From positions 1 through 64,000 of the forward strand of contig CALIUY010000036.1 in assembly GCA_938048455.1 (NCBI GenBank): a stretch of DNA of 64,000 nt, in the 5' to 3' direction. This document shows, piece after piece, positions 1-64,000 of the stretch. The position numbers were made by a program, and so were the translations under genes. Within the stretch, counting starts at the first letter, position 1, and every line of letters begins with the position of its first letter. This DNA comes from an uncultured Desulfobacterales bacterium (GTDB lineage Bacteria; Desulfobacterota; Desulfobacteria; Desulfobacterales; SpSt-501). The notes under the pieces are model-generated. The model made no database searches, was not told the DNA's origin, and was given only the letters and a program-made list of their open reading frames with translations.

Positions 1-73
1 TTGAAAAAAGTGGGCATACGCGCTCGTTTCTGGATCACAGCGCCAAGCAGGATTCAGAAAGGGGAGCAAGCCT

Positions 74-1085
74 ATGTCCACCCGCATTTTGTACCTGAGT
101 ATTCCCCGCGTGGAGTGCCGTGAGTGCGAGACGATCCGCCAGGTGGAGGTCGGCTTTGCCGCCGCCCGGCATACCGACACCCGACAGGTTGAACGCTACG
201 CGCCGGAGTTGTCCCGGCAGATGACGATCCTGGATGGGGGCCGTCATCTGAATGTGGGCTGGGAGCTGATCCAAGACATTCAAACGTGCTTTCCCAAACG
301 CCGCTTCGTCCGCCCCCGGCTGGGCCAACTGCGCCGGATCGCCCTCGACGAGATCGCCATCGGCCAGGGGCAAACGGATCCGACCGTGGGGTTGGACCTC
401 AACAGCGGGGCGGTGGTGTTCGTCGGCGAGGGCAACGGCGCTGACGCCCTGGTGCGTTTCCGGTTGCGTCTGAAGCGCACCCAGGCCTGCGTAGAGGCAG
501 CGGCGATGGACATGTCCCTGGGCCTCCATCCGGGCGGTGCGTGACCCCTTGGCCTCGGCCACGATCGCCTTCGACCGCTTCCATGTGATCAAGCTGTTCA
601 TGACAGGTTTCAAGGATTCCGCTGTCGGTTGTTCCACAAGGCCTCAAGCGAACTGGAACAGCGCGTCCTCGAAGGCACCCGCTGGTTGCTCCTGAAAAAC
701 CCGCAGAATCCGGTTGAAGCCCGAAACGAGCGCGGCGGTGGCAGAAGGTTCTCGAACTCCACCAGCCGCCGGCCACCGTTGATTAGACCTGCGCCAGCTA
801 TGGTCGCTGCCGAACCGTGAACAGGCGGCTTGCTTTCTCTCTGATTGGATCGCTCGGGCCAAGGTCTCCGGGATCCACATGCTCAAGAAATTCGCCCAGA
901 CCCTGCAGACCCTCTTTGACGGCATCGCGGCCTATTCCACGTACCCGATCTCAACGGCCCCACGGGAAGGCACCAACCGCAAAATCAAAACCATGAAAGG
1001 CCAAGGCTACGGCTGGCGCTGGACAGAATATTTCATGCTGAAAATACTTGGACTTCATCTCACAAAGTACGCTTGGGTCGGATGA
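74..1085 (+). pseudogene. Decayed ISL3-family transposase
   Basis: Three pieces of an ISL3-type DDE transposase lie in order but in different frames. An N-terminal part (74-544) carries the stretch DEIAIGQG followed by SGAVVFVGEGNGADAL, which is the conserved DDE-domain region. A middle part around 629-730 resembles the LFHKASSELEQ...LEGTRWLLLKNP region. A C-terminal part (879-1085) ends with GTNRKIKTMKGQGYG and LKILGLH, typical of the ISL3 carboxy terminus. Frameshifts near 544 and 780-880 mean no intact transposase can be made. Family knowledge: ISL3 elements move by cut and paste through this protein. I see no clear terminal inverted repeats, and the left end may lie outside the window. 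Confidence 0.85.
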
Positions 1086-1089
1086 ACCG

Positions 1090-1124
1090 AAAAAAAAGGG
1101 ATTACAGACCTGAATCTGTAACCC
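1090..1124 (-). terminator. Rho-independent terminator of the tRNA unit
   Basis: Bases 1098-1124 form a hairpin with an 11-position stem (one mismatch) and a six-base loop. On the minus strand it is followed by a run of eight T. It lies 12 bases past the CCA end of tRNA-Arg and fits the end of the tRNA-His/tRNA-Arg transcript. Confidence 0.8.
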
Positions 1125-1135
1125 CTGGATTTCAG

Positions 1136-1212
<77 letters not shown>

Positions 1213-1222
1213 GCAAAAAGTC

Positions 1223-1299
1223 TGGGGTGAGTGGTGGGACTTGAACCCACGACAACCGGGGCCACAACCCGGTGCTCTGCCAACTGAGCTACACCCACC
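1223..1299 (-). tRNA. tRNA-His (anticodon GTG)
   Basis: The minus strand folds as a cloverleaf with acceptor GTGGGTG/CACTCAC, anticodon loop TTGTGGC giving GTG, and T-loop TTCAAGT. An extra 5' G (base 1299) faces a C discriminator, the histidine-specific G-1:C73 pair. CCA is encoded. Confidence 0.95.
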
Positions 1300-1409
1300 G
1301 CAAGCGGAAAGCGTGGCTTATCGGGAATTGGAAAATTAACAAAACCGCCGTTGCGGATCAAGGGGAAAATGGGGTTGAAAAAGGGGCGCGGACTGCATAG
1401 AAACAGCCC

Positions 1410-1595
1410 ATGCACCCGCTGATCGTCTTCGTCATCCGCGCCGTCTTGGGGCTTGCCTTCGCGGTGCTCGTCCTGCGCATGTTCCGCGGGCACGCCGCCC
1501 CCGAGTCGGTCCTTTTCCTCGCGGCGCTCTTGGTCGGCCTCGCCTACGTCTTCGAGGCCGTTCGCCGCCGCGGCAACCGCGGGGGTCCCCCGTGA
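1410..1595 (+). CDS. Small membrane protein of unknown function
   Basis: A 61-residue protein with two hydrophobic segments (about residues 3-22 and 32-48) and a basic, Gly/Arg-rich carboxy end. Its stop overlaps the GTG start of selB in a GTGA overlap, which supports translation and coupling. I do not recognise a family. It could be a chance reading frame, but the hydrophobic pattern and the exact overlap argue that it is real. Confidence 0.5.
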
Positions 1596-3505
1596 AACCG
1601 ATCATCCTCGGCACCGCCGGCCACATCGACCACGGCAAGACGAGCCTCGTCAAGGCCCTGACCGGCATCGACACCGACCGTCTCAAAGAGGAAAAGGAGC
1701 GCGGGATCACCATCGAGCTCGGCTTCGCCCACCTGAAACTCCCCGGCGGCCGGCGCATCGGGGTGGTCGACGTTCCCGGTCACGAAAAATTCGTCAAGCA
1801 CATGGTCGCCGGAGCGACCGGAATCGACCTGGTCGCGCTCGTGATCGCCGCCGACGAAGGGGTGATGCCGCAAACCCGCGAGCACATGGAGATCTGCACC
1901 CTGCTCGGCGTGCGCCACGGGCTGATCGCACTCACGAAGATCGACCTCGTGGACGAGGAGATGCTCGAGCTCGCCCGCGAGGACGTGCGCTCTTTCGTCC
2001 GCGGGACCTTCCTCGAGGAGGCCCCCCTGCTTCCCGTCTCGGCCGCGACCGGCCGGGGCATCCCCGAGTTCGTCGCCGCCCTCGAGCGTCTCGCCGCGCG
2101 GGTCCCGGAGCGGCCGCCCTCGAGCCTCTTTCGCCTTCCCGTCGACCGTGTCTTCACGATGAAGGGGTTCGGGACGGTGATCACCGGCACCCTTGTTTCG
2201 GGGCGGGTCCGGGTGGGCGACCCGGTGATGATCTACCCGCAGGGGATCTCCTCCCGGGTGCGGGGGCTCCAGGTGCACAACGAGGCCGTGCCCGCGGCCG
2301 AGGCCGGACAGCGGACGGCGGTCAACTTCCAGGGCCTGGAGAAGGAAGCGATCGATCGCGGCTGTGTGCTCGCCTCGCCCGGCGCCCTCAAGCCGAGCTA
2401 CATGGTGGACGTCTCCTTCCACTACCTGGCCAGCGCCGCCAAACCCCTGAAAAACCGGACCCGCGTGCGCTTCCACGTGGGAACCAGCGAGATCCTCGGC
2501 AACCTGATCCTCCTCGAAGCCGACGAGATCGCCCCCGGGCAGACGACCGTGGCGCAGCTCCGGCTGGATGAGCCGGTCACCGTGGTGAAGGGCGATCACT
2601 ACGTGGTGCGGAGCTACTCGCCGGTGCGCACGATCGGCGGCGGAATCGTCCTGCACCCTATCCCGCCCAAGCACAAACGCCTGCAGGCGGAGATCATCTC
2701 CTTCCTCCAGGCCGTCGCCGACTGCCCGGCCGAGGAGCTGCTGCGGCGGCACATCGCCCAAGCGGGATTCGCCGGAATCTCCTTCGCCGAGCTGCGGCTG
2801 GTCTCCGCGCTCACCGACCAGGCGCTCGAAGGGCATCTGGAGCGGCTGCTCTCGCGGCGGGAGGTCGTCCTCGTCGACCGCGACCAACGCACCTATGTCC
2901 ACGAGGAGCGCTTCCGGGAACTCGCCCGCATCGTGACCGCAGCGCTCGAGCGCTATCATCGCGAAAACCCGCTCAAGTCCGGAATGCCGAAGGAGGAATT
3001 GAAAAGCCGCTTCCCGCGCTCGGCCGACCCGCGGCTCTTCCCGCTGGTGCTGCAGCAGATGATCCGCGAAGGCGCGATCCTCCAGGAAGAGAAGACCGTG
3101 CGCCTCCCCTCCCACGAGGTCGCGCTCGCCTCCGACCAAGCGAGCCTGCGGGAGGAGATCCTGCGCCTCTACCGCGAAAGCGGCCTTCAGCCGCCCTTTT
3201 TCCGCGACATCGTCCAGCAGCTCAAGGCCGACCCCCGGCAGGCGAAGGATGTGCTGAACCTGCTGATCGAAGAGGGCAAGATCGTGCGCACCAAGGAAGA
3301 TCTCTTTTTCGACGCCGCGGCGATCGAGACCCTGAAGCAGCGCATGCTCGACTTCTTCGCCGAAAAGCCGGAGATGACCCCGACCCAGTTCAAGGAACTC
3401 GCCGGAGGCGTGCCGCGGAAGTTTCTGATCCCGCTGCTCGAATATTTCGACGGGAAAAACTTCACCCTGCGCGTGGGCGACGTGCGCAAGCTGCGCAAGG
3501 CCTGA
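1592..3505 (+). CDS. selB: Selenocysteine-specific elongation factor SelB
   Basis: A 637-residue translational GTPase that delivers Sec-tRNA(Sec) to the ribosome at UGA codons marked by SECIS elements. The P-loop GHIDHGKT (about residues 10-17), the DVPGHE switch region (about 59-64) and the TKID guanine motif (about 114-117) are intact. EF-Tu-like domains II and III follow. The carboxy half, about residues 380-637, matches the winged-helix array that binds SECIS RNA. The start is GTG, overlapping the preceding small gene. No selA, selD, tRNA-Sec or recognisable selenoprotein is seen here, so partners must lie elsewhere. It ends convergently with hemW. Confidence 0.95.
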
Positions 3506-3522
3506 AAGAAGGGCCTTCAGGC
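3500..3522. terminator. Possible shared hairpin between convergent selB and hemW
   Basis: An inverted repeat GCCTGAA...TTCAGGC with a nine-base loop spans the stops of both converging genes. There is no T-run on either side, so it is at best a weak terminator or an RNA-end stabiliser. Confidence 0.35.
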
Positions 3523-4692
3523 GAGCTCAACCGCCAGGCGGTCGGCCACGAGCATGCCCCGCGTCGTCGGGAAAAGCCTCTCCCCCTCAAGCCGCAAAAG
3601 TCCGCTTTCCAAATATCGCTCCAGCCGGGCCGCGTGCCGGCGGACGAGATCGTAGCCGAGCCGCCCGCGAAGATCGCCGAGATCGACCCCCCAGAGGGTC
3701 CGCAAGCCGAGAAAAACGGCTTCGAGAACCTGCTGCCCGCGATCCAGGGTTTCGACGCCGGCGGCCGGGCCGGTGCCGGAGGAAAGCGCGGCCAGCCAAC
3801 GGCCGAGATCGGGCGGGTTCCAGAAGCGCCGCGGCGGAAGATAGGAATGCGCCGCCGGCCCGAACCCCAGATACGGCGCCCCGGTCCAGTACTTGCGGTT
3901 GTGTCGCGAAACGCAAGCCCCCCCCTCGCCCGGAGCCAGGCGCGCGAAGTTCGAGATCTCGTAGTGCAGAAACCCCCGCGCGGAAAGGTGCTCCGCGGTG
4001 AAGAGAAACAGCTCGGCCGCCTCCTCCTCGGCGATCGCCCGAATGCGCCCTGCGGCCCGCTCCCGGCCGAGCGGGGTTCCGGGTTCGATCGAAAGCAGAT
4101 AGCAGGAGAGGTGATCGGCTCCCAGAGCGAGCGCCGCCTCGAGGTCCGCCCGCCACGTCTCCCGGCTCTCCCCCGGAAGGCCGTAGATCAAATCGACGCC
4201 CACCTGCGCGAAGCCCGCGTTTCTGGCCTCCTTGAAGGCGCGAACGGCCTCCTGCGGGCCGTGAATCCGACCCAGAAAGCCGAGTTTCTCCGGCCGGAAG
4301 GATTGCACGCCGAGGTTCAGCCGGTTCACGCCGGCTGCACGGAAGGAGGCAAGCTTCCGGCCGTCCACCGTCCCGGGATTCACCTCGAGGGTGATCTCGG
4401 CCCCGGGGTCGAGGGGCAGGGCGCGGCGGAGGCGATCGAGAATCCGGGCCGCCGCCCCCGGCGACAGAAGCGAAGGGGTCCCGCCGCCGAAGTAGACGCT
4501 GTCGCAGAAAAGCCTTCCTCCTTCCGATACAAGGTCGATCTCGGCGCCGAGCCCTTCGAGAAAAGCCGCAGGGGGGTGCGGTGCCTCGATGGAATAGAAG
4601 TCGCAGTAACGGCATTTGCGCACGCAGAAGGGAACGTGGACGTAGAGCCCGCCGGCCGGCCCGGCCGGCGGCGGGGGGGGGATCGTTCTCAC
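3517..4692 (-). CDS. hemW: HemW-type radical SAM heme chaperone
   Basis: A 391-residue radical SAM protein. The cluster motif CVRKCRYCDF near residues 22-31 has the CxxxCxYCDF form seen in HemW rather than the CxxCxC form of coproporphyrinogen oxidase HemN. YFGGGTPSLL and the carboxy-terminal HemN_C region (ending TTRGMLVADRL) are present. HemW family members bind heme and insert it into respiratory proteins; they were long misannotated as HemN. The GTG start overlaps the stop of the HIT gene (GTGA), so it is the last gene of the secA-clpSA-aat string. Confidence 0.9.
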   Translation of the reverse strand: MRTIPPPPPAGPAGGLYVHVPFCVRKCRYCDFYSIEAPHPPAAFLEGLGAEIDLVSEGGRLFCDSVYFGGGTPSLLSPGAAARILDRLRRALPLDPGAEITLEVNPGTVDGRKLASFRAAGVNRLNLGVQSFRPEKLGFLGRIHGPQEAVRAFKEARNAGFAQVGVDLIYGLPGESRETWRADLEAALALGADHLSCYLLSIEPGTPLGRERAAGRIRAIAEEEAAELFLFTAEHLSARGFLHYEISNFARLAPGEGGACVSRHNRKYWTGAPYLGFGPAAHSYLPPRRFWNPPDLGRWLAALSSGTGPAAGVETLDRGQQVLEAVFLGLRTLWGVDLGDLRGRLGYDLVRRHAARLERYLESGLLRLEGERLFPTTRGMLVADRLAVELA

Positions 4693-5021
4693 TTTCGCCA
4701 GCCGCCCAAAAGATGCATGTGCAGGTGGAAGATCACCTGGCCGCCGCCGCGCTCGACGTTCACGAAGAGGCGGTAGCCGCTCTTGTCGATCCCGAGGCGG
4801 CGCGCCATCTCCGCCGCCGCATGGAAGAGGTTTCCCAGAACCGTCGTGTCTTCGGGCGAGCAGTCGTTCACGCTGCGGATGTGCCGCCGGGGGACGATCA
4901 AGAGATGGATCGGCGCCTGGGGCCGGATGTCGCGGAAGACGACGAGGTCTTCGGTTTCGTAGAGGATCTCGGTGTTGGTCTCCCCGCGGACGATGCGACA
5001 GAAGACGCAGGCTTCATCCAT
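4689..5021 (-). CDS. HIT-family nucleotide hydrolase/transferase
   Basis: A 110-residue histidine-triad protein of the HINT/PKCI type. The catalytic motif HLHMHLLGG lies near the carboxy end and an N-terminal CxxC (CVFCRI) may hold zinc. HINT enzymes hydrolyse purine phosphoramidates and aminoacyl-adenylates. The chosen ATG at 5021 gives the family start MDEACVFC and is preceded by a GGGGAGG ribosome site; it overlaps the end of aat by 8 bases. The physiological substrate cannot be told from the sequence. Confidence 0.9.
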   Translation of the reverse strand: MDEACVFCRIVRGETNTEILYETEDLVVFRDIRPQAPIHLLIVPRRHIRSVNDCSPEDTTVLGNLFHAAAEMARRLGIDKSGYRLFVNVERGGGQVIFHLHMHLLGGWRK

Positions 5022-5793
5022 GTTCGCCTCCCCTCGGGCGGAAGTCTTTTCCCCTCGCGCCGTGCGCACGCCGGCGCGGCGGGGGAATCGGCCGCGCAAG
5101 ATCGCCGTCGGTCTCGAGGCGCCAGCGGCCGCGCAGGGTCGGCCGGGAAAGCAGCCGCTCGAGCTCGGAGAGAAAGGCGCGGCGCGGGATCTCCCGCGCC
5201 CCCATGCGTTGCAGGTGCCCGGTCGTCACCTGGCAGTCGATCAGCTCGATCCCGCGGGCGAGGCAAAAGCCCACGAGCGCGGCAAGCGCCGCCTTGGAGG
5301 CGTCGCTCACCCGCCTGAACATCGACTCCCCGAAAAAACAACCCCCGAGCGAGACCCCGTAGAGGCCGCCCGCCAGGCGCCCTTCGCACCAGGCCTCGAA
5401 GGAGTGCGCGAAGCCCGCCTCGTGCAGCCGGACGTAGGCGGCGATCATCTCCGGAACAAGCCAGGTTCCTTCGCCCGTCTCGCGCCGCACCCGGCCGCAC
5501 TCGCGGATCACCTCCGGGAAGGCTTCGTCGGCGCTCAGCCGGAAGCGGCCGGCGCGCAGCGTGCGTGCGAGCCGGCGCGAGAGATGGAACTCCCCGGGAT
5601 AGAGGACCAGGCGGGGGTCGGGGGACCACCAGAGAATGGGCTCGCCCTCGACGTACCAGGGGAAAATGCCGCGGCGGTAAGCCAGCAACAGCCGCCGCGG
5701 GCTCAAATCCCCGCCGACGGCGAGCAGCCCTTCGGGGGTCGCCAGTTCCGGCGGCGGAAAGCCCGAGAGCTCGGATAAGGCGAAAATGGGCAT
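5014..5793 (-). CDS. aat: Leucyl/phenylalanyl-tRNA-protein transferase
   Basis: A 259-residue Aat protein. It attaches Leu or Phe to proteins with N-terminal Lys or Arg, creating type-2 N-degrons read by ClpS. The family signatures GLLAVGGDLSP, YRRGIFPWY, PILWWSPDPR, and GGLYGVSLGG...ESMF are all present, and length is normal. It follows clpA on the same strand after 73 bases. The combination clpS-clpA-aat places enzyme, adaptor and unfoldase side by side. Confidence 0.95.
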   Translation of the reverse strand: MPIFALSELSGFPPPELATPEGLLAVGGDLSPRRLLLAYRRGIFPWYVEGEPILWWSPDPRLVLYPGEFHLSRRLARTLRAGRFRLSADEAFPEVIRECGRVRRETGEGTWLVPEMIAAYVRLHEAGFAHSFEAWCEGRLAGGLYGVSLGGCFFGESMFRRVSDASKAALAALVGFCLARGIELIDCQVTTGHLQRMGAREIPRRAFLSELERLLSRPTLRGRWRLETDGDLARPIPPPRRRAHGARGKDFRPRGGEHG

Positions 5794-5866
5794 GGCTGGC
5801 GGCGGAAACCGCGGCCGGGGGGAGGAGGCTCGCCCCGGGCCGCCCTCGCGTCGGCGCGGGCCGGTT

Positions 5867-8131
<2,265 letters not shown>

Positions 8132-8135
8132 ACCC

Positions 8136-8450
8136 CTACTCTCTCTCCATGCTGCATTTGAGAGGAAACCCGCGCTCGCGGGCCAGGCGCTCGACGAGAT
8201 CCACCTTGGTCTCGGCGATTTCCCGCGGGTAGAGGCCGCAAACACCGATCCCCTGGTGGTGGACGTTCAGCATGATGCGCACCGCCTCCTCGTTCGACTT
8301 GTGGAAGACGGTGCGCAAAATTTCGACCACGAAGTCCATCGTCGTGTAATCGTCGTTGTGGAGCAGCACCTTATAGAGCGGCGGCTCCTCGAGGGTGACC
8401 TCGCGACCGGTGTCGACCTCGGATTCGAACTGGGGGATCTTCTCGGCCAT
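8136..8450 (-). CDS. clpS: ClpS adaptor (N-degron recognin), canonical copy
   Basis: A 104-residue ClpS. The core LLHNDDYTTMDFV and the H in VHHQG form the known N-degron pocket, and the methionine gate (E. coli Met40 equivalent) is retained. It recognises N-terminal Leu/Phe/Tyr/Trp and hands substrates to ClpA, encoded 4 bases downstream. The start MAEKIPQ was chosen from family length. It has no Shine-Dalgarno sequence and a promoter-like -10 lies only 6 bases upstream. A second, divergent ClpS is at 58772. Confidence 0.93.
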   Translation of the reverse strand: MAEKIPQFESEVDTGREVTLEEPPLYKVLLHNDDYTTMDFVVEILRTVFHKSNEEAVRIMLNVHHQGIGVCGLYPREIAETKVDLVERLARERGFPLKCSMERE

Positions 8451-8456
8451 GTTCAA

Positions 8457-8486
8457 CGTATAAGCACCCGCACGGGATTTTGTAAA
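8457..8486 (-). promoter_or_regulatory. Putative clpS promoter giving a leaderless transcript
   Basis: On the minus strand TTTACA (8486-8481), an 18-base spacer and TATACG (8462-8457) resemble a sigma-70 promoter. Normal spacing would start transcription at or within a base or two of the clpS ATG, matching the lack of a ribosome site. Confidence 0.45.
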
Positions 8487-8503
8487 GTGAGCCGGCCTCG
8501 GCC

Positions 8504-11029
<2,526 letters not shown>

Positions 11030-11072
11030 GGACGTCGCCGATCCTTTCCGCGGGACTCCCCGCACAGCGACG

Positions 11073-11101
11073 ATTATACCAGAACGGGGTTGCGGCTCCA
11101 A
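11073..11101 (-). promoter_or_regulatory. Sigma-70 promoter of secA
   Basis: On the minus strand TTGGAG (11101-11096), a 17-base spacer and a perfect TATAAT (11078-11073), preceded by TGG as an extended -10. Predicted transcription start lies about 35-40 bases upstream of the secA ATG. Confidence 0.75.
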
Positions 11102-11183
11102 CCGCTTTTGCGGGGCGGAGCCGCCGCCCGTCGATCACGGGTCGAGCGCCGGGCCCGGGGGACCGGGGCCCAGGTCGGTCGGG

Positions 11184-12134
11184 TCAGTTCAGGAAGTATT
11201 TTTCAGGATTTACGGGTACTCCGTGGAGGGCGACCTCGTAGTGCACGTGCGGGCCGGTGCTGGTGCCGGAATTGCCGACGAGGGCGATCACGTCCCAGCG
11301 CTGGACGCGCTCGCCTTGCTGCTTGAGCAGGCGGCTGCAGTGGCCGTAAGTCGTGGTCAGGCCGTGGCCGTGGTCGATGACGATCGTTTTCCCGAGCAGG
11401 CCCTTGATCCCCGCAAAGGTGACCACACCGGAGGCGGTCGCGTGGATCGGGGTCCCTTCCCGGGCGGAGATGTCGATGCCGCGGTGAAATTCGCGCACGT
11501 TGGTGAAAGGGTTGATGCGGTGCTCGAAGCGCGAGGAGATGAAGTGCTCGGTGAAGGGGTCGATCGGCCGGATGGTGGGCGTGGCGGCGAGTACGGAGCG
11601 TTTTTGTTCGAGGTGGGCGACCACCGCCTGGAAGCCCGCTTCCTGGTTCGCCGCCGCGGCCGCCAACTGCCCGAGCTGGCTTTTCATCTCGCGCATCAAG
11701 CTCGATTTTCCTTCGCCGAGGGCGATCTTGGGGTCCATGGCCTGGGGCACCGCCCCGCCCACCCCGAAGAGCTGGCCCGGATCGGCGCGACGCTCGAGAT
11801 CGGCCAGAAGGCGGATTTTTTTCTCGAACTCGTGCAGGCCGAGCAGTCGGTCCTTTAAGCGGTTGATCTCGCCGGCAAAATCCCCGATCAAGGAGCGCTG
11901 CAGCTCGATTTCGCGCTCGCGGACGGAGAGCCGCTCCTGGAGCTCGCGTTCGCGGGCGCCGGCGAAGACGGCGCCGCGCTTGAGAGAGGCATAGTCCCAC
12001 GCCCCCCAGACGGCGAGACAGAAAAAGACGGCCGCGGCGGTGAGCATCGACCCCAGCAGGCGGCGGGAGACGCAGAACTGCCGCGCCGGGGCCCCGGAGT
12101 TCGTGAGAACGACCAAGGAGATTCTTCTGCGCAT
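11184..12134 (-). CDS. Membrane-anchored M23-family (LytM-type) peptidase
   Basis: A 316-residue protein with a cytoplasmic basic start, one membrane segment (about 28-46), a coiled-coil region (about 58-115) and a carboxy-terminal M23 domain (about 205-310). The zinc and catalytic motifs HRGID and HVHYE are present, so it should be an active periplasmic endopeptidase cutting peptidoglycan cross-links, or a divisome regulator. It is preceded by an AAGGAGG ribosome site, an unusually structured leader and a strong promoter. Confidence 0.9.
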   Translation of the reverse strand: MRRRISLVVLTNSGAPARQFCVSRRLLGSMLTAAAVFFCLAVWGAWDYASLKRGAVFAGARERELQERLSVREREIELQRSLIGDFAGEINRLKDRLLGLHEFEKKIRLLADLERRADPGQLFGVGGAVPQAMDPKIALGEGKSSLMREMKSQLGQLAAAAANQEAGFQAVVAHLEQKRSVLAATPTIRPIDPFTEHFISSRFEHRINPFTNVREFHRGIDISAREGTPIHATASGVVTFAGIKGLLGKTIVIDHGHGLTTTYGHCSRLLKQQGERVQRWDVIALVGNSGTSTGPHVHYEVALHGVPVNPEKYFLN

Positions 12135-12298
12135 GGTGCGTCGCCTCCTTCGGGTTTCCGTCGGCGAAAGAAGCCTTCCGCCGGCGGCCGCTCACGGCCG
12201 CGCCAGCACATGGAATCATCCCGGGGGATGACTCCGGGGAGGGCAACGGGCTTTCGCCCGCGTCCGGGGTCGCTCCCTGGACTCAAAACGCTGAAGAT
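12135..12298 (-). promoter_or_regulatory. Highly structured 5' leader of the M23 peptidase gene
   Basis: Between the predicted start of transcription and the ATG, the minus-strand RNA forms four consecutive hairpins with four-base loops. They are 12261-12246 (GAAA loop, 6 bp), 12235-12212 (CCCG loop, 10 bp with one G-U), 12201-12184 (TGAG loop, 7 bp) and 12183-12162 (GCTT loop, 9 bp with one G-U). The ribosome site AAGGAGG follows the last one. I recognise no known riboswitch family. It could be a riboswitch, a protein-binding leader or an mRNA stabiliser. Confidence 0.6.
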
Positions 12299-12304
12299 TT
12301 CCCG

Positions 12305-12334
12305 TCTATAGAAAGCCCGCCCCGGTCCTGTCAA
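12305..12334 (-). promoter_or_regulatory. Sigma-70 promoter of the M23 peptidase gene
   Basis: On the minus strand a perfect TTGACA (12334-12329), an 18-base spacer and TATAGA (12310-12305). It sits just downstream of the folD stop, separating the two transcription units, and would yield a leader of about 164 bases. Confidence 0.7.
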
Positions 12335-12358
12335 GGGGCGGGCCGGATGTACGGCGCT

Positions 12359-13267
12359 TCAGGCGAGGCCGAGTTTGAACTTGAGCGAGCGGAGCGTGTT
12401 TTGCATCAGCATGGTGATCGTCATCGGGCCGACCCCTCCGGGAACGGGGGTGATCCAGCCGGCGATCTCCTTGGCGGCCTCGAAATCGACGTCCCCCTTC
12501 AGGATGGGGACCTTCTGGCCGGTCTTCTCGCTCACCTTTTCGCCCACCCGGTTCACGCCGACGTCGATCACGCAGGCCCCCGGTTTGATCCACTCGGGCT
12601 TGACCAGGCCGGGGACGCCGGCGGCGACGATGAGGATGTCGGCGCGCTTGCAGTGGGAGGCCATGTCGCGCGTTCCGGTGTGGACGACGGTGACCGTCGC
12701 GTTCGCCCCGCGCGCCTTCTGCAGCATCATCATGGCGATCGGCTTGCCGACGATGTTCGAGCGCCCCACGACCACGACCTCGGCGCCGTCGGTCGGAACC
12801 CCGGCACGCACGATCAGCTCCTGGATGCCCGCCGGGGTGCAGGGGGGGAACCTGACCTCGGAGCCCCCGATCATCAGCCGGCCGACATTGACCGGATGGA
12901 AGCCGTCCACGTCTTTGTCCGGGTCGATGGCGTTCAAGACCTTCTTTTCGTTGATGTGCTTGGGCAGGGGAAGCTGGACGAGGATCCCGTGAATCGTGTC
13001 GTCGCGGTTGTAGCGGTCGATCAGCGCGAGCAGTTCCTGCTCGGAAATGCCGACCGGCTGGTTGTCCTGGATCTCCTTGAAACCGAGGCGATGCGCGGTC
13101 TTGATCTTGAGCGTCACGTAGGAGACCGAGGCGGGGTTTTCGCCCACCAGGATGGTGACGAGCCCCGGGACGACCCCGTGTTTGGCCTTGATCGCCTGGA
13201 CTTCGGCGGCGAGCTCCTCGAGGATCGTCTCGCGGATTTCGGTGCCCAGAATCAGCTTGGCGGTCAT
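12359..13267 (-). CDS. folD: Methylenetetrahydrofolate dehydrogenase/cyclohydrolase FolD
   Basis: A 302-residue bifunctional enzyme interconverting 5,10-methylene-THF, methenyl-THF and 10-formyl-THF. Visible signatures are YVTLKIKTA with the catalytic lysine, QLPLPKHIN, the dinucleotide-binding VVVGRSNIVGKP and the carboxy-terminal PVPGGVGPMT. Length is typical. It follows argC on the same strand after 73 bases. The methylene-THF made by the glycine cleavage system encoded at 30403-33608 would feed it. Confidence 0.96.
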   Translation of the reverse strand: MTAKLILGTEIRETILEELAAEVQAIKAKHGVVPGLVTILVGENPASVSYVTLKIKTAHRLGFKEIQDNQPVGISEQELLALIDRYNRDDTIHGILVQLPLPKHINEKKVLNAIDPDKDVDGFHPVNVGRLMIGGSEVRFPPCTPAGIQELIVRAGVPTDGAEVVVVGRSNIVGKPIAMMMLQKARGANATVTVVHTGTRDMASHCKRADILIVAAGVPGLVKPEWIKPGACVIDVGVNRVGEKVSEKTGQKVPILKGDVDFEAAKEIAGWITPVPGGVGPMTITMLMQNTLRSLKFKLGLA

Positions 13268-13340
13268 CGCTTTCCCCTCCTTTGCCGGTGTGATGGAAGT
13301 GCAAACGGGCGGGCGGCGCGGAAGCCCCGGGACGTTGCCC

Positions 13341-14378
13341 TCAAAGCGGGGCGGGGACGGCGTCCAGGCCCGCGGTTTCCTCGAACCCGCACATCAGGTT
13401 GAGGTTCTGGACGGCCTGCCCGGCCGCCCCTTTGCCCAGGTTGTCGATCGCCGAAAGGAGAACGAGGCGGCGGTTTCGCTCGTCGAGGACGAAACCGATG
13501 TCGCAAAAATTCGTTCCCCGCACGTGCAAGGTGTCGGGCACGAACCCCGGCGGCCGGATACGGACGAAAGGACGGCCGCGGTAGAAGCCCTCCAGGCAAT
13601 CGCGCAGCCGGGAGGCGTTCACCCCGGGGACGGGCCGGGCGTAGATCGTCGAGAGCATGCCGCGGCTCATCGGAACGAGGTGCGGTACGAAGGTCAGCCC
13701 CACGGGGCGGCCCGCCTCGCGGGCGAGCACCATCTCCATCTCCGGAGCGTGGCGATGGCCGGCGACGCTGTAGGCTTTGAAGGATTCGGCCACCTCGCAG
13801 AAATGGACGCGCAACGACGGCGAACGCCCGGCCCCGCTCACCCCCGACTTGGAGTCGGCGATGATCCCTTCGGCTTCGATCAGCCCCTCGCGCAACAGCG
13901 GAATGAGGGGCAACAGGATGCTCGTCGGGTAGCAGCCGGGGTTGCCGACGAGGGCCGCGGCGGCGATCTCCCGCGCGTAGACCTCGGCCAGGCCGTAGAC
14001 GGAGCGGGCAAGAAGCTCCGGGGCGGCGTGGGGCTGATAGACGCGCTCGTAAAGAGCGGGGTCGCGGAAGCGGAAATCGGCCGAGAGGTCGATCAGGCGC
14101 ACTCCGGCGCCGAGAAGCGCCGGGGCGATCTTCATGGGCATCTTGTGCGGCAGCGCGGTGAAGACGACGTCGGCCGCGGCGGCGAGTCGCGCCGCCTCGA
14201 TCTCCTCGCAGAGAAGCTCGAGGCGGCCGGCGAACGCCGGGAAGGCCTCGGTGAAGCGCTTGCCGGCGAACTGCCGCGAGGTGAGGATCGTCAGCCGCAC
14301 TCCGGGATGCGAGGAGAGCAGCCGGACCAGCTCGGCGCCGGCATAGCCGGTCGCCCCCGCCACGGCGACGCGCACCAT
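13341..14378 (-). CDS. argC: N-acetyl-gamma-glutamyl-phosphate reductase
   Basis: A 345-residue ArgC of the arginine pathway, reducing N-acetylglutamyl phosphate to the semialdehyde. It shows the NADP fold start VAVAGATGYAG, the active-site Cys149 in GNPGCYPTS, and the conserved HRHAPE and FVPHLVPM segments. It is likely co-transcribed with folD downstream; other arg genes are not in the window. Confidence 0.96.
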   Translation of the reverse strand: MVRVAVAGATGYAGAELVRLLSSHPGVRLTILTSRQFAGKRFTEAFPAFAGRLELLCEEIEAARLAAAADVVFTALPHKMPMKIAPALLGAGVRLIDLSADFRFRDPALYERVYQPHAAPELLARSVYGLAEVYAREIAAAALVGNPGCYPTSILLPLIPLLREGLIEAEGIIADSKSGVSGAGRSPSLRVHFCEVAESFKAYSVAGHRHAPEMEMVLAREAGRPVGLTFVPHLVPMSRGMLSTIYARPVPGVNASRLRDCLEGFYRGRPFVRIRPPGFVPDTLHVRGTNFCDIGFVLDERNRRLVLLSAIDNLGKGAAGQAVQNLNLMCGFEETAGLDAVPAPL

Positions 14379-14454
14379 CGTAAGGAAGGCCTCCCTGCCG
14401 GATCTTCAATTCGGTTCGGATCCTTAGCAGAGCAGGCCGGCAAGCGCAAGCGCT

Positions 14455-15255
14455 TCAGGGAGCGGCGCCTTCCAGGGCGATCACCCAGCCGGAGGGCGCG
14501 CGCGGAGCCGAGAGCCGCGCGATGACGGCGCGGACGCTGCGGCCGCCCAGCTCGGCGAAGAGGGCGCGCGGCCGAGCCCGCGGCTCGCGCGCGGTCTCCT
14601 TGAGCAACCCGATGAGTTCGGCGGCCCGGGCGGGGGGAAAGAGCTCGATCACGGGGCGGTTGAGGATCGCGACCAGCGCCCGGCCGAGAAGTTCAAGGGC
14701 GGCCGGGTTGGCGTTCAAGAGGCGCGTGTCGCGGTCGAGAACCAGCAGGCCGGTTGCCAGCGAGTCGAGCACCGACCGGTGGAACTCGAGCGACTCGAGC
14801 AGCTCGAGCGCATCGCGGCGCGGAAAGACGCCGCCCGTCTGCAAAATCTTTTTCTCGCCGGCGGCGGCCGCGCAGGGCAGCTTCTCCAGCCGGTCGAGGA
14901 ACTCGTGCAGCCGGCCCTCGAGCTTCTCGAGCGGTCCCTTGGCGATGTAGAAGTCGGCGCCCAGGGTTTCCAGCTCGTCCATCTGCTCGATCACCGTCCC
15001 GGAGACCGCCACCAGGGGGCCGCAGCTGCCGTTGAAGCGGCTTCTTGCCGCCTCGAACAGGCGCCGCCCCTCGACCTTGGGCATCACCAGATCGGCGAAG
15101 AGGACGTCGTAGGGTCCCGCATCGAGCCCGGCGATCCCCTGTTTTCCGTCGTAGGCCCGGGCGACGCGGTAGCCGCGCCGCTCGAGCAGGCGGGCCAGGA
15201 ATTCCACGAAGAACACATCGCTGTCCACGACGAGGGCTGTGCGTTCCATGTCCAA
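14455..15255 (-). CDS. Response-regulator receiver protein with a PAS domain
   Basis: A 266-residue protein with a receiver domain (about 5-125, phospho-acceptor Asp55 in the FADLVMPK segment) followed by a PAS-like domain (about 150-260, SVLDSLATGLLVLDRDTRLLNANPAA split over the sensor core). There is no DNA-binding or enzymatic output domain. It starts 22 bases past the stop of the GspE/PilB-type ATPase gene and may regulate that machine, but this rests on position only. No partner kinase is seen. Confidence 0.8.
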   Translation of the reverse strand: MDMERTALVVDSDVFFVEFLARLLERRGYRVARAYDGKQGIAGLDAGPYDVLFADLVMPKVEGRRLFEAARSRFNGSCGPLVAVSGTVIEQMDELETLGADFYIAKGPLEKLEGRLHEFLDRLEKLPCAAAAGEKKILQTGGVFPRRDALELLESLEFHRSVLDSLATGLLVLDRDTRLLNANPAALELLGRALVAILNRPVIELFPPARAAELIGLLKETAREPRARPRALFAELGGRSVRAVIARLSAPRAPSGWVIALEGAAP

Positions 15256-15277
15256 AATCCCTCCCCCGGTTTTCGTC

Positions 15278-17695
15278 TCAGTCCACGCAGACGCGACGCA
15301 CCTCGCGCACGGTGGTGACGCCGGCGATCGTCTTCTGGATGCCGTCCTGCTTGAGGGTCGTCATGCCGTCGGCGGCCGCCTGCCGCGCCAGCTCGTAGGA
15401 GGTCGCGTTCTTCTTGATCAGAAGCTTCACCGCCGGGGTCGCCTCCATCAACTCGTGGATGCCGATCCGGCCGCGGAAGCCGGAGCCGTTGCACTTTTCG
15501 CAGCCCGCCGCACGTTTGAGGGCGAAATCCGGTCCGTAGGTCCAGCCCGCGGCGTCGAAGCGCTCCGGGCCGTAGTCCTGCCGCAGGTCTTCGAACTCCT
15601 GCGCCGCGGGATGATAGCTCTCGGTGCAGTTCGGGCAGAGCCGCCGCACGAGCCGCTGGCCGAGCACGCCCAGGAAGGCGTCGGAGATGTTGAGGGCGTT
15701 CATCCCCATGTCGAGCAGACGCGTCAGGGTCTCCGGGGCGTTGTTCGTGTGCAGGGTGGAGAGCACGAGGTGCCCGGTCAGCGCCGCCTGGAGCGCGATC
15801 GTGGCCGTCTCCTGGTCGCGCATCTCGCCGATCATGATGATGTCCGGGTCGAGGCGCAAAAAGCCGCGCATGACGCGGGCGAAATCGAGTCCGATCTTCG
15901 GCCGCACCTGCACCTGGCGCAGCCCCGGCTGGGTGATCTCGACGGGGTCCTCGGCGGTCCAGATCTTCACCCCGGGGTGGTTGATGTGCCCCAAGATCGC
16001 ATGCAGGGTCGTCGTCTTGCCCGAGCCGGTGGGGCCCACGCAGAGCAGCATGCCGTAAGGGCGGGTGATCAGTTTTTTCAGGACCGCGAGGTTGCGCTCG
16101 TTCAGACCGATCTCCTCGAGCTTGAGCGAGCTCGTGCGCGTGAGGATCCGCAGCACGGCGTCCTCGAAGCGGCCGGCCGTGGGCATGGTGGACAGCCGGA
16201 GCTCGAACTCGGGGATCCCCTTGCGCCGCATCTTGATCTTGCCGTCCTGGGGGAGCCGTTTCTCGGCGATGTCGAGCTCGGCCATGATCTTCAGCCGCGA
16301 GAGGATCGCCGGGGCCATCGCGTTGGGCACCTGGAGGTACTCGTGACAGACGCCGTCGGTGCGAAAGCGGATCGTGGTCTTGCGCGTGATGACCGAGGGC
16401 TCGATGTGGATGTCGGAGGCGTTGTTGCGGAAGGCGCTGATCAGCACCTGGTCCACGAACTTGACGACCTGGCTCGAGGACTCGTCGAGCGCCGGGCGGT
16501 CGTCGAGGTTTTCCTCCTCCTCCTCAAAGCTCACGTCCGGAATGAGGACATCCAGATCGTCGGCCGCAGGGGCTTCGACCGCCTGCTCCGCCCGCGGGTC
16601 GAAGAAGTGGCGGATGTACTGCTCGACATGCTCCTTGATCCCCACCGAAATCGTGATCTTCTGGTTGCCCATCAGGGCGCGGATGTGATCGGTCTTGCGC
16701 AGATCCTTGGGGTCGTCGACCAGGATCTCGATCCCGCTCTTGTCCCAGCGCAGCGGCACCCAGACGTAATAGAGCAGAAAGGATTTCTTCAGATTGCCGA
16801 TCAGCTCGTAGGGCACGGGCAGCTCGGGGTCGAAGACCCGAAAGGGGCAGCCGTAGTAAAGGGAGAGCGAGCGGCCCAGCTCCTGGAGGTCGACCTTGAA
16901 GCGGTCGACGAGGATGTGCTCGACGCTCTTGTTCGTTTTCTTCGCGATCGCCAGCGCCTCCTGGAGCTGCTGGGTGCTGACGATGCGGTGGCGCAGGAGA
17001 TAATCGTAGCGCGAGCCGCCGCAGAGCTTCCCCCGCAGGGCGTTCAGGCGGGAGGCGAGTTCGGCGTTGCCGGGGTCGAGTTCGACCGCCTCGCGGTAGG
17101 CCTCGAGGGCGGCATCCAGGAGATCCCGGCGCTCAAGCTCGCGGGCAAGCCAGCCGCGCAGCGCGGCCGCTTCGGGGGCCTGGAGGCCCAGGCGCTCGAT
17201 GACCCGGCCGGCCTTCTCGAGGATGCGCGGTCCGTCGCGCGATTCGAGAACACAGGCGAGAAAATCGCAGGCGAGGCGCGCGGGCGTGCAGTCGGATTTC
17301 GAGAAGTCGAGGGCGGCGGGATCGAGGGTGAAGATCTTTTCGTACTCCGCCGCCGCCTCCTCGAAGAGCCCCAGTTCCTTGAGCGCGGCGGCACCGTCGA
17401 TCAGGGCGGGAATGTCGCTCTGGCAGGCGAGCGTCTTCTTGAAAAGGCTGATCTCCTCCTGGGAGAGCCCGCAACTCTCCTTCTCCTGGACCTCGCGCAG
17501 CTCGCGCTCGATCGCCGCGATCCGGGAGGCGATCTCGGCCGCCCGGGCCGGCGGCGGGGCGCCGTTTTGGGGCTGAGAAAGCGTGCGATAGAGCTGAAGC
17601 GCCTCCTCGAGCAGACCCATCGCATGGCAGGTTTCGGCCTCCTTGAGCTTGAGGTCGAACTCGGAGGAAGGCGTCGTCGGAGATTCGCTGGCCAT
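15278..17695 (-). CDS. GspE/PilB-type secretion or pilus ATPase with N-terminal TPR region
   Basis: An 805-residue protein. Residues about 10-235 are helical with TPR-like repeats (LLEEALQLY, LDAALEAYREAVELDPGN). A GspE N-terminal domain (about 240-385) follows, then an acidic linker and the hexameric ATPase core. The core has Walker A GPTGSGKTTT, TAEDPVE, IGEMRDQETA (Walker B) and STLHTNNAPET. CPNC and CEKCNG near the carboxy end make the zinc-binding region typical of GspE. It powers type II secretion or type IV pilus assembly. No other secretion genes are adjacent, and the TPR extension is unusual. Confidence 0.88.
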   Translation of the reverse strand: MASESPTTPSSEFDLKLKEAETCHAMGLLEEALQLYRTLSQPQNGAPPPARAAEIASRIAAIERELREVQEKESCGLSQEEISLFKKTLACQSDIPALIDGAAALKELGLFEEAAAEYEKIFTLDPAALDFSKSDCTPARLACDFLACVLESRDGPRILEKAGRVIERLGLQAPEAAALRGWLARELERRDLLDAALEAYREAVELDPGNAELASRLNALRGKLCGGSRYDYLLRHRIVSTQQLQEALAIAKKTNKSVEHILVDRFKVDLQELGRSLSLYYGCPFRVFDPELPVPYELIGNLKKSFLLYYVWVPLRWDKSGIEILVDDPKDLRKTDHIRALMGNQKITISVGIKEHVEQYIRHFFDPRAEQAVEAPAADDLDVLIPDVSFEEEEENLDDRPALDESSSQVVKFVDQVLISAFRNNASDIHIEPSVITRKTTIRFRTDGVCHEYLQVPNAMAPAILSRLKIMAELDIAEKRLPQDGKIKMRRKGIPEFELRLSTMPTAGRFEDAVLRILTRTSSLKLEEIGLNERNLAVLKKLITRPYGMLLCVGPTGSGKTTTLHAILGHINHPGVKIWTAEDPVEITQPGLRQVQVRPKIGLDFARVMRGFLRLDPDIIMIGEMRDQETATIALQAALTGHLVLSTLHTNNAPETLTRLLDMGMNALNISDAFLGVLGQRLVRRLCPNCTESYHPAAQEFEDLRQDYGPERFDAAGWTYGPDFALKRAAGCEKCNGSGFRGRIGIHELMEATPAVKLLIKKNATSYELARQAAADGMTTLKQDGIQKTIAGVTTVREVRRVCVD

Positions 17696-17851
17696 CGGCT
17701 CGGATTTCCGTCTCCTGTAGACATCGGGCGCCGTGCCGGGGCCGGGCGCCCGTCAGGATGCGCCGGGATGCGGCGCAGGGGATCTGTCCTGGGTATCGAC
17801 CGCCGGGCGGCCGAACTTGAGGGCGGGCCTCCGGGAAGAGAAGCGCCCAGT

Positions 17852-17879
17852 TTGCGGGAATCCGAAAAGAGGATAGAAT
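17852..17879 (+). promoter_or_regulatory. Putative promoter of the zinc-ribbon gene
   Basis: TTGCGG (17852-17857), a 16-base spacer and TAGAAT (17874-17879) precede the GTG start at 17949, which has its own GGAAAGGA-type ribosome site. The -35 is weak. Confidence 0.4.
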
Positions 17880-17948
17880 GAAGAAGGACACGCGGGGCGC
17901 CTTTCGGCCCGGACGGACGCCCCGATTCTTGGGGAAAGGAAATTCGCG

Positions 17949-18263
17949 GTGCCGATCTACGAGTACGAACACCTCGGGCCGGCTTGCGGCCGCGGGGCGG
18001 TCTTCGAGGAACACCGCCGACTCGAGGACCCCCCGCTCGAGCGCTGCCCGCAATGCGGCGGGCCGGTCCTCAAGCGCATCTCGCGGAGCTTCGTGCGGGC
18101 CCCGAAAACGAACGCCGAACTGCGGGACATGGGGTTCACCAAGCTCGTGCGGCGCGACGACGGCGTCTACGAGAACGTGACCGCGCGCGGGGGCGAAAGC
18201 CGGTACATGCGCCGGGACGAGCCCGGCAGCCTTCCCGATCTGGGGCGCACGATCTCCGACTGA
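17949..18263 (+). CDS. FmdB-type zinc-ribbon protein
   Basis: A 104-residue protein beginning MPIYEYEH, as in the FmdB/putative regulatory protein family. The second zinc knuckle CPQCGG is present. The first, normally a CxxC early in the protein, is reduced to a single cysteine (GPACGRG), so zinc binding by four cysteines is doubtful. Family function is poorly defined. The GTG start was chosen from the family amino terminus. It converges with htrA, 10 bases between stops. Confidence 0.8.
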   Translation: MPIYEYEHLGPACGRGAVFEEHRRLEDPPLERCPQCGGPVLKRISRSFVRAPKTNAELRDMGFTKLVRRDDGVYENVTARGGESRYMRRDEPGSLPDLGRTISD

Positions 18264-18273
18264 GGCGCCAGGG

Positions 18274-19716
18274 TCAGCGGGTGAGCTTCACGACCAGGTA
18301 GCCCGTTCCCCGGCGCCACAGGAAGCAGTGCACCGGCTCCCCGGGGGGAATGCGGGCGAGCGTCTCCTCGAAGTCGCCGACCGATGCGATCGCCCGGCGG
18401 TTGATCTCGCGGATGACGTCCCCGGCCCGCAGACCGGCCTGGGCGGCGCGGCTGCCGGGCTGGACCTCGAGCACCCAGACCCCGGCCGCCTCGCGCAGCT
18501 GGAGCCGCTCGGCCGTCTCCGGGGTGACCGCGGCGACCCGCAGCCCGAGACTCTCCTCGCGCTTTCCGGCCGGCGCCTCGCCCCGCGCCGCCAGGCGCTT
18601 TTCGTCGCGCCGGGCGACCTTCACGCTCAAGGTCCGGGGTTTTCCCTCGCGCAACACCTTGACCTTCACTTCCCGGCCGACGGGGATCTCCGCCACCACA
18701 CCGGTCAGCTGCCGACTCGTCTCCACCTTCCGGCCGTTCACCTCGATGATGATGTCCCGGGGCCGGATGCCCGCCTGATCGGCCGGGTCGCCCGCAAAGA
18801 CCTCGGAGACGAAGACCCCTTTCCGGGATTCCAGGCCGTAGTATTCGGCCATCTCCGGGGTGAGATCCTGGATGGCGACTCCGAGCCAGCCGCGCCTCAC
18901 CTCGCCTCCCTCCTTGAGTTGGGCGATGATCCCCTTGGCGAGGTTCACGGGGATGGCGAAGCCGATGCCCTGTCCGCCGGCGATGATCGCGGTGTTGATT
19001 CCGACCACTTCGCCCTTGAGGTTGAGCAGCGGGCCGCCGCTGTTTCCAGGGTTGATCGAGGCGTCGGTCTGGATGAAATCGTCGTAGGGCCCGGAGCCGA
19101 TCACCCGACCCTTGGCGCTCACGATGCCGGCGGTCACGGTGCGCTCGAGACCGAAAGGGCTGCCGATGGCGACCACCCAATCCCCGACCTTGAGACGATG
19201 GGAATCCCCCAGGCGGACGACGGGGAATTCCGTTTTCGCACCCACGATACGCAACAGGGCCAAATCCGTGCTCGGGTCGCGGCCGACGACCTCGGCGTCA
19301 TATTCGTGGTCGTCGCCCAGCTTGACCCGGATGCGGTCGGCGTCCTCGATCACGTGGTGGTTGGTGACGACGAGGCCCTCGGGATCGATCAAAAACCCGG
19401 AGCCCAGGCTCGGCGGCCGAAACTCACGTTGCATTTCCTCCCCGAGAAAGCGCTCGAAGAACTCCTGCAGGGGGTTTTCCCCTTCGCCGGGCTCCCGCGG
19501 AAACGGCCGCAAAGGCGGAGCGCCGCCCGAGAGATTCTTTTCGGCGCGGATGTTGACGACGGCCGGGCCCACGGTCTCGACCAGGCGGCTGAATCCGGCG
19601 GGGATCAGCGGAATCTCCGCAGCGGGGGAGGCGACGGCCGGGCAGACGAGGAAGCCGAGGAGCAGCCCGGCGAGAATCGCCGGTCGAAGAGGCGGCCGTT
19701 GAAGCACCCAAGTCAT
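18274..19716 (-). CDS. degP: DegP/HtrA-family periplasmic serine protease
   Basis: A 480-residue protein with a signal peptide (about 1-33), a trypsin-like domain and two PDZ domains (about 265-370 and 390-475). The catalytic triad is His121 (TNHHV), Asp151 (STDLALL) and Ser226 (PGNSGGPL), all intact. This class degrades and chaperones misfolded envelope proteins. It starts divergently from the ABC/GldG operon, so the 122-base spacer holds control elements for both. Confidence 0.94.
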
Positions 19717-19759
19717 GGAGAAACCTCCGGGCCTGCGGCGGCCGATCGCCGCGGCCGCC

Positions 19760-19788
19760 TTGACAGATCAAGACCGTTTGCCTAAGAG
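19760..19788 (+). promoter_or_regulatory. Putative promoter of the ABC/GldG operon
   Basis: A perfect TTGACA (19760-19765), a 17-base spacer and TAAGAG (19783-19788) lie about 50 bases upstream of the first gene of the operon. Confidence 0.5.
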
Positions 19789-19838
19789 ACAAAATCCCGC
19801 CCGCCGACCGACGGCGGGCGGCGGCTAGGAGCACAGCG

Positions 19839-20777
19839 ATGATCCAGGTCGAACGGCTGACCAAGACCTTCGGCGCCGTCCCGGCGGTCGACGGGATCTC
19901 CTTCGAGGTGCGCCGCGGGGAGATTTTGGGCCTGCTCGGCCCCAACGGGGCGGGCAAGACGACCACGCTGCGGATGCTGACCGGCTATCTTGCGCCGACT
20001 TCCGGACGGATCCGGGTCGGGGACTATAGCATCCCCGAGGATCTGCTGGAAGTCAAAAAAATCACCGGGTACCTGCCGGAGTCGGCCCCGCTCTACCCCG
20101 AGATGCTCGTCTTCGACTACCTCGCCTTCATCGCCGCCGCGCGGGCCATCGCCCCCGCCGACCGGCGGCGGCGGATCGAGCAGGCGGCCGAGCTCTGCGG
20201 CATCCGCGAGGTGATGCACCAGCCCGTGGCCGAGATTTCCAAAGGCTACAAGCAGCGCGTGGGGCTCGCCGCCGTCATGCTCGCCGACCCCGAGATCCTC
20301 GTGCTCGACGAGCCCACCTCGGGGCTGGACCCCAACCAGATCGTGGAGATCCGCGAGATCATCCGCCGCATCGGCAAGGCGAAGACGGTCATCTTCTCGA
20401 CCCACATTTTGAGCGAGGCCGAGGCGACCTGCGATCGGGTGGTGATCATCCACCGCGGCCGCATCGCAGCCGACCGCCCCACCGCCGAACTCAAGGAAGC
20501 GCTCGGCGGCAAGAGCCGCCTGGCGCTTCTCCTCGAAGGGGCCGACGCCGAAGGTGTCGAGCGCGTCCTCGCCCCGGTCCCCGGGGTCGAGCGCCTCTCC
20601 TGCGGGCCGCCCGACGAGGCCGGCCGGATTTCCGTCGCCGTCGCCGTCGCCGCCGGGGTGGACCCGCGCGCCGAAATCTACCGCCGCATCCGCGGCACGG
20701 ACTGGACGATCCTCGACTTTCACCTCCAGGCGCAATCGCTCGAGGAGGTCTTCCGCGAACTGACCCGGGAGGAATGA
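19839..20777 (+). CDS. ABC transporter ATP-binding protein (GldA-like)
   Basis: A 312-residue ATPase with Walker A GPNGAGKTTT, the signature-region variant EISKGYKQRV (an SKGYKQR signature common in this subfamily) and Walker B EILVLDEPTSGLDPNQ. About 90 residues follow the ATPase core. With the permease and GldG-like genes downstream it forms a set found widely in proteobacteria and resembling the Gld gliding/ABC system. The substrate is unknown. Confidence 0.9.
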   Translation: MIQVERLTKTFGAVPAVDGISFEVRRGEILGLLGPNGAGKTTTLRMLTGYLAPTSGRIRVGDYSIPEDLLEVKKITGYLPESAPLYPEMLVFDYLAFIAAARAIAPADRRRRIEQAAELCGIREVMHQPVAEISKGYKQRVGLAAVMLADPEILVLDEPTSGLDPNQIVEIREIIRRIGKAKTVIFSTHILSEAEATCDRVVIIHRGRIAADRPTAELKEALGGKSRLALLLEGADAEGVERVLAPVPGVERLSCGPPDEAGRISVAVAVAAGVDPRAEIYRRIRGTDWTILDFHLQAQSLEEVFRELTREE

Positions 20778-20778
20778 G

Positions 20779-21486
20779 ATGCGCGCCGTCTGGACCGTCT
20801 GCCGGCGGGAATGCTCCGCCTACTTCGCCTCGCCGATCGCCTACATCGTGATCGTCATTTTTCTGCTGGTCGTCGGCTGGTTTTTCTTCTCGACCTTTTT
20901 CCTCCTCAACCAGGCGAGCCTGCGCGCCTTCTTCCGCATGCTGCCGGTCGTCTTCGCCTTCGTCGTCCCCGCGGTGACGATGCGGCAGTTCGCCGAGGAG
21001 TTCCACAGCGGCTCCTGCGAGATCCTGCTCACGCTGCCCGTGCGGATCCCCGAGATCGTGCTCGGCAAATTCCTCGCCGGCACGATCTTCGTCGCCGCCC
21101 TGCTGGTCCCGACCCTCGCCTACCCCTGGCTCGTCGCCGCCCTGGGCGATCTCGACCCCGGACCGGTGATCGGAGGCTATCTCGGGGCGCTGCTGCTCGG
21201 GGCGGCTTTCGCCGCGGTCGGTCTCTTCGCCTCGGCGCTCACGAAAAACCAGATCGTCGCCTTCCTCACGGGAAGCGCGATCTGCTTCGGTCTGTGCCTC
21301 GTCGACCAGATGGCCTTTTTCCTGCCCGAGGCCGCCGCGCGGCCGCTCGCCTATCTCGCGGCCGACGTCCACTTCGAGAACATCGCCCGCGGGCTGATCG
21401 ACACGCGCGATGTCCTCTACTTCGCCAGCCTCGGATTCCTCGCCCTCTACGGCACGGTCTTGGTCCTCGAGGAAAAACACGGATAG
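20779..21486 (+). CDS. ABC-2 type permease (GldF-like)
   Basis: A 235-residue membrane protein with about six transmembrane segments and the early motif RRECSAYFASPIAYI typical of GldF-like permeases. It starts 1 base after the ATPase stop and should form the membrane channel with it. The next gene, encoding the GldG-like periplasmic part, begins 10 bases on. Confidence 0.88.
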   Translation: MRAVWTVCRRECSAYFASPIAYIVIVIFLLVVGWFFFSTFFLLNQASLRAFFRMLPVVFAFVVPAVTMRQFAEEFHSGSCEILLTLPVRIPEIVLGKFLAGTIFVAALLVPTLAYPWLVAALGDLDPGPVIGGYLGALLLGAAFAAVGLFASALTKNQIVAFLTGSAICFGLCLVDQMAFFLPEAAARPLAYLAADVHFENIARGLIDTRDVLYFASLGFLALYGTVLVLEEKHG

Positions 21487-21496
21487 AGGAGCCGTT

Positions 21497-23671
21497 ATGT
21501 CCCCCGGACGTCTTTCCGGTCGCCGTCTGACCTTCCTCCTCGCCCTCGTGTTCGTGGTGCTTTTGAACGCGGCGGGGATCACGCTCTTTGCACGCCTCGA
21601 TCTCACCCGCAACCGGATCTATTCCCTCTCGGAGGTGAGCCGCGAGATGGTCGCCACCCTCTCCGAGCCGCTCACGATCCAGGCTTTCTTCAGCCGCAAC
21701 CTCCCTCCGCCCTACAACGCGGTCGAGCAGTACCTGCGGGACCTTCTCGAGGAGTACGCCGTGCACGCCGGACGGCTCTTCAACTACCGCTTCCACGAGG
21801 TGAGCGGCGAGGAAGGCGAGCTTCCGCCTGCGGTGCGCGAAAACCAGAAGCTCGCCTCGGCCTACGGTATCCACCCCGTGCAGGTGCAGACGATCGAAAA
21901 GGACGAGGTGACCTTCAAGCGCGTCTACATGGGGCTGGTCCTGATCCACGGCGATCTGATCGAGCAGATCCCCGCCCTCACGACGACCGACGGGCTCGAG
22001 TACCGCATCACCACGGCGGTGCAGAAAATGAACCACAAGATCAGCGCGCTGCTGCGGCTCCAGGAGCCGATCGCCGTCACCCTCTATCTCTCTCCGAGCC
22101 TGAAGCGCATCGCCCCGCTTCTCGGTCTGAAGGGGTTGAACGAACTGCCCCGCGGCCTCGAGGAGACCGTGCGCGGCCTGAACGCCCGGACCTACGGCAA
22201 GCTCGCCTTCCGAAGCCTGGAGCCGCCGGAGGACGAGGGCTTCGAAGAGCTGGTGCGCGGCAAGAACCTTCTGGCGCTTTCCTGGCCCGCCTCCGGGGAC
22301 GGGAAGGTCGCCGCCGGACGCGGCGCGATCGGGCTCGTGGTCGAGCACGGGGCGCGGCGGGTGACGCTTCCCCTGATCGACGTCGTGCGTCTGCCGATCC
22401 TCGGCACCCAGTACCGGCTGCTCGCCGCCGAGGACATCGGGCGCATGATCAACGGGGCGGTCGAGTCGCTGCTCGAAATCCACAGCCGCCTGGGCGTCCT
22501 CGCCGATCGCGGGGCGGCCTCGCTTTCGGGCACCCCCTCCTCCCCCATGGAAGACCCCCAGGCTTTCGCGAACTTCCGTCAGCACGTCTCCGAGCTCTAC
22601 GCCCTTCAGCCCGTCAAGCTCTCCGAGGGGCCGATCCCGGAGGACATCGCCTGCCTGCTCGTCGTCAAGCCGCGCGAAGCCTTCAGCGACTGGGAGCTCT
22701 ACCAGCTCGACCAGTTCCTGATGCGCGGCAAAAGCCTCGCCTTCTTTCTCGACCCCTTCGAGGAGATCCAGGCGCCGGGACAAGCCTCCTATGTCCCCCT
22801 CGAAACGGGGCTCGAGCCGCTGCTCGCACACTACGGGGTGCGCCTCGAGCGCGCCGTCGTGCTCGACGAGCACTGCTACCGGCAGGAGATGCCGCCCCAA
22901 TTCGGCGGCGGGGAGCGGCCGCTTTATTACGCCCCGATCCTCAAGCCCTCTTTCATCAACCAAAACCTCCCCTTCCTGGAGAACCTGCGCAGCCTGGTCA
23001 CGGTCAAGGCCGCGCCGGTCGAAATCCTCGCCGACCGCGTGCGCGAGATCGGGGTGCGGGCGCACACGGCGCTGTCCACCTCGGAGCGCTCCTGGACGAT
23101 GGCGCCGCCGATCAACCTGAACCCGCTCACGCTGCGCCCGCCCGCCGCCCCCGAAAGCTTCCGCAGCCGCTCGATCGCCTGCCTCCTCGAGGGGAGCTTT
23201 CCCAGCTATTTCCAGGGCAAGCCGCTTCCGGTGCGCGAGGTCGAAGCGGAAGCCACGGACGAATCCGCCGCCGCCCGGCCGGGAGCCGCCGCCCCCGCGG
23301 TCGAGGTGGCGGGAGCCTTTCTGGCGAAGGGACGGCCGGGCCGCATTTTCGTGATGGGGACCTCGGAGATGCTCCGCAACACCGTGGTCGACGAGACGGG
23401 CCGCGGCGCGAACTCGGTCTTCGCCCTGAACGTGATCGACGCCTTGAACGGCCGTGAGGCGCTCGCCCGCATGCGCGCCAAAGAACAGCGCTTCAACCCT
23501 CTCGCCGAAATCGATGCCGTCACGAAAACCTTCCTCAAATTCCTCGCCATCGTGGGGCTTCCGGTTCTGGTCGCGATCGCGGGAATCGGCGTCTGGGCCG
23601 GACGCCGGGCGCGCCGGCGCCGCATCCAGCGCCTGTTCGCGCCGCAGGCGGCCGGGAAGGAGGACGCATGA
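21497..23671 (+). CDS. GldG-like ABC-associated protein
   Basis: A 724-residue protein with a membrane anchor near residues 10-30, a large extracytoplasmic part starting with the family motif LDLTRNRIYSLSEVSRE, and a final membrane helix (about 680-705) followed by a basic tail. This is the GldG/DUF4350-like component of the ABC set. The ATG at 21497 was chosen because it immediately precedes the anchor. Its last 4 bases overlap the next gene (ATGA). Confidence 0.85.
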   Translation: MSPGRLSGRRLTFLLALVFVVLLNAAGITLFARLDLTRNRIYSLSEVSREMVATLSEPLTIQAFFSRNLPPPYNAVEQYLRDLLEEYAVHAGRLFNYRFHEVSGEEGELPPAVRENQKLASAYGIHPVQVQTIEKDEVTFKRVYMGLVLIHGDLIEQIPALTTTDGLEYRITTAVQKMNHKISALLRLQEPIAVTLYLSPSLKRIAPLLGLKGLNELPRGLEETVRGLNARTYGKLAFRSLEPPEDEGFEELVRGKNLLALSWPASGDGKVAAGRGAIGLVVEHGARRVTLPLIDVVRLPILGTQYRLLAAEDIGRMINGAVESLLEIHSRLGVLADRGAASLSGTPSSPMEDPQAFANFRQHVSELYALQPVKLSEGPIPEDIACLLVVKPREAFSDWELYQLDQFLMRGKSLAFFLDPFEEIQAPGQASYVPLETGLEPLLAHYGVRLERAVVLDEHCYRQEMPPQFGGGERPLYYAPILKPSFINQNLPFLENLRSLVTVKAAPVEILADRVREIGVRAHTALSTSERSWTMAPPINLNPLTLRPPAAPESFRSRSIACLLEGSFPSYFQGKPLPVREVEAEATDESAAARPGAAAPAVEVAGAFLAKGRPGRIFVMGTSEMLRNTVVDETGRGANSVFALNVIDALNGREALARMRAKEQRFNPLAEIDAVTKTFLKFLAIVGLPVLVAIAGIGVWAGRRARRRRIQRLFAPQAAGKEDA

Positions 23672-24669
23672 AGATCCGTCCCCCGATCCTCATCCTCGCC
23701 GCGCTCATCGTTCTCCTCGGGGTCTACCTCGCCCGGCGCGGCACCGACCGCACCCACTACGAGCTGCCCGCCCTCCCGCCGGTCGCCGTGCAGGAGATCA
23801 CGCGCCTGGAAATCGAGGGGTTGGGCAAACGGCAGAGCCTGATTCGCCGCGACGACCGATGGGTGACGGAGGAGAAGCAGCATCCCGCCGATCCGGCCCG
23901 GATGCGGGAAATGCTGGAGGCGCTCGCCGCGACCCGGCTCACGGCGCTCGCCGCCGAGTCCGGTTCGCTCGCGCCCTACGATCTCGACGACTCCCGACGT
24001 CTGCGGGTGCGCGCCTTCGCGGGCGAGCGCTTGGTGCGTGATCTTGAGGTCGGAAAGACCGCGCCGAGCTTCCGGCACACCTTCGTCCGCCTGCCCGGCG
24101 ACGGCCGTGTCTACCACGCCACCGAGAACTACCGCTTCCGTTTCGAGTCCGCACTCGACGAGGTGCGCAGCCGCACGGTGCTGGCCGTGCGCCGCGGGGA
24201 CATCCGCGAAATCCTCCTCGAAGCGGCGGGAAGGATTTTGGTCCTCACGCCGGCTCCGGCGGAGCGCGAGGGCGCCCCCGCTTCTTTCCGCAGCCCGGAC
24301 GGCCGCCCGGTCAAAGCGGCCGAGATCGACCTCTGGCTGGCCGAGTTCGTCGAGCTCGATTGCGAGCGCTATCTCGACGGAGTGGGCCAAGAGGAGATGG
24401 GGGATCCGGCCTGGAAGGTCACGTTCCGAACGGAGCAAGGCGAGCAGCGACTGGAGCTCTTCGAACCGCCCGACGCCGACGGCTCCTCGCCGGGCCGCTC
24501 GAGCGGAAGCGACTATCCGTTTCTGCTTTCCGCCGAGCAGGCAAAACGGATCCGTCGGGCGCCGGCCGAATTTCTCGAAGCACCGCCACCGGAGGCGAAG
24601 CCCCCGGCGAAGGGAAAAGCGAATTTGAAAACGGGCCGGGCGGCGGGCGACGCTCAGCCGCCCAAATAG
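23668..24669 (+). CDS. DUF4340-family protein
   Basis: A 333-residue protein with an N-terminal signal anchor (about 5-25) and a beta-rich body containing repeated segments of the form RLEIEG...L.R.DDRW, which is typical of DUF4340. This family is nearly always the last gene of GldAFG-type ABC operons. Its role is undefined. It converges with livF and the two overlap by 16 bases at their 3' ends. Confidence 0.8.
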   Translation: MKIRPPILILAALIVLLGVYLARRGTDRTHYELPALPPVAVQEITRLEIEGLGKRQSLIRRDDRWVTEEKQHPADPARMREMLEALAATRLTALAAESGSLAPYDLDDSRRLRVRAFAGERLVRDLEVGKTAPSFRHTFVRLPGDGRVYHATENYRFRFESALDEVRSRTVLAVRRGDIREILLEAAGRILVLTPAPAEREGAPASFRSPDGRPVKAAEIDLWLAEFVELDCERYLDGVGQEEMGDPAWKVTFRTEQGEQRLELFEPPDADGSSPGRSSGSDYPFLLSAEQAKRIRRAPAEFLEAPPPEAKPPAKGKANLKTGRAAGDAQPPK

Positions 24670-25370
24670 GCGCGGCGTACGTCGGGGTTCTCGAGCAACC
24701 CGCGGGAGTCTCCGGCGAGCACCAGGCGCCCGTTTTCCATGACGTAGCCGCGGCGCGCGAACTGAAGCGCCAGGCGCGCGTTCTGCTCGACCAGAAGAAT
24801 GGTCGTCCCCTCGGCGTTCAACTCCCGGAGGGCCTCGAAGAGGCTCATCATCAAAAGCGGCGCCAGTCCCATCGAGGGCTCGTCGAGCAGCATCAGGCGC
24901 CTTCCGCTCATGTAGGCGCGGGCGACCGCGAGCATCTGCTGCTCGCCCCCGCTCATCGTGCCCGCCTTCTGGTTGCGCCGCTCGGCCAGACGCGGAAAGA
25001 GCCGAAACATGCGCTCGAGGTCGGCCTCGATCCGCGAGGCGTCCTTTCGGGCGAAGGTGGCCAGCCGCAGGTTCTCCATCACGGTGAGATTTTCGAAAAG
25101 CCGCCGGCCCTCGGGCACATGCGAGATGCCGAGTTCGCTGACGACCCGGTCCGGACCGAAGGCGAGAAGGTCTTTTCCCCCGAAGAGGAGACGCGAGCCG
25201 GCTTCGGCCTTCACCAGGCGCGAAACCGCCCGCAGGGTCGTGCTTTTCCCCGCCCCGTTCGCCCCGATGATGCAGACGATCTCGCCCTCCTCGACGGTGA
25301 AGGAAATCCCGTGGAGGGCCCGGATCCGGTCGTAGGAGACGCTCAGGTTCTCGACCGCAAGCAGGCTCAT
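24654..25370 (-). CDS. livF: Branched-chain amino acid ABC transporter ATPase LivF
   Basis: A 238-residue ATPase with Walker A GANGAGKST, signature MSGGEQQMLAVARAYM and Walker B LMLLDEPSMGLAP, the last being specific to LivF. The start MSLLAVENLSV overlaps the livG stop (ATGA). It works with LivG to power uptake by LivHM. Confidence 0.95.
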   Translation of the reverse strand: MSLLAVENLSVSYDRIRALHGISFTVEEGEIVCIIGANGAGKSTTLRAVSRLVKAEAGSRLLFGGKDLLAFGPDRVVSELGISHVPEGRRLFENLTVMENLRLATFARKDASRIEADLERMFRLFPRLAERRNQKAGTMSGGEQQMLAVARAYMSGRRLMLLDEPSMGLAPLLMMSLFEALRELNAEGTTILLVEQNARLALQFARRGYVMENGRLVLAGDSRGLLENPDVRRAYLGG

Positions 25371-26140
25371 GCCACGATCTCCTTGCCGAGGTAGGCCTCG
25401 ATCACGCGGGGGTCGTTGCGGATCTCCTCGGGGCTTCCCTCGGCGATCACTTCTCCGAAGACGAGCGCCTGCACGCGCCGGCAGAGCTCCATCACGACCC
25501 GCAGCCGGTGTTCGATCAGGAAGATTCCGAGCCCCAGCTCGTCGCGCATGCGGCGGATGATCTCCATCATCTGGACGAGCTCCTCGGGGTTCATCCCCGC
25601 CGTGGGCTCGTCGAGAAAGAGGATGCGCGGCTCGGTGGCGAGCGCGCGGGCCATTTCGACCTTGCGCTGGGCGCCGTAGGGGAGATTCGCGATCTTCTGG
25701 GAGGCGAGCTCCTCGATGCCGAGAAAGGCGAGGCAGCGGCGGGCGGCGGCCTCGTGCTCGGTCTCCTCGCGGCGGCGGGCGGCCGTGCCGAACATCGCCC
25801 CCGCAAGTCCGTAGCGCAGCTTCGACCAGCGCGCGACCCGGATGTGCTCGAGCACGGTCATGTGCCGCCACAGGAGCATGTTCTGAAAGGTGCGCGCCAG
25901 CCCGCGGGCGGCGATCTCGTAGGGGGCGAGCCCCACGAGGTCCTTTCCCTCGAGCAGGACCCGGCCCTCGTCGGGGCGGTAGATCCCGGTGATCAGGTTG
26001 AACACCGTGGTCTTGCCTGCCCCGTTCGGGCCGATCAACCCCCGGATCTCGCCGGGGGCGAGCTCAAGGTGATAGTCCGAGACCGCCTTCAGGCCGCCGA
26101 AGGCGTGGGAGAGATGCTCGACCCGGAGCAGCGCGGTCAT
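25367..26140 (-). CDS. livG: Branched-chain amino acid ABC transporter ATPase LivG
   Basis: A 257-residue ATPase with Walker A GPNGAGKTT, the LivG-type ARTFQN motif, and Walker B RILFLDEPTAGMNPEE. The signature region reads NLPYGAQRKVEMARAL. The start MTALLRVEHLSH overlaps the livM stop (ATGA). It is the second ATPase of the Liv importer. Confidence 0.95.
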   Translation of the reverse strand: MTALLRVEHLSHAFGGLKAVSDYHLELAPGEIRGLIGPNGAGKTTVFNLITGIYRPDEGRVLLEGKDLVGLAPYEIAARGLARTFQNMLLWRHMTVLEHIRVARWSKLRYGLAGAMFGTAARRREETEHEAAARRCLAFLGIEELASQKIANLPYGAQRKVEMARALATEPRILFLDEPTAGMNPEELVQMMEIIRRMRDELGLGIFLIEHRLRVVMELCRRVQALVFGEVIAEGSPEEIRNDPRVIEAYLGKEIVA

Positions 26141-27474
26141 TTCCCCTCCCCCGAGTTCTCCCGGCGCTCCCGGCTTCCGTTCCCGTCGCGCGGGGCGATC
26201 CAGGCGAGCGGGTCGAACTCGCGGAAGGCGATCAGACCCGTCGGCCGGAAGATCATCACCAGGATCAGCAGCAGCGGGATGAAGATCCACTTCCAGATCT
26301 CAAGCGGCCGGAGCATCTCGCTCAAGAGGTTGATGCTCACCGCGCCCACGATCGATCCCACGACCGAGTTCAGCCCTCCGAAGTACATCATGGCGAGCAC
26401 CTCGGCGAGCTGCTGCAGGCCGAAGGTGCCGGGGTTTACGTAGCGGAGCACGTGGGCGAAGAGCACGCCCGCCACCCCCGCCCAGAAGGCGGCGAAGAGA
26501 AAGGCGACCATTTTGGTGCGCCGGGTGTTGATCGTCATCGCCTCGGCCGCCATCTCGTTGTCCCGGACCGCGTTCAGGCCCAGCCCGTAGATCGAGCGCA
26601 CGAACTGGTTGATCATCGCCACACAGATCACCGTGCAGACGAAAACCACCGGGAGGTTCGCCCAGTCGGGCTGCCCCCGCAGGCCGCGCGGCCCCCCGAC
26701 GATCTCGAGGTTCTCGATCAGGCTTTTCACGATGAAGGTGAAGGCCAGCGAGATGATGGCGAGATAGTCGCCGCGCGTGCGAAAGGAGGGAATCGCGACC
26801 GCGAGCGCCCCGACGGCGGCGACCGCCCCGCCGAGCAAAAGAGCCAGGGGGAAGAAAACCGGGCCGAGTGCGGGCGGCAGAAGCGCGGCCCCGAACATGG
26901 CGCTGTTCGTGAAGCCCACGATGGTGACCAGCGAGCCCGCATAGGCCCCGAGGGCCATGAAGCCCGGGTGCGAGCAGGAGAACTCCCCCATGAACCCGTT
27001 GACGACGTTCAGGCTGAGGGTAAGCATGACCGCGATCAGGGTGATCTTGGCCACGATCAGGCGGTAGTCGCTCACCTCCGTCCAGAGATGAAGAATCCCG
27101 TAAAGAAACGCAAGGTGCAGCAGAAGGGCGACCCCGGGGGCGCGGGCGGCCAGCAGGCGGGCGATTCGGTTCGCGGGGCCGCGCAACAGGCGCGCCCCGA
27201 GAAGCAGGGGCAAGGCGTAGACCAGAAAGAGGAAAGCAAGCGTCCCCGGAATGAGCCGCGGCTTGTTCAGCGCGTACTCGAAGCCGAAGAGGACCGGCAC
27301 CCGGGGAAGGTCGAGGAAATCGGCGAGATCGCGGCCGAAGAACGACTCGAGAAGCACCGCGAGCAGCGCGCCGAAAAGCCAACCGAGGAGCGGAACTCCC
27401 CGGGCGAAATCCGCCGCCCGGTCGCGCCGTCCGCCGCCGAGGGCGCCGGAGGGTCGATGAAGGTGCGGTTCCAT
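26137..27474 (-). CDS. livM: Branched-chain amino acid ABC transporter permease LivM
   Basis: A 445-residue permease, longer than a minimal LivM because of about 130 extra amino-terminal residues with additional membrane segments. The core has LNVVNGFMGEFSCSHPGFMALGAYAG (family motif split here as NGFMGEFS and GAYAG) and GLNAVRDNEMAAEAM, which contacts the ATPase. It is 19 bases downstream of livH. Confidence 0.93.
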   Translation of the reverse strand: MEPHLHRPSGALGGGRRDRAADFARGVPLLGWLFGALLAVLLESFFGRDLADFLDLPRVPVLFGFEYALNKPRLIPGTLAFLFLVYALPLLLGARLLRGPANRIARLLAARAPGVALLLHLAFLYGILHLWTEVSDYRLIVAKITLIAVMLTLSLNVVNGFMGEFSCSHPGFMALGAYAGSLVTIVGFTNSAMFGAALLPPALGPVFFPLALLLGGAVAAVGALAVAIPSFRTRGDYLAIISLAFTFIVKSLIENLEIVGGPRGLRGQPDWANLPVVFVCTVICVAMINQFVRSIYGLGLNAVRDNEMAAEAMTINTRRTKMVAFLFAAFWAGVAGVLFAHVLRYVNPGTFGLQQLAEVLAMMYFGGLNSVVGSIVGAVSINLLSEMLRPLEIWKWIFIPLLLILVMIFRPTGLIAFREFDPLAWIAPRDGNGSRERRENSGEGK

Positions 27475-27493
27475 GCCGAGTTCGTTCCCCCTA

Positions 27494-28417
27494 TTACAGG
27501 CGCAGTCGCACGGAATAGGGCTCTCCGAAGAGCCCGTAGGGGCGAAAGACCAGGATCAGGAGAATGATCGAGTAGGCGATGAAATCCCGCAGCGTCGAGG
27601 GGAAGACCATCGCCACGAAGATTTCGATGAAGCCGAGCAGAAAGCCCGCCAGCGTCGCCCCCAGGATCGAGCCCCGCCCCCCGAGGATCGCGGCCACGAA
27701 GGACTTCCAGCCGAAGACGATCCCCATGTAAGGGTCGAGGACCGGGTAAGCCATGCCGAAGAGGATTCCGGCCGCGGCGGCGAGCCCCGAGCCCAGAGCG
27801 AAGGTCAGGGCGGCGATGCGGTTGATCGGAACTCCCATCAGGGGGACGACGGCGTAGTCGAACGCCATGGCGCGCATGGCCATGCCCCAGCGCGTGCGGC
27901 GGATGAACTGGTGGAGCGCGAGCGCGAGGCCCAGCGCCACGACGACGATCATGATCTTCTGGTTGGTGAGGAAGACCCCGCCCAGCTCGAAGGTCACCGG
28001 CTGGATCAGGGCCGGGAATTTGACCCGCTGGGCGCCGAGCAAAATGAGGTTGCCCGTCTCGAGAATGATCCCGATCATAAGCCCCGTGATCGCCGCCGAA
28101 GCCCGCGGGGCCTCCCGAAGCGGCCGGTAGCCCACGCGCTCGATGAACATGCCGAGGCCGGCGGTCACGATCATCGCCAGCAGGATGGTGAGCCCGAGCA
28201 CGAGCCACCCCGGCAGCACGAGCAGGCCGGCAGCCCCCAGGCCGAGGAGCAGCATGGCGATGCCGCAGCCGATGTAGGCCCCGGTCATGAAGACATCCCC
28301 ATGGGCGAAGTTGAAGAGCATGAGAATGCTGTAGACCATGGAGTAGCCGATGGCGATCAGGGCGTAGAAACTGCCCCACTGAAGGGCGTTCACCAGGTTC
28401 TGGAGGAAAACGGTCAT
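27494..28417 (-). CDS. livH: Branched-chain amino acid ABC transporter permease LivH
   Basis: A 307-residue permease with about eight membrane segments. The start GSFYALIAIGYSMVY and the motif LFNFAHGDVFMTGAYIG are typical LivH signatures, and MRAMAFDYAVVPLMGV marks the coupling helix. It pairs with LivM to form the channel. Confidence 0.95.
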   Translation of the reverse strand: MTVFLQNLVNALQWGSFYALIAIGYSMVYSILMLFNFAHGDVFMTGAYIGCGIAMLLLGLGAAGLLVLPGWLVLGLTILLAMIVTAGLGMFIERVGYRPLREAPRASAAITGLMIGIILETGNLILLGAQRVKFPALIQPVTFELGGVFLTNQKIMIVVVALGLALALHQFIRRTRWGMAMRAMAFDYAVVPLMGVPINRIAALTFALGSGLAAAAGILFGMAYPVLDPYMGIVFGWKSFVAAILGGRGSILGATLAGFLLGFIEIFVAMVFPSTLRDFIAYSIILLILVFRPYGLFGEPYSVRLRL

Positions 28418-28456
28418 GGGCGAGGCTTCCCGGCGCGGCCGTTCATCGTCTGCAGG

Positions 28457-28492
28457 CCCCGGTCCGGCCGCCTTCGCGCGGTCGGACCGGGG
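28457..28492 (-). promoter_or_regulatory. Strong intercistronic hairpin between livJ and livH
   Basis: A hairpin with a perfect 10-bp outer stem and a 4-bp inner stem separated by one mismatch, with a six-base loop, lies in the 102-base gap after livJ. No T-run follows. Such hairpins often protect the abundant binding-protein message and lower downstream expression. Confidence 0.6.
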
Positions 28493-28519
28493 GGATCGGG
28501 CGCGGTGTCTTCGGGCCCG

Positions 28520-29707
28520 TCACGGGCAGACGGATTTGTAGAACTCGAATTCGCCCTTGTCGTTGATCTTGACGATGTTGGCGCACTTGATCGGATCCCC
28601 GGAGCCGGGCGGGAAGCTGATGGTGCCGGTGATCCCGGGATAGTCCTTCGTCTGGGCGAGCGCGTTGCGCACCGCCTCGCGGTCCTTCTTGACGTCGCCG
28701 GTCAGTTTTCCCGCGTTGCGGATGGCCGCACCGATCAGGCCGATCGCATCCCAGGTGAGGGCGGCGACGTCGTCGGGGATGGAGCCGTACTTCGCCTTGT
28801 AGCGGTCGATGAATTCCTTGGTCGCCCCTTTCGCGCCGGCGGAGGCGTAGTGCGAAACGAAAAAGTGGCCGAAGCAGTCCTTGCCGCAGAGCTTGACGAG
28901 CTCATCAGAGGCCCAGGAGTCGCTGCCGAGGATCGGCTTCTTCCAGCCGAGCTGTTTCGCCTGCTGCACGATCAGAGGCACCTCGTTATAGTACTGCGGG
29001 GTGAAGAGGAACTCGGCCCCGGAGTTGATGATCTTGGTCAGCTGCGAGCTGAAATCGGTGTCCTTGGTGGTGAAGCTCTCGTAGGCCACGACCGAGCCGG
29101 GCCCGTTGCGCTTCTCCCAGTCCTTCTTGAAAAACTCGGCCAGCCCTTTGGGGTAGTCGCTGGCGACATCGTAGAGGACGGCGGCCTTTTTGAACCGGTA
29201 TTCCTGGGAAGCGAAAATCGAAAGCGCCGGACCCTGGAAGTCGTCGAGGAAGCAGGCGCGGAAGACGTAGGGCCGGTCCTTGGTGGTGTTGGGGTTGGTC
29301 GACCAGGCGCTGACCATGGGGGTCTTGTAGTTGTTGCACACCTCGCCCGCCGGTACCGCCTGCTTGGAAGCCTGGGGACCGACGATGGCGATCACCTCGT
29401 CGACGGTGATCAGCTTGGTGGCGGCCTTTGCCGCCGACTCGGCCTTGGCCTCGTTGTCCTCGATCGCCAGCTCGAGGCGGTATTTCTTGCCCCCGACCTC
29501 GATGCCGCCCGCCTTGTTCACGTCTTCCACGTACATCTGGGCGGCGTATTTCGTGGCTTCGCCCACCTTGGGGATGTCTCCGGTGATTTCGGCATTGATG
29601 CCGATCTTGAGCACGGGGGTCTTCTGGGCGGCCGCCGGAAAAAGGGCGAGGCCGAGAACAGCGACGAGCACGGCAAAGAGGACGGTGCAAAGGCGGACGT
29701 TCTTCAT
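28520..29707 (-). CDS. livJ: Branched-chain amino acid ABC transporter substrate-binding protein LivJ-type
   Basis: A 395-residue periplasmic protein with a signal peptide (about 1-25, ending AAAQ) and the receptor fold VLKIGINAEITGDIPKVGE typical of ligand-binding family 6. The start MKNVRLC was chosen because it gives the signal peptide and has a GAGG ribosome site. First gene of livJHMGF. Relatives bind Leu/Ile/Val, but also other amino acids or amides, so the ligand is not certain. Confidence 0.92.
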   Translation of the reverse strand: MKNVRLCTVLFAVLVAVLGLALFPAAAQKTPVLKIGINAEITGDIPKVGEATKYAAQMYVEDVNKAGGIEVGGKKYRLELAIEDNEAKAESAAKAATKLITVDEVIAIVGPQASKQAVPAGEVCNNYKTPMVSAWSTNPNTTKDRPYVFRACFLDDFQGPALSIFASQEYRFKKAAVLYDVASDYPKGLAEFFKKDWEKRNGPGSVVAYESFTTKDTDFSSQLTKIINSGAEFLFTPQYYNEVPLIVQQAKQLGWKKPILGSDSWASDELVKLCGKDCFGHFFVSHYASAGAKGATKEFIDRYKAKYGSIPDDVAALTWDAIGLIGAAIRNAGKLTGDVKKDREAVRNALAQTKDYPGITGTISFPPGSGDPIKCANIVKINDKGEFEFYKSVCP

Positions 29708-29766
29708 GAGGACCTCCTTTCTGTAGAGGCTGAGGGGGGAAGGAAACCGCGGTGGAAACGCCCGCT

Positions 29767-29795
29767 GCAGTAGCACGCCTGCGGCGCGAATGCAA
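29767..29795 (-). promoter_or_regulatory. Possible livJ promoter
   Basis: On the minus strand TTGCAT (29795-29790), a 17-base spacer and TACTGC (29772-29767), about 60 bases upstream of the livJ ATG. The -10 is a poor match. Confidence 0.3.
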
Positions 29796-29814
29796 CGGCG
29801 GCGCCGGACGGGGT

Positions 29815-29886
29815 GATGATTTTCGGATTTTGCAGATTTTTAACCATTTTTTTGCGCTTTACTGATATTTCAGCCTTGTAATTGAC
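29815..29886. promoter_or_regulatory. AT-rich divergent control region, livJ / Lrp-gcv operon
   Basis: A strikingly AT-rich stretch with runs of T sits between livJ (minus) and the Lrp-type regulator (plus), in otherwise GC-rich DNA. Lrp-family proteins bind AT-rich sites and often control both Liv transport and glycine cleavage, so this is the natural place for autoregulation. No single binding site can be named. Confidence 0.4.
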
Positions 29887-30360
29887 ATGGAACGCAAGAA
29901 AATGATAAGAAGACCCATGCGTCTGGACTCGTTGAACCTCGCGATTCTGCGTCTTTTGCGCGAAGGGCGGCGTGCGTACAAATCGATCGCCGCCGAACTG
30001 CAGGTCTCCGAAAACACCGTGCGCGGCCGCATCCGGCGCCTGGCCGACGAAGGGGTGCTTGAGGTGATGGGGCTCGTCAACCCCGACGCCCTCGAGGGGC
30101 ACCGCGCGATCCTCGTGGGGGTGAAGCTCAAGAGCCCCGATCTCGTGAAAAAGGGCGAGGAGTTCAGCCGCCTGAAAGGGGTCGTTTCCGTGAGCGTGGT
30201 GACCGGCCGCTTCGATCTTTTTCTCCTCGTGCTCCTTGCCCCCGGCTTCGATCTGCTCGAGTTCTTCACCCGCGAGGTCTCCCGCATCGCCGATGTGCTG
30301 GCGACCGAGACCTTCGTCGTTTACAAAAACTTCAACCTGCGGATCCCCTATGCGCTCTGA
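29887..30360 (+). CDS. Lrp/AsnC-family transcriptional regulator
   Basis: A 157-residue regulator with a winged helix-turn-helix (about 13-60, LDSLNLAILRLLREG...YKSIAAELQVSENTVRGRIRRL) and a carboxy-terminal RAM effector domain (about 70-150). The ATG at 29887 or one of the internal Met codons at 6 or 11 could be the true start. It heads the gcv-lip-alr operon 42 bases upstream of gcvH and lies divergent to livJ. A role in sensing an amino acid such as glycine or leucine is an inference from family and position. Confidence 0.9.
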   Translation: MERKKMIRRPMRLDSLNLAILRLLREGRRAYKSIAAELQVSENTVRGRIRRLADEGVLEVMGLVNPDALEGHRAILVGVKLKSPDLVKKGEEFSRLKGVVSVSVVTGRFDLFLLVLLAPGFDLLEFFTREVSRIADVLATETFVVYKNFNLRIPYAL

Positions 30361-30402
30361 TCCCGCGGCCGATCCGCCCCGAGGCGAAAAGGAGAGCCCG
30401 TC

Positions 30403-30801
30403 ATGAAACCGTTGCAGGAACTGAGCTTCCCCGAAGAGCTGCGCTACGTCGAAAGCCACGAATGGGTGCGCGTCGAAAACGGCGTGGCGCGGATCGGCAT
30501 CACCGATTACGCGCAAGACCAGCTGGGGGATGTGGTCTTCGTGGAACTGCCGGCGGCCGGCAAGACGCTTGCCCGCGGGGCGGCTTTCGGCAGCGTCGAA
30601 TCCGTGAAGGCCGTCTCCGAGCTCTACATGCCGCTCTCCGGCCGCGTGGTCGAGGCGAACCCGGCCCTGGATTCCTCCCCCGAACTCGTCAACCGCAGCC
30701 CCTACGGCGAGGGCTGGATGATCCGCGTCGAACCCTCCGACCCCGCCGAGCTGGCCGGGCTGCTCTCCGCCGCCGAGTACCGCGAACGGCTGAAAGGATG
30801 A
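30403..30801 (+). CDS. gcvH: Glycine cleavage system H protein
   Basis: A 132-residue lipoyl carrier. The lipoylated lysine is Lys69 in ESVKAVSEL, followed by the normal SGRVVEANP turn. It shuttles the aminomethyl group between P and T proteins. A GGAGAG ribosome site precedes the start, and gcvPA begins 3 bases after its stop. lipB and lipA in the same operon would lipoylate it. This is the intact H protein; two H-like relatives at 54761-56726 differ at this site. Confidence 0.97.
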   Translation: MKPLQELSFPEELRYVESHEWVRVENGVARIGITDYAQDQLGDVVFVELPAAGKTLARGAAFGSVESVKAVSELYMPLSGRVVEANPALDSSPELVNRSPYGEGWMIRVEPSDPAELAGLLSAAEYRERLKG

Positions 30802-30804
30802 GCC

Positions 30805-32136
30805 ATGCGCTATCTTCCGCACACGCCGGAGGAGATCGCGGGGATGCTCGCCCGGGTCGGCGTGGACGATCTCGAGCGGCTCTTCGACGTCATCCCTCCG
30901 GAATGCCGCCGCACGCGGCCGATGGTGCTTCCCGAAGCGCGGAGCGAATGGGAGCTCGACCGGCACATGGAGGCGCTCGCCGGCCGGGTCACCCCGTTCC
31001 GCGGCGCCCGAATTTTCCTCGGTGCGGGAAGTTATCCTCATTTCATCCCCGAGGCCGTGCGCTTCGTCACCCAGCGCTCGGAGTTCGTCACCGCCTACAC
31101 CCCCTACCAGCCGGAGATGAGCCAGGGGACGCTCCAGGCGATCTTCGAGTACCAGACCCTCGCCGCACGCCTGCTCGGCCTGGAAGTCGCCAACGCCTCG
31201 ATGTATGACGGCGCCTCGGCGCTCGCCGAGGCGCTGCTCATGGCGGTGCGCCTCACGGGACGCCGCGCGGTCGCCCTTTCCCGCGCCGTGCACCCCTTCT
31301 ACCGTCGGGTCGTGGATACTTACCTCGAGCCGGCGGGGATCGCGCGTCGCGAGCTCGCCTTCGGCCCGGCGGGAACGACCGACCCCGCGGGGCTCGGGGA
31401 CGCGGACAACCTGGCCGCGGTCGCCATCCAGTCGCCCAACGTCTTCGGCTGCCTGGAGCCTCTCGACGCCTTCGCCGAGCGCGCCCACGCGGCAGGGGCG
31501 CTTGCGGTCGCGACCTTCACCGAGCCGCTCGCCTTCGGCCTCTTCGCCGGCCCGGGGAAGCTCGGTGCGGACATCGCCTGCGGGGAGGGGCAAAGCCTGG
31601 GAATCCCGCCTTCCTTCGGCGGCCCGGGCCTGGGGATGTTCGCCGCCCGGCTCGCCCACGTGCGCCAGATGCCGGGACGGCTGGTCGGCGAAACGCGCGA
31701 CCTCGAAGGCCGCCGCGGCTTCGTTCTCACCCTCTCCACCCGCGAGCAGCACATCCGCCGCGAGAAGGCGACCTCCAACATCTGCACCAACAACAGCCTC
31801 TGCGCCCTCACGGCCGCGGCCTACCTCGCCTGCCTCGGCAAAAGCGGCCTGCGGGAACTCGCGCGCCTGAACCGCGACAAGGCCGAGTACCTGAAACGGG
31901 GACTCGCGGGCCGGGGCGTGCGGCTGCCCTTCTCCGCCCCCACCTTCAACGAGTTCACGGCCCTCTTCCCCCCCGCGTTCCGCGAAACCCACCGGCGCCT
32001 CGCCGAGCGCGGCATCGTGGCCGGCTTCCCCCTCGAGCGCTGGTACCCCGAACTCGAGGACCACTATCTCTTGTGCGCCACCGAGGTCCACGAGCGCGCG
32101 GACCTCGACGCGCTGATCGCGGAGGTGCACGCATGA
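30805..32136 (+). CDS. gcvPA: Glycine decarboxylase subunit 1 (P protein alpha)
   Basis: A 443-residue amino-terminal half of the split P protein, beginning RYLPHTPEEIAGML and containing FLGAGSYPHFIP and TPYQPEMSQGTLQ, all family signatures. With GcvPB it decarboxylates glycine. The two-subunit form is usual in Gram-positives, many deltaproteobacteria and archaea. Its stop overlaps the gcvPB start (ATGA). Confidence 0.96.
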   Translation: MRYLPHTPEEIAGMLARVGVDDLERLFDVIPPECRRTRPMVLPEARSEWELDRHMEALAGRVTPFRGARIFLGAGSYPHFIPEAVRFVTQRSEFVTAYTPYQPEMSQGTLQAIFEYQTLAARLLGLEVANASMYDGASALAEALLMAVRLTGRRAVALSRAVHPFYRRVVDTYLEPAGIARRELAFGPAGTTDPAGLGDADNLAAVAIQSPNVFGCLEPLDAFAERAHAAGALAVATFTEPLAFGLFAGPGKLGADIACGEGQSLGIPPSFGGPGLGMFAARLAHVRQMPGRLVGETRDLEGRRGFVLTLSTREQHIRREKATSNICTNNSLCALTAAAYLACLGKSGLRELARLNRDKAEYLKRGLAGRGVRLPFSAPTFNEFTALFPPAFRETHRRLAERGIVAGFPLERWYPELEDHYLLCATEVHERADLDALIAEVHA

Positions 32137-33608
32137 ACCCCCTCCAGGCCGCTACCGGACTGGTCTTCGAGGAGCCGCTGCTCTGGGAGCGCGGGCGAAA
32201 CGGCCGCACGGGCTTCTCCATGCCGCGGCGCGACGTCGAGGAGACCCCGCTGCCGCAGGAGCTATCCGTCGAGCCGCCCGATCTGCCCGAGCTCTCCGAG
32301 GTCGACCTTGTGCGCCACTACGTGCGCCTTTCGCAGTGGAACGTGGCGGTCGACACGGCGATGTATCCCCTGGGCTCCTGCACGATGAAATACAACCCCA
32401 AGACCAACGAGCGCCAGGCCGCGCTCCCGGGTTTCGCCCTCGCCCACCCGCTTCTGCCCGAAAGCCTCTGCCAGGGGGCGCTCGAATTGATCGCGGCCCT
32501 CGAGTGTCTGCTGGCGGAGATCACCGGCCTGGATGCCGTGACCCTCCAGCCGGGAGCGGGCGCGCAGGGCGAGCTCGCCGGGATGTTGATCTTCCATGCC
32601 TACCACCGCCGCCGCGGCCGGGTGCGCTCGAAGATCCTCGTCCCCGACACCGCCCACGGCACCAACCCGGCGAGCGCCGCGCTGTGCGGCTACACGGCCG
32701 TACCGGTGGCCTCGGGCGGGCGCGGCATCCTCGAGCCGCAGGCCGTAGCCGCCCTCATGGACGAGCAGACGGCCGGCATCATGCTCACCAACCCCAACAC
32801 GCTCGGCCTCTTCGAGGAGCACGTGGCCGAAATCGCGCGCATCGTGCACGAAAAAGGGGGGCTGGTCTACGGGGACGGCGCCAACATGAACGCCGTGCTG
32901 GGCCGGGTGGACATGGGCCGGATCGGGGTCGATGTGCTGCACCTGAACCTGCACAAGACCTTCTCCACCCCCCACGGCGGGGGCGGACCCGGCGCGGGCC
33001 CGCTCTGCGTGAAGCGCGAACTCGAGCCCTTCCTGCCCGTCCCGCGGGTCGTCCACCGCGAGGGCCGCTTCGCCTGGTCCGAGGATTTCCCTCTCTCCAT
33101 CGGGAAACTCCAGGCCTTCTGGGGGAACTTCGGCGTGCTCGTGCGCGCCTACAGCTACATCTTGAGCATGGGGGCGGCGAACCTCGAACAGGCGAGCCGG
33201 CTTGCGGTCCTGAACGCGAATTACCTCCGCGTCGGCCTGCGCGAGCACTACGCCCCGGCCCACGACCGGCCCTGCATGCACGAGTGCGTCTTTTCCGACG
33301 CGCGCCAGCGGCCCCTCGGGGTGACGACCCTCGACATCGCCAAGCGCCTGATGGACTACGGCTTTCACCCCCCCACGGTCTACTTTCCCCTCGTCGTTCC
33401 GGGGGCGCTCATGATCGAGCCGACGGAGACCGAATCGAAGGAAATGCTCGACCTCTTTCTCGCCGCCATGGCCGCGATCGCCCGCGAAGCGCGGGAAGAC
33501 CCGGAGCGGTTGCGCACGGCTCCCACGCGGTGCCTCCGGCGCCGGCTGGACGAGGTGGCCGCCGCCCGCAAGCCGACCCTTACCGGCCGGCCGCCCTCGG
33601 CTCCATGA
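32133..33608 (+). CDS. gcvPB: Glycine decarboxylase subunit 2 (P protein beta)
   Basis: A 491-residue PLP-binding half of the P protein. The PLP lysine lies in LHLNLHKTFSTPHGGGGPG, and the DTAHGTNPASA segment is also typical. The ATG at 32133 was chosen from the ATGA overlap with gcvPA. Its stop overlaps lipB in the same way. Confidence 0.96.
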   Translation: MNPLQAATGLVFEEPLLWERGRNGRTGFSMPRRDVEETPLPQELSVEPPDLPELSEVDLVRHYVRLSQWNVAVDTAMYPLGSCTMKYNPKTNERQAALPGFALAHPLLPESLCQGALELIAALECLLAEITGLDAVTLQPGAGAQGELAGMLIFHAYHRRRGRVRSKILVPDTAHGTNPASAALCGYTAVPVASGGRGILEPQAVAALMDEQTAGIMLTNPNTLGLFEEHVAEIARIVHEKGGLVYGDGANMNAVLGRVDMGRIGVDVLHLNLHKTFSTPHGGGGPGAGPLCVKRELEPFLPVPRVVHREGRFAWSEDFPLSIGKLQAFWGNFGVLVRAYSYILSMGAANLEQASRLAVLNANYLRVGLREHYAPAHDRPCMHECVFSDARQRPLGVTTLDIAKRLMDYGFHPPTVYFPLVVPGALMIEPTETESKEMLDLFLAAMAAIAREAREDPERLRTAPTRCLRRRLDEVAAARKPTLTGRPPSAP

Positions 33609-34363
33609 AGCCCTCCGTTCCCTGGCGCGCCGTCCGCCTGGGGCGGATGGCCTACGGTGAAGCGCTCGCCCTGCAGCGACGGCTCGTCGCCGCGCGCGCC
33701 GCCGGGGCGCTGAGAGGGGATATCGTTCTCTTCGTGGAACACCCGCCGGTCTTCACGACCGGCCGCCGCGGCGGCCGGGAATGCCTGCTCGTCCCCGAAG
33801 AGACGATCGCCGCCCGCGGCATCCCGATCGTCGCCGTCGAACGCGGCGGCTTCATCACCTACCACGGGCCGGGTCAGGCGGTCGTCTACCCGATCCTTCA
33901 TCTGCCGCAAAACGGACTGGGGGTGGCCGAGCTCGTCTCCGGCCTGGAGGAGGCGATGATCCGCACCGCGGCCGACTGGGAGGTCGCGGCGGGGCGGGAT
34001 GCACGCAACCGCGGCTGCTGGGTGGGGGGGAAGAAGATCGGGAGCATCGGGCTCGCCGTGCGCCGCGGAGTGAGCTTCCACGGGCTGGCCTTCAATGTGG
34101 ACCTCGATCTCGAGCCCTTTTCCTGGATCGAGCCTTGCGGGCTCGCCCAGGTGGGTGTAACTTCGCTTGCGCGCGAGTCCCCGCGCCCGGTCTCACTGCC
34201 CGCCGTCGAGCGGGCCCTCGCGCGTTATCTCGGGGAGATCTTCGGCCGCTTCTGGGAGAGGGTCTCCCGCGGGGATCTCGAAAAGGAGCTCGTCGCATGG
34301 GAAACTGCGGTGGAACCCCGGGGGGGTGCCCCCCCGCCGCCGGTCCCAAGCCCCCCTGGTTGA
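33605..34363 (+). CDS. lipB: Octanoyl-ACP:protein octanoyltransferase LipB
   Basis: A 252-residue LipB. The catalytic Lys in GGKKIGSIG and catalytic Cys in WIEPCGL are present, as are RGGFITYHGPGQ and the HGLAFNVD segment. It moves octanoate from ACP onto lipoyl domains such as GcvH. The start ATG overlaps the gcvPB stop and the lipA gene begins inside its 3' end. Confidence 0.95.
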   Translation: MKPSVPWRAVRLGRMAYGEALALQRRLVAARAAGALRGDIVLFVEHPPVFTTGRRGGRECLLVPEETIAARGIPIVAVERGGFITYHGPGQAVVYPILHLPQNGLGVAELVSGLEEAMIRTAADWEVAAGRDARNRGCWVGGKKIGSIGLAVRRGVSFHGLAFNVDLDLEPFSWIEPCGLAQVGVTSLARESPRPVSLPAVERALARYLGEIFGRFWERVSRGDLEKELVAWETAVEPRGGAPPPPVPSPPG

Positions 34364-35190
34364 AACGCCGCCTGCCCCCGGGCGAGGCGTACGGTCGCGT
34401 GCAGGCGCTGATCGCCCGGAAAGGGCTGCACACCGTCTGCCAGGAAGCGCGCTGCCCGAACCTCGGGGAGTGTTACGCGCGGAACACGGCGACCTTTCTC
34501 ATCCTGGGCGACCGCTGCACCCGCGACTGCCGCTTCTGCGCCGTCACCCCCGGCACCCCCCTCCCCCCCGACCCCGAGGAGCCCGAGCGCGTCGCCCGGG
34601 CGGCGGCCGAGATGGGGCTCGCCTACGTCGTCATCACCTCGGTCACGCGGGATGATCTCGCCGACGGCGGCGCCGCCCATTTCGCCGCCACGATCACCGC
34701 CGTGCGCCGTCTTCTGCCGCCGGCGCGGGTCGAGGTGCTCATTCCCGATTTCCAGGGCCGCCCCGAGGCGCTGCTCACCGTGATCCGCGCCGCACCCGAC
34801 GTGATCAACCACAACGTCGAGACCGTCCCCCGTCTCTACCCGCGGGTCAGGCCGCAGGCCGACTACCGCCGCTCCCTCGAGCTGCTCTCGCGGGTCGCCG
34901 CCTCCGGGATTCCGGCCAAGTCCGGGCTCATGCTCGGTCTGGGGGAGCGCGCGGAGGAGGTGCGCTCCGTCCTCGAGGAGCTCCACCGCGCCGGCTGCCG
35001 CATCCTCACCCTGGGACAGTACCTGCAGCCCTCCCCCGCGCATCTGCCGGTCGTCTCCTGGGTGACGCCGGAGGAGTTCGAGCACTGGCGCCGCCTGGCC
35101 TCGGCGATCGGCTTCGCGGAAGTCGCCTCCGCGCCCCTCGTGCGCAGCTCCTACCGCGCCGACCGCTCCTTCGAGGCCCTCCTCCGATGA
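34297..35190 (+). CDS. lipA: Lipoyl synthase LipA
   Basis: A 297-residue radical SAM enzyme that inserts two sulfurs into protein-bound octanoate. It has the auxiliary cluster cysteines CQEARCPNLGEC, the radical SAM motif CTRDCRFC and the terminal RSSY serine ligand. The ATG at 34297 has an AGGAG site 8 bases upstream and lies inside the 3' end of lipB (67-base overlap). A slightly longer amino terminus with Gly/Pro/Cys is present. It overlaps alr by 4 bases. Confidence 0.95.
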   Translation: MGNCGGTPGGCPPAAGPKPPWLKRRLPPGEAYGRVQALIARKGLHTVCQEARCPNLGECYARNTATFLILGDRCTRDCRFCAVTPGTPLPPDPEEPERVARAAAEMGLAYVVITSVTRDDLADGGAAHFAATITAVRRLLPPARVEVLIPDFQGRPEALLTVIRAAPDVINHNVETVPRLYPRVRPQADYRRSLELLSRVAASGIPAKSGLMLGLGERAEEVRSVLEELHRAGCRILTLGQYLQPSPAHLPVVSWVTPEEFEHWRRLASAIGFAEVASAPLVRSSYRADRSFEALLR

Positions 35191-36350
35191 GCGTCCCCTC
35201 CCCGATCCGTGCCGAGGTCGATCTGGCGGCGATCGCGCACAATGTCCGCGCGCTTCGCGGACGCACCGCCCCGGGGACAGCCTTCATGGCCGTGGTCAAG
35301 GCCGACGCCTACGGCCACGGGGCGGAGGCCGTCGCCCGGGTCGCCCTCGACCACGGCGCCTCGTGGCTCGGGGTGGCGCGCCTGCAGGAGGCGTTGGCCC
35401 TGCGAAGGGCGGGCATCGAAGCCCCGATCCTCGTCTTCGGAGCGACGGCGGCCGAGGAGGCCGAGGTGCTCGCCGCCCGGGAGATCCGGCAAGCGGTCGG
35501 CACGCTCGAGGCCGCCCGGGCCCTGGCCGCGGCGGCATCCGCCCGCGGGGTCCGGGTCCGCGTGCACGTGAAGATCGACACCGGCATGGGACGGCTGGGT
35601 TTCGTGCCCGAAGCGCTCAGCCGGCCCGAGGACTCCCCCGCCTCCGAGGATCGACTCTGCGCCCGTCTGGAGGAAATCCTCCGCCTGCCGGGTCTCGAGA
35701 TCGAGGGCGTCTTCACCCATTTCGCCTCCGCCGATGCCGCCGATCTTTCCTCGGCCGAACGGCAGCTGGCGCTCTTTCTCGAGCTGCTCGCGGCGCTGCG
35801 GGCGCGCGGCATCGAGTTTTCCCTGCGGCATGCGGCGAACAGCGCGGGGCTGCTGCGCCTTCCCGCCGCCCATCTTGATCTCGTCCGCGCCGGGATCGCC
35901 CTCTACGGAATCGCCCCCGCACCCGAGGTCGCGCCGCCGGTCAGGCTCGTCCCCGCCATGACCCTGCGGGCGGCCGTGGTGCAGGTGAAGGAAGTGCCGG
36001 CCGGATTCGCCGTGAGCTACGGCAGCACCTGGCGGGCGCCGGCGCCGACCCGCATCGCCACGATCGCCGCCGGCTACGCCGACGGCTACCCGCGGCTTCT
36101 CTCCTCGCGCGGCCGCATGCTCTACCGCGGGGCCAGCCTCCCCGTGGTCGGCCGCGTCTGCATGGATCTCACCATGCTGGACGCCGGGTCCGCCCCCGGG
36201 ATCCGACCCGGAGACGAGGTCGTGGTCTTCGGTCGCGACGGAACCCTCTCTCTTCCCGTCGAGGAGGTGGCTTCCGCGGCCGGGACGATCCCTTACGAAA
36301 TCCTCTGCGGCGTCTCGGCCCGCGTCCCCCGGGTCTATCTTCCGGCGTAA
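35187..36350 (+). CDS. alr: Alanine racemase
   Basis: A 387-residue PLP enzyme making D-alanine for peptidoglycan. The PLP lysine is in AVVKADAYGHG near residue 35; the second catalytic residue is the Tyr in AVSYGSTW, with GRVCMDLTM further on. Last gene of the run with 4-base overlaps from gcvPA onward. Its place behind lipA is not obviously functional. Confidence 0.95.
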   Translation: MSVPSPIRAEVDLAAIAHNVRALRGRTAPGTAFMAVVKADAYGHGAEAVARVALDHGASWLGVARLQEALALRRAGIEAPILVFGATAAEEAEVLAAREIRQAVGTLEAARALAAAASARGVRVRVHVKIDTGMGRLGFVPEALSRPEDSPASEDRLCARLEEILRLPGLEIEGVFTHFASADAADLSSAERQLALFLELLAALRARGIEFSLRHAANSAGLLRLPAAHLDLVRAGIALYGIAPAPEVAPPVRLVPAMTLRAAVVQVKEVPAGFAVSYGSTWRAPAPTRIATIAAGYADGYPRLLSSRGRMLYRGASLPVVGRVCMDLTMLDAGSAPGIRPGDEVVVFGRDGTLSLPVEEVASAAGTIPYEILCGVSARVPRVYLPA

Positions 36351-36414
36351 CCCGCGGCGAGGTTTTCGTTTGACGAGCCCCTCCGGCGCTTAGTAAAAGG
36401 CGGCCGATCGTCCC

Positions 36415-37632
36415 ATGCCCGAAATCGTCCTCATCAACATCACCGGCAACGACCGTCCGGGTCTCACCGCCCAGCTCGCCGAGACGCTCGCCCCCTACGG
36501 GGTCACCCTGCTCGACATGGGCCAGGCGGTGATCCACGATTTTCTCTCGCTGGGCATCCTGATCGAAATCCCCGACGCCTCGCGCTCCTCGTCGGTTTTG
36601 AAGGACATCCTGTTTGCGGCGCACCGCCTGGGCCTCCAGGCGCGGTTCACGCCGATCGACGAGCAGCGTTACGAGGCCTGGGTCGAGCAGCCCCAGAGCG
36701 AGCGGCGGATCATTACGCTGCTCGGGCGCCGAATCACGGCCGCTCCCCTCGCCCGGGTGGCGCGCGCCCTCGCCGACAACGGCCTGAACATCGAGACGAT
36801 CACGCGGCTGTCGCGGCGGCTTTCGCTTTCGCGGCCCGGGGAGGCCGCGCACGCCTGCATCCAGATGAGCGCCAGCGGCACGCTTGCCGACCCCGACAGC
36901 CTTCGCGGCAGATTGCTTTCCATCTCCGAGGAGACCGGAATCGACATCTCCTTCCACCTGGACACGATCTACAGCCGCAACCGCCGGCTCGTCGTCTTCG
37001 ACATGGACTCGACCCTCATCCAGGCCGAGGTGATCGACATCCTCGCCTCCCGCGCCGGCGCAGGCGAACAGGTCGCGCGCATCACCGAGGAGGCGATGCA
37101 GGGGAAGATCGACTTCCGCGAAAGCCTGATCCGCCGCGTCGCCCTGCTCCGCGGCCTGCCCGAAAGCGTGCTTGCCGAGGTCGCCGCCGGGCTGCAGTTG
37201 ACCGAAGGCGCCGAACGCGTGGCCGCGACCCTCAAGAGCCTGGGCTATAAGCTCGGGATCATCTCCGGAGGCTTCGATTACTTCGGCCGCAGGCTCCAGA
37301 AACGGCTCGGCTTCGACTACCTCTTCGCCAACCGCCTGGAAATCGAAAACGGGCTTCTGACCGGCCGCCTGGAGGGCGACATCATCGACGGCCCCCGCAA
37401 AGCGGAGATCTTGAAGACGATCGCCATGGTGGAGAACATCAGCCTCGAGCAGACGATCGCCGTCGGCGACGGGGCAAACGACCTGCCGATGCTGCACACC
37501 GCCGGCCTGGGGGTGGCTTTTCATGCCAAGCCCAAGGTGCGGGCGAACGCCGACCAGGCGATCTCGAGCCTCGGGTTGGACGGCCTGCTCTACCTCATGG
37601 GGATCGCCGAGCAGGAAACCCGCCTCGGCTGA
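36415..37632 (+). CDS. serB: Phosphoserine phosphatase SerB with tandem ACT region
   Basis: A 405-residue protein. The first 180 residues hold two ACT-type regulatory domains (starts IVLINITGNDRPGLTAQLAE and IITLLGRRITAAPLARVARAL). The HAD phosphatase domain follows with DMDSTLIQ (nucleophile Asp), SGGFDYF and GDGANDLPML. It makes serine, the precursor of glycine, and thus links to the gcv genes just upstream; the ACT domains probably sense serine. Confidence 0.94.
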   Translation: MPEIVLINITGNDRPGLTAQLAETLAPYGVTLLDMGQAVIHDFLSLGILIEIPDASRSSSVLKDILFAAHRLGLQARFTPIDEQRYEAWVEQPQSERRIITLLGRRITAAPLARVARALADNGLNIETITRLSRRLSLSRPGEAAHACIQMSASGTLADPDSLRGRLLSISEETGIDISFHLDTIYSRNRRLVVFDMDSTLIQAEVIDILASRAGAGEQVARITEEAMQGKIDFRESLIRRVALLRGLPESVLAEVAAGLQLTEGAERVAATLKSLGYKLGIISGGFDYFGRRLQKRLGFDYLFANRLEIENGLLTGRLEGDIIDGPRKAEILKTIAMVENISLEQTIAVGDGANDLPMLHTAGLGVAFHAKPKVRANADQAISSLGLDGLLYLMGIAEQETRLG

Positions 37633-37731
37633 CCCCCTCGACCCCCCGCTTCCCTCTTTCGCCCCCGGCAGGCGATTGCCAAGCGGCGAAACATCCTTAC
37701 CGTCTCCTTGTTCTCCCGGAAAGGAACGCCG

Positions 37732-39228
37732 GTGGGTGAAGCGAAAGCGGAAACATACGATCGGCATCCAGGAAGGCGAAAATCCGCTCCCCCCTCCTCT
37801 TGCTCTTCCGGGCGCGCACGGGGGCCAACCCTGAGCGCGGCGCTCCCGGGGAAGCGCAAGCTCGCCTATGCCGCTCCGGCCTTTGCGCTCGCCGTAGTGG
37901 GAATTCCGGTCTACGTCTACCTTCCCAAGTTCTACACCGACGTGGTGGGGGTCCCGGTCGCCGCCGTGGGCGGAATCCTCGCCGGCGTGCGCCTGCTCGA
38001 CGCCGCAACCGACCCCCTCATGGGGCACCTGTCGGATCAGACCCGCACCCCGTTCGGCCGCAGGCGACCCTACCTCGCGCTCGGCGCCCCGCTCGTCGCC
38101 GCCGCGATGTTCTTTCTCTCCACCCCGCCGGAAGGGGTGCCGACCGCCTGGTTCGCCTTCTGGATCACGGCCCTCTTTCTCGCCTGGACGGCGGTGACCG
38201 TGCCTTACGAGGCGCTCGGCCCCGAGCTCACCTTCGACTACCGCGAACGAAACAGCCTCTTTGCGCTGCGCGACGGGATGCTGCTCGCGGGCACGCTGGC
38301 CGCAGCCGCCGCGCCGGTCCTGATCGAGGCGGTGTTCTCCCTGCCGGCGGGTCCCGAGGGGGAGCGCCTGAAATTTTTCTGGATGGCCCTTCTGTACGCC
38401 CCGCTCCTTGCGGGCACCGCGGCTGTGTGCGCGCTCGCCGTGCGCGAACTCCCCGCGGCGGGCGCCGCCGCCACGGCCGGGCTGGGGCGGGGGCTTTGGC
38501 TGACCTTGAAAAACCGGCCGTTTCGGATTCTGCTTCTTTCCTACACGGTGAGCGCCTTCGGTGCGAACCTTCCGGCGACCCTGATCCTCTACTACGTGCA
38601 ATATGTGCTCGAGGCCTCCGGCGCGGAGGGCTTTCTGTTGCTCTACCTCGGAAGCGGGATCCTTTTTCTGCCGGCCTGGACGGCGCTTGCCGGCAGGATC
38701 GGCAAGAAAGCGGCCTGGCTCTCCTCCATCGCCGTCAACACCGGGGCCTTCGTCGGCGTCTTCTTTCTCGGGCCGGGCGACGCCGCGATCTACGGGGTCC
38801 TCGTGGTTCTCTCCGGGGTGGGGCTGGGGGCCACACTGGCGCTCCCCTCCTCGATCCAGGCCGACGTCATCGACTACGATGAACTGCTGACCGGCGAGCG
38901 CCGCGAGGGCCGCTATGTCGGCCTGTGGTCGATCGCCAAGAAACTCGCCGCGGCCGGCGGGGTCGGGGTGGGGCTCTTTCTGCTCGGCCGTTCGGGCTAC
39001 GTCCCGAACGGCCCCCAGCCCGAGTCGGCGCTTTTCGCCCTGCGGGTCCTCTACGCGCTCGTCCCCTCCCTTTGCAACCTCGCGGCACTGGCGATCGCCG
39101 CGCGCTTTCCGATCGACGCCGCTCGGCATGCACGCATCCGCGAGGCGATCGAGCGTCGGCGCCGCGGCGAGGCGGTGGAAGACCCGCTCCGGCCGGGGCT
39201 GTGGCTTTCCCCCGCGAACAGGGACTGA
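37732..39228 (+). CDS. GPH-family (MelB-like) transporter
   Basis: A membrane protein of about 498 residues with some 12 hydrophobic segments. The family motif LLDAATDPLMGHLSDQT with TPFGRRRPYL, and VPYEALGPELTFDYRERN are GPH/MelB signatures. The GTG at 37732 has an AAAGGA site; a TTG 24 bases upstream is possible. GPH members normally symport sugars, but copies next to CFA-type genes are common in singlet-oxygen-response clusters, so the substrate here may not be a sugar. DUF1295 follows 3 bases later. Confidence 0.88.
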   Translation: MGEAKAETYDRHPGRRKSAPPSSCSSGRARGPTLSAALPGKRKLAYAAPAFALAVVGIPVYVYLPKFYTDVVGVPVAAVGGILAGVRLLDAATDPLMGHLSDQTRTPFGRRRPYLALGAPLVAAAMFFLSTPPEGVPTAWFAFWITALFLAWTAVTVPYEALGPELTFDYRERNSLFALRDGMLLAGTLAAAAAPVLIEAVFSLPAGPEGERLKFFWMALLYAPLLAGTAAVCALAVRELPAAGAAATAGLGRGLWLTLKNRPFRILLLSYTVSAFGANLPATLILYYVQYVLEASGAEGFLLLYLGSGILFLPAWTALAGRIGKKAAWLSSIAVNTGAFVGVFFLGPGDAAIYGVLVVLSGVGLGATLALPSSIQADVIDYDELLTGERREGRYVGLWSIAKKLAAAGGVGVGLFLLGRSGYVPNGPQPESALFALRVLYALVPSLCNLAALAIAARFPIDAARHARIREAIERRRRGEAVEDPLRPGLWLSPANRD

Positions 39229-39231
39229 ACG

Positions 39232-40038
39232 ATGGCGATCCCCGTCGAACTCTTGATTGCCGCGGCGCTGGCGGTGTTCCTCCTCATGACCGCGGGGTGG
39301 GTCGCCAGCCTCATCCGGCGAAACGTCACCGTGGTCGACAGCCTCTGGGGTCTGGGATTCGTGATCGTCTCCTGGATCGGATGGGCCGCAGGCGAAGGAT
39401 GGGAGGTCAGGCGCCTTGCCGTGGCCTTGCTCGCCACCCTCTGGGGCCTGAGGCTCTCCTTCTATCTCACGCGGCGCAATCGGGGACGGCCCGAAGATCC
39501 CCGTTACGCCGCCTGGCGCCGCGAGAGCGGAAGACGGTTCGCCTGGGTGAGCCTCGGGAAGGTCTTCTGGTTGCAAGCGGCCTTTCTCTGGGTGATCGCG
39601 CTCGTGCTGCTCGCCCCCCAGGCGGCGCCGGAGCCGAAGCGGCTGACCGCGTGGGATGCGGCCGGGGGAGGGCTTGCGCTTTTCGGAATTTTTTTCGAGG
39701 CGATCGCCGACCGCCAGCTTGCCCGCTTCCGGGCCGATCCGCAAAACCGCGGCCGGGTGATGGACCGTGGCCTGTGGCGCTTCTCGCGCCACCCCAACTA
39801 CTTCGGCGAATGCCTCGTCTGGTGGGGCTTCTACGGCATCGCCCTCGCCGTGCCGGGCGGGATCTACACGATCTTCAGCCCGATCCTGGTGACGCTCGTT
39901 TTGCTGAAGATGACCGGGATCCCGCTCACCGAACGCTCGATCCTCGAGCGGCGGCCCGCCTACCGCGACTACCAGCGCCGGACCTCGGCCTTCTTTCCCC
40001 TTCCCCCGCGGGAGCCCAAGGATGAGTCTGCTGATTGA
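39232..40038 (+). CDS. DUF1295 (steroid 5-alpha-reductase-like) membrane protein
   Basis: A 268-residue protein with about six membrane segments and the carboxy-terminal motif [22 protein letters not shown], which is diagnostic of DUF1295 and the wider isoprenylcysteine methyltransferase/5-alpha-reductase fold. Residues R/HPNYF bind the cofactor in relatives. Members near CFA-type genes are suspected to reduce or modify acyl chains; none is assigned here with certainty. It overlaps the next gene by 17 bases. Confidence 0.9.
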
Positions 40039-41062
40039 CGCCGCCGAACGCGGCCTGCTCCCCGACCCCCTGATCCGGCTGGGAATCCGCTTTCTCGACC
40101 GCCGGCGCCTCGCCGCCGAAAGGCATGCCGACCCGGAGCAGGCGCTCGCCGCGAAGATGCGCTTTCTTGCGCAGATGCGCGCCTCCCCCATCGCCCCGGC
40201 GCCGGCCGCGGCGAACCGCCAGCACTACGAGGTTTCGCCGGAGTTTTTCCGGCTCGTGCTCGGAAGGCGCATGAAATACAGCGCCTGCTATTGGCCCCCC
40301 GGGGTCGCCGATCTCGAGGCGGCCGAGGAGGCGATGCTCGAGCTCGTCGCCGAACGCGCGCTCCTCGAGGACGGCCAGCGGGTGCTCGAACTCGGCTGCG
40401 GCTGGGGCTCCTTCGCGCTGTGGGCGGCGGAGCGCTTCCCGCAAAGCAGGCTCCTTGCCGTCTCCAACTCCGCCCTCCAGCGGCGCTTCCTCGAGGCAGA
40501 GGCGCGCGCCCGGGGCCTGGGCAACCTCGAGGTCGTGACCGCCGACATCAACGATTTCGCCCCGCAGGGGCTCTTCGATCGGGTCGTCTCGATTGAGATG
40601 TTCGAGCATCTCGCCAACTGGCCGCTGCTGCTCGCGCGCATCCGCTCCTGGCTCAGGCCCGGGGGAAAGCTCTTCCTGCACGTCTTCTCCCATCGTCGCC
40701 TGGCCTACCGTTTCGAGACCGAAGGAGCCGGAAACTGGCTGGGCCGCCATTTCTTCACCGGCGGTATGATGCCCGCGGACGATCTTCTTCTCTATTGCCA
40801 GGACGACCTGGTCCTCGAGCGCCACGACCGCCTGAACGGGCGCCACTACGCGAAGACGGCCGAGGCGTGGCTGGCGCGTCTGGACCCAAGGCGCAAAGAG
40901 GCCCTCGCGGCCTTGGGGGCCGAAGGGGAACGGGGGGAGGCGAAACGCAGGCTCCAGCGCTGGCGCATCTTCTTTCTCGCCTGCGCCGAGCTCTGGGGAT
41001 CTGCCGGCGGAAACGAGTGGATCGTCTCGCACTACCGGATGCGCCGCCGCGAAGACGGCTGA
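40022..41062 (+). CDS. CFA-synthase-like SAM methyltransferase, short form
   Basis: A 346-residue methyltransferase of the cyclopropane synthase superfamily. It has [22 protein letters not shown] with the conserved Cys, the SAM site [11 protein letters not shown], and [11 protein letters not shown]. It lacks the usual amino-terminal 100-residue domain of true CFA synthase (compare 41079-42365). Its relatives include enzymes that methylate unsaturated phospholipid acyl chains without ring closure, for example on the path to furan or branched fatty acids. That assignment is an inference. Its stop faces the cfa stop, 16 bases apart. Confidence 0.85.
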
Positions 41063-41078
41063 AGGGGCTCGGCCGCCC

Positions 41079-42365
41079 TCAGTCGAGACGCGGCAGGAGG
41101 GGCGCCGTGCGGTTCCAGGGCTTGGCGAGAAGCATTTGGACATCGCCCAGGTAGCGCTCGGCGAAGCCCCCCTCGCAGTAGGCGAGGTAGAATTCCCACA
41201 TCCGCAGGAAGCTCTCCGGGAAGCCCAGCGCGCGCACCTCCTCGCGGTGCGCGAGGAGATTTTCGCGCCAGGCCCGGAGCGTGCGCACGTAGTGCGGGGT
41301 GATGTCCTCCAGGTGCACGATGTGGAGATCGCTCGCCCGGGCCACGGCCGCGGCCAGGGCCGCGATGGAGGGGATGCAGGAGCCCGGGAAAATGTAGCGC
41401 TTGATGAAATCGACGCTCTTCTTGTGGCGCTCGAAGACCTGATCGCGGATCGTGATCGCCTGGAGCAGCATCAGGCCGTGCGGCTCGAGCCGCTCGGAGG
41501 CGAGGCGGAAAAAGGTCTCGAAAAATTCGTGGCCCACGGCCTCGATCATCTCGATTGAGACGAGCTTGTCGAAACGGCCGGTGAGGTCGCGGTAGTCGCG
41601 CTTCACCAACTCGATCCGCCCCTCGAGGCCCGCCTCGCGGATTCTCCGCCCGGCGAGCTCGAACTGGCGCTCGGAGATCGTGGTCGTCGTCACCCGGCAG
41701 CCGAAGCGCGAGGCGGCATGGATCGCAAAGCCCCCCCAGCCGCTTCCGATCTCGAGCACGCGGTCCGCCGGCGTCAGGCGAAGCTTGCGGCAGATGCGCT
41801 CGTATTTCGCGATCGAGGCCTCGCGCAACGTCGCCTGCGGGTGTTCGAAAATCCCGCAGGAGTAAGTGAGGGTCTCGTCGAGGAAGAGCGCGTAGAAGTC
41901 GTTTCCGAGATCGTAGTGGGCGAGGATGTTTCTGCGGCTGCCGCGGCGCGTGTTGCGGTTCAGCCGGTGCATGAGCCGCAACGCCGGGGCGAAAAGCCTT
42001 GCCGGGCCGGCGTCGTCGAGGCCGCCGAAGACCTCGGGGTTGGAAACGAGAATGCGGACCACGGCGGCGGGATCGTCCGCCGACCAGCAGCCGGCCATGT
42101 AGGACTCGCCCGCCCCGATCGTGCCCCCGAAGAGGCAGTCGCCGTAAAAACGGGGGTGGTGTACGGAGAGGCGCGCCTCGAGCGCAAAGGCGGGGCTGCT
42201 GCAGCCGAAGACGCGCCTCTCCCCCGTTTCTTCCTCGAGCACGAGCCGGCCGCGCTCCAGACGATCGAGTAGCGCCAACACGCGGCCGCGCGCCCAACGG
42301 TCCCAGGGCCGCACGGGGATTTCCGCGGGCGGCGGGAATTCCGGCGGAACGATCCGCTCCTTCAT
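41079..42365 (-). CDS. cfa: Cyclopropane-fatty-acyl-phospholipid synthase
   Basis: A 428-residue enzyme with the amino-terminal SCP2-like region (1-130), the acyl-site segment NILAHYDLGNDFYALFLDE, the active Cys in TYSCGIF, the SAM motif VLEIGSGWGGFA and SIEMIEAVGHEF. It methylenates cis double bonds of membrane phospholipids with SAM. Its ATG overlaps the DUF1365 stop (ATGA), making it the last gene of a ten-gene minus-strand run. Confidence 0.93.
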   Translation of the reverse strand: MKERIVPPEFPPPAEIPVRPWDRWARGRVLALLDRLERGRLVLEEETGERRVFGCSSPAFALEARLSVHHPRFYGDCLFGGTIGAGESYMAGCWSADDPAAVVRILVSNPEVFGGLDDAGPARLFAPALRLMHRLNRNTRRGSRRNILAHYDLGNDFYALFLDETLTYSCGIFEHPQATLREASIAKYERICRKLRLTPADRVLEIGSGWGGFAIHAASRFGCRVTTTTISERQFELAGRRIREAGLEGRIELVKRDYRDLTGRFDKLVSIEMIEAVGHEFFETFFRLASERLEPHGLMLLQAITIRDQVFERHKKSVDFIKRYIFPGSCIPSIAALAAAVARASDLHIVHLEDITPHYVRTLRAWRENLLAHREEVRALGFPESFLRMWEFYLAYCEGGFAERYLGDVQMLLAKPWNRTAPLLPRLD

Positions 42366-43144
42366 CGGCTCCTCCCGGGATGGAGGTTTCCGCGCTTGCG
42401 CGGGTGCGGGAAAAAAGGCGCTCCCTTGAGCACCAGGCGCAACGCCTGGAAATAGATGAGGGCGATCACCTTCCCCGTGAGCAAGGGATAGCGCCGGAGA
42501 ACCCGTCCTAAAGCGCGGCGATCGATCGGCCGCCGCTCGAGCGCCAGGGTCGCATCGAAGAGAAGCTCCCCTTTCTCGTAAAGGATCATGTGCACCCCCA
42601 GCCGATCGCCCGGCACCCGGAAACGCCAGTCGTAGCCGATGTCCATATCGATGAACGGGGAGACGTGGAAGGCCTTCGGAAACCTATGCCGCCGCCAGCC
42701 GGGGCTGGGGTGGAGGTTTGCGGCGCGATCGAGGACATAGGTGTGGACCTCGCCCCAGGGGGTGTTGTGGATCTCCACGACGATCGCCTCGAGGTCGAAG
42801 CCCTGCTCGTCCCAGCAGTAATAGAAGCTCGCCGGGTTGAAGACGTAGCCGAAATAGCGCGGGTGGCAAAGGAGGCAGACCGGACCCGTGGGCCGACGGC
42901 CGGTCTGCTCGGCGACCCGTCGGCGCACCGCCTCCTCCAGGGGAAGCCGCGGGTCGCCGAAGTGGTCCCGGCGTCGCAACCAGGCGGGAGCCGGCCGCCG
43001 GTGACTCCAGAGGGGATGGAGGGCGAAGACGGCGTCGAGCTCGGCCAAATCGAGGTAGGGCAGGATCAGCCGGTAGCGGAAGGCGTTTTCGACCGGACGG
43101 AAGCGCCGGTGGCGGACGGTTCCTTCGTAGAGGCGGCTTCTCAC
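42362..43144 (-). CDS. DUF1365-family protein
   Basis: A 260-residue protein with the family segments YEGTVRHRRFRPVENAFRY, NPASFYYCWDEQG and HVSPFIDMDIGYDWRF. DUF1365 has no proven reaction but is almost always encoded between an FAD amine-oxidase-like gene and a CFA synthase, as here. The GTG start at 43144 overlaps the preceding stop (GTGA) and is the only start fitting the family amino terminus. Confidence 0.92.
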   Translation of the reverse strand: MRSRLYEGTVRHRRFRPVENAFRYRLILPYLDLAELDAVFALHPLWSHRRPAPAWLRRRDHFGDPRLPLEEAVRRRVAEQTGRRPTGPVCLLCHPRYFGYVFNPASFYYCWDEQGFDLEAIVVEIHNTPWGEVHTYVLDRAANLHPSPGWRRHRFPKAFHVSPFIDMDIGYDWRFRVPGDRLGVHMILYEKGELLFDATLALERRPIDRRALGRVLRRYPLLTGKVIALIYFQALRLVLKGAPFFPHPRKRGNLHPGRSR

Positions 43145-44382
43145 GCCAGCTCCCTTCCGAAGCGGCGGCACACGGAAAGCGCGCTGTTCACGCCGTCCTC
43201 GTGAAAACCAAAGCCGCACCAGGCGCCCGCGTAGTAGGTGCGGCGCACGCCCTGGATCTCCTCCAGCCGGCCGCGGGCGGCCAGCCCGGCGGCGGTGTAG
43301 ACCGGGTGGGCGAAGCGGCCGCGGTGGAGGATCCGCCGCGGGTCGAGGCGCTCCTCGAGGTTGAGCGAGACCAGAAATTCGACCGGGGCCGCGAGGTTCT
43401 GGAGGATGTTCATGTCGTAGGTCACGGCCACCCCGGCCTCCTCGTCGCCGGGAACGAGGTAGTTCCAGGCGGCCCAGGCGCGGCGGCACCGCGGCAGGAT
43501 GGCGGTGTCGGTGTGCAGCGCGATCCCGTTTTCGCGATAAGGGATGCCCCCAAGAATTTCGCGCTCGGCCTCCGAGGGATCGGAAAGCATCCGCAGCGCC
43601 TGGTCGCTGTGCACGGCAAGCACGATCGCCTCGAAGTCGAGCTCCTCCCCCCCGGCCCGCAGCCGGATGCCTTGTTCCGTGCGTCGGACGGTCTGGACGG
43701 CGCAGCCGGTGCGGATGCGGTCCCGAAACGACCGGGTGAGCGGTCCCAAATAGTTCCGCGAGCCTCCCGCGACGGTCAGCCAGCGCGGCTGCACGAGCTC
43801 GAGAAATCCGTGGTTGAAAAAGAAGCGCGCGAAGAACGGCGCCGGAAAGCGCCGGAAGGTGCCCGGCGGGCTGGACCAGATGGCCGCCCCCATGGGCTCG
43901 ATGAAGTGGCGCCGGAAAAAGGCGGAATAGCCCCGCCGGTCGAGGTAGGCGCCCAGGCTGAGCGCCGGGTCGCCGCGCGCGGCGAGCGCCTCGAGGTCTC
44001 GGCGCAGGCGCCGGATCTCGAAGAGCATGCGGTAAAAGGCGGGGCGCAAAAGGTTTCGGCGCTGGGCGAAGTAGGTGTTCAGGGTGCTCGGCCGGAATTC
44101 GACTCCGGTCGCCGGGCATTTGACGCTGAAGCTCATCGTCGAGGGCTGCGCGGCGACCCCGAGCGTTTTCAGCAGGCGCACGAAATGGGGGTAGGTCTTC
44201 TCGTTGAAGACGATGAAGCCCGTGTCCACGGCGAAAGAACGGCCGCCCACCGCGACGTCCACGGTACAGGTGTGGCCCCCGATCCTTCCTTCGGCCTCGA
44301 AGACCGTGACCTCGTGCTCCGGGTGCAGGAGGGAGGCGCTCAAAAGACCCGAGATCCCGGCTCCGACGACGGCGATGCGCAT
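43141..44382 (-). CDS. FAD-dependent amine-oxidase-like protein of CFA clusters
   Basis: A 413-residue protein with the dinucleotide-binding start MRIAVVGAGISGL and FEAEGRIGGHT, followed by VDTGFIVFNEKTYPHF, all typical of the NAD/FAD-binding protein found with DUF1365 and CFA synthase. It ends with TYYAGAWCGFGFHEDG, the usual FAD-contacting carboxy segment. Relatives have been proposed to oxidise or desaturate modified acyl chains. The chosen ATG at 44382 begins exactly at the FAD motif. It lies 11 bases downstream of the desaturase. Confidence 0.92.
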   Translation of the reverse strand: MRIAVVGAGISGLLSASLLHPEHEVTVFEAEGRIGGHTCTVDVAVGGRSFAVDTGFIVFNEKTYPHFVRLLKTLGVAAQPSTMSFSVKCPATGVEFRPSTLNTYFAQRRNLLRPAFYRMLFEIRRLRRDLEALAARGDPALSLGAYLDRRGYSAFFRRHFIEPMGAAIWSSPPGTFRRFPAPFFARFFFNHGFLELVQPRWLTVAGGSRNYLGPLTRSFRDRIRTGCAVQTVRRTEQGIRLRAGGEELDFEAIVLAVHSDQALRMLSDPSEAEREILGGIPYRENGIALHTDTAILPRCRRAWAAWNYLVPGDEEAGVAVTYDMNILQNLAAPVEFLVSLNLEERLDPRRILHRGRFAHPVYTAAGLAARGRLEEIQGVRRTYYAGAWCGFGFHEDGVNSALSVCRRFGRELA

Positions 44383-44393
44383 GGCGATCCGCT

Positions 44394-45350
44394 TCAGGAC
44401 GTTCCGGCCGGGGGTCGGCGCACGGCCTGCGGCACCGGTCGGAGGTCCCGCACGACCCCGAGCAGGGAAAGCAGCCTCAGCAAGAGGTAGGTGATGTCGA
44501 GCTCCCACCAGAAGAACCCCTGCCGGGCCGAGACGGCGTAGTGGTGGTGGTTGTTGTGCCAGCCCTCACCCAAGGTGATCAGGGCGAGCAGCGCGTTGTT
44601 GCGGCTCGCATCCGGCGTGGGGTAGCGGCGGCGGCCGAACATGTGGTCGAGCGAGTTGATGGTCACCGTGGCGTGGAAGAGAACGGTCGTCGAGATGAAA
44701 AAGCCCCAGACGAGCATCTGCGGGCCGTTGGTGGCGAGCTCGGGGGCGGCGACCTCGAGAACGGCGCCCAGCCCGTAGAGCCCGCAGGCGAGCAGCAGGG
44801 GGACCAGGGTGTCGAAGCGGTTCAGGAAACGCAGCTCGGGGTAGCCCATCCAGTCCTTGACGTAGGTCCAGCGGGTCGGGAAGTGCCGGGCGCTCGTCAG
44901 CCAGCCGATGTGGCTCCACCAGAAGCCGTGGCGGACGGGCGAGTGGGGGTCCTCGTCGGTGTCGGCGAAGCGGTGGTGGTGCCGGTGGTGGGAGGCCCAC
45001 CACAGGGGGCCGCGCTGCACGGCGGAGTTTCCCAGCACGGCGAAGAAAAACTGCGCCAGGCGCCCCGCCCGGAAAGCACGGTGGGAGAAATAGCGGTGAT
45101 AAAAGCCCGTGATGGCGAACATGCGCACGAAGTAGAGCGCGGCCGCCACCGCGACCGCAACCGGGCTGGTGCCCGTCCAGAAGACGGCCAGACACATTCC
45201 GTGGAGAAAGACGAAGGGGAGAATCCGCAGCCACTCCACGCGGTCGGGCCGCTCGGGGCCGGCCGAGGCGGATCCCGCCTCGGCGTCGAACCAGCGCAGG
45301 ATCGAAACCAGGGGGCTTCTTCCCTCTCGGCGGGTGGGGGCGATGTTCAT
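44394..45350 (-). CDS. Membrane fatty-acid desaturase (delta-9 / acyl-CoA type)
   Basis: A 318-residue di-iron desaturase with the three histidine boxes HRYFSH, HHRHHH and HNNHHH, and four hydrophobic segments. It needs oxygen and would make cis double bonds that the CFA-type enzymes of the same cluster could modify. Presence of an oxygen-dependent enzyme suggests at least microaerobic life. It lies 91 bases after the ABC-2 permease. Confidence 0.93.
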   Translation of the reverse strand: MNIAPTRREGRSPLVSILRWFDAEAGSASAGPERPDRVEWLRILPFVFLHGMCLAVFWTGTSPVAVAVAAALYFVRMFAITGFYHRYFSHRAFRAGRLAQFFFAVLGNSAVQRGPLWWASHHRHHHRFADTDEDPHSPVRHGFWWSHIGWLTSARHFPTRWTYVKDWMGYPELRFLNRFDTLVPLLLACGLYGLGAVLEVAAPELATNGPQMLVWGFFISTTVLFHATVTINSLDHMFGRRRYPTPDASRNNALLALITLGEGWHNNHHHYAVSARQGFFWWELDITYLLLRLLSLLGVVRDLRPVPQAVRRPPAGTS

Positions 45351-45441
45351 GGGGCCGGAGAATCGGGCGGGAGGGCACCGCTTCGGAACGGCTCGATCAT
45401 CGTCGCTTCAAGCTCGTTTGTCAACGGATTCCTCAAGTCCC

Positions 45442-46227
45442 TCAGCGGATGAGCCGGCGGCGCATGAAGAGCAGCGCCAGCATCGTGAAGAGCGCCGCGA
45501 AGACCGTGAGATAGCCTACGCTGAGCAGCGGGACCGTTTCCGAGCGGCCCAGGCCGGCCAGCCGGCAGAGCTCGACCAGGTGATAGAGGGGAAAGGAGAG
45601 CGCAAGCGGTTTCGCCCAGAGCGGCAGGTTGGAAACGGGAAAGAAGGTTCCGCTGAAGAGGAACATGGGGGTGATGAAGAGAAAGATCGGCAGGTTGAAC
45701 ATCTCGATCGTGGGGATGATCCCGGTGAAGAAGAGCCCGACCGCGCCGAAGGCGATCCCTCCCAGGAAGGCGAGCGGAAGGACCCAAAGGGCCTGCGGCC
45801 AGGCCATCAGACCGAAGAGCGAGAGCACGCCGAGCATGATCGCGGCCGCCGCCGCGGCTTTCGAGGCGCTCCAGACGATCTCGGCGACCATGATCTCCTC
45901 GAGCGAAAGGGGGGTGGCGAGCATGGCGTCGAAGGTTTTCTGATAATACATGCGCACGAAGGAGGCGTAGGTCGTCTCGAAGAAGGCGTTGTTCATGACC
46001 GCGGCGGCGATCAGCGCCGGAGCGAGAAAGGCAGGGTAGGAAAAGGCCTCCCCCCCGTAGCGGACCTCGCCCACCAGCCCGGCGAAACCCAGGCCGAAGG
46101 CGGCGATAAAGAGCACGGGCTCAAATAGGGGGGTGAGAAAGTTCACCTTCCAGATCCGCCGGAAGGTGACGAAATTTCTGCGCCACACGCGGATGAAGCG
46201 CCAGGACAGGGCATCCCACCGGATCAC
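45442..46227 (-). CDS. ABC-2 type permease (NodJ-like)
   Basis: A 261-residue membrane protein with six hydrophobic segments. EPVLFIAAFGLGFAGLV, NAFFETTYASFVRM and TPMFLFSGTFFPV are NodJ-type signatures. With the ATPase 33 bases upstream it forms an exporter; NodIJ itself exports lipo-oligosaccharide, so a lipid-linked cargo is plausible but unproven. Confidence 0.9.
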   Translation of the reverse strand: MIRWDALSWRFIRVWRRNFVTFRRIWKVNFLTPLFEPVLFIAAFGLGFAGLVGEVRYGGEAFSYPAFLAPALIAAAVMNNAFFETTYASFVRMYYQKTFDAMLATPLSLEEIMVAEIVWSASKAAAAAAIMLGVLSLFGLMAWPQALWVLPLAFLGGIAFGAVGLFFTGIIPTIEMFNLPIFLFITPMFLFSGTFFPVSNLPLWAKPLALSFPLYHLVELCRLAGLGRSETVPLLSVGYLTVFAALFTMLALLFMRRRLIR

Positions 46228-46260
46228 GGATCCTTTTTTCTCCTTTCGACCGCCGCCGTT

Positions 46261-47181
46261 TTACTCGCGGAGCTCGCGCCCCGTGAGGCGCAAAAACACA
46301 TCTTCGAGGGTCGCATCCCGAAACGTGCAGCGCCGCAGGCAGAAACGTTCGCGCACGGCCGCAACCCGGCCGTCGTCGCCCGCGGTGTAGAGCAGGATGC
46401 GCTCGCCCAGGTCGTCGTGCGGCAAGGCGTTCTCCTGGAGGTACTCCCGCAGAGCGCCGTCCGGGCCGCCGATTTCGACCACCTGGGGGCCGACGTGCCG
46501 GAGGATGAGCTCACCGGGTCGCCCCTCGACCAGGATTTTTCCATGGTCGATGATCACCAGGCGGTCGCACAGGCGGGCGGCCTCTTCCATGTAGTGGGTG
46601 GTGAGGACGGCGGACAGCCCGCTCGCCTTGAGTTTCTCGACCCGGTCCCAGACCTGGTGCCGCGACTGGGGATCGAGCCCCGTCGTCGGCTCATCGAGGA
46701 TCAAGAGATCCGGCCGGTTGACGAGCGCGCGCGCGAGCAGCAGCCGCCGGATCATCCCCCCCGAGAGGTCCATCACCCGCGCCCGGGCGCGGGAGGCGAG
46801 AGCGAAGAACTCGAGCAGCTCGGCCGCGCGGGCGCGCGCCTCGCGGCGTCCGATCGCAAAATAGCCTGCAAAGACGAGGAGATTCTCCTCCACGGTCAGA
46901 TCCGGGTCGAGGGTGTTTTCCTGCTGGCAGACCCCGATCCGCGCCCGGATGCGGCGCCAGTCGCGCGCCAGATCCATCCCGAAGAGTCGGACCGTGCCGG
47001 ACGTCGGCGGGGAAAAGCCGTAGAGCATGCGGATCGTCGTCGTCTTGCCCGCCCCGTTCGGTCCGAGCAGTCCGAAGCATTCCCCCGGCGCGACCCGAAA
47101 GGAGACCCCGTCCACCGCGGTGCGGCCGCGGAAGATTTTTCGCAGAGCGCTGACCTCGAGGATCGATTCTCGGGAACTCAT
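46261..47181 (-). CDS. ABC transporter ATPase (NodI-like)
   Basis: A 306-residue ATPase with Walker A GPNGAGKTTT, signature DLSGGMIRRLLLARAL and Walker B LLILDEPTTGLDPQSRHQ, which is typical of NodI. A carboxy-terminal extension of about 80 residues follows. The start MSSRESILEVSAL overlaps the stop of the lipocalin-like gene (ATGA). Confidence 0.92.
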   Translation of the reverse strand: MSSRESILEVSALRKIFRGRTAVDGVSFRVAPGECFGLLGPNGAGKTTTIRMLYGFSPPTSGTVRLFGMDLARDWRRIRARIGVCQQENTLDPDLTVEENLLVFAGYFAIGRREARARAAELLEFFALASRARARVMDLSGGMIRRLLLARALVNRPDLLILDEPTTGLDPQSRHQVWDRVEKLKASGLSAVLTTHYMEEAARLCDRLVIIDHGKILVEGRPGELILRHVGPQVVEIGGPDGALREYLQENALPHDDLGERILLYTAGDDGRVAAVRERFCLRRCTFRDATLEDVFLRLTGRELRE

Positions 47182-48344
47182 TTCAGCACCGGAAGCCCCC
47201 CCGCGTAGCCCGTCAGCTCCACATAGCCCACCCCCTCGACCGGGCCGCCCCCCTTGGTGCCGCGCGCCGAGACACTGCCCTCCCAGTAAACGACCCCGGT
47301 GGTCCCGGAGGTGCGCATCTCCTGGTCGGCGAGATTCGACTTGACGACAAGATCGATCCCGAGGATCGGGATGCGGACCCGCCAACTGGCGGGATAAACC
47401 GCCCCCGAGCGCGGGCTTTTCCAGGAGTCGAGCGCCTCGACGGCGAAGTAGCCGGACTCGAGGTGCCGTTTGGAGCCCAGGGAATCGATGTAGGAGCCGC
47501 TCGAGGCGGCCGAAAGACTCCCATCCTCACGGCGCAGCAGGTAAATCATGAATTCGCTGTTGTCGGAGAGCTGGAGGCTGAACCAGTCCCAGCCCACGAT
47601 CCCCTCCTCGAGCGGGGCCGTGCTGAACTCGTGGTCCATCCAGCTCTGGCCCTGGACGGCGAGAGGTTTCCCGCCCAGGGTGACGGTCCCCCGGGTCTCG
47701 AGGCGGCTGAAGGAATAGTAACAGCTGGCGCTCTCGGGGGTCGAGCCTTTTTGACTGTAGCCTTCCCGGCCGTGAAACACGGGAGGTTTCAGGGGTTTCA
47801 ATTCGAGGGCGAAGGCGAACTCCTCATCCGCAGCCTGGAGCTTATGGCGCTCGGGGAAGATCACGATGCTCCAGCCGCGGTGGTAGAAGGTGATGTCCTG
47901 GCCGTACTGGAGCCAGCCCGCGATCCCGAGCGCGTTTCTCCCGATCCGTTCGGCCTGCAGGTGGCGCCGGGCGGAGAGATCCGAGAGCGCGGCGTGGGCC
48001 GAGTAAATCTGGCGTGTACGCCAGGCCGAGGGCGGATCCGGCCATACGGCCGACCCTCCGAAGGGGGTGAGCTGATAGCGGAAGAAGGTGAGCTGATAGC
48101 CGAAGCGCCGTCCGGCCTCGGTCTGGAGGTTGCCGGTGTAATACCACCACTCGGTGCGAAAACCCGGGTGCGGGGCATGATCCCGCGGGAATTCGAAACC
48201 GCAGGGCCCGGTCACGGCGAGGAACCCCTGGGCGGGGACTTCCCCCCCGAAGGCGGCCGCAAGCCAGAGGAACCCCGCCATGCCCCCCGCCAGCCCGGCC
48301 AGCATCCGCCTTCGCCTCCCGACTTGACCTCTCCGCTCGCCCAT
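47178..48344 (-). CDS. AttH/CrtC-like lipocalin-fold protein
   Basis: A 388-residue protein with a signal sequence (basic start, hydrophobic about 14-33) and the AttH/CrtC hallmarks FRTEWWYYTGNLQTEAGRRFG and SWMDHEFS. CrtC hydrates carotenoid double bonds; AttH proteins are encoded with AttEFG ABC transporters and have no known reaction. Here it follows an FtsX-type permease by 39 bases and overlaps a NodI-like ATPase, so the AttEFGH arrangement is likely. Its ligand is probably hydrophobic. Confidence 0.88.
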   Translation of the reverse strand: MGERRGQVGRRRRMLAGLAGGMAGFLWLAAAFGGEVPAQGFLAVTGPCGFEFPRDHAPHPGFRTEWWYYTGNLQTEAGRRFGYQLTFFRYQLTPFGGSAVWPDPPSAWRTRQIYSAHAALSDLSARRHLQAERIGRNALGIAGWLQYGQDITFYHRGWSIVIFPERHKLQAADEEFAFALELKPLKPPVFHGREGYSQKGSTPESASCYYSFSRLETRGTVTLGGKPLAVQGQSWMDHEFSTAPLEEGIVGWDWFSLQLSDNSEFMIYLLRREDGSLSAASSGSYIDSLGSKRHLESGYFAVEALDSWKSPRSGAVYPASWRVRIPILGIDLVVKSNLADQEMRTSGTTGVVYWEGSVSARGTKGGGPVEGVGYVELTGYAGGLPVLK

Positions 48345-48383
48345 CGGTGATCTTCCCTTCGTTGCGGCTTCGTTCCTCCCCGT

Positions 48384-50972
48384 TCACCGCTGCCGCAACA
48401 GCGCGGCGGGGGGCAGCCGGAAGGCGGCACGCACCGCGGGCAGCGCCGCGGCGAGCGCCGCAGCGAGGATCAAGGGGAGGGAGAGCCCGAGGCTGGCCCA
48501 GTCGACGGTATAGAGGAAGGTCCAGCCGAAGGACTGGCGGTTGATGACCTGGATCAACATCCCCGAAAGAAGAAAGCCGCAGGCAAGCCCCGCCCCTTCG
48601 CCTACGGCGACGAGAAAGGCCGCCTCCCACAAGATCATCGCCCGGATCTGGGGCGGGCTTCCGCCGACGGCGAGAATCGTGTTCAGCTGCCACGAGCGCT
48701 CGAGCACCAGGACCGTGAGGGTGGTCGCGATCCCAAGGGCGGCCACGGCGAGGGCGATGAGGAGCAGCACCGTCGTCACGGCGAAGGTTTCGTCGAAGAT
48801 CCGAAGCACGGCCTCGCGCAGTTCCCGTCCGCCGATCAGATCGAGTCGGTCGCCCCAGGCCGCGACGATCGCCCGGCGCAGGCGGGCGAGCTCGCCTTCG
48901 GGGTCCGCAGGCGGCTCACGGAAAAAGAAGCGCACCCCGCTCCAGCGCGGGTCGTGGTAGCGCTCCCGGAAGTGCCGGTGGGAGTAGAAAACGATTCCGC
49001 CGTCGGTACGGTAGTCGCGCACCACGGCCAAGATCGGCAGATCGACGAGCGAGCCTTCGATTTGGGCCTGGAAGCGGTCCCCCGTTCGCTGACCGGTGCG
49101 AGCGGCGAAGACCTCGGAGACGAGGACCCCTTCGCCGGCGGCGATCCGGGGCCGGAGCGCTTCCGGGTCGCCCTCGAGCCAGAGGAAGTCCCCGTGGCGA
49201 AAGAAGGTCTCCATTCCCATGGCTTCGAACTCGTAGGGGAAATCGCCGCGCTGGAGCGGCCAGCGTCGGCTTTCGACCAGATCGAATCCGGCGGCGAGGC
49301 GGGGCAGCTCGGTGACGATCTCCTCCGGCAGGGGAAAGCGAAAGCGGTTCACCTGCCCCATTTTCGCGGTCACGAAGAGATCCCCGCTCACGGTCTGGCG
49401 CACCCAGGTTTCGACGGTGCGGCGGAAGCTGTACACCATGATGACGAGCGCGGTGAAAAGAGCGACGGCCGTGATCAGCGCGCCCACCGAAACGGCCGTG
49501 CGCACCGCACCCTGCCGCACCGCCCGGCCGGCGAGGAAGGCGGGCGGTCCGGCGATACGGGAAAGCCTGCCCTCCAACCCGGAGGCGAGACGCTCGAGCA
49601 GGAAGGGCGAAAGCAGGGCGAAGCCCAAAAAGAGAAGCAGCACCGCGAGATATCCGCCGAGCGGGACTCCCCCCGCCGGCGGCAGCGGAAGCAGGACGGC
49701 GCAAGCCGCCAGACAGCCCAGAGCAAGGAGCGCCGCGGAGCGCGCGCTTTTCCGGCGCCGCTCCTCCGGGGTCATCATGTCCATGGCCTCGCGCGGGGAG
49801 ACACGCATCGCCTCGCGGGCCGGCTGCCAGGCGGCGATCAGCGAGGTGCCGAGCGTCACCGCGAAGCTCACGGAGAGTTCGGCGGGGCTCAGCACGAGCT
49901 CCTCCACGCGCACGCGGACGAAAAGGGTCGTGATCGTGCGGCTGACGGCTTCGAGCAGGTACCGCACGAGAACGGATCCGATCGGAAGGGCCAGGATCCA
50001 GCCGAGCCCCCCGAGGAGCGCCCCTTCGGCGAGAAAAAGTCGGAACAGCGTATGCGGGGCGGCCCCGAGGGCACGCAGCACGGCGAGCTCCCGGCGCCGC
50101 GCGGCGACGTTCAAGGCGACCAGGCTGTAGACGAGAAACATGCCGACAAAGAGCGAAGCGAAGCTCAAAACCGAGAGGTTGAGCTGGTAGGCGCGGATCA
50201 TCGCCGTGCCGCTTTCGCGCGCTGCCGAAGGCGTGCCGAGCTGGAGATCCTCCGGAAGTTCGCGCGCCAGCGCCTCGATTTCGGATGGGGTGACGCCGCG
50301 TCGGAACTTGAGATCGATCCGATCCACCCCACCATGGAGGCCGGTCAGCTCCTGGAAGGTCGCGATGTCGACGATTCCCACGCGCCCCCCCTCGACGAGA
50401 GCCAGCCCCGAGGGTTCGAGCAGCCCCACGACCCGAAACCTCGCCGTGCGGCGCGTGTGCTCGAGCGCAAGCCCTCCTCCGGCGTCCACCTCGAGCTCGC
50501 GCGCCAACGGCGCGGTGAGCAGGATCGTGTAGGGCTCGCGCAGCAGGTCGAGCCAAGCCTCGATCGCTTTCGTCCCCTCGCCCTCGATGCGCCAGCTGCG
50601 GAAGGTGCGGTCGAGCAAGGGGTCGATCCCGATCAGCAAAAAGGGCTCCGTGCCCTCACCTTGGCGCCGCACGTAGGTGGTCGAAACCACGCTGTAATCC
50701 CGCACCGCGGGATGGGTGTAGAAAAGCGCCAGCGTCTCCTCGGGCAGAAGCCCCCCGGGACGGACCACCACGCGATCGGCGTTTCCGGCGAAGAAATCCA
50801 TGCTGCGCGTGAACGAGGCGATCGAAGCGTGCACCGCCAGGCGCACGCTGGTGAAGACGGCGGCCCCCAGGGCGATGCCCAGGACCACGGCCACGGTGCG
50901 GCCGCCGTGTCGCGCCGCGTGGCGCAGGCTGAAGGCGGCGAAAAGGCGGAAGAAGGAGATCAGTCGCCGCAT
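48384..50972 (-). CDS. Large FtsX/MacB-type ABC permease (AttFG-like)
   Basis: An 862-residue permease with an amino-terminal membrane anchor, a periplasmic MacB-type domain, and two FtsX cores (about residues 260-400 and 735-850). NVAARRRELAVLRALGAAPHTLFRLFLAEGALLG is the typical first FtsX core (split NVAARRRELAVLRALGA and FLAEGALLG). This class extracts lipids or lipoproteins rather than pumping through a pore. It overlaps the ATPase gene by 13 bases. It looks like a fusion of the AttF and AttG permeases. Confidence 0.9.
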   Translation of the reverse strand: MRRLISFFRLFAAFSLRHAARHGGRTVAVVLGIALGAAVFTSVRLAVHASIASFTRSMDFFAGNADRVVVRPGGLLPEETLALFYTHPAVRDYSVVSTTYVRRQGEGTEPFLLIGIDPLLDRTFRSWRIEGEGTKAIEAWLDLLREPYTILLTAPLARELEVDAGGGLALEHTRRTARFRVVGLLEPSGLALVEGGRVGIVDIATFQELTGLHGGVDRIDLKFRRGVTPSEIEALARELPEDLQLGTPSAARESGTAMIRAYQLNLSVLSFASLFVGMFLVYSLVALNVAARRRELAVLRALGAAPHTLFRLFLAEGALLGGLGWILALPIGSVLVRYLLEAVSRTITTLFVRVRVEELVLSPAELSVSFAVTLGTSLIAAWQPAREAMRVSPREAMDMMTPEERRRKSARSAALLALGCLAACAVLLPLPPAGGVPLGGYLAVLLLFLGFALLSPFLLERLASGLEGRLSRIAGPPAFLAGRAVRQGAVRTAVSVGALITAVALFTALVIMVYSFRRTVETWVRQTVSGDLFVTAKMGQVNRFRFPLPEEIVTELPRLAAGFDLVESRRWPLQRGDFPYEFEAMGMETFFRHGDFLWLEGDPEALRPRIAAGEGVLVSEVFAARTGQRTGDRFQAQIEGSLVDLPILAVVRDYRTDGGIVFYSHRHFRERYHDPRWSGVRFFFREPPADPEGELARLRRAIVAAWGDRLDLIGGRELREAVLRIFDETFAVTTVLLLIALAVAALGIATTLTVLVLERSWQLNTILAVGGSPPQIRAMILWEAAFLVAVGEGAGLACGFLLSGMLIQVINRQSFGWTFLYTVDWASLGLSLPLILAAALAAALPAVRAAFRLPPAALLRQR

Positions 50973-51685
50973 GGCGGGGAAACGAGCGCTCCGTCCCGCA
51001 GGGTGAGCCTGCGCGTGGCGACCCCGTCGGCGAGATCGCTGTGGGTGGCGAGAAGCACGGTGATCCGGTCTTCGCGGTTCAACCGGGCGAGGAGCTCAAT
51101 CACCGCCGACCCGTTTCGGCTGTCGAGGTTGCCCGTCGGCTCGTCGGCCAGCACCAGAGCCGGATGGTTGATGACCGCCCGGGCGATGGCGACCCGCTGC
51201 ATCTCCCCCCCGGACAGTCGATCCGCCGGGTGCCGGGCGCGACCGGAAAGCCCCAGACGCTCGAGAAGTTCTTCCGCCCTGCGGCGCGCCTCGCGCTCGT
51301 CGCGGCCGGCAAGCAGCGCCGGCAGGCAGATGTTTTCGATCACGTTCAGGGTCGGCAGGAGGTTGAAGGATTGAAAGACCATGCCGACCGCCTCGCGCCG
51401 GAAACGCGTGAGGTCCCCCGGGGGCCGTCCCGAAAGCCGGCGGCCGGCCACGGTGAGCTCGCCCGCGCTCGGGGTGTCGAGCGCGGCAAGCAGGGCAAGC
51501 AGGGTGCTCTTCCCCGAACCGCTCGGCCCTTTCAGAACGACGAATTCGCCGCGGGCGATGTCGAGGTTCAGCCCCGCCACGCCGGTCACGGTCCCGGCCC
51601 CCAAGGGGTAGATGCGGGTCAGGTTGCGGGCGCAGACGATCGGTTCGGCAGTGGCTTCCGGATCCGGCACAGGGGCATCCCTCAC
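50960..51685 (-). CDS. LolD/MacB-type ABC ATPase (AttE-like)
   Basis: A 241-residue ATPase with Walker A GPSGSGKST, signature LSGGEMQRVAIARA and Walker B VLADEPTGNLDS. It is the partner of the FtsX-type permease with which it overlaps. Its ATG overlaps the stop of the methyltransferase gene (ATGA). Confidence 0.94.
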   Translation of the reverse strand: MRDAPVPDPEATAEPIVCARNLTRIYPLGAGTVTGVAGLNLDIARGEFVVLKGPSGSGKSTLLALLAALDTPSAGELTVAGRRLSGRPPGDLTRFRREAVGMVFQSFNLLPTLNVIENICLPALLAGRDEREARRRAEELLERLGLSGRARHPADRLSGGEMQRVAIARAVINHPALVLADEPTGNLDSRNGSAVIELLARLNREDRITVLLATHSDLADGVATRRLTLRDGALVSPPCGD

Positions 51686-52911
51686 CGCGGCGGTGCGCCT
51701 CCGGGCGCTGTCTTTCGTCCCCAGACGGCGTAGAGCGGGTCGGAAAACGGGGTCGTCCCCGCGTAGCGGTCGTCTGCGGGCCGGGGCAGGCCGCGCACGG
51801 AAAAGGTTTCCATCCGTTCATACTCCCCCGAATCACGGAAAACTTCAAGGACCAGACCCATACGTTCGAACTCGTGAAGCTCGGTCCAGAGGCGTACGGC
51901 CTTGGGGGGAAAGTAGCGGTTGGAGAACACCTGGACAAAGAGACCGCCCGGCCGCAGGATGCGGGCGACCTCGGCGAAGACCTCGCGCGGCCGCACGAGG
52001 TATTCGAAGGAGACGGTCGAGATGACGGCGTCGAAGGATCCGCCGGGGAAGGGCAGCGCGGGGGCGGCGTTCAAGTCGTGAACCAAACGGCGATCGGCCC
52101 GCGGGTTGGCGGCGAGCTCCTCCTCGTTCAGCCCGAGCACGCTGAGCTCGGCGAGGGACAGCTCCGGGGGCAGATGGGAGATCCAGCTTCCCATGAGGTC
52201 GAGCACCCGGTCGCCGGCAGAAAGCAGCCGGCCGTAGAGGCGCTGGACCTCGGCCAGGGCACGGGCGTCGAGATGGGCGACCAAGCGCGGCCGGCGATAG
52301 AAGAGGGTGTCCTCCCGTTCGTCCGGCCGCGCAAAGGCGCCTGCGGTGAAAAAATCGGTCGGCTGTCCCCCGGCACGCGCCTGCATGCCCGGACCGTCGA
52401 GCAGGCGCTCGGTCCAGTCGACGACGCTCCCGCCGCGCTCGCTGGATTTCCGCGCCAGGCCGCTTACCTTCGCTTCGAGTTCGAGGGGGATCCCGGCGAG
52501 CGGATGGTTCAAGTCGGCAAGCAGATCATCGCGCCCGACCTCGAGACAGCGGAAGGGGAGAAGATTCTCGGGGAAAACGCCGGGCAGGCCGCGGAGCAGG
52601 CCGCGGGGGTAGAAGCGGCCGCGGCGGGGTACGATCCGGCTTCCGTCGGCGAGCGTGCTCTGGAAATCGGCGGTGCCGAGGCGGTGAATCCGATCCTGCC
52701 GGCGCGGCGGGAGCAGCTCGCCGGGATCAAAAGTGCGCCGCAGGAGGCGCGGTTCCGGATCGGCGGCGAGCGTCTCCCGGATTCCCGGCGGGAGAAGATC
52801 GCGCCAGAAGTTGACGCGGGGGGCGAAAAGAGACTCGGTGTGCAGGATGCCGTCTTTTTGCCAGCGGAGGGTGAACTCGAAATCCGCCGTGTAACGGTCG
52901 AGAAAATCCAT
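51682..52911 (-). CDS. FKBP/SlyD-like domain fused to a SAM methyltransferase
   Basis: A 409-residue protein. Residues about 55-150 resemble an FKBP/SlyD-type module, seen in the segment LNHPLAGIPLELEAKV, close to the SlyD NHPLAG signature, although catalytic aromatic residues are not evident. Residues about 225-400 are a class I methyltransferase: VLDLMGSWISHLP, then FDAVISTVSFEYLVRP. The protein has no signal peptide. It heads a ten-gene operon after a 91-base divergent spacer. The substrate is unknown; a lipid or small-molecule target is only a guess from context. Confidence 0.75.
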   Translation of the reverse strand: MDFLDRYTADFEFTLRWQKDGILHTESLFAPRVNFWRDLLPPGIRETLAADPEPRLLRRTFDPGELLPPRRQDRIHRLGTADFQSTLADGSRIVPRRGRFYPRGLLRGLPGVFPENLLPFRCLEVGRDDLLADLNHPLAGIPLELEAKVSGLARKSSERGGSVVDWTERLLDGPGMQARAGGQPTDFFTAGAFARPDEREDTLFYRRPRLVAHLDARALAEVQRLYGRLLSAGDRVLDLMGSWISHLPPELSLAELSVLGLNEEELAANPRADRRLVHDLNAAPALPFPGGSFDAVISTVSFEYLVRPREVFAEVARILRPGGLFVQVFSNRYFPPKAVRLWTELHEFERMGLVLEVFRDSGEYERMETFSVRGLPRPADDRYAGTTPFSDPLYAVWGRKTAPGGAPPR

Positions 52912-52958
52912 GAGACGTTTCTTCCTTTCCGGGGAAGGCTTTTCATTTCGGCGCCGGG

Positions 52959-52987
52959 AGGATAAGAACGATCATCCCATCCGCCAA
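52959..52987 (-). promoter_or_regulatory. Putative promoter of the ten-gene lipid/ABC operon
   Basis: On the minus strand TTGGCG (52987-52982), a 17-base spacer and TATCCT (52964-52959) lie about 50 bases upstream of the methyltransferase ATG, inside the spacer shared with the divergent lipoprotein gene. Confidence 0.45.
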
Positions 52988-53002
52988 GCGGGAGGAGAGG
53001 CC

Positions 53003-54028
53003 ATGCACGGAAAAAAACCCGCCCTGCTCGCCATGCTCGTGATCGCCTTCGCCGCGGCGGCAGGCGCCTGCCGTGCCCCGGGGGCCCCCGGCGGGGATGC
53101 CGGGCCGAGGCCCGCGCTCCGCGGCACCCTCACCTACCCGCAGCGGATGGCGCTTCCGCCGGGGGCGATCGTCACCGTTGCGCTCGTCGAGCAGCGCGGC
53201 AAAGCCACCTCGGCGGTGCTGCTTCGCGAAACGAGCTTTCCCGCGCCGAACGAGATGCCGATCGGCTTCCAGCTGCCCTATGACCCGGCGGCGATCGACC
53301 CGTCGCGCCACTATGCGCTCCGGGCGCGGATCACGGATGCCCGGGGGGCGATCCACTGGGCGACCCGCAGGCCCGTTCCGGTCCTCACCCACGGGCACGG
53401 CGAGACGGCGGAGATCGCGCTCGTTCCGGCCCTGGCGAGCATCCGGAGCGCCCCGCCGCCGACCCTCTTCTTCGAATGCCCGGAGCGCTCTTTCGCCCTG
53501 CGTCATGAGGGGGACGGGGTGCGTCTTTATCTCTTGGAAGGAGAACTCCTGCTGCGCGAAACCCCGGCCGCATCCGGGGCGAAGTACAGCGACGGGAAAA
53601 ACCTCTTCCGGCAGAAGGGGGAGGAGGCGCTGCTTGAGCTCGAAGGGCGTCCCCCGGCCCGTTGCCGCGAAAACCCGCAGCGGGCCGTGTGGGAGGATGC
53701 GCGCCTGAACGGGGTCGATTTCCGCGCCGTGGGCAACGAACCCGGCTGGCACCTGGAAATCCGCGAGGAGGGGGAAGCCGCCGCGGCGATCGATCTCGTG
53801 ACGATGTACGGGGAGCACTACTACAGCTTCCCCGGCGCCCGCCGCGAGGCGGTGCCGGAAGCGGCGGGAAGGCTGCGCTACACGGCGGCCTTGGGGAAGC
53901 ACCGGCTGGTCGTGATGCTGGAGCAGGGCGAGTGCATCGACACGATGAGCGGGGAGCGCTTCGCGACCCGGGTCGAGGTGCGCCTCGACCACGAAATTTA
54001 CCGCGGCTGCGGCCGCCGCCTGCGTTGA
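53003..54028 (+). CDS. Three-domain lipoprotein: YbaY-like, MliC-like and COG3650-like
   Basis: A 341-residue protein with a lipoprotein signal peptide (lipobox AGAC, Cys23). Residues about 38-145 match the YbaY/YscW-type fold (RGTLTYPQRMALPPGAIVTV). Residues about 155-235 match MliC, the membrane-bound C-type lysozyme inhibitor (FFECPERSFALRHEGDGVRLYL). Residues about 238-335 match a COG3650-like domain (GVDFRAVGNEPGWHLEI). The ATG at 53003 has a GGGAGGAGAGG site. It likely protects the envelope against lysozyme; it starts divergently from the lipid operon. Confidence 0.82.
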   Translation: MHGKKPALLAMLVIAFAAAAGACRAPGAPGGDAGPRPALRGTLTYPQRMALPPGAIVTVALVEQRGKATSAVLLRETSFPAPNEMPIGFQLPYDPAAIDPSRHYALRARITDARGAIHWATRRPVPVLTHGHGETAEIALVPALASIRSAPPPTLFFECPERSFALRHEGDGVRLYLLEGELLLRETPAASGAKYSDGKNLFRQKGEEALLELEGRPPARCRENPQRAVWEDARLNGVDFRAVGNEPGWHLEIREEGEAAAAIDLVTMYGEHYYSFPGARREAVPEAAGRLRYTAALGKHRLVVMLEQGECIDTMSGERFATRVEVRLDHEIYRGCGRRLR

Positions 54029-54197
54029 GTTTTCCGCCTCTCGATTCTATAACTTATAACTTTTTATTCCCATCAATGATACTTTCGCACCCCAATTTTT
54101 AGATCGGCGTTTCCCCGCGCTTCACGATGGCTTCGCCACAATTTTTTGCTTTTATTGGCTTAATTTAACTTAAGTCATCAACCGGTGTGTGTTGCGT
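54029..54197. other. AT-rich intergenic island
   Basis: Base composition drops sharply compared with both sides, with runs of A and T and no reading frame or strong hairpin. It may be a promoter or bound-protein region, or a trace of transferred DNA carrying the PEP-CTERM gene. I see nothing else in it. Confidence 0.5.
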
Positions 54198-54213
54198 TAG
54201 CATGTTATTTGCA
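54198..54213 (+). promoter_or_regulatory. Possible sigma-54 promoter of the PEP-CTERM gene
   Basis: TAGCAT-N5-TTGCA has the spacing of the sigma-54 consensus TGGCAC-N5-TTGCA, with mismatches at two positions, one in the important GG pair. Transcription would start about 70 bases before the TTG start. PEP-CTERM genes in several bacteria are sigma-54 dependent, which is why this weak match is listed. Confidence 0.35.
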
Positions 54214-54293
54214 ATGCGAGAAGAATGGAGAGTTTTCCGTGAGGGGTGGAAGGTGTATTGAGTTCAATTCAACCGAAAGGAGGGAAAAAGGAA

Positions 54294-54725
54294 TTGAGGA
54301 AAACGTTTGCCGTATTCGTGATGTCAGCTCTGTTGTTAGGGTTCTCCGGTGAAAGCCACGCCTTTTTTTGGCTTTTCTTCGGAAGCGGAGGAGGCAAAGG
54401 CGGATCACGGGTTGCAGCGGTGAATACCGCCGAGGTCTTTTCCACGGGGGCGGCCGGTGCCGAGTTCGCGAAGTACGTCACCGCTCTTCAGAATGACTCC
54501 ACCGGCGGCACAAATTCACAGAACATCGAGATCGTGGAGCAACCCGTTCTGCATCTCCTTGTCGGCGAGCAGGAAACCGACAACCGGATAAGTTATGTTC
54601 CGCCTCAAGAAAATGAGGTGCCTCCGGAACAAACGCCGGTGCGTGTGCCCGAGCCGGCGACAATGATCCTGCTGGGAGCGGGCCTTCTCGGCATCGCCGC
54701 CTTCAGCCGCAAAAGGATCCGCTGA
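54294..54725 (+). CDS. Small PEP-CTERM sorting-domain protein
   Basis: A 143-residue exported protein. It has a signal peptide (about 1-22, ending SHA), a short Gly-rich then polar body, and a classic tail VPEPATMILLGAGLL...FSRKRIR: PEP motif, membrane helix and basic end. Exosortase and its partners cut at this tail and display the protein in the extracellular matrix. The TTG start is preceded by AAGGAGGG at a 9-base distance; an in-frame ATG at 54246 lacks a site. No exosortase or EPS genes are in the window. Its codon and base use are more AT-rich than its neighbours. Confidence 0.85.
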   Translation: MRKTFAVFVMSALLLGFSGESHAFFWLFFGSGGGKGGSRVAAVNTAEVFSTGAAGAEFAKYVTALQNDSTGGTNSQNIEIVEQPVLHLLVGEQETDNRISYVPPQENEVPPEQTPVRVPEPATMILLGAGLLGIAAFSRKRIR

Positions 54726-54752
54726 GGAGCGCTGGTTCAGTCTCCCGAAGGA

Positions 54753-54783
54753 GTCCGTTGTCAAACGGGCCCCTTTCTTTTTC
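54753..54783 (+). terminator. Terminator of the PEP-CTERM gene
   Basis: A 7-bp stem (one G-U) with loop GTCA followed by CCCTTTCTTTTT. It lies at the convergent end with the H-like gene and overlaps that gene's stop. Confidence 0.5.
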
Positions 54784-55699
54784 GCTGCCGCCGAAAAAAC
54801 CGCCCCGCGAGCTCTTCCCACCGCCCGGCCACAGCGCCCGGAAGGAGCTGCCAGTCGAGAAGCCCGCCGTCGGCCGCCAGAAGACCGCCGCGCTCCGAAA
54901 GAAGAAAAGACAGTCGGCGGCACTCGGCGGCGAGGTGTCGGGCGGCGTCCTGCCCGAGCTTGAGCCGCGAAAGCGCAGCCGCAAGATCCGCGGTCTGCGC
55001 CCGGAGCACCCAGTCGGTCCCGTAGGGGTCCGACACTTCCTTTCCCGCCCGCTCCCGCACCGCAGGGTTCACCGCGGTGACGACGCCCTCCACCGGCGAG
55101 GCAAAAGGGATCTCTCGGCCTTCGCGCAAGGCGCGGAAAGCGGTCCGGCCGCGCCGCAACCGCTCCCCGGTTCGTGCCGCCTCGATCCGCTCCGGGCAAA
55201 GAAGCCGCCAGGCGAAATCATCCAAACCGAGGCGCACCTCGCCTCCCTCGCCGGGCTCGAGCCAGACATGCCCGGGGTGGAGATAGAACCCCTGCGGGAT
55301 CCGCAGCCCCTCGACCGCAAGCTCCGCCACCGCCACCGGGACCGCGGCGACCCGAAACTCCTCGGCGAAATACTGATCGAACTCGCAGCGGCGGCAAAGA
55401 TAGTCCGCGGTGCAAGCCCGGAAGGGGATGCGCCCGACGAGGTGGTGGACGCAGGGCTGCAGGCGGGAGGGCAGCCGCCGCAGGCGGTCCTGCCAGGTCT
55501 CGATCGCCCCCCGCCGGCCGCAGGGCCATCCCCCGTTCAGCCGTATTCGCCGGTTCTCGGCGGCGACACGCCTGAGCGCCCGGTCGAAGGGGCAGACGGA
55601 GCAGCGATAGGCCAGGCGGCAGCCCTTTCTCGGCACCACCCCGGCCTGCATCCACAGACAGGGGGGCGACGAAGATCGGGCGGGCTTTTCAGGCTCCAT
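54761..55699 (-). CDS. H-protein-like protein with two four-cysteine modules (copy 1)
   Basis: A 312-residue protein. Residues 14-36 and 83-105 each read C-x12-C-x5-C-x2-C followed by x-F-D (CSVCPFD and CRRCEFD), a duplicated four-Cys module able to hold zinc or an iron-sulfur cluster. From about residue 138 it aligns to the GcvH hammerhead (HPGHVWLEPGEGGEVRLGLDDFA, then FASPVEGVVTAVNP and DPYGTDWVL). The lipoyl lysine position is not a lysine here (the aligned stretch reads LREGREIPF). About 60 further residues follow. No signal peptide. The ATG has a GGAGG site and overlaps copy 2 by 11 bases. Function unknown; classical glycine cleavage is unlikely. Confidence 0.8.
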   Translation of the reverse strand: MEPEKPARSSSPPCLWMQAGVVPRKGCRLAYRCSVCPFDRALRRVAAENRRIRLNGGWPCGRRGAIETWQDRLRRLPSRLQPCVHHLVGRIPFRACTADYLCRRCEFDQYFAEEFRVAAVPVAVAELAVEGLRIPQGFYLHPGHVWLEPGEGGEVRLGLDDFAWRLLCPERIEAARTGERLRRGRTAFRALREGREIPFASPVEGVVTAVNPAVRERAGKEVSDPYGTDWVLRAQTADLAAALSRLKLGQDAARHLAAECRRLSFLLSERGGLLAADGGLLDWQLLPGAVAGRWEELAGRFFRRQRKRKGPV

Positions 55700-56726
55700 G
55701 GGATCGCCCCCCTCCACTGCGCAGGAATTCGCCCACAAGCCGCTCCCAGCCGAGCCCGGGAAGGGCGCCGTAGATGTCCTCGCCGAGAAGACCGCCGTCC
55801 GCGGCAAGCGGGCCGGCCGTCTCCTCGATCAGCCGCTCAAGCCGGCTGACATCCGCGGTCAGCCACTCCACCACGCCGTCGGCGAAGAGCAACGGCTCGA
55901 GGGCTTTCTTCGGCTCCGGCGGACGGACCAGGAGCAACCAGCCCTCGCCGTAGGGATCCCGGAGCGCCGCCTGCGGCGTTTCCCGTACCTGCGGGTTCGC
56001 CTCCACGACCACCGCCGAAACCGGGGCGAGGACCGAGGCGCTCTTGCCGCGGCGGCGGATCTCGAGAGCGGGCCGGCCCGCGGTCAGCTCCGCCCCGCAC
56101 AGCGGAAGCTCGTAGCCGTCGGCCGCGCCGAAGAGGCGCAGGGCGAAATCATCCAGCCCGATCCGCACCGCACCGCCCGCCTCCACCCGCGCCCAAGTGT
56201 GCCCGGCATGGAAGTGATGATCGAGGGGCACGGCAAAGCCGCGGATCCGCTCCACCGCATGCGGCCCGGCGGAATGCCGCGCACAGAGGACTTCCTCGTA
56301 GAGCTGGTCGAAATCGCAACTCGCGCAGGCGTAATCGTAGGCGCATCTCCGCCCGACGATGCGGCCGGTCAGCGTGTGGCGACAAAGCCGCTCCTGCGGC
56401 GGACGACGGCGCAGGAGATCTTGCCAGCCGGGCTGTTTTCCCGCTTTCGCCCGCTCCTCCATCGCCCGGTCGAAGGCGCAGGTCGGACAATCGTAAAAAT
56501 TCGTGCAGGGCTTGAACTTCACCGCCCCGGAGGCCATCCAGAGGCAGGGCGTCTCCGTCCGCGCCTTCTGATCCGGCCGCACCCGGTAGGCCCGGCCCCC
56601 GAGCACCGTGTCGATGCCCGAGCGATCCCCCGGGGAGATCCCCGGCCGGCTCCAGGTCGATCCGTAACCCACGCTTTCCCGCTTCGCCTTCCCCTTTTCC
56701 GGCTGCGAGTTGTCCCTCTCGCTCAT
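55689..56726 (-). CDS. H-protein-like protein with two four-cysteine modules (copy 2)
   Basis: A 345-residue paralogue of the next gene. Cys61-74-80-83 and Cys115-128-134-137 give the same C-x12-C-x5-C-x2-C-x-F-D spacing twice (CPTCAFD and CASCDFD). The H-like part begins near residue 174 (HAGHTWARVEAGGAVRIGLDDFA) and has APVSAVVVEANP and DPYGEGWLLL. Lys228 in RRGKSAS lies about one residue away from the lipoyl-lysine position, so lipoylation is possible but not clear. The first 50 residues are polar and probably disordered. A GAAAGGAG ribosome site precedes the ATG. First gene of a two-gene operon. Confidence 0.82.
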   Translation of the reverse strand: MSERDNSQPEKGKAKRESVGYGSTWSRPGISPGDRSGIDTVLGGRAYRVRPDQKARTETPCLWMASGAVKFKPCTNFYDCPTCAFDRAMEERAKAGKQPGWQDLLRRRPPQERLCRHTLTGRIVGRRCAYDYACASCDFDQLYEEVLCARHSAGPHAVERIRGFAVPLDHHFHAGHTWARVEAGGAVRIGLDDFALRLFGAADGYELPLCGAELTAGRPALEIRRRGKSASVLAPVSAVVVEANPQVRETPQAALRDPYGEGWLLLVRPPEPKKALEPLLFADGVVEWLTADVSRLERLIEETAGPLAADGGLLGEDIYGALPGLGWERLVGEFLRSGGGRSHGA

Positions 56727-57125
56727 GGCTCTTCTCCTTTCGCTGGACTGCCGATCTTCAAGGCAAGTCCCGTGCCGCAGTCCCGCCTAAAAAAACAACC
56801 ATTTGTTTTCAATAGACAAATCAAAAGACCCCGGCTTCGGCGGCATGCGCCTGGCTTCCGTGCAGGTGTGGTCTTTCGCCACACTTCGAGGCGTCCGCGA
56901 AGGAGGATTTGAACGGATTGTGGCAGAGGTTGAAGGGGTTATCCTGCCGTAGGGTTCTGCGACGCCCTTTGGGGGATATTCCGGCGAAGACTGCGGCGGC
57001 GATCGTGGACAGGGGCGCCTTGATCGCCTGCAGAATTCCTGCTAAGCGCAAAGAAGGCCGCCGCGGACGGATCTCCGGCCGGGCTTCACCCCTTCAACCC
57101 GATCAACCCGCAAAGGAGGGTGGCC
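56727..57125. other. 399-base spacer without a convincing gene
   Basis: It holds an AT-rich patch with the inverted repeat ATTTGT-N9-ACAAAT (56801-56821), placed where the promoter of the H-like operon (minus) should be, and a GTGTGG-N7-CCACAC hairpin (56866-56884). A 76-codon minus-strand frame (56821-57051) shows no family features. The ribosome site of the ferritin-like gene lies at its right end. I see nothing else. Confidence 0.5.
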
Positions 57126-57593
57126 ATGAATTTCGGGAGCCTCGATGAAATTCTCGCGTTCGCCATATCCAAGGAAAAGGAGGCGGTGCAGTTTTATTCC
57201 CGGCTTGCCAAAGAGGAGAGCTTCTCGGGGGCCCGCGAAATGTTCACGGAGTTCGCCCGCGAAGAGGGCAAGCACGAAAGGCTGCTGGTCGAGTTCAAGA
57301 CCCGGGGCACCGCCGAAGCCGTGCGCGATTATCCGCTCAAGTGGATCAAGGACATCAAGCGCAGCGACTTCGCCGTCGAAATCGAATACCGACCGGGCAT
57401 GGCTTACAACGAGATTCTCATGCTGGCGATGAAGCGGGAGGAAAAGGCGCTCAAGCTCTACAACGAGTTTCTGCGCCGGGCGGAGACGGCCGAGGCGAAA
57501 AAGCTCTTCCAGGTGCTCTGCCAGGAGGAGGCCAAACACAAACTGGCGCTCGAAACCCTCTACGACGACTACATGGCGAAGATGGGGGATTGA
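57126..57593 (+). CDS. Ferritin-like (rubrerythrin-type) di-iron protein
   Basis: A 155-residue four-helix protein. The metal-ligand pattern EKEAVQFYSRLA, EEGKHERLL, KREEKALKLYNEF and CQEEAKHKLALE gives two ExxH pairs and matching Glu residues, as in rubrerythrin ferritin-like domains. There is no rubredoxin domain, so it is not a full rubrerythrin. It probably handles peroxide or iron. The ATG at 57126 was chosen over a GTG six bases earlier because of an AAGGAGG site. It converges on tag. Confidence 0.9.
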   Translation: MNFGSLDEILAFAISKEKEAVQFYSRLAKEESFSGAREMFTEFAREEGKHERLLVEFKTRGTAEAVRDYPLKWIKDIKRSDFAVEIEYRPGMAYNEILMLAMKREEKALKLYNEFLRRAETAEAKKLFQVLCQEEAKHKLALETLYDDYMAKMGD

Positions 57594-58222
57594 GCGGCGA
57601 TCGCCGCGTGTCGGAAGCAGCCCGTCAGGTGGTCATTCACCAGGCCGGTGGCCTGCATGAAGGCATAGGCGATGACGGGTCCGAAGAAGCGCATCCCGCG
57701 ACGCCCGAGCTCGCGGCTGAGCGCCGCCGATTCCGGGGTCTGCGCGGGAACCTCTTCCGGTCGCCGGAAACGGTTCACCCGGGGGGCGCCGCCCGCGAAA
57801 CGCCACAAAAAGGCGCCGAAGGAGCCGTACTCCTCGCGGATGGACAGCACCGCACGGGCGTTGGCGATGGCCGCTTCGATCTTGGCGCGGTTGCGCACGA
57901 TGCCCGGCACGGAGAGCAGGCGGCGTACGTCGGCCTCGGTGAAACGCGCCACCCGCTCGGCCGAAAACCCCGCAAACGCCCGGCGATAGGCTTCGCGCTT
58001 TTTCAAGACGGTCAACCAGCTCAAGCCCGCCTGGGCGCTTTCGAGCACCAGAAACTCGAAGAGACGGCGCTCGTCTTTTTCCGGAACCCCCCACTCCGTG
58101 TCGTGGTAAGCGATCAAGAGCGGGTCGCCCGATGCCCAGGGGCAGCGAGGGGGATCAGCGACGCAGGTAGAAACCGAGGGCCTTGTCGAGGACTTCGGTG
58201 GGCGCGAATTCGGCTCCGACAT
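57569..58222 (-). CDS. tag: DNA-3-methyladenine glycosylase I
   Basis: A 217-residue Tag protein removing 3-methyladenine from DNA. The zinc ligands are visible in CPWAS...YHDTEWG and NDHLTGC..., and FLVLESAQAGLSW is a family signature. The only ATG, at 58222, makes an extra 27 residues before CPWA and overlaps the PilZ gene by 68 bases; a shorter product from a non-ATG start is quite possible. Its 3' end overlaps the ferritin-like gene by 25 bases. Confidence 0.9.
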   Translation of the reverse strand: MSEPNSRPPKSSTRPSVSTCVADPPRCPWASGDPLLIAYHDTEWGVPEKDERRLFEFLVLESAQAGLSWLTVLKKREAYRRAFAGFSAERVARFTEADVRRLLSVPGIVRNRAKIEAAIANARAVLSIREEYGSFGAFLWRFAGGAPRVNRFRRPEEVPAQTPESAALSRELGRRGMRFFGPVIAYAFMQATGLVNDHLTGCFRHAAIAAQSPIFAM

Positions 58223-58628
58223 AGGGCGGGTTCACGTTGCGCACGATCAGTTTTTTCTCGAGGCGGCTGCGGGCGGCGTCGTCGAGATGGAAGGCGACCT
58301 TGAGCCAGTCCCCCGGGGTGAACGTCTCCCGGCCTTCGATCAACAGCTTCACGCCGCTCGTCGAGAGGTCGCGTACGCGCATCGACCCCTTGCCTTGGGG
58401 GCGGCCGTCCACATAATGTACGTAAACGCCGGGAAGATCGACCTCCTTGCGGTAGAAGCGCCGCTTTTCGAGGCGCACGACCGCCTCGGCGCCGCAGCCG
58501 CAGCGCAGGCGAAATCGCCGCGGCGGGGGATCGCCGAAGGCCGTGGGGCTGAAGGTCCGCTTCCTGCCGCACTGCGGGCAGCGGAAGAGCGCCTCTTCCC
58601 CCTCGACGGGGACGATGAGTTCGGTCAT
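58155..58628 (-). CDS. Zinc-ribbon PilZ-domain protein
   Basis: A 157-residue protein. An amino-terminal CPQC...CGC group (Cys17, 20, 43, 45) forms a probable zinc ribbon. The PilZ domain (about 55-150) has the c-di-GMP motif RRFYRKEV followed by DLSTSGVKL, matching RxxxR and (D/N)xSxxG. It should bind c-di-GMP and act through protein contacts; the target is unknown. The coding overlap with tag suggests joint transcription. Confidence 0.85.
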   Translation of the reverse strand: MTELIVPVEGEEALFRCPQCGRKRTFSPTAFGDPPPRRFRLRCGCGAEAVVRLEKRRFYRKEVDLPGVYVHYVDGRPQGKGSMRVRDLSTSGVKLLIEGRETFTPGDWLKVAFHLDDAARSRLEKKLIVRNVNPPYVGAEFAPTEVLDKALGFYLRR

Positions 58629-58771
58629 GGCGATTCCTGCGGCGATGATCCGGCAAAAAGAGAAGGAAATGACCGGAACCGCGGCCGTCTGAGGTTTATT
58701 CTATCAGCGACGGGCCTCAAGAGAAAGACTTTCCGCGCGGGGGATCCGCTGCTCCGACCGGGGTTCGAGCG

Positions 58772-59092
58772 ATGAACGGCGGGAAAACCGATCGCCTTCT
58801 CGAGGAAGAGGTCGCGGAAGAAACGGAGGTGACCGAGCCTCCGCTCTACCGGGTCTTTTTGCACAACGACGATTTCACGCCGCGGGCGTTCGTCGTCGCC
58901 GTGCTGGTCACCATTTTTCAGAAGCCCGAGGCCGAAGCCGCGGCCCTCATGTGGCAGGCCCATCACCACGGCATCGCTCTCTGCGGCATCTATCCCCTCG
59001 AGTTCGCCGAAACCCGTGTCGCCCGGGCCCACGAGGCGGCGCGCGAAAACGGCTTTCCGCTGCGCTTCACCTTGGAGGAGGACCGCCCGTGA
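58772..59092 (+). CDS. Second ClpS-like adaptor (divergent)
   Basis: A 106-residue ClpS paralogue with the core FLHNDDFTPRAFVV and MWQAHHHGIALCGIYPLEFAETRV. Compared with the canonical ClpS at 8136, the methionine gate of the N-degron pocket is Arg (FTPR against YTTM) and the valine before the pocket histidine is Ala. Both changes line the pocket known to read N-terminal residues, so specificity is probably altered. It overlaps the next gene by four bases (GTGA). Confidence 0.9.
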   Translation: MNGGKTDRLLEEEVAEETEVTEPPLYRVFLHNDDFTPRAFVVAVLVTIFQKPEAEAAALMWQAHHHGIALCGIYPLEFAETRVARAHEAARENGFPLRFTLEEDRP

Positions 59093-59403
59093 AACCGCAG
59101 GCCCCGCCCCCGGGCCCTCTGGAGGCCCGCGATATCCTCACCCGCGTCACCCGCTACAACCTCATCCGCAACGGCCGCCTGGTCTACATCGATGTGCACG
59201 AGGCGCTCCACGGAAGGCTGGCGGGACGGTTCGTCGCCGCCCCGAATCTCGTGAACCTGATCGCCCGGCAGGAGTTTCAGGGGGTCGGGGAGACCGAGGC
59301 GGAAGCGCTCGCGGATTGTCTGGCCAAGATCGCCGGGAAGGCGATCGAGGAACTCTTCCCGCACCGCCGGCCCTCCCCGGAGCCGGAAGAGACGGCGCAC
59401 TGA
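59089..59403 (+). CDS. Unknown 104-residue protein coupled to the second ClpS
   Basis: Starts with GTG, overlaps the ClpS-like stop (GTGA) and has a GGAGGAGG ribosome site. The core is RDILTRVTRYNLIRNGRLVYIDVHEAL (charged and amphipathic, split here at YNL) and a helix ending in LAKIAGKAIEELFP. Soluble and without membrane segments. I do not recognise a family. The coupling suggests it works with the adaptor. Confidence 0.65.
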   Translation: MKPQAPPPGPLEARDILTRVTRYNLIRNGRLVYIDVHEALHGRLAGRFVAAPNLVNLIARQEFQGVGETEAEALADCLAKIAGKAIEELFPHRRPSPEPEETAH

Positions 59404-59420
59404 AGGCTCGCTCTTCCTTT

Positions 59421-61208
59421 TCAGGAAATCGCATCGAAGCGGCACTTCTCAAAGCAGGTCATGCAGCGGATGCATTTCTCCTTGTCGATGCGCGCGGGCT
59501 GCTTTTTCTTCCAGGCGATCGCGCCGGCGGGGCAGGCCTTGAAGCAGGCGCCGCACTGCGTGCAGACCTCGGGATCGATCTCGAACCGGAGCAGCGCGAC
59601 GCAGCGTTTGGCGGGGCAGCGCTTTTCGAAGATGTGCGCTTCGTATTCGGAGCGGAAGTAGCGCAGGGTCGAGAGCACGGGGTTGGGGCCGGTCTGGCCG
59701 AGGCCGCAGAGGGAGGCTTCCTTGATGATGTGCGAGAGCTCCTCGAGCGTGGCGAGGTCGCCCGGCTCGCCGCGGCCCTCGCAGATTTTCTCCAGGATCT
59801 CGAGCAGCCGTCGGGTCCCCTCGCGGCACGGGGTGCACTTGCCGCAGGATTCGTCCTGCACGAAGTCCATGAAGAAGCGCGCCATGTCCACCATGCAGGT
59901 CTCGTGGTCCATGACGATGACGCCGCCCGAGCCCATGATGGCGCCCACCTTGGCGATCTCTTCGTAATCGACGGGAATGTCGAGATACTGCTCGGGCACA
60001 CAGCCTCCCGAGGGCCCCCCGAGCTGCACGGCCTTGAACTTCTTCTTGCGCGGGATCCCGCCCCCGATGTCGAAAATCAGCCGCCGCAGGCTCGTCCCCA
60101 TGGGGACTTCGACGAGGCCGATGTTGTTCACGTCCCCCGAGAGGGCGAAAACCTTGGTCCCCTTGCTGCCTTCGGTGCCGACGGAGGCGAACCAGCGGCC
60201 GCCGTGGTTGATGATCAGCGGGATGTTGGCGAGGGTCTCCACGTTGTTCAGGACGGTCGGCTTTTCCCACAGGCCCTTCACCGCGGGAAAAGGCGGCCGC
60301 GGCCGGGGCATGCCGCGCTTGCCCTCGATCGAGCGCATGAGCGCCGTTTCCTCGCCGCAGACAAAGGCGCCGGCCCCCTGGTAGATGTCGATGTCGAAAT
60401 CGAAACCCGTACCCAGGATGTCTTTGCCGAGCAGGCCGTATTCCCGCGCCTGGCGGATGGCGATCTCCAGGCGCCGGATGGCGAGCGGATATTCGGTGCG
60501 CACGTAAATGTAGCCTTGGTGCGCGTCGATCGCCCGCGCGGCGATGATCATCCCCTCGAGCACGGCGTGCGGGTCGGCCTCGAGGACGCTGCGGTCCATG
60601 AAGGCGCCGGGATCGCCCTCGTCGGCGTTGCAGAGGACGTACTTGACGGCCCCCGGACTTTTTCGGGCGAATTCCCACTTGATCCCCGTGGGAAAGCCCG
60701 CGCCGCCCCGGCCGCGCAGTCCCGAAATCTTCACCTCCTCGATGATCCGCTCGGGGGTCATCTCGCGCAGCGCCTTGGCCGCGGCGAAATAGCCGTCGCG
60801 CGCGATGTACTCGTCGATCACCTCGGGGTCGATCACCCCCTTGTTGCGCATCACCCAGAACATCTGGTGCGCGAAAAAGGGGATCGACTCCATCTTGGGG
60901 ATGGTTTCCTTGGAGGCGGGCTCGACATAGAAGAGCTTCTTGACCGGCCGCCCCTTCAGAAAATGCTCCTCGACGAGATGGGGGACGATCTCGGGGGTGA
61001 GCTTCTGGTAGAAAATGCCCTCGGGCTGGACGAGCATCACCGGCCCCACGGCGCAAAACCCGTTGCAGCCGGTTTCGATGATCTTGATCTCTTCGGCAAG
61101 CCCGCGTTTTTCGAGCTCCCCCTGAAGGGTCTCGCGGAACATCTCGCTGCGGTTCGCCCGACAACCGGTCCCCCCGCAGAGCATGAGCTGAGTTCTGACC
61201 TTGTCCAT
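59421..61208 (-). CDS. NuoF/HndC-like NADH-oxidising flavoprotein
   Basis: A 595-residue protein. The amino-terminal 110 residues are thioredoxin-like with Cys in GGTGCR and TGCNGFCAVGP for a [2Fe-2S]. The NuoF core has GRGGAGFPTGIKWEF for FMN/NADH and SCGKCTPCREG for a [4Fe-4S]. The tail has two ferredoxin motifs, CTQCGACFKACP and CIRCMTCFEKC. This layout is that of HydB/HndC and bifurcating hydrogenase or formate dehydrogenase flavoproteins. No hydrogenase lies downstream, so the acceptor subunit is not identified. Confidence 0.93.
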   Translation of the reverse strand: MDKVRTQLMLCGGTGCRANRSEMFRETLQGELEKRGLAEEIKIIETGCNGFCAVGPVMLVQPEGIFYQKLTPEIVPHLVEEHFLKGRPVKKLFYVEPASKETIPKMESIPFFAHQMFWVMRNKGVIDPEVIDEYIARDGYFAAAKALREMTPERIIEEVKISGLRGRGGAGFPTGIKWEFARKSPGAVKYVLCNADEGDPGAFMDRSVLEADPHAVLEGMIIAARAIDAHQGYIYVRTEYPLAIRRLEIAIRQAREYGLLGKDILGTGFDFDIDIYQGAGAFVCGEETALMRSIEGKRGMPRPRPPFPAVKGLWEKPTVLNNVETLANIPLIINHGGRWFASVGTEGSKGTKVFALSGDVNNIGLVEVPMGTSLRRLIFDIGGGIPRKKKFKAVQLGGPSGGCVPEQYLDIPVDYEEIAKVGAIMGSGGVIVMDHETCMVDMARFFMDFVQDESCGKCTPCREGTRRLLEILEKICEGRGEPGDLATLEELSHIIKEASLCGLGQTGPNPVLSTLRYFRSEYEAHIFEKRCPAKRCVALLRFEIDPEVCTQCGACFKACPAGAIAWKKKQPARIDKEKCIRCMTCFEKCRFDAIS

Positions 61209-61259
61209 CCCTTCTCCGTCTTATCGCCGCTCCGTTGAACGGGAAAAGAGGCTGCGCGC

Positions 61260-61613
61260 CTACCAGGAGCCGTCGAGGCCCCGCAGCCCGTTCATGTAGA
61301 GCCTGCCGCTGGCGACGAACAGCGAGTATTTCGTGAGCAGAATCGGCAACCGGTAGGACCGGGCGAGCTCGATCACCGGCTGATCGGGCCGCTTGCCGCG
61401 CACGAAGACGACGCAGGCCACGCCGGCCACGCGCGCGGTGCGCAGCACCTGCTCCGTGGTCAACCCCGTGAGCAGCACGGCCCCCTTGGCGACCGCCGAG
61501 AGCACGTCGGCCATCAAGTCGGCGCCGCCGCCGCCGGTGACGACGGTGTCAAGCTGGTCTTCGCCGACCAGCACCTCCGCCTTCAGAATGTCCCGGATTT
61601 CCGAAATTTTCAT
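61260..61613 (-). CDS. DRTGG-domain protein
   Basis: A 117-residue protein starting MKISEIRDILKAEVLVG with GGGGADLMADVLSAV and VRGKRPD, as in DRTGG-domain proteins that accompany NuoE/NuoF in fermentative and syntrophic bacteria. It is thought to regulate or assemble the electron-transfer complex; no reaction is known. It lies between nuoE-like (19 bases) and nuoF-like (51 bases). Confidence 0.88.
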   Translation of the reverse strand: MKISEIRDILKAEVLVGEDQLDTVVTGGGGADLMADVLSAVAKGAVLLTGLTTEQVLRTARVAGVACVVFVRGKRPDQPVIELARSYRLPILLTKYSLFVASGRLYMNGLRGLDGSW

Positions 61614-61632
61614 GGCGCTTCGTCCGCCCGCA

Positions 61633-62127
61633 TCACCGGTAGGGCTCGAGCACCTCGATCACCCGGTCGGCTTTCACATCCCCGAAGGTGTCGTTGTTCA
61701 CCACCATGACCGGGGCGAGTCCGCAGGCCCCCAGGCAACGCACGGCCTCGAGGGAGAAACGCCGATCCGGGGACGTGCCGCCCGGGGCGAGCTGGAAGCG
61801 GGCCTCGATGCGGGTGATCACTTCCTTGATCCCCTTCACGTAACAGGCGGTGCCCATGCACACCTTGATCAGGTTGCGCCCCTTGGGTTTGAGGGAGAAG
61901 AGCGAATAAAACGAGGCCACCCCGAAGACATCGCTTCGCGGCAGGTTCAGCCCGGAGGCGACGGCGTCGATCAGTTCCACGGGAAGGTAGCCTACCACCT
62001 GCTGGCATTCCCGCAGCACGGCGATCACCGAACCGGCGACACCGCGGTGGCGCGCGATGACGGCATCGATCTTCTCCCACATCTCCGGGGTGATGTCCGG
62101 GTGCTCCGGGTGCGGCGGGACGGACAT
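61633..62127 (-). CDS. NuoE/HndA-like [2Fe-2S] subunit
   Basis: A 164-residue protein with the NuoE cluster cysteines CMGTAC and CLGAC and the amino-terminal helical domain (GSVIAVLRECQQVVGYLP). It passes electrons between the flavoprotein and other partners. First gene of the NuoE-DRTGG-NuoF string, with an AAAAGGAG ribosome site. Confidence 0.94.
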   Translation of the reverse strand: MSVPPHPEHPDITPEMWEKIDAVIARHRGVAGSVIAVLRECQQVVGYLPVELIDAVASGLNLPRSDVFGVASFYSLFSLKPKGRNLIKVCMGTACYVKGIKEVITRIEARFQLAPGGTSPDRRFSLEAVRCLGACGLAPVMVVNNDTFGDVKADRVIEVLEPYR

Positions 62128-62181
62128 GGGCGGGTTTCTCCTTTTCGAATCCGGAAGCCTTCCACCAAGCGGAAGGCAATT

Positions 62182-62210
62182 CCTATTTCACAGACCCTGT
62201 GGATTGTCAA
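62182..62210 (-). promoter_or_regulatory. Promoter with internal dyad, NuoE-DRTGG-NuoF operon
   Basis: On the minus strand a perfect TTGACA (62210-62205), a 17-base spacer and AATAGG (62187-62182). The spacer holds the palindrome CACAG-N3-CTGTG (62201-62189), well placed as a repressor site. The -10 is a weak match. Confidence 0.45.
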
Positions 62211-62323
62211 ACGGAAACAGCGGGCTGCGGCCTTCTGCCGCTTGACCGACGGGGCGCAAACGGCCTACGATGGTTTCCGGCGTTCCCCATCCTTCGCTGA
62301 CGAAACCCGGGAGGTTCCGGCCC

Positions 62324-63163
62324 ATGCCCACGCGCGACAAGGCCCTCGAGGCGGCGGAAGCCGTGCGGCGAAGGCTTTCGAGCCGGGCCGACACCGCGGT
62401 GGTCACCGGCACCGGTCTGGCAGACCTGTTCGAGCGGCTCGAGCGGCCGGAGGCCGTGGATTTCCGCGAGCTGCCCCATTTTCCCGCCACCACGGTCGAA
62501 AGCCACCCCGGGCGCCTCGCCGCAGGAAAGCTCGCCGGTCTTCCGCTGTGGCTGCTCCAGGGGCGGGTGCACCTCTACGAGGGCTACAGCGCGGCGGAGG
62601 TCGCCTTCCCCGTGCGCGTCTTGCAGGAACTCGGGGTCCGCCGCCTGATCCTCACGAACGCCGCCGGCGGGCTCAGGCCCGATCTCTCCCCGGGCGATCT
62701 CTTCGGAATCCTCGACCACCTCAACCTGACGGGGGAAAATCCGCTCGTCGGGCCGAACGAGGAATCCTGGGGTCCCCGCTTCCCGGACATGGCTTTCGCC
62801 TGGGACCCGCAGCTCGCCCGTCTGGCTCGCGCCTGCGGGCGGGAGATCGGGGTGGAACTGAAAACCGGCGTCTATGCCGGCCTGCGCGGCCCGGCGCTCG
62901 AGACCCCCGCCGAGGTGCGCTGGCTCCAGCGGATCGGGGCCGAGGCCGTGGGCTTTTCCACCGTCCAGGAGGCGATCGCCGCCGCGCACGGCGGGATGCG
63001 GCTGTGCGGCATCTCGGTCATCACCAACGTTCACGACCCCGAGCGCCCGCGCCGTTCCACGATGGCGGAGATCCTCGCCGCGGCCCGCGCCGCCGCACCG
63101 CGGCTTGCGCTTTTGCTCGAGGCGCTCGCGCGCCGGCTGAGGGACGATGGGCCGGCCGATTGA
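62324..63163 (+). CDS. Purine nucleoside / 5'-methylthio-nucleoside phosphorylase family
   Basis: A 279-residue phosphorylase of the PNP-II family. TGTGLADL (phosphate site), GRVHLYEGY, LTNAAGGLRPDLSPGDL, GPALETPAEVRWL and FSTVQEAIAA are visible. Canonical members read STVPE at the last place; here it is STVQE. The overlap by 17 bases with a deaminase of the MTA/SAH type suggests they act in sequence, for instance deaminated methylthioadenosine then phosphorolysis. The start MPTRDKALEA was chosen from family length. Confidence 0.85.
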   Translation: MPTRDKALEAAEAVRRRLSSRADTAVVTGTGLADLFERLERPEAVDFRELPHFPATTVESHPGRLAAGKLAGLPLWLLQGRVHLYEGYSAAEVAFPVRVLQELGVRRLILTNAAGGLRPDLSPGDLFGILDHLNLTGENPLVGPNEESWGPRFPDMAFAWDPQLARLARACGREIGVELKTGVYAGLRGPALETPAEVRWLQRIGAEAVGFSTVQEAIAAAHGGMRLCGISVITNVHDPERPRRSTMAEILAAARAAAPRLALLLEALARRLRDDGPAD

Positions 63164-64000
63164 CCTGCTCGTGGCCGGGGGGCTTGTGCTCACCCTCGAC
63201 GACGAGGGCCGCCGCTTCGTGGACGGCGCCGTCGCCGTCCACGGCGGGCGGATCCTCGAGGTGGGCGAGACCGCTGCTCTTGCGCCGCGCTACCTTCCCG
63301 CCCGCCGCATCGACGCCCGCGGCGGCATCATCCTGCCCGGGCTCGTCAACGCGCACACCCACGCCGCGATGACCCTCTTCCGGGGGCTCGCCGACGACCT
63401 GCCCCTCGAGCGCTGGCTCCACGAGCACATCTTCCCGGCCGAGGCCGCGCTCACGGGCGAGAGGGTCTACCGCGGGGCGCTCCTGGCCTGCGCCGAGATG
63501 ATTCTCTCGGGCACCACGACCTTCTGCGACATGTACCTCTTCGAGGACGCCGTCGCCCGCGCCGCCCACGAGGCGGGCCTGCGCGCGGTCGTGGGCGAGG
63601 TGCTCTTCGATTTCCCCTCGCCGCACTACGGCGGAATCGAAAACGGTTTCGCCTTCAGCGAGCGCCTGGCCGCCGAATGGCGCGGGGACCCCCGGATCAC
63701 GGTCGCCGTCGAGCCGCACTCCACCTACCTCTGTGCGCCGGAGCTTCTCGTGCGCGCCGCCCGGCTGGCCGAACGGCACGGGCTGCCGCTCATCATCCAC
63801 CTGTCGGAGACCCGGAGCGAGGTCGCCGCCGTACGCGCGCGCTACGGCGTCTCGCCGGTCGCGCACCTCGCGCGCCTGGGCATTTTGGGACCGAACCTGC
63901 TCGCCTGTCACGCCGTCTGGGTGGACGAGGACGACATCGAGCGCCTGGCGGCTCACGGAGTCGGGATCGCCCACAACGCCGAGAGCAACCTCAAGCTCGC
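63147..64000 (+). CDS. mtaD: MTA/SAH deaminase-type amidohydrolase, partial
   Basis: The first 284 residues of an amidohydrolase, cut by the window end. LVNAHTHAAMTLFRGLADDLPLERWL carries the HxH metal site and the family signature (split as VNAHTHAAMT and LADDLPLERWL); SVEPHSTYLCAPEL equivalents and HLSET follow. MtaD-family enzymes deaminate 5'-methylthioadenosine, S-adenosylhomocysteine and sometimes 5'-deoxyadenosine. These by-products arise from the many SAM enzymes in this window (LipA, HemW, CFA synthases). Later metal ligands lie outside. Confidence 0.88.
   Translation, partial: MGRPIDLLVAGGLVLTLDDEGRRFVDGAVAVHGGRILEVGETAALAPRYLPARRIDARGGIILPGLVNAHTHAAMTLFRGLADDLPLERWLHEHIFPAEAALTGERVYRGALLACAEMILSGTTTFCDMYLFEDAVARAAHEAGLRAVVGEVLFDFPSPHYGGIENGFAFSERLAAEWRGDPRITVAVEPHSTYLCAPELLVRAARLAERHGLPLIIHLSETRSEVAAVRARYGVSPVAHLARLGILGPNLLACHAVWVDEDDIERLAAHGVGIAHNAESNLKL

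Follow-up and report, generated by a model that had tools for sequence, protein, structure and literature searches.

A structured leader before an M23 peptidase gene at a site where relatives carry a c-di-GMP-I riboswitch

What is the role of a leader that folds into a row of stable hairpins directly before the ribosome site of a putative peptidoglycan hydrolase gene, and is it a riboswitch? The question is raised by a stretch of 64,000 nucleotides, hereafter the window, from an uncultured Desulfobacterales bacterium (assembly GCA_938048455.1, contig CALIUY010000036.1, positions 1 to 64,000). The original prediction for this DNA, made from the letters alone, described a strong promoter followed by four adjacent hairpins with four-base loops in front of an M23 peptidase gene, and considered that a new riboswitch might be present. 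The hairpins are there, on the minus strand, which that prediction had left unstated. The gene order is folD, M23 and secA, the last lying downstream of M23 and being named from its translated product. The M23 gene opens with an ATG at 12134 on the minus strand, and the C-terminal domain of its 316-residue protein is PF01551 (Peptidase_M23; residues 216-310, E 5.6e-31); the protein also matches structures of M23 endopeptidases. The M23 protein was searched in 58 genomes, the own one (G000) included, and found in all 58. Six other genomes belong to the genus, and the nearest of them is G003, whose M23 protein is 84% identical. The features to which the text refers are the following:

12359-13267, minus strand: folD, upstream neighbour of the M23 gene, named by its translated product
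12315-12343, minus strand: 9-bp inverted repeat GCCCGCCCC/GGGGCGGGC with the -35 hexamer in its loop and TTTCT behind, read from the sequence
12329-12334, minus strand: -35 hexamer TTGACA, read from the sequence; kept in G003, G004, G005 and G001
12305-12310, minus strand: -10 hexamer TATAGA, with an 18-nt spacer from the -35, read from the sequence and by comparison with relatives
12135-12298, minus strand (5' to 3' from 12298 to 12135): predicted 164-nt leader, fold z -3.8, start site predicted
12262-12282, minus strand: hairpin 1, 5-nt loop, from the fold; not conserved in G003
12246-12261, minus strand: hairpin 2, GCGGGC-GAAA-GCCCGU, from the fold; not conserved in G003
12238-12244, minus strand: GCCCUCC, partner of the ribosome site predicted by the fold, unexceptional when compared with other genes
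12212-12235, minus strand: hairpin 3, 10 bp, loop CCCG; in G003 the left arm is invariant and the right arm is changed and still pairs
12184-12201, minus strand: hairpin 4, GCGGCCG-UGAG-CGGCCGC; invariant in G003
12162-12183, minus strand: hairpin 5, 9 bp, loop GCUU; in G003 the stem is kept and the loop replaced
12135-12237, minus strand: stretch of the leader shared with G003, identity 84% without gaps and 87% in BLAST
12176-12214, minus strand: 39-nt block around hairpin 4, identical in G003 by alignment
12144-12150, minus strand: ribosome site AAGGAGG, read from the sequence and the fold
11184-12134, minus strand: M23 peptidase gene, 316 aa, from the ORF, PF01551 and full-length orthologue alignments in relatives

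The promoter TTGACA-18-TATAGA of the original prediction is borne out, both hexamers and their distance being readable on the minus strand and the 18-nt spacing being identical in all five genus leaders compared (the row of G034 was left out, its -35 match not being the promoter before its aptamer); the start site itself is a predicted one. A consensus promoter scan of the region returned no promoter-like site because TATAGA lacks the T demanded at position 6, and the promoter was therefore assigned by reading the letters and from its conservation in relatives. The inverted repeat around the -35 hexamer may be the end of the folD transcript, that is, a putative terminator overlapping the M23 promoter. 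The T-rich tail of this G+C repeat extends into the -10 box, and a related palindrome is kept in G003, in which, by eye, one pair has changed from C-G to G-C and one is broken.

The leader is predicted to fold with a minimum free energy of -84.6 kcal/mol, a value equalled by none of 200 and none of 500 dinucleotide shuffles. Its four hairpins with 4-nt loops, adjacent as originally described, have stems of 6, 10, 7 and 9 bp, and a fifth hairpin, farther upstream, has a loop of 5 nt. Such a density is rare in the window: of 6384 spans of 164 nt on both strands, only nine contained at least four tetraloop hairpins with stems of at least 6 bp, at three places including the M23 leader, and the five spans containing at least three with stems of at least 7 bp all lie at the M23 leader. 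The tandem hairpins before the M23 gene are thereby confirmed as real. The two further clusters with at least four tetraloop hairpins (at least 6 bp) per 164 nt are found on the minus strand at 42537-42740 and 52237-52460.

No known RNA family accounts for this leader. A cmscan of the whole window against 4227 Rfam families at the gathering score returned two tRNAs only; with loose cut-offs, the leader matched CC3552 (E 0.13) and ncS037 (E 2.1), both far under gathering. The c-di-GMP-I riboswitch model (RF01051, GEMM) gave no match up to E 5 in 12050-12400, and its local version, run on the window with filters off, reached at best 1.6 bits, the gathering score being 35 bits. The c-di-GMP-II and c-di-AMP riboswitch families had no window match at curated score. 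The conserved core of c-di-GMP-I (GGCAA, the GAAAG loop and CGCAAA.CC), present in nine of nine aligned aptamers, is absent from the window leader, in which the terminator scans found no terminator either. The earlier statement that this leader lacks the conserved bases of the c-di-AMP and c-di-GMP classes is consequently upheld by the Rfam and local-model searches.

The picture is quite different in several relatives. An Rfam scan of 29 orthologue loci (L003-L031) and one distant Acidobacteria locus (L036), with L032-L035 left out as repeats of loci already taken, detected RF01051 upstream of the M23 orthologue at 62-80 bits in five of the 29 (G001, G004, G005, G013 and G034). Three of these, G001, G004 and G005, are among the six other genomes of the genus, and in them a c-di-GMP-I aptamer and then a terminator occupy the folD-M23 junction behind a TTGACA; G013 and G034 stand outside the genus and within the order. 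The expectation that a riboswitch would be found at such a site was thus correct for the orthologous leaders of relatives, which carry c-di-GMP-I. The five M23-linked aptamers form one subtype with the nearly fixed stem GTCACC-GAAAG-ATGGCG, a stem absent from the other GEMM copies of G000, G001, G004 and G005. A pattern of this subtype allowing up to two mismatches matched 17 of 291 genomes of the order, belonging to families f1, f8, f17, f29 and f56, and the reversed control pattern matched none of the same 291; a class-wide pattern search in 389 genomes, all of which turned out to belong to the same order, gave 16 genomes with a match and no added locus.

All 17 subtype loci (L077-L093, five families) have folD upstream and M23 downstream, and in all of them a TTGACA lies 51-73 nt ahead of the aptamer. 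A hairpin followed by a U tract stands behind the aptamer in 16, the seventeenth (L088) being detected by two other scans, and thus a terminator was seen in each of the 17 leaders by one or more of three scans; when no bulges were allowed, a stricter scan retained nine. The folD/c-di-GMP-I/M23 layout is conserved and shows the hallmarks of a transcriptional riboswitch. Moreover, the 5' strand of aptamer helix P1b (GTCACCGAAAG) is complementary to the left arm of the terminator (e.g., GCCTTTGGGTGA) in L077-L093, which suggests antitermination without ligand, and so an OFF switch. In 12 of the 17 leaders, the best pairing site of this strand is no more than 5 nt from where the post-aptamer stretch starts, but only six of the 17 beat 95% of shuffles. 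Runs of several close c-di-GMP-I aptamers also occur elsewhere in the order (G044:C102:7438-7794; G015:C109:690-1206; G023:C75 and C79).

How the window came to differ from these relatives can be approached through the history of the M23 protein. In a tree of 30 proteins, rooted at the midpoint and with rough bootstrap values, G000 and G003 are sister to the GEMM-bearing G004 and G005 (98/90), these four stand together beside G002, G006 and the GEMM-bearing G001, and the genus lies beside the GEMM-bearing G013 and G034 (86/94). The stem of G000 and G003 is long, with 0.39 changes per column, and the enzyme is therefore a fast-changing one in this pair. In G002 and G006 the gap between folD and M23 is short. 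The simplest history would be a single ancestral riboswitch, lost in G000 and G003 and also in G002 and G006; several independent gains instead of loss are, strictly speaking, still conceivable. An elimination of GEMM from some lineages is considered possible in PMC3766115. G000 and G003 each retain one GEMM elsewhere in the genome, so that the class has not been lost genome-wide in G000. The sole c-di-GMP-I found in G000 (L042, about 1501-1591) precedes an ORF that, by eye, starts like a secreted fibronectin-type repeat protein.

If the riboswitch is gone, is the sequence that stands in its place maintained? The leader was matched in G003 only, in two parts, namely 42 nt of the promoter at 88% and the 3' 103 nt at 87% (BLAST); G003 excepted, no match was found among 146 genomes of the order (E up to 1, with matches above 0.001 counted as chance) or seven of the family. 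The ungapped identity of the 3' part is 87/103 (84%) vs 108/156 (69%) at fourfold sites of the M23 gene (binomial 3e-4), and 200000 simulations run at the fourfold-site identity produced no identical run as long as the 39 nt observed. In gapped alignment, the M23 leader scores 0.91 vs 0.47-0.85 for the bases upstream of nine other starts in the synteny block, a comparison of 13 starts from which 20779, 21497 and 26290, with scores of 0.91, 0.81 and 0.94, were removed by hand since their upstream bases are coding. Since the 3' 103 nt is more conserved than both the fourfold sites and the other upstream regions, and contains the 39-nt run, selection probably acts on it. Hairpins 1 and 2 belong to the 5' half, for which there is no confident alignment with G003. 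Absence of conservation in close relatives had been named at the outset as what would speak against the idea, and here the answer is mixed, the promoter and the 3' part being kept in G003 but no more than one genome sharing the leader and its 5' half not being alignable with confidence. The conserved block was also considered as coding, given an ATG at its start and a second frame that stays open, and this was rejected on reading, as out of four codons compared by eye that differ in G003, three change the amino acid.

Whether it is the structure that is selected is harder to decide. Twenty-nine pairs lie at the same place in G000 and G003, of which three have changed on one side and none on both. 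The compensatory changes that had been proposed as a check on the stems are accordingly lacking in the two-sided sense. In favour of structure, hairpins 3 and 5 each have a right arm that is altered in G003 and still pairs; random mutants do equally well in only 0.2-3.4% and 0.06% of trials, respectively. The tetraloops are not the conserved feature, since two loops have grown in G003 from 4 to 5 and from 4 to 6 nt. When the 3' 115 nt of both genomes are folded separately, the same layout is obtained, and in both the closing helix takes in the ribosome site, paired upstream with GCCCUCC in G000 and with GCUUCC in G003. The full leader of G003 is less exceptional (z -1.3, with 46 of 500 shuffles as good; 3' part, z -2.0). 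Selection on the leader structure has a fair case that is not proven, and it is hard to prove because the leader is present in two genomes only. As an observation on its own, the 5' half of the G003 leader contains a hairpin of very high stability with a T run behind it (L003, 1302-1345), an element that the window does not have; it is possibly an attenuator, and some transcriptional control may therefore persist in G003.

These data bear on several readings of the leader. One of them is a new translational RNA switch, in which hairpins 3-5 would form a junction closed by GCCCUCC and the ribosome site and opened by a ligand, temperature or a protein, and which would have taken over the role of c-di-GMP-I. 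The common fold of the 3' 115 nt, the invariance of the linkers and of hairpin 4 in G003, and the persistence of pairing in hairpins 3 and 5 speak for such a switch, but the small number of genomes, the absence of two-sided covariation and the modest z of the 3' part of G003 all count against it. Occlusion of the ribosome site, which might be taken as proof of regulation, was dropped as such, its mean unpaired probability of 0.18 (12135-12249 plus 40 coding bases) being within the range of 0.15-0.78 at 16 other positions of the window, one of which (11032) is no start codon and is to be ignored. Furthermore, when the coding start is included in the fold, the predicted pairing of the ribosome site is in part with the first codons instead. 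On balance this switch is unlikely, and a true exchange of riboswitch for riboswitch, with the c-di-GMP-I transcriptional switch giving way behind the same promoter to an unrelated translational one formed by hairpins 3-5 together with the ribosome site, is quite improbable. The possible new riboswitch of the original prediction is in this sense not sustained, the leader being shared with a single other genome, in its promoter and 3' 103 nt, without retention of four-base loops or two-sided changes.

It is likewise doubtful that the leader arose by decay of a c-di-GMP-I riboswitch, with hairpins 4 and 5 as the surviving expression platform. When the 3' leader of G000 is aligned locally with the stretches behind the aptamers of G005 and G004, only 6 and 10 of 1000 shuffles score better, but for the G003 leader the same test gives 126 and 215 of 1000, and the best aptamer remnants obtained with the local model and filters off are the 1.6 bits mentioned above and, in G003, a wrong-strand match of 7.2 bits. 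On these tests, together with Rfam at loose cut-offs, the aptamer part of this candidate was rejected as unsupported and its platform part judged mixed. Instead, the inverted repeats might work at the DNA level; hairpin 4, for instance, could be the operator of a dimeric regulator, being a perfect 7-bp inverted repeat within the invariant block. The predicted start site, however, is about 100 bp upstream of it, a DNA search of the own genome returns its own site with no second copy at E 0.01, and the weak matches in relatives fall inside ORFs at six of six loci examined. We hold an operator to be very improbable, and hairpin 4 as a dispersed repeat was rejected on the genome search and these weak matches. 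Finally, chance folding of G+C-rich intergenic DNA devoid of function would be in keeping with the high G+C, with the hairpin clusters at two other places of the window and with the unconserved 5' half. The z of -3.8 and the conservation of the 3' part above fourfold sites and nine other upstream regions speak against it, and we regard it as rather improbable.

The explanation that we consider probable is that a lineage-specific structured 5' UTR, static in its action, has replaced an ancestral c-di-GMP-I riboswitch. According to this proposal, an ancestor of the genus and of several related families would have carried a c-di-GMP-I aptamer and an intrinsic terminator between folD and M23, and the G000/G003 lineage, having inherited the site vertically, would have retained the promoter and lost both elements. 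The current leader would be a G+C-rich 5' UTR particular to this lineage, in which the 3' 103 nt, comprising hairpins 3-5, the linkers and the ribosome site, is selected, most likely to fix the structure of the start region that sets translation and mRNA stability, and the 5' half would be free to drift. M23 expression in the G000 lineage would then be independent of c-di-GMP as far as the leader is concerned. A static leader is preferred to a switch because similar occlusion is common in the G000 genome and the ribosome site also pairs with the first codons.

With respect to its significance, the leader itself is a modest object, a structured 5' UTR common to two genomes, and of greater value is the comparison with its relatives. 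There, c-di-GMP-I is linked to one M23 peptidoglycan hydrolase in five families of the order, always in the same synteny, and sister species with and without the switch offer a natural setting in which to study how bacteria respond to losing a second-messenger riboswitch. In the literature, the function of most genes of the GEMM regulon is given as unknown (PMC3766115), and a putative peptidoglycan hydrolase of Erwinia amylovora is placed under c-di-GMP control (PMC7705223). The word "peptidase" is absent from PMC8835794, PMC3766115 and PMC11124144, as is "M23" from the two searched for that word. Among the open-access full texts covered by the search, none was recognised that links c-di-GMP riboswitches with M23 peptidases or peptidoglycan hydrolases.

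Three known systems place the window leader in context. The closest by position is the c-di-GMP-I riboswitch RF01051, which occupies the orthologous site in G001, G004, G005, G013, G034 and 12 more genomes that carry its signature, whereas the window leader has neither its aptamer core nor its terminator. By target, the nearest is the c-di-AMP riboswitch (ydaO-yuaA, RF00379), which is known ahead of cell-wall hydrolase genes; the general kind of gene is the same, but the window leader is unmatched by this family at gathering. The third is the general class of static structured 5' UTRs and leaders that sequester the ribosome site; in the window leader, too, hairpins of high stability precede the start codon, and the ribosome site has a predicted pairing partner upstream.

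Follow-up and report, generated by a model that had tools for sequence, protein, structure and literature searches.

Tandem H-protein-like genes with duplicated four-cysteine modules and no lipoyl lysine: a conserved family with predicted sigma54 control

Two adjacent genes, A and B, in a 64-kb stretch of DNA from an uncultured Desulfobacterales bacterium (the whole analyzed stretch, hereafter the window) encode paralogous proteins which combine an H-protein fold incapable of carrying lipoate with a duplicated four-cysteine module. Comparative analysis established that they represent a real, conserved and wide-ranging family, present in many anaerobes, and not a local oddity. The family itself, its cysteine spacing, the loss of the lipoyl site, the fold, the gene neighborhood, the promoter/enhancer pattern and a fusion of an H-like domain with HdrC were all obtained by computation. 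Among the functional interpretations considered, the one that we prefer, and to which we give an even chance of being correct, is that A and B are sigma54-induced, non-lipoylated adaptor or electron-relay subunits of Hdr/NrfD-type redox complexes, processed by an archaemetzincin.

Results

Both minus-strand open reading frames (ORFs) named in the preliminary description of this DNA were recovered at the same positions. Gene A (55689..56726, minus strand), the upstream member of the pair, encodes an H-protein-like, non-lipoylatable protein of 345 amino acids with two four-cysteine modules, and gene B (54761..55699, minus strand) encodes its 312-aa downstream paralogue. Analysis of ORFs together with an alignment of relatives points to the ATG at 55697-55699, in preference to a TTG at 55807, as the most likely start of B, which places the beginning of this gene over the stop codon region of A with an overlap of 11 bases. 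Purifying selection seems to act on both genes, since dN is well below dS in comparison with their relatives at locus L005 (dN/dS ~0.22 for A, from 0.136/0.612 at 80% identity; ~0.30 for B, from 0.226/0.764 at 69% identity). In a tree of 16 tandem pairs, the A copies cluster with support 1.0, the sole exception being the lineage-specific pair L006, in which the B copy falls among the A copies. Because the A and B clades separate with this support, the duplication is, as judged from the tree, ancient and has been kept in tandem, and this retention makes an A-B hetero-pair plausible. Both proteins are probably cytoplasmic.

Exactly two modules of the form C-x12-C-x5-C-x2-C-x-F-D are present in A and in B alike, which bears out the original description of four duplicated modules with identical spacing; not a single module arose among 100,000 shuffles of each protein. 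In A, module 1 (56469..56546, minus strand; C61-D86) is of the type CLWMxAGVVxxKxC and module 2 (56307..56384, minus strand; C115-D140) of the type CRHxLxGRxxxRxC; in B, the same pattern is found at 55583..55660 (module 1) and 55376..55453 (module 2), both on the minus strand. Modules of the same type are 46% identical between A and B as compared with 26-34% for unlike types, and by this comparison the four modules appear to descend from two old types. The corresponding family consensus is C-[ILV]-W-M-x-A-G-V-[VI]-x2-K-x-C-x3-Y-D-C-x2-C-x-[FY]-D for module 1 and C-R-H-x-[LM]-x2-R-[IV]-x2-R-x-C-x3-Y-x-C-x2-C-[ED]-F-D-Q for module 2. Strong selection on the spacing, which had been proposed from the two sequences, extends to the entire family: far from varying freely among homologues, the cysteines retain the 12/5 spacing in 211 of the 215 modules (13/5 in the remaining 4) that loose spacing limits detected in 184 distinct homologues. 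The modules are, judging from these sequences, probably metal-binding. They gave no Pfam match above cut-off and no PDB sequence match with the module profile. When the double cysteine region was modelled alone (pLDDT 68.9), the CxxC began a helix in both modules; searches with this model of modest confidence by Foldseek and VIA-align returned no match, which neither implies a new fold nor excludes a known family. Lysine-less H-like proteins with different Cys-rich N-terminal parts are encoded elsewhere (L028:816-1670, L030:3050-3979 and L193:8205-8969), from which it follows that replacement of the Cys domain has taken place repeatedly.

The C-terminal part of both proteins matches Pfam GCV_H (9.5e-15 for A, 4.7e-5 for B). 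In A, the H-protein domain comprises residues 163-292 (55851..56240, minus strand); an AlphaFold2 model of residues 163-295 has the form of an H protein with pLDDT above 85-95, its closest structural match being 1htp, the H protein of pea (Z 18.6, with an rmsd of 1.6 across 131 residues). The lipoyl-lysine position is occupied by glycine in both proteins (G227 in A), followed by Lys228 in A and by arginine in B, in keeping with the initial observation of a lysine absent from one protein and shifted by about one residue in the other. The notion of a degenerate lipoyl-carrier fold likewise holds at the family level: among 102 members with the exact module, only three have a lysine at this site, each of them without ESVKA-type surroundings, and most others have Gly, Asp, Glu or Ser. 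That A is lipoylated at K228 seems unlikely, because this position is unconserved, varying among N, K, R, H and other residues.

A GcvH assignment (TIGR00527/PF01597) was ruled out by the loss of the lipoyl lysine and by scores below cut-off: A and B reach 56.7 and 17.6 bits, respectively, against 115.85 required by the NCBIfam gcvH equivalog. The H-protein fold is common to A and GcvH over the full domain, but A and B differ by two extra four-cysteine modules, a C-terminal extension and a location outside the gcv region of the window, where the true GcvH with its ESVKA motif is encoded at 30403. This agrees with the earlier view that the pair does not fit glycine cleavage. Membership in NCBIfam NF045810 (GcvH-related protein) was also rejected, the matches being weak (25.4 and 12.7 bits) and far below the curated cut-off of 150.

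In a sample of 395 genomes of the source phylum, the module profile matched 83, and the full-length profile revealed many tandem pairs within the taxonomic order. A neighborhood survey of 47 loci (46 distinct, as L005 and L158 are one contig) placed, by clustering, archaemetzincin genes at 34 of them and response-regulator or kinase genes at 38. The usual arrangement is a histidine kinase followed by a sigma54-type response regulator and an archaemetzincin in one direction, with the four-cysteine gene(s) convergent with the archaemetzincin. The archaemetzincin family PF07998 is present in 74 of the 83 module-bearing genomes vs. 72 of 312 module-less ones (odds ratio 27, uncorrected for kinship), and the two kinds of genes lie within 8 kb of each other in 39 of the 46 genomes for which both places were listed. 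The association is incomplete in both directions, with no archaemetzincin detected in 9 of the 83 genomes and 72 genomes having an archaemetzincin without the module. Some loci also have MetF/MetV neighbors, and no metal transporter family recurs among the neighborhood clusters of the surveyed loci.

The catalytic motif HExxH-x5-HC is kept in 34/34 neighborhood archaemetzincins, many of which miss the Gly of HExxHxxG; the archaemetzincin of the source genome (PF07998, 67.5 bits) retains HELGHTFGLRHC-x4-C-x-M and C-x2-C. This family (peptidase M54) has been described as rare in bacteria and of unknown biological importance (PMC3427221); in contrast with the stated rarity, it is found in 146 of the 395 sampled genomes. 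The kinase is composed of PAS, HisKA and HATPase domains (Pfam) preceded by a region which is Rossmann-like by sequence; the kinase of Zixibacteria, and of some others, is instead a membrane protein carrying CxxCH motifs. We infer that both kinase types would fit redox sensing.

A predicted sigma54 (-24/-12) promoter, CGGCACGGGACTTGCC (56762..56777, minus strand), is located ~35 bp upstream of the gene A start codon (ATG) and is the sole match to GGCACN5TTGC on either strand of the window. In loci chosen independently of this pattern, the strict motif precedes 21 of 34 two-module first genes, as compared with 4 of the 270 remaining first genes at these loci (odds ratio 107). A relaxed search of the window allowing two mismatches performed no better than chance (48 sites found, 48 expected); the weight of the prediction is carried by the strict pattern and the cross-locus comparison. 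At 89 bp upstream of the promoter element lies a predicted enhancer (UAS), the palindrome TGTGG-N7-CCACA (56867..56883), which has no other exact match in the 3.38-Mb genome. Sites of the form TGTnG-N7-CnACA (9 or 10 of 10 positions) occur upstream in 21 of 29 loci, with 0.4 expected, and in many loci they lie at about -227, -206 and -116. The source genome contains both rpoN and, on contig C33, an AAA+ response regulator. As a DNA pattern, the predicted sigma54 control of the A-B genes is well supported.

Association with Hdr-type subunits is seen in a part of the family. An hdr-like cluster adjoins the four-cysteine gene in L178, L180-L183 and L185, though not in the window; in L178, L182, L183 and L185, the four-cysteine gene comes first, ahead of and co-directional with HdrC-HdrB-HdrA, the identities in L182 being supported by Pfam. 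HdrA-like proteins were recognized by sequence in ~20 of the 47 loci and Pfam-checked in two; many surveyed loci are devoid of Hdr genes. Single-linkage clustering had been too inclusive, placing proteins of the HdrA-like and NrfD-like kinds with the GcvH-like ones; these were separated by sequence and partly by Pfam. One gene among the surveyed loci (L180:5123-6217, plus strand) joins a lysine-less GCV_H domain (1.1e-20) to a 4Fe-4S domain of the HdrC-like type; this fusion gene, the only case seen, is positioned between HdrA-like and HdrB genes and upstream of a four-cysteine gene. Among Acidobacteria, Zixibacteria, Calditrichota and Bacteroidetes, NrfD-like genes accompany lysine-less H-like genes in 25 of 39 loci and archaemetzincin genes do so in 22, as counted by regular expressions in loci of uneven length; neither kind of neighbor was found at loci holding only lipoyl-type GcvH. 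Two long proteins from Bacteroidetes (L040:3920-5608 and L045:5224-7041) have a phosphate-binding-protein-like N-terminus together with a membrane segment and an H-like domain devoid of the lysine, and their loci also hold NrfD-like and archaemetzincin genes.

The pair in the window lacks Hdr, NrfD, kinase and archaemetzincin genes as neighbors. It is flanked by a divergent rubrerythrin-family gene (57120..57593, plus strand; Pfam Rubrerythrin, 7.5e-13) and a convergent PEP-CTERM protein gene (54246..54725, plus strand; Pfam PEP-CTERM, 1.3e-7). A rubrerythrin neighbor is found in 8 surveyed loci, including the intact L159, L165, L166 and L170, and a short gene similar to the PEP-CTERM gene is located between archaemetzincin and the pair in the congeneric L220; PilZ, glycosylase (Tag) and rubrerythrin neighbors of the window also occur beside intact loci, e.g., L166. 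Elsewhere, the window encodes an ordinary-looking envelope protein in which a YscW-family domain is joined to an MliC (lysozyme-inhibitor) domain (52910-54028, plus strand) and a Methyltransf_11-type methyltransferase with a long N-terminal part outside all listed families (51682-52911, minus strand).

The only archaemetzincin of the source genome is on contig C33, together with the regulator and kinase and without four-cysteine genes, while the congeneric L218 and L220 have the pair, archaemetzincin, regulator and kinase all together. On C33 (L092, ~8564-16053), the archaemetzincin, sigma54 regulator and kinase are followed by a second kinase-regulator pair and an AroE-like gene, an order which recurs next to the four-cysteine pair in L218. 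The simplest reading of this synteny is that the locus has been split in the source genome, in which case the regulator must act in trans. An alternative explanation would be an error in metagenome-assembled genome (MAG) binning of one contig; against it, the trio is also missing next to the pair in another genome, G420 (L158, identical to the L005 contig). The tie of the window pair to the kinase/regulator/protease system is drawn from its relatives, congeneric synteny and predicted sites.

Discussion

Overall, the preliminary interpretation stands with respect to selection on the cysteine spacing, a fold free of lipoate and a role apart from glycine cleavage; the conserved genomic context was missing from it. 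This context, combined with the features of the proteins, suggests a mechanism in which a two-component system would sense the redox or respiratory state, its histidine kinase (via a Rossmann-like N-terminal region plus PAS) phosphorylating an NtrC-type regulator, which would bind the TGTnG-N7-CnACA sites and switch on the A-B operon via sigma54; in the source genome, the regulator encoded on C33 would do so in trans. A and B would then hold Zn or Fe-S at their Cys modules (two four-cysteine sites per protein), and their H-protein fold would dock on Hdr-type complexes, or on NrfD-type membrane complexes in other phyla, where they may function as redox-responsive adaptor or electron-relay subunits to be matured or removed by the archaemetzincin. 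We infer the metal, the binding partner, the protease target and the signal of this system. A broader generalization, that the lipoyl-free H-fold with paired four-cysteine sites is a cross-phylum redox-control module, sigma54-induced and policed by archaemetzincin, which provides Hdr and NrfD complexes with an adaptor or gate subunit, is put forward tentatively, as we doubt somewhat that it holds in full.

Among other readings of the same data, A and B may be zinc/metal buffers or sensors, the four sites of each pair binding Zn on an H-fold that serves as scaffold only, in response to metal or thiol-oxidation stress, with archaemetzincin as a Zn-dependent effector. The invariant cysteine spacing and the rubrerythrin neighbor in 8 loci are consistent with such a role, as is the partner protease, which comes from a family of zinc metalloproteases that possess four additional Cys (PMC3427221); however, such a role leaves the Hdr/NrfD neighbors and the GCV_H-HdrC fusion unexplained, and no metal transporter family recurs in the neighborhood clusters. 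We consider it possible but unlikely. The position of archaemetzincin, which usually comes immediately after the genes for the kinase and regulator, allows for a regulatory feedback instead, in which this protein would work on transcription (as a protease or non-proteolytically) and A and B would act as anti-sensors by binding to this protein or to the kinase. A precedent is provided by CarG of M. xanthus, a proteolytically inactive archaemetzincin homologue with a replaced catalytic Glu that acts in transcription (PMC3427221). Unlike CarG, all of the neighborhood archaemetzincins retain the catalytic motif, and we judge this feedback to be distinctly unlikely.

Two further interpretations follow from the relationship with GcvH. 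The H-protein fold with its high structural similarity and the MetF/MetV neighbors at some loci could be reconciled with A and B still being acyl or lipoyl carriers (with a modification of A at K228 or at a Cys) that moonlight in glycine cleavage or one-carbon metabolism, but the prevalence of Gly, Asp, Glu or Ser at the lipoyl position, the variable residue next to it, the scores far under the GcvH cut-offs and the true GcvH at 30403 render this very improbable. If A and B were GcvH duplicates in decay, lacking a specific function, the lost lysine would be accounted for, but this view is contradicted by purifying selection, the ancient A/B split, the strict spacing and the conserved locus, and is hardly credible.

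With respect to known systems, LbpA of the sHdr sulfur-oxidation system, a GcvH-like protein also encoded with Hdr-type subunits, comes closest as an example of an H-like protein that belongs to an Hdr system. Its lipoyl lysine is strictly conserved (PMC6067878), whereas the A/B family has none and is distinguished by four-cysteine modules, a sigma54 two-component system and archaemetzincin; an assignment of A and B as LbpA was rejected on account of the missing lipoyl lysine. A characterized family matching A and B, which would have spoken against the preliminary description, was not found, the literature part of this search covering open-access papers. In the same literature, we found no publications on GcvH-like proteins with NrfD or with archaemetzincin, or on archaemetzincin with a histidine kinase, nor a description of such a redox-control system, and a paper on the sigma54 regulome of D. 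vulgaris makes no mention of A/B-type genes.

If the preferred reading of A and B as subunits of Hdr/NrfD-type complexes is true, an H-protein fold devoid of its cofactor has found new use as a structural or redox component of complexes which are central to energy conservation in anaerobes. Fold-based annotation would name such proteins glycine cleavage H proteins, despite their lack of lipoate capacity and their belonging to a different system. Bacterial archaemetzincins, a family whose role is unknown (PMC3427221), would thereby be placed in a genetic context, with a regulator and candidate partners of their own.
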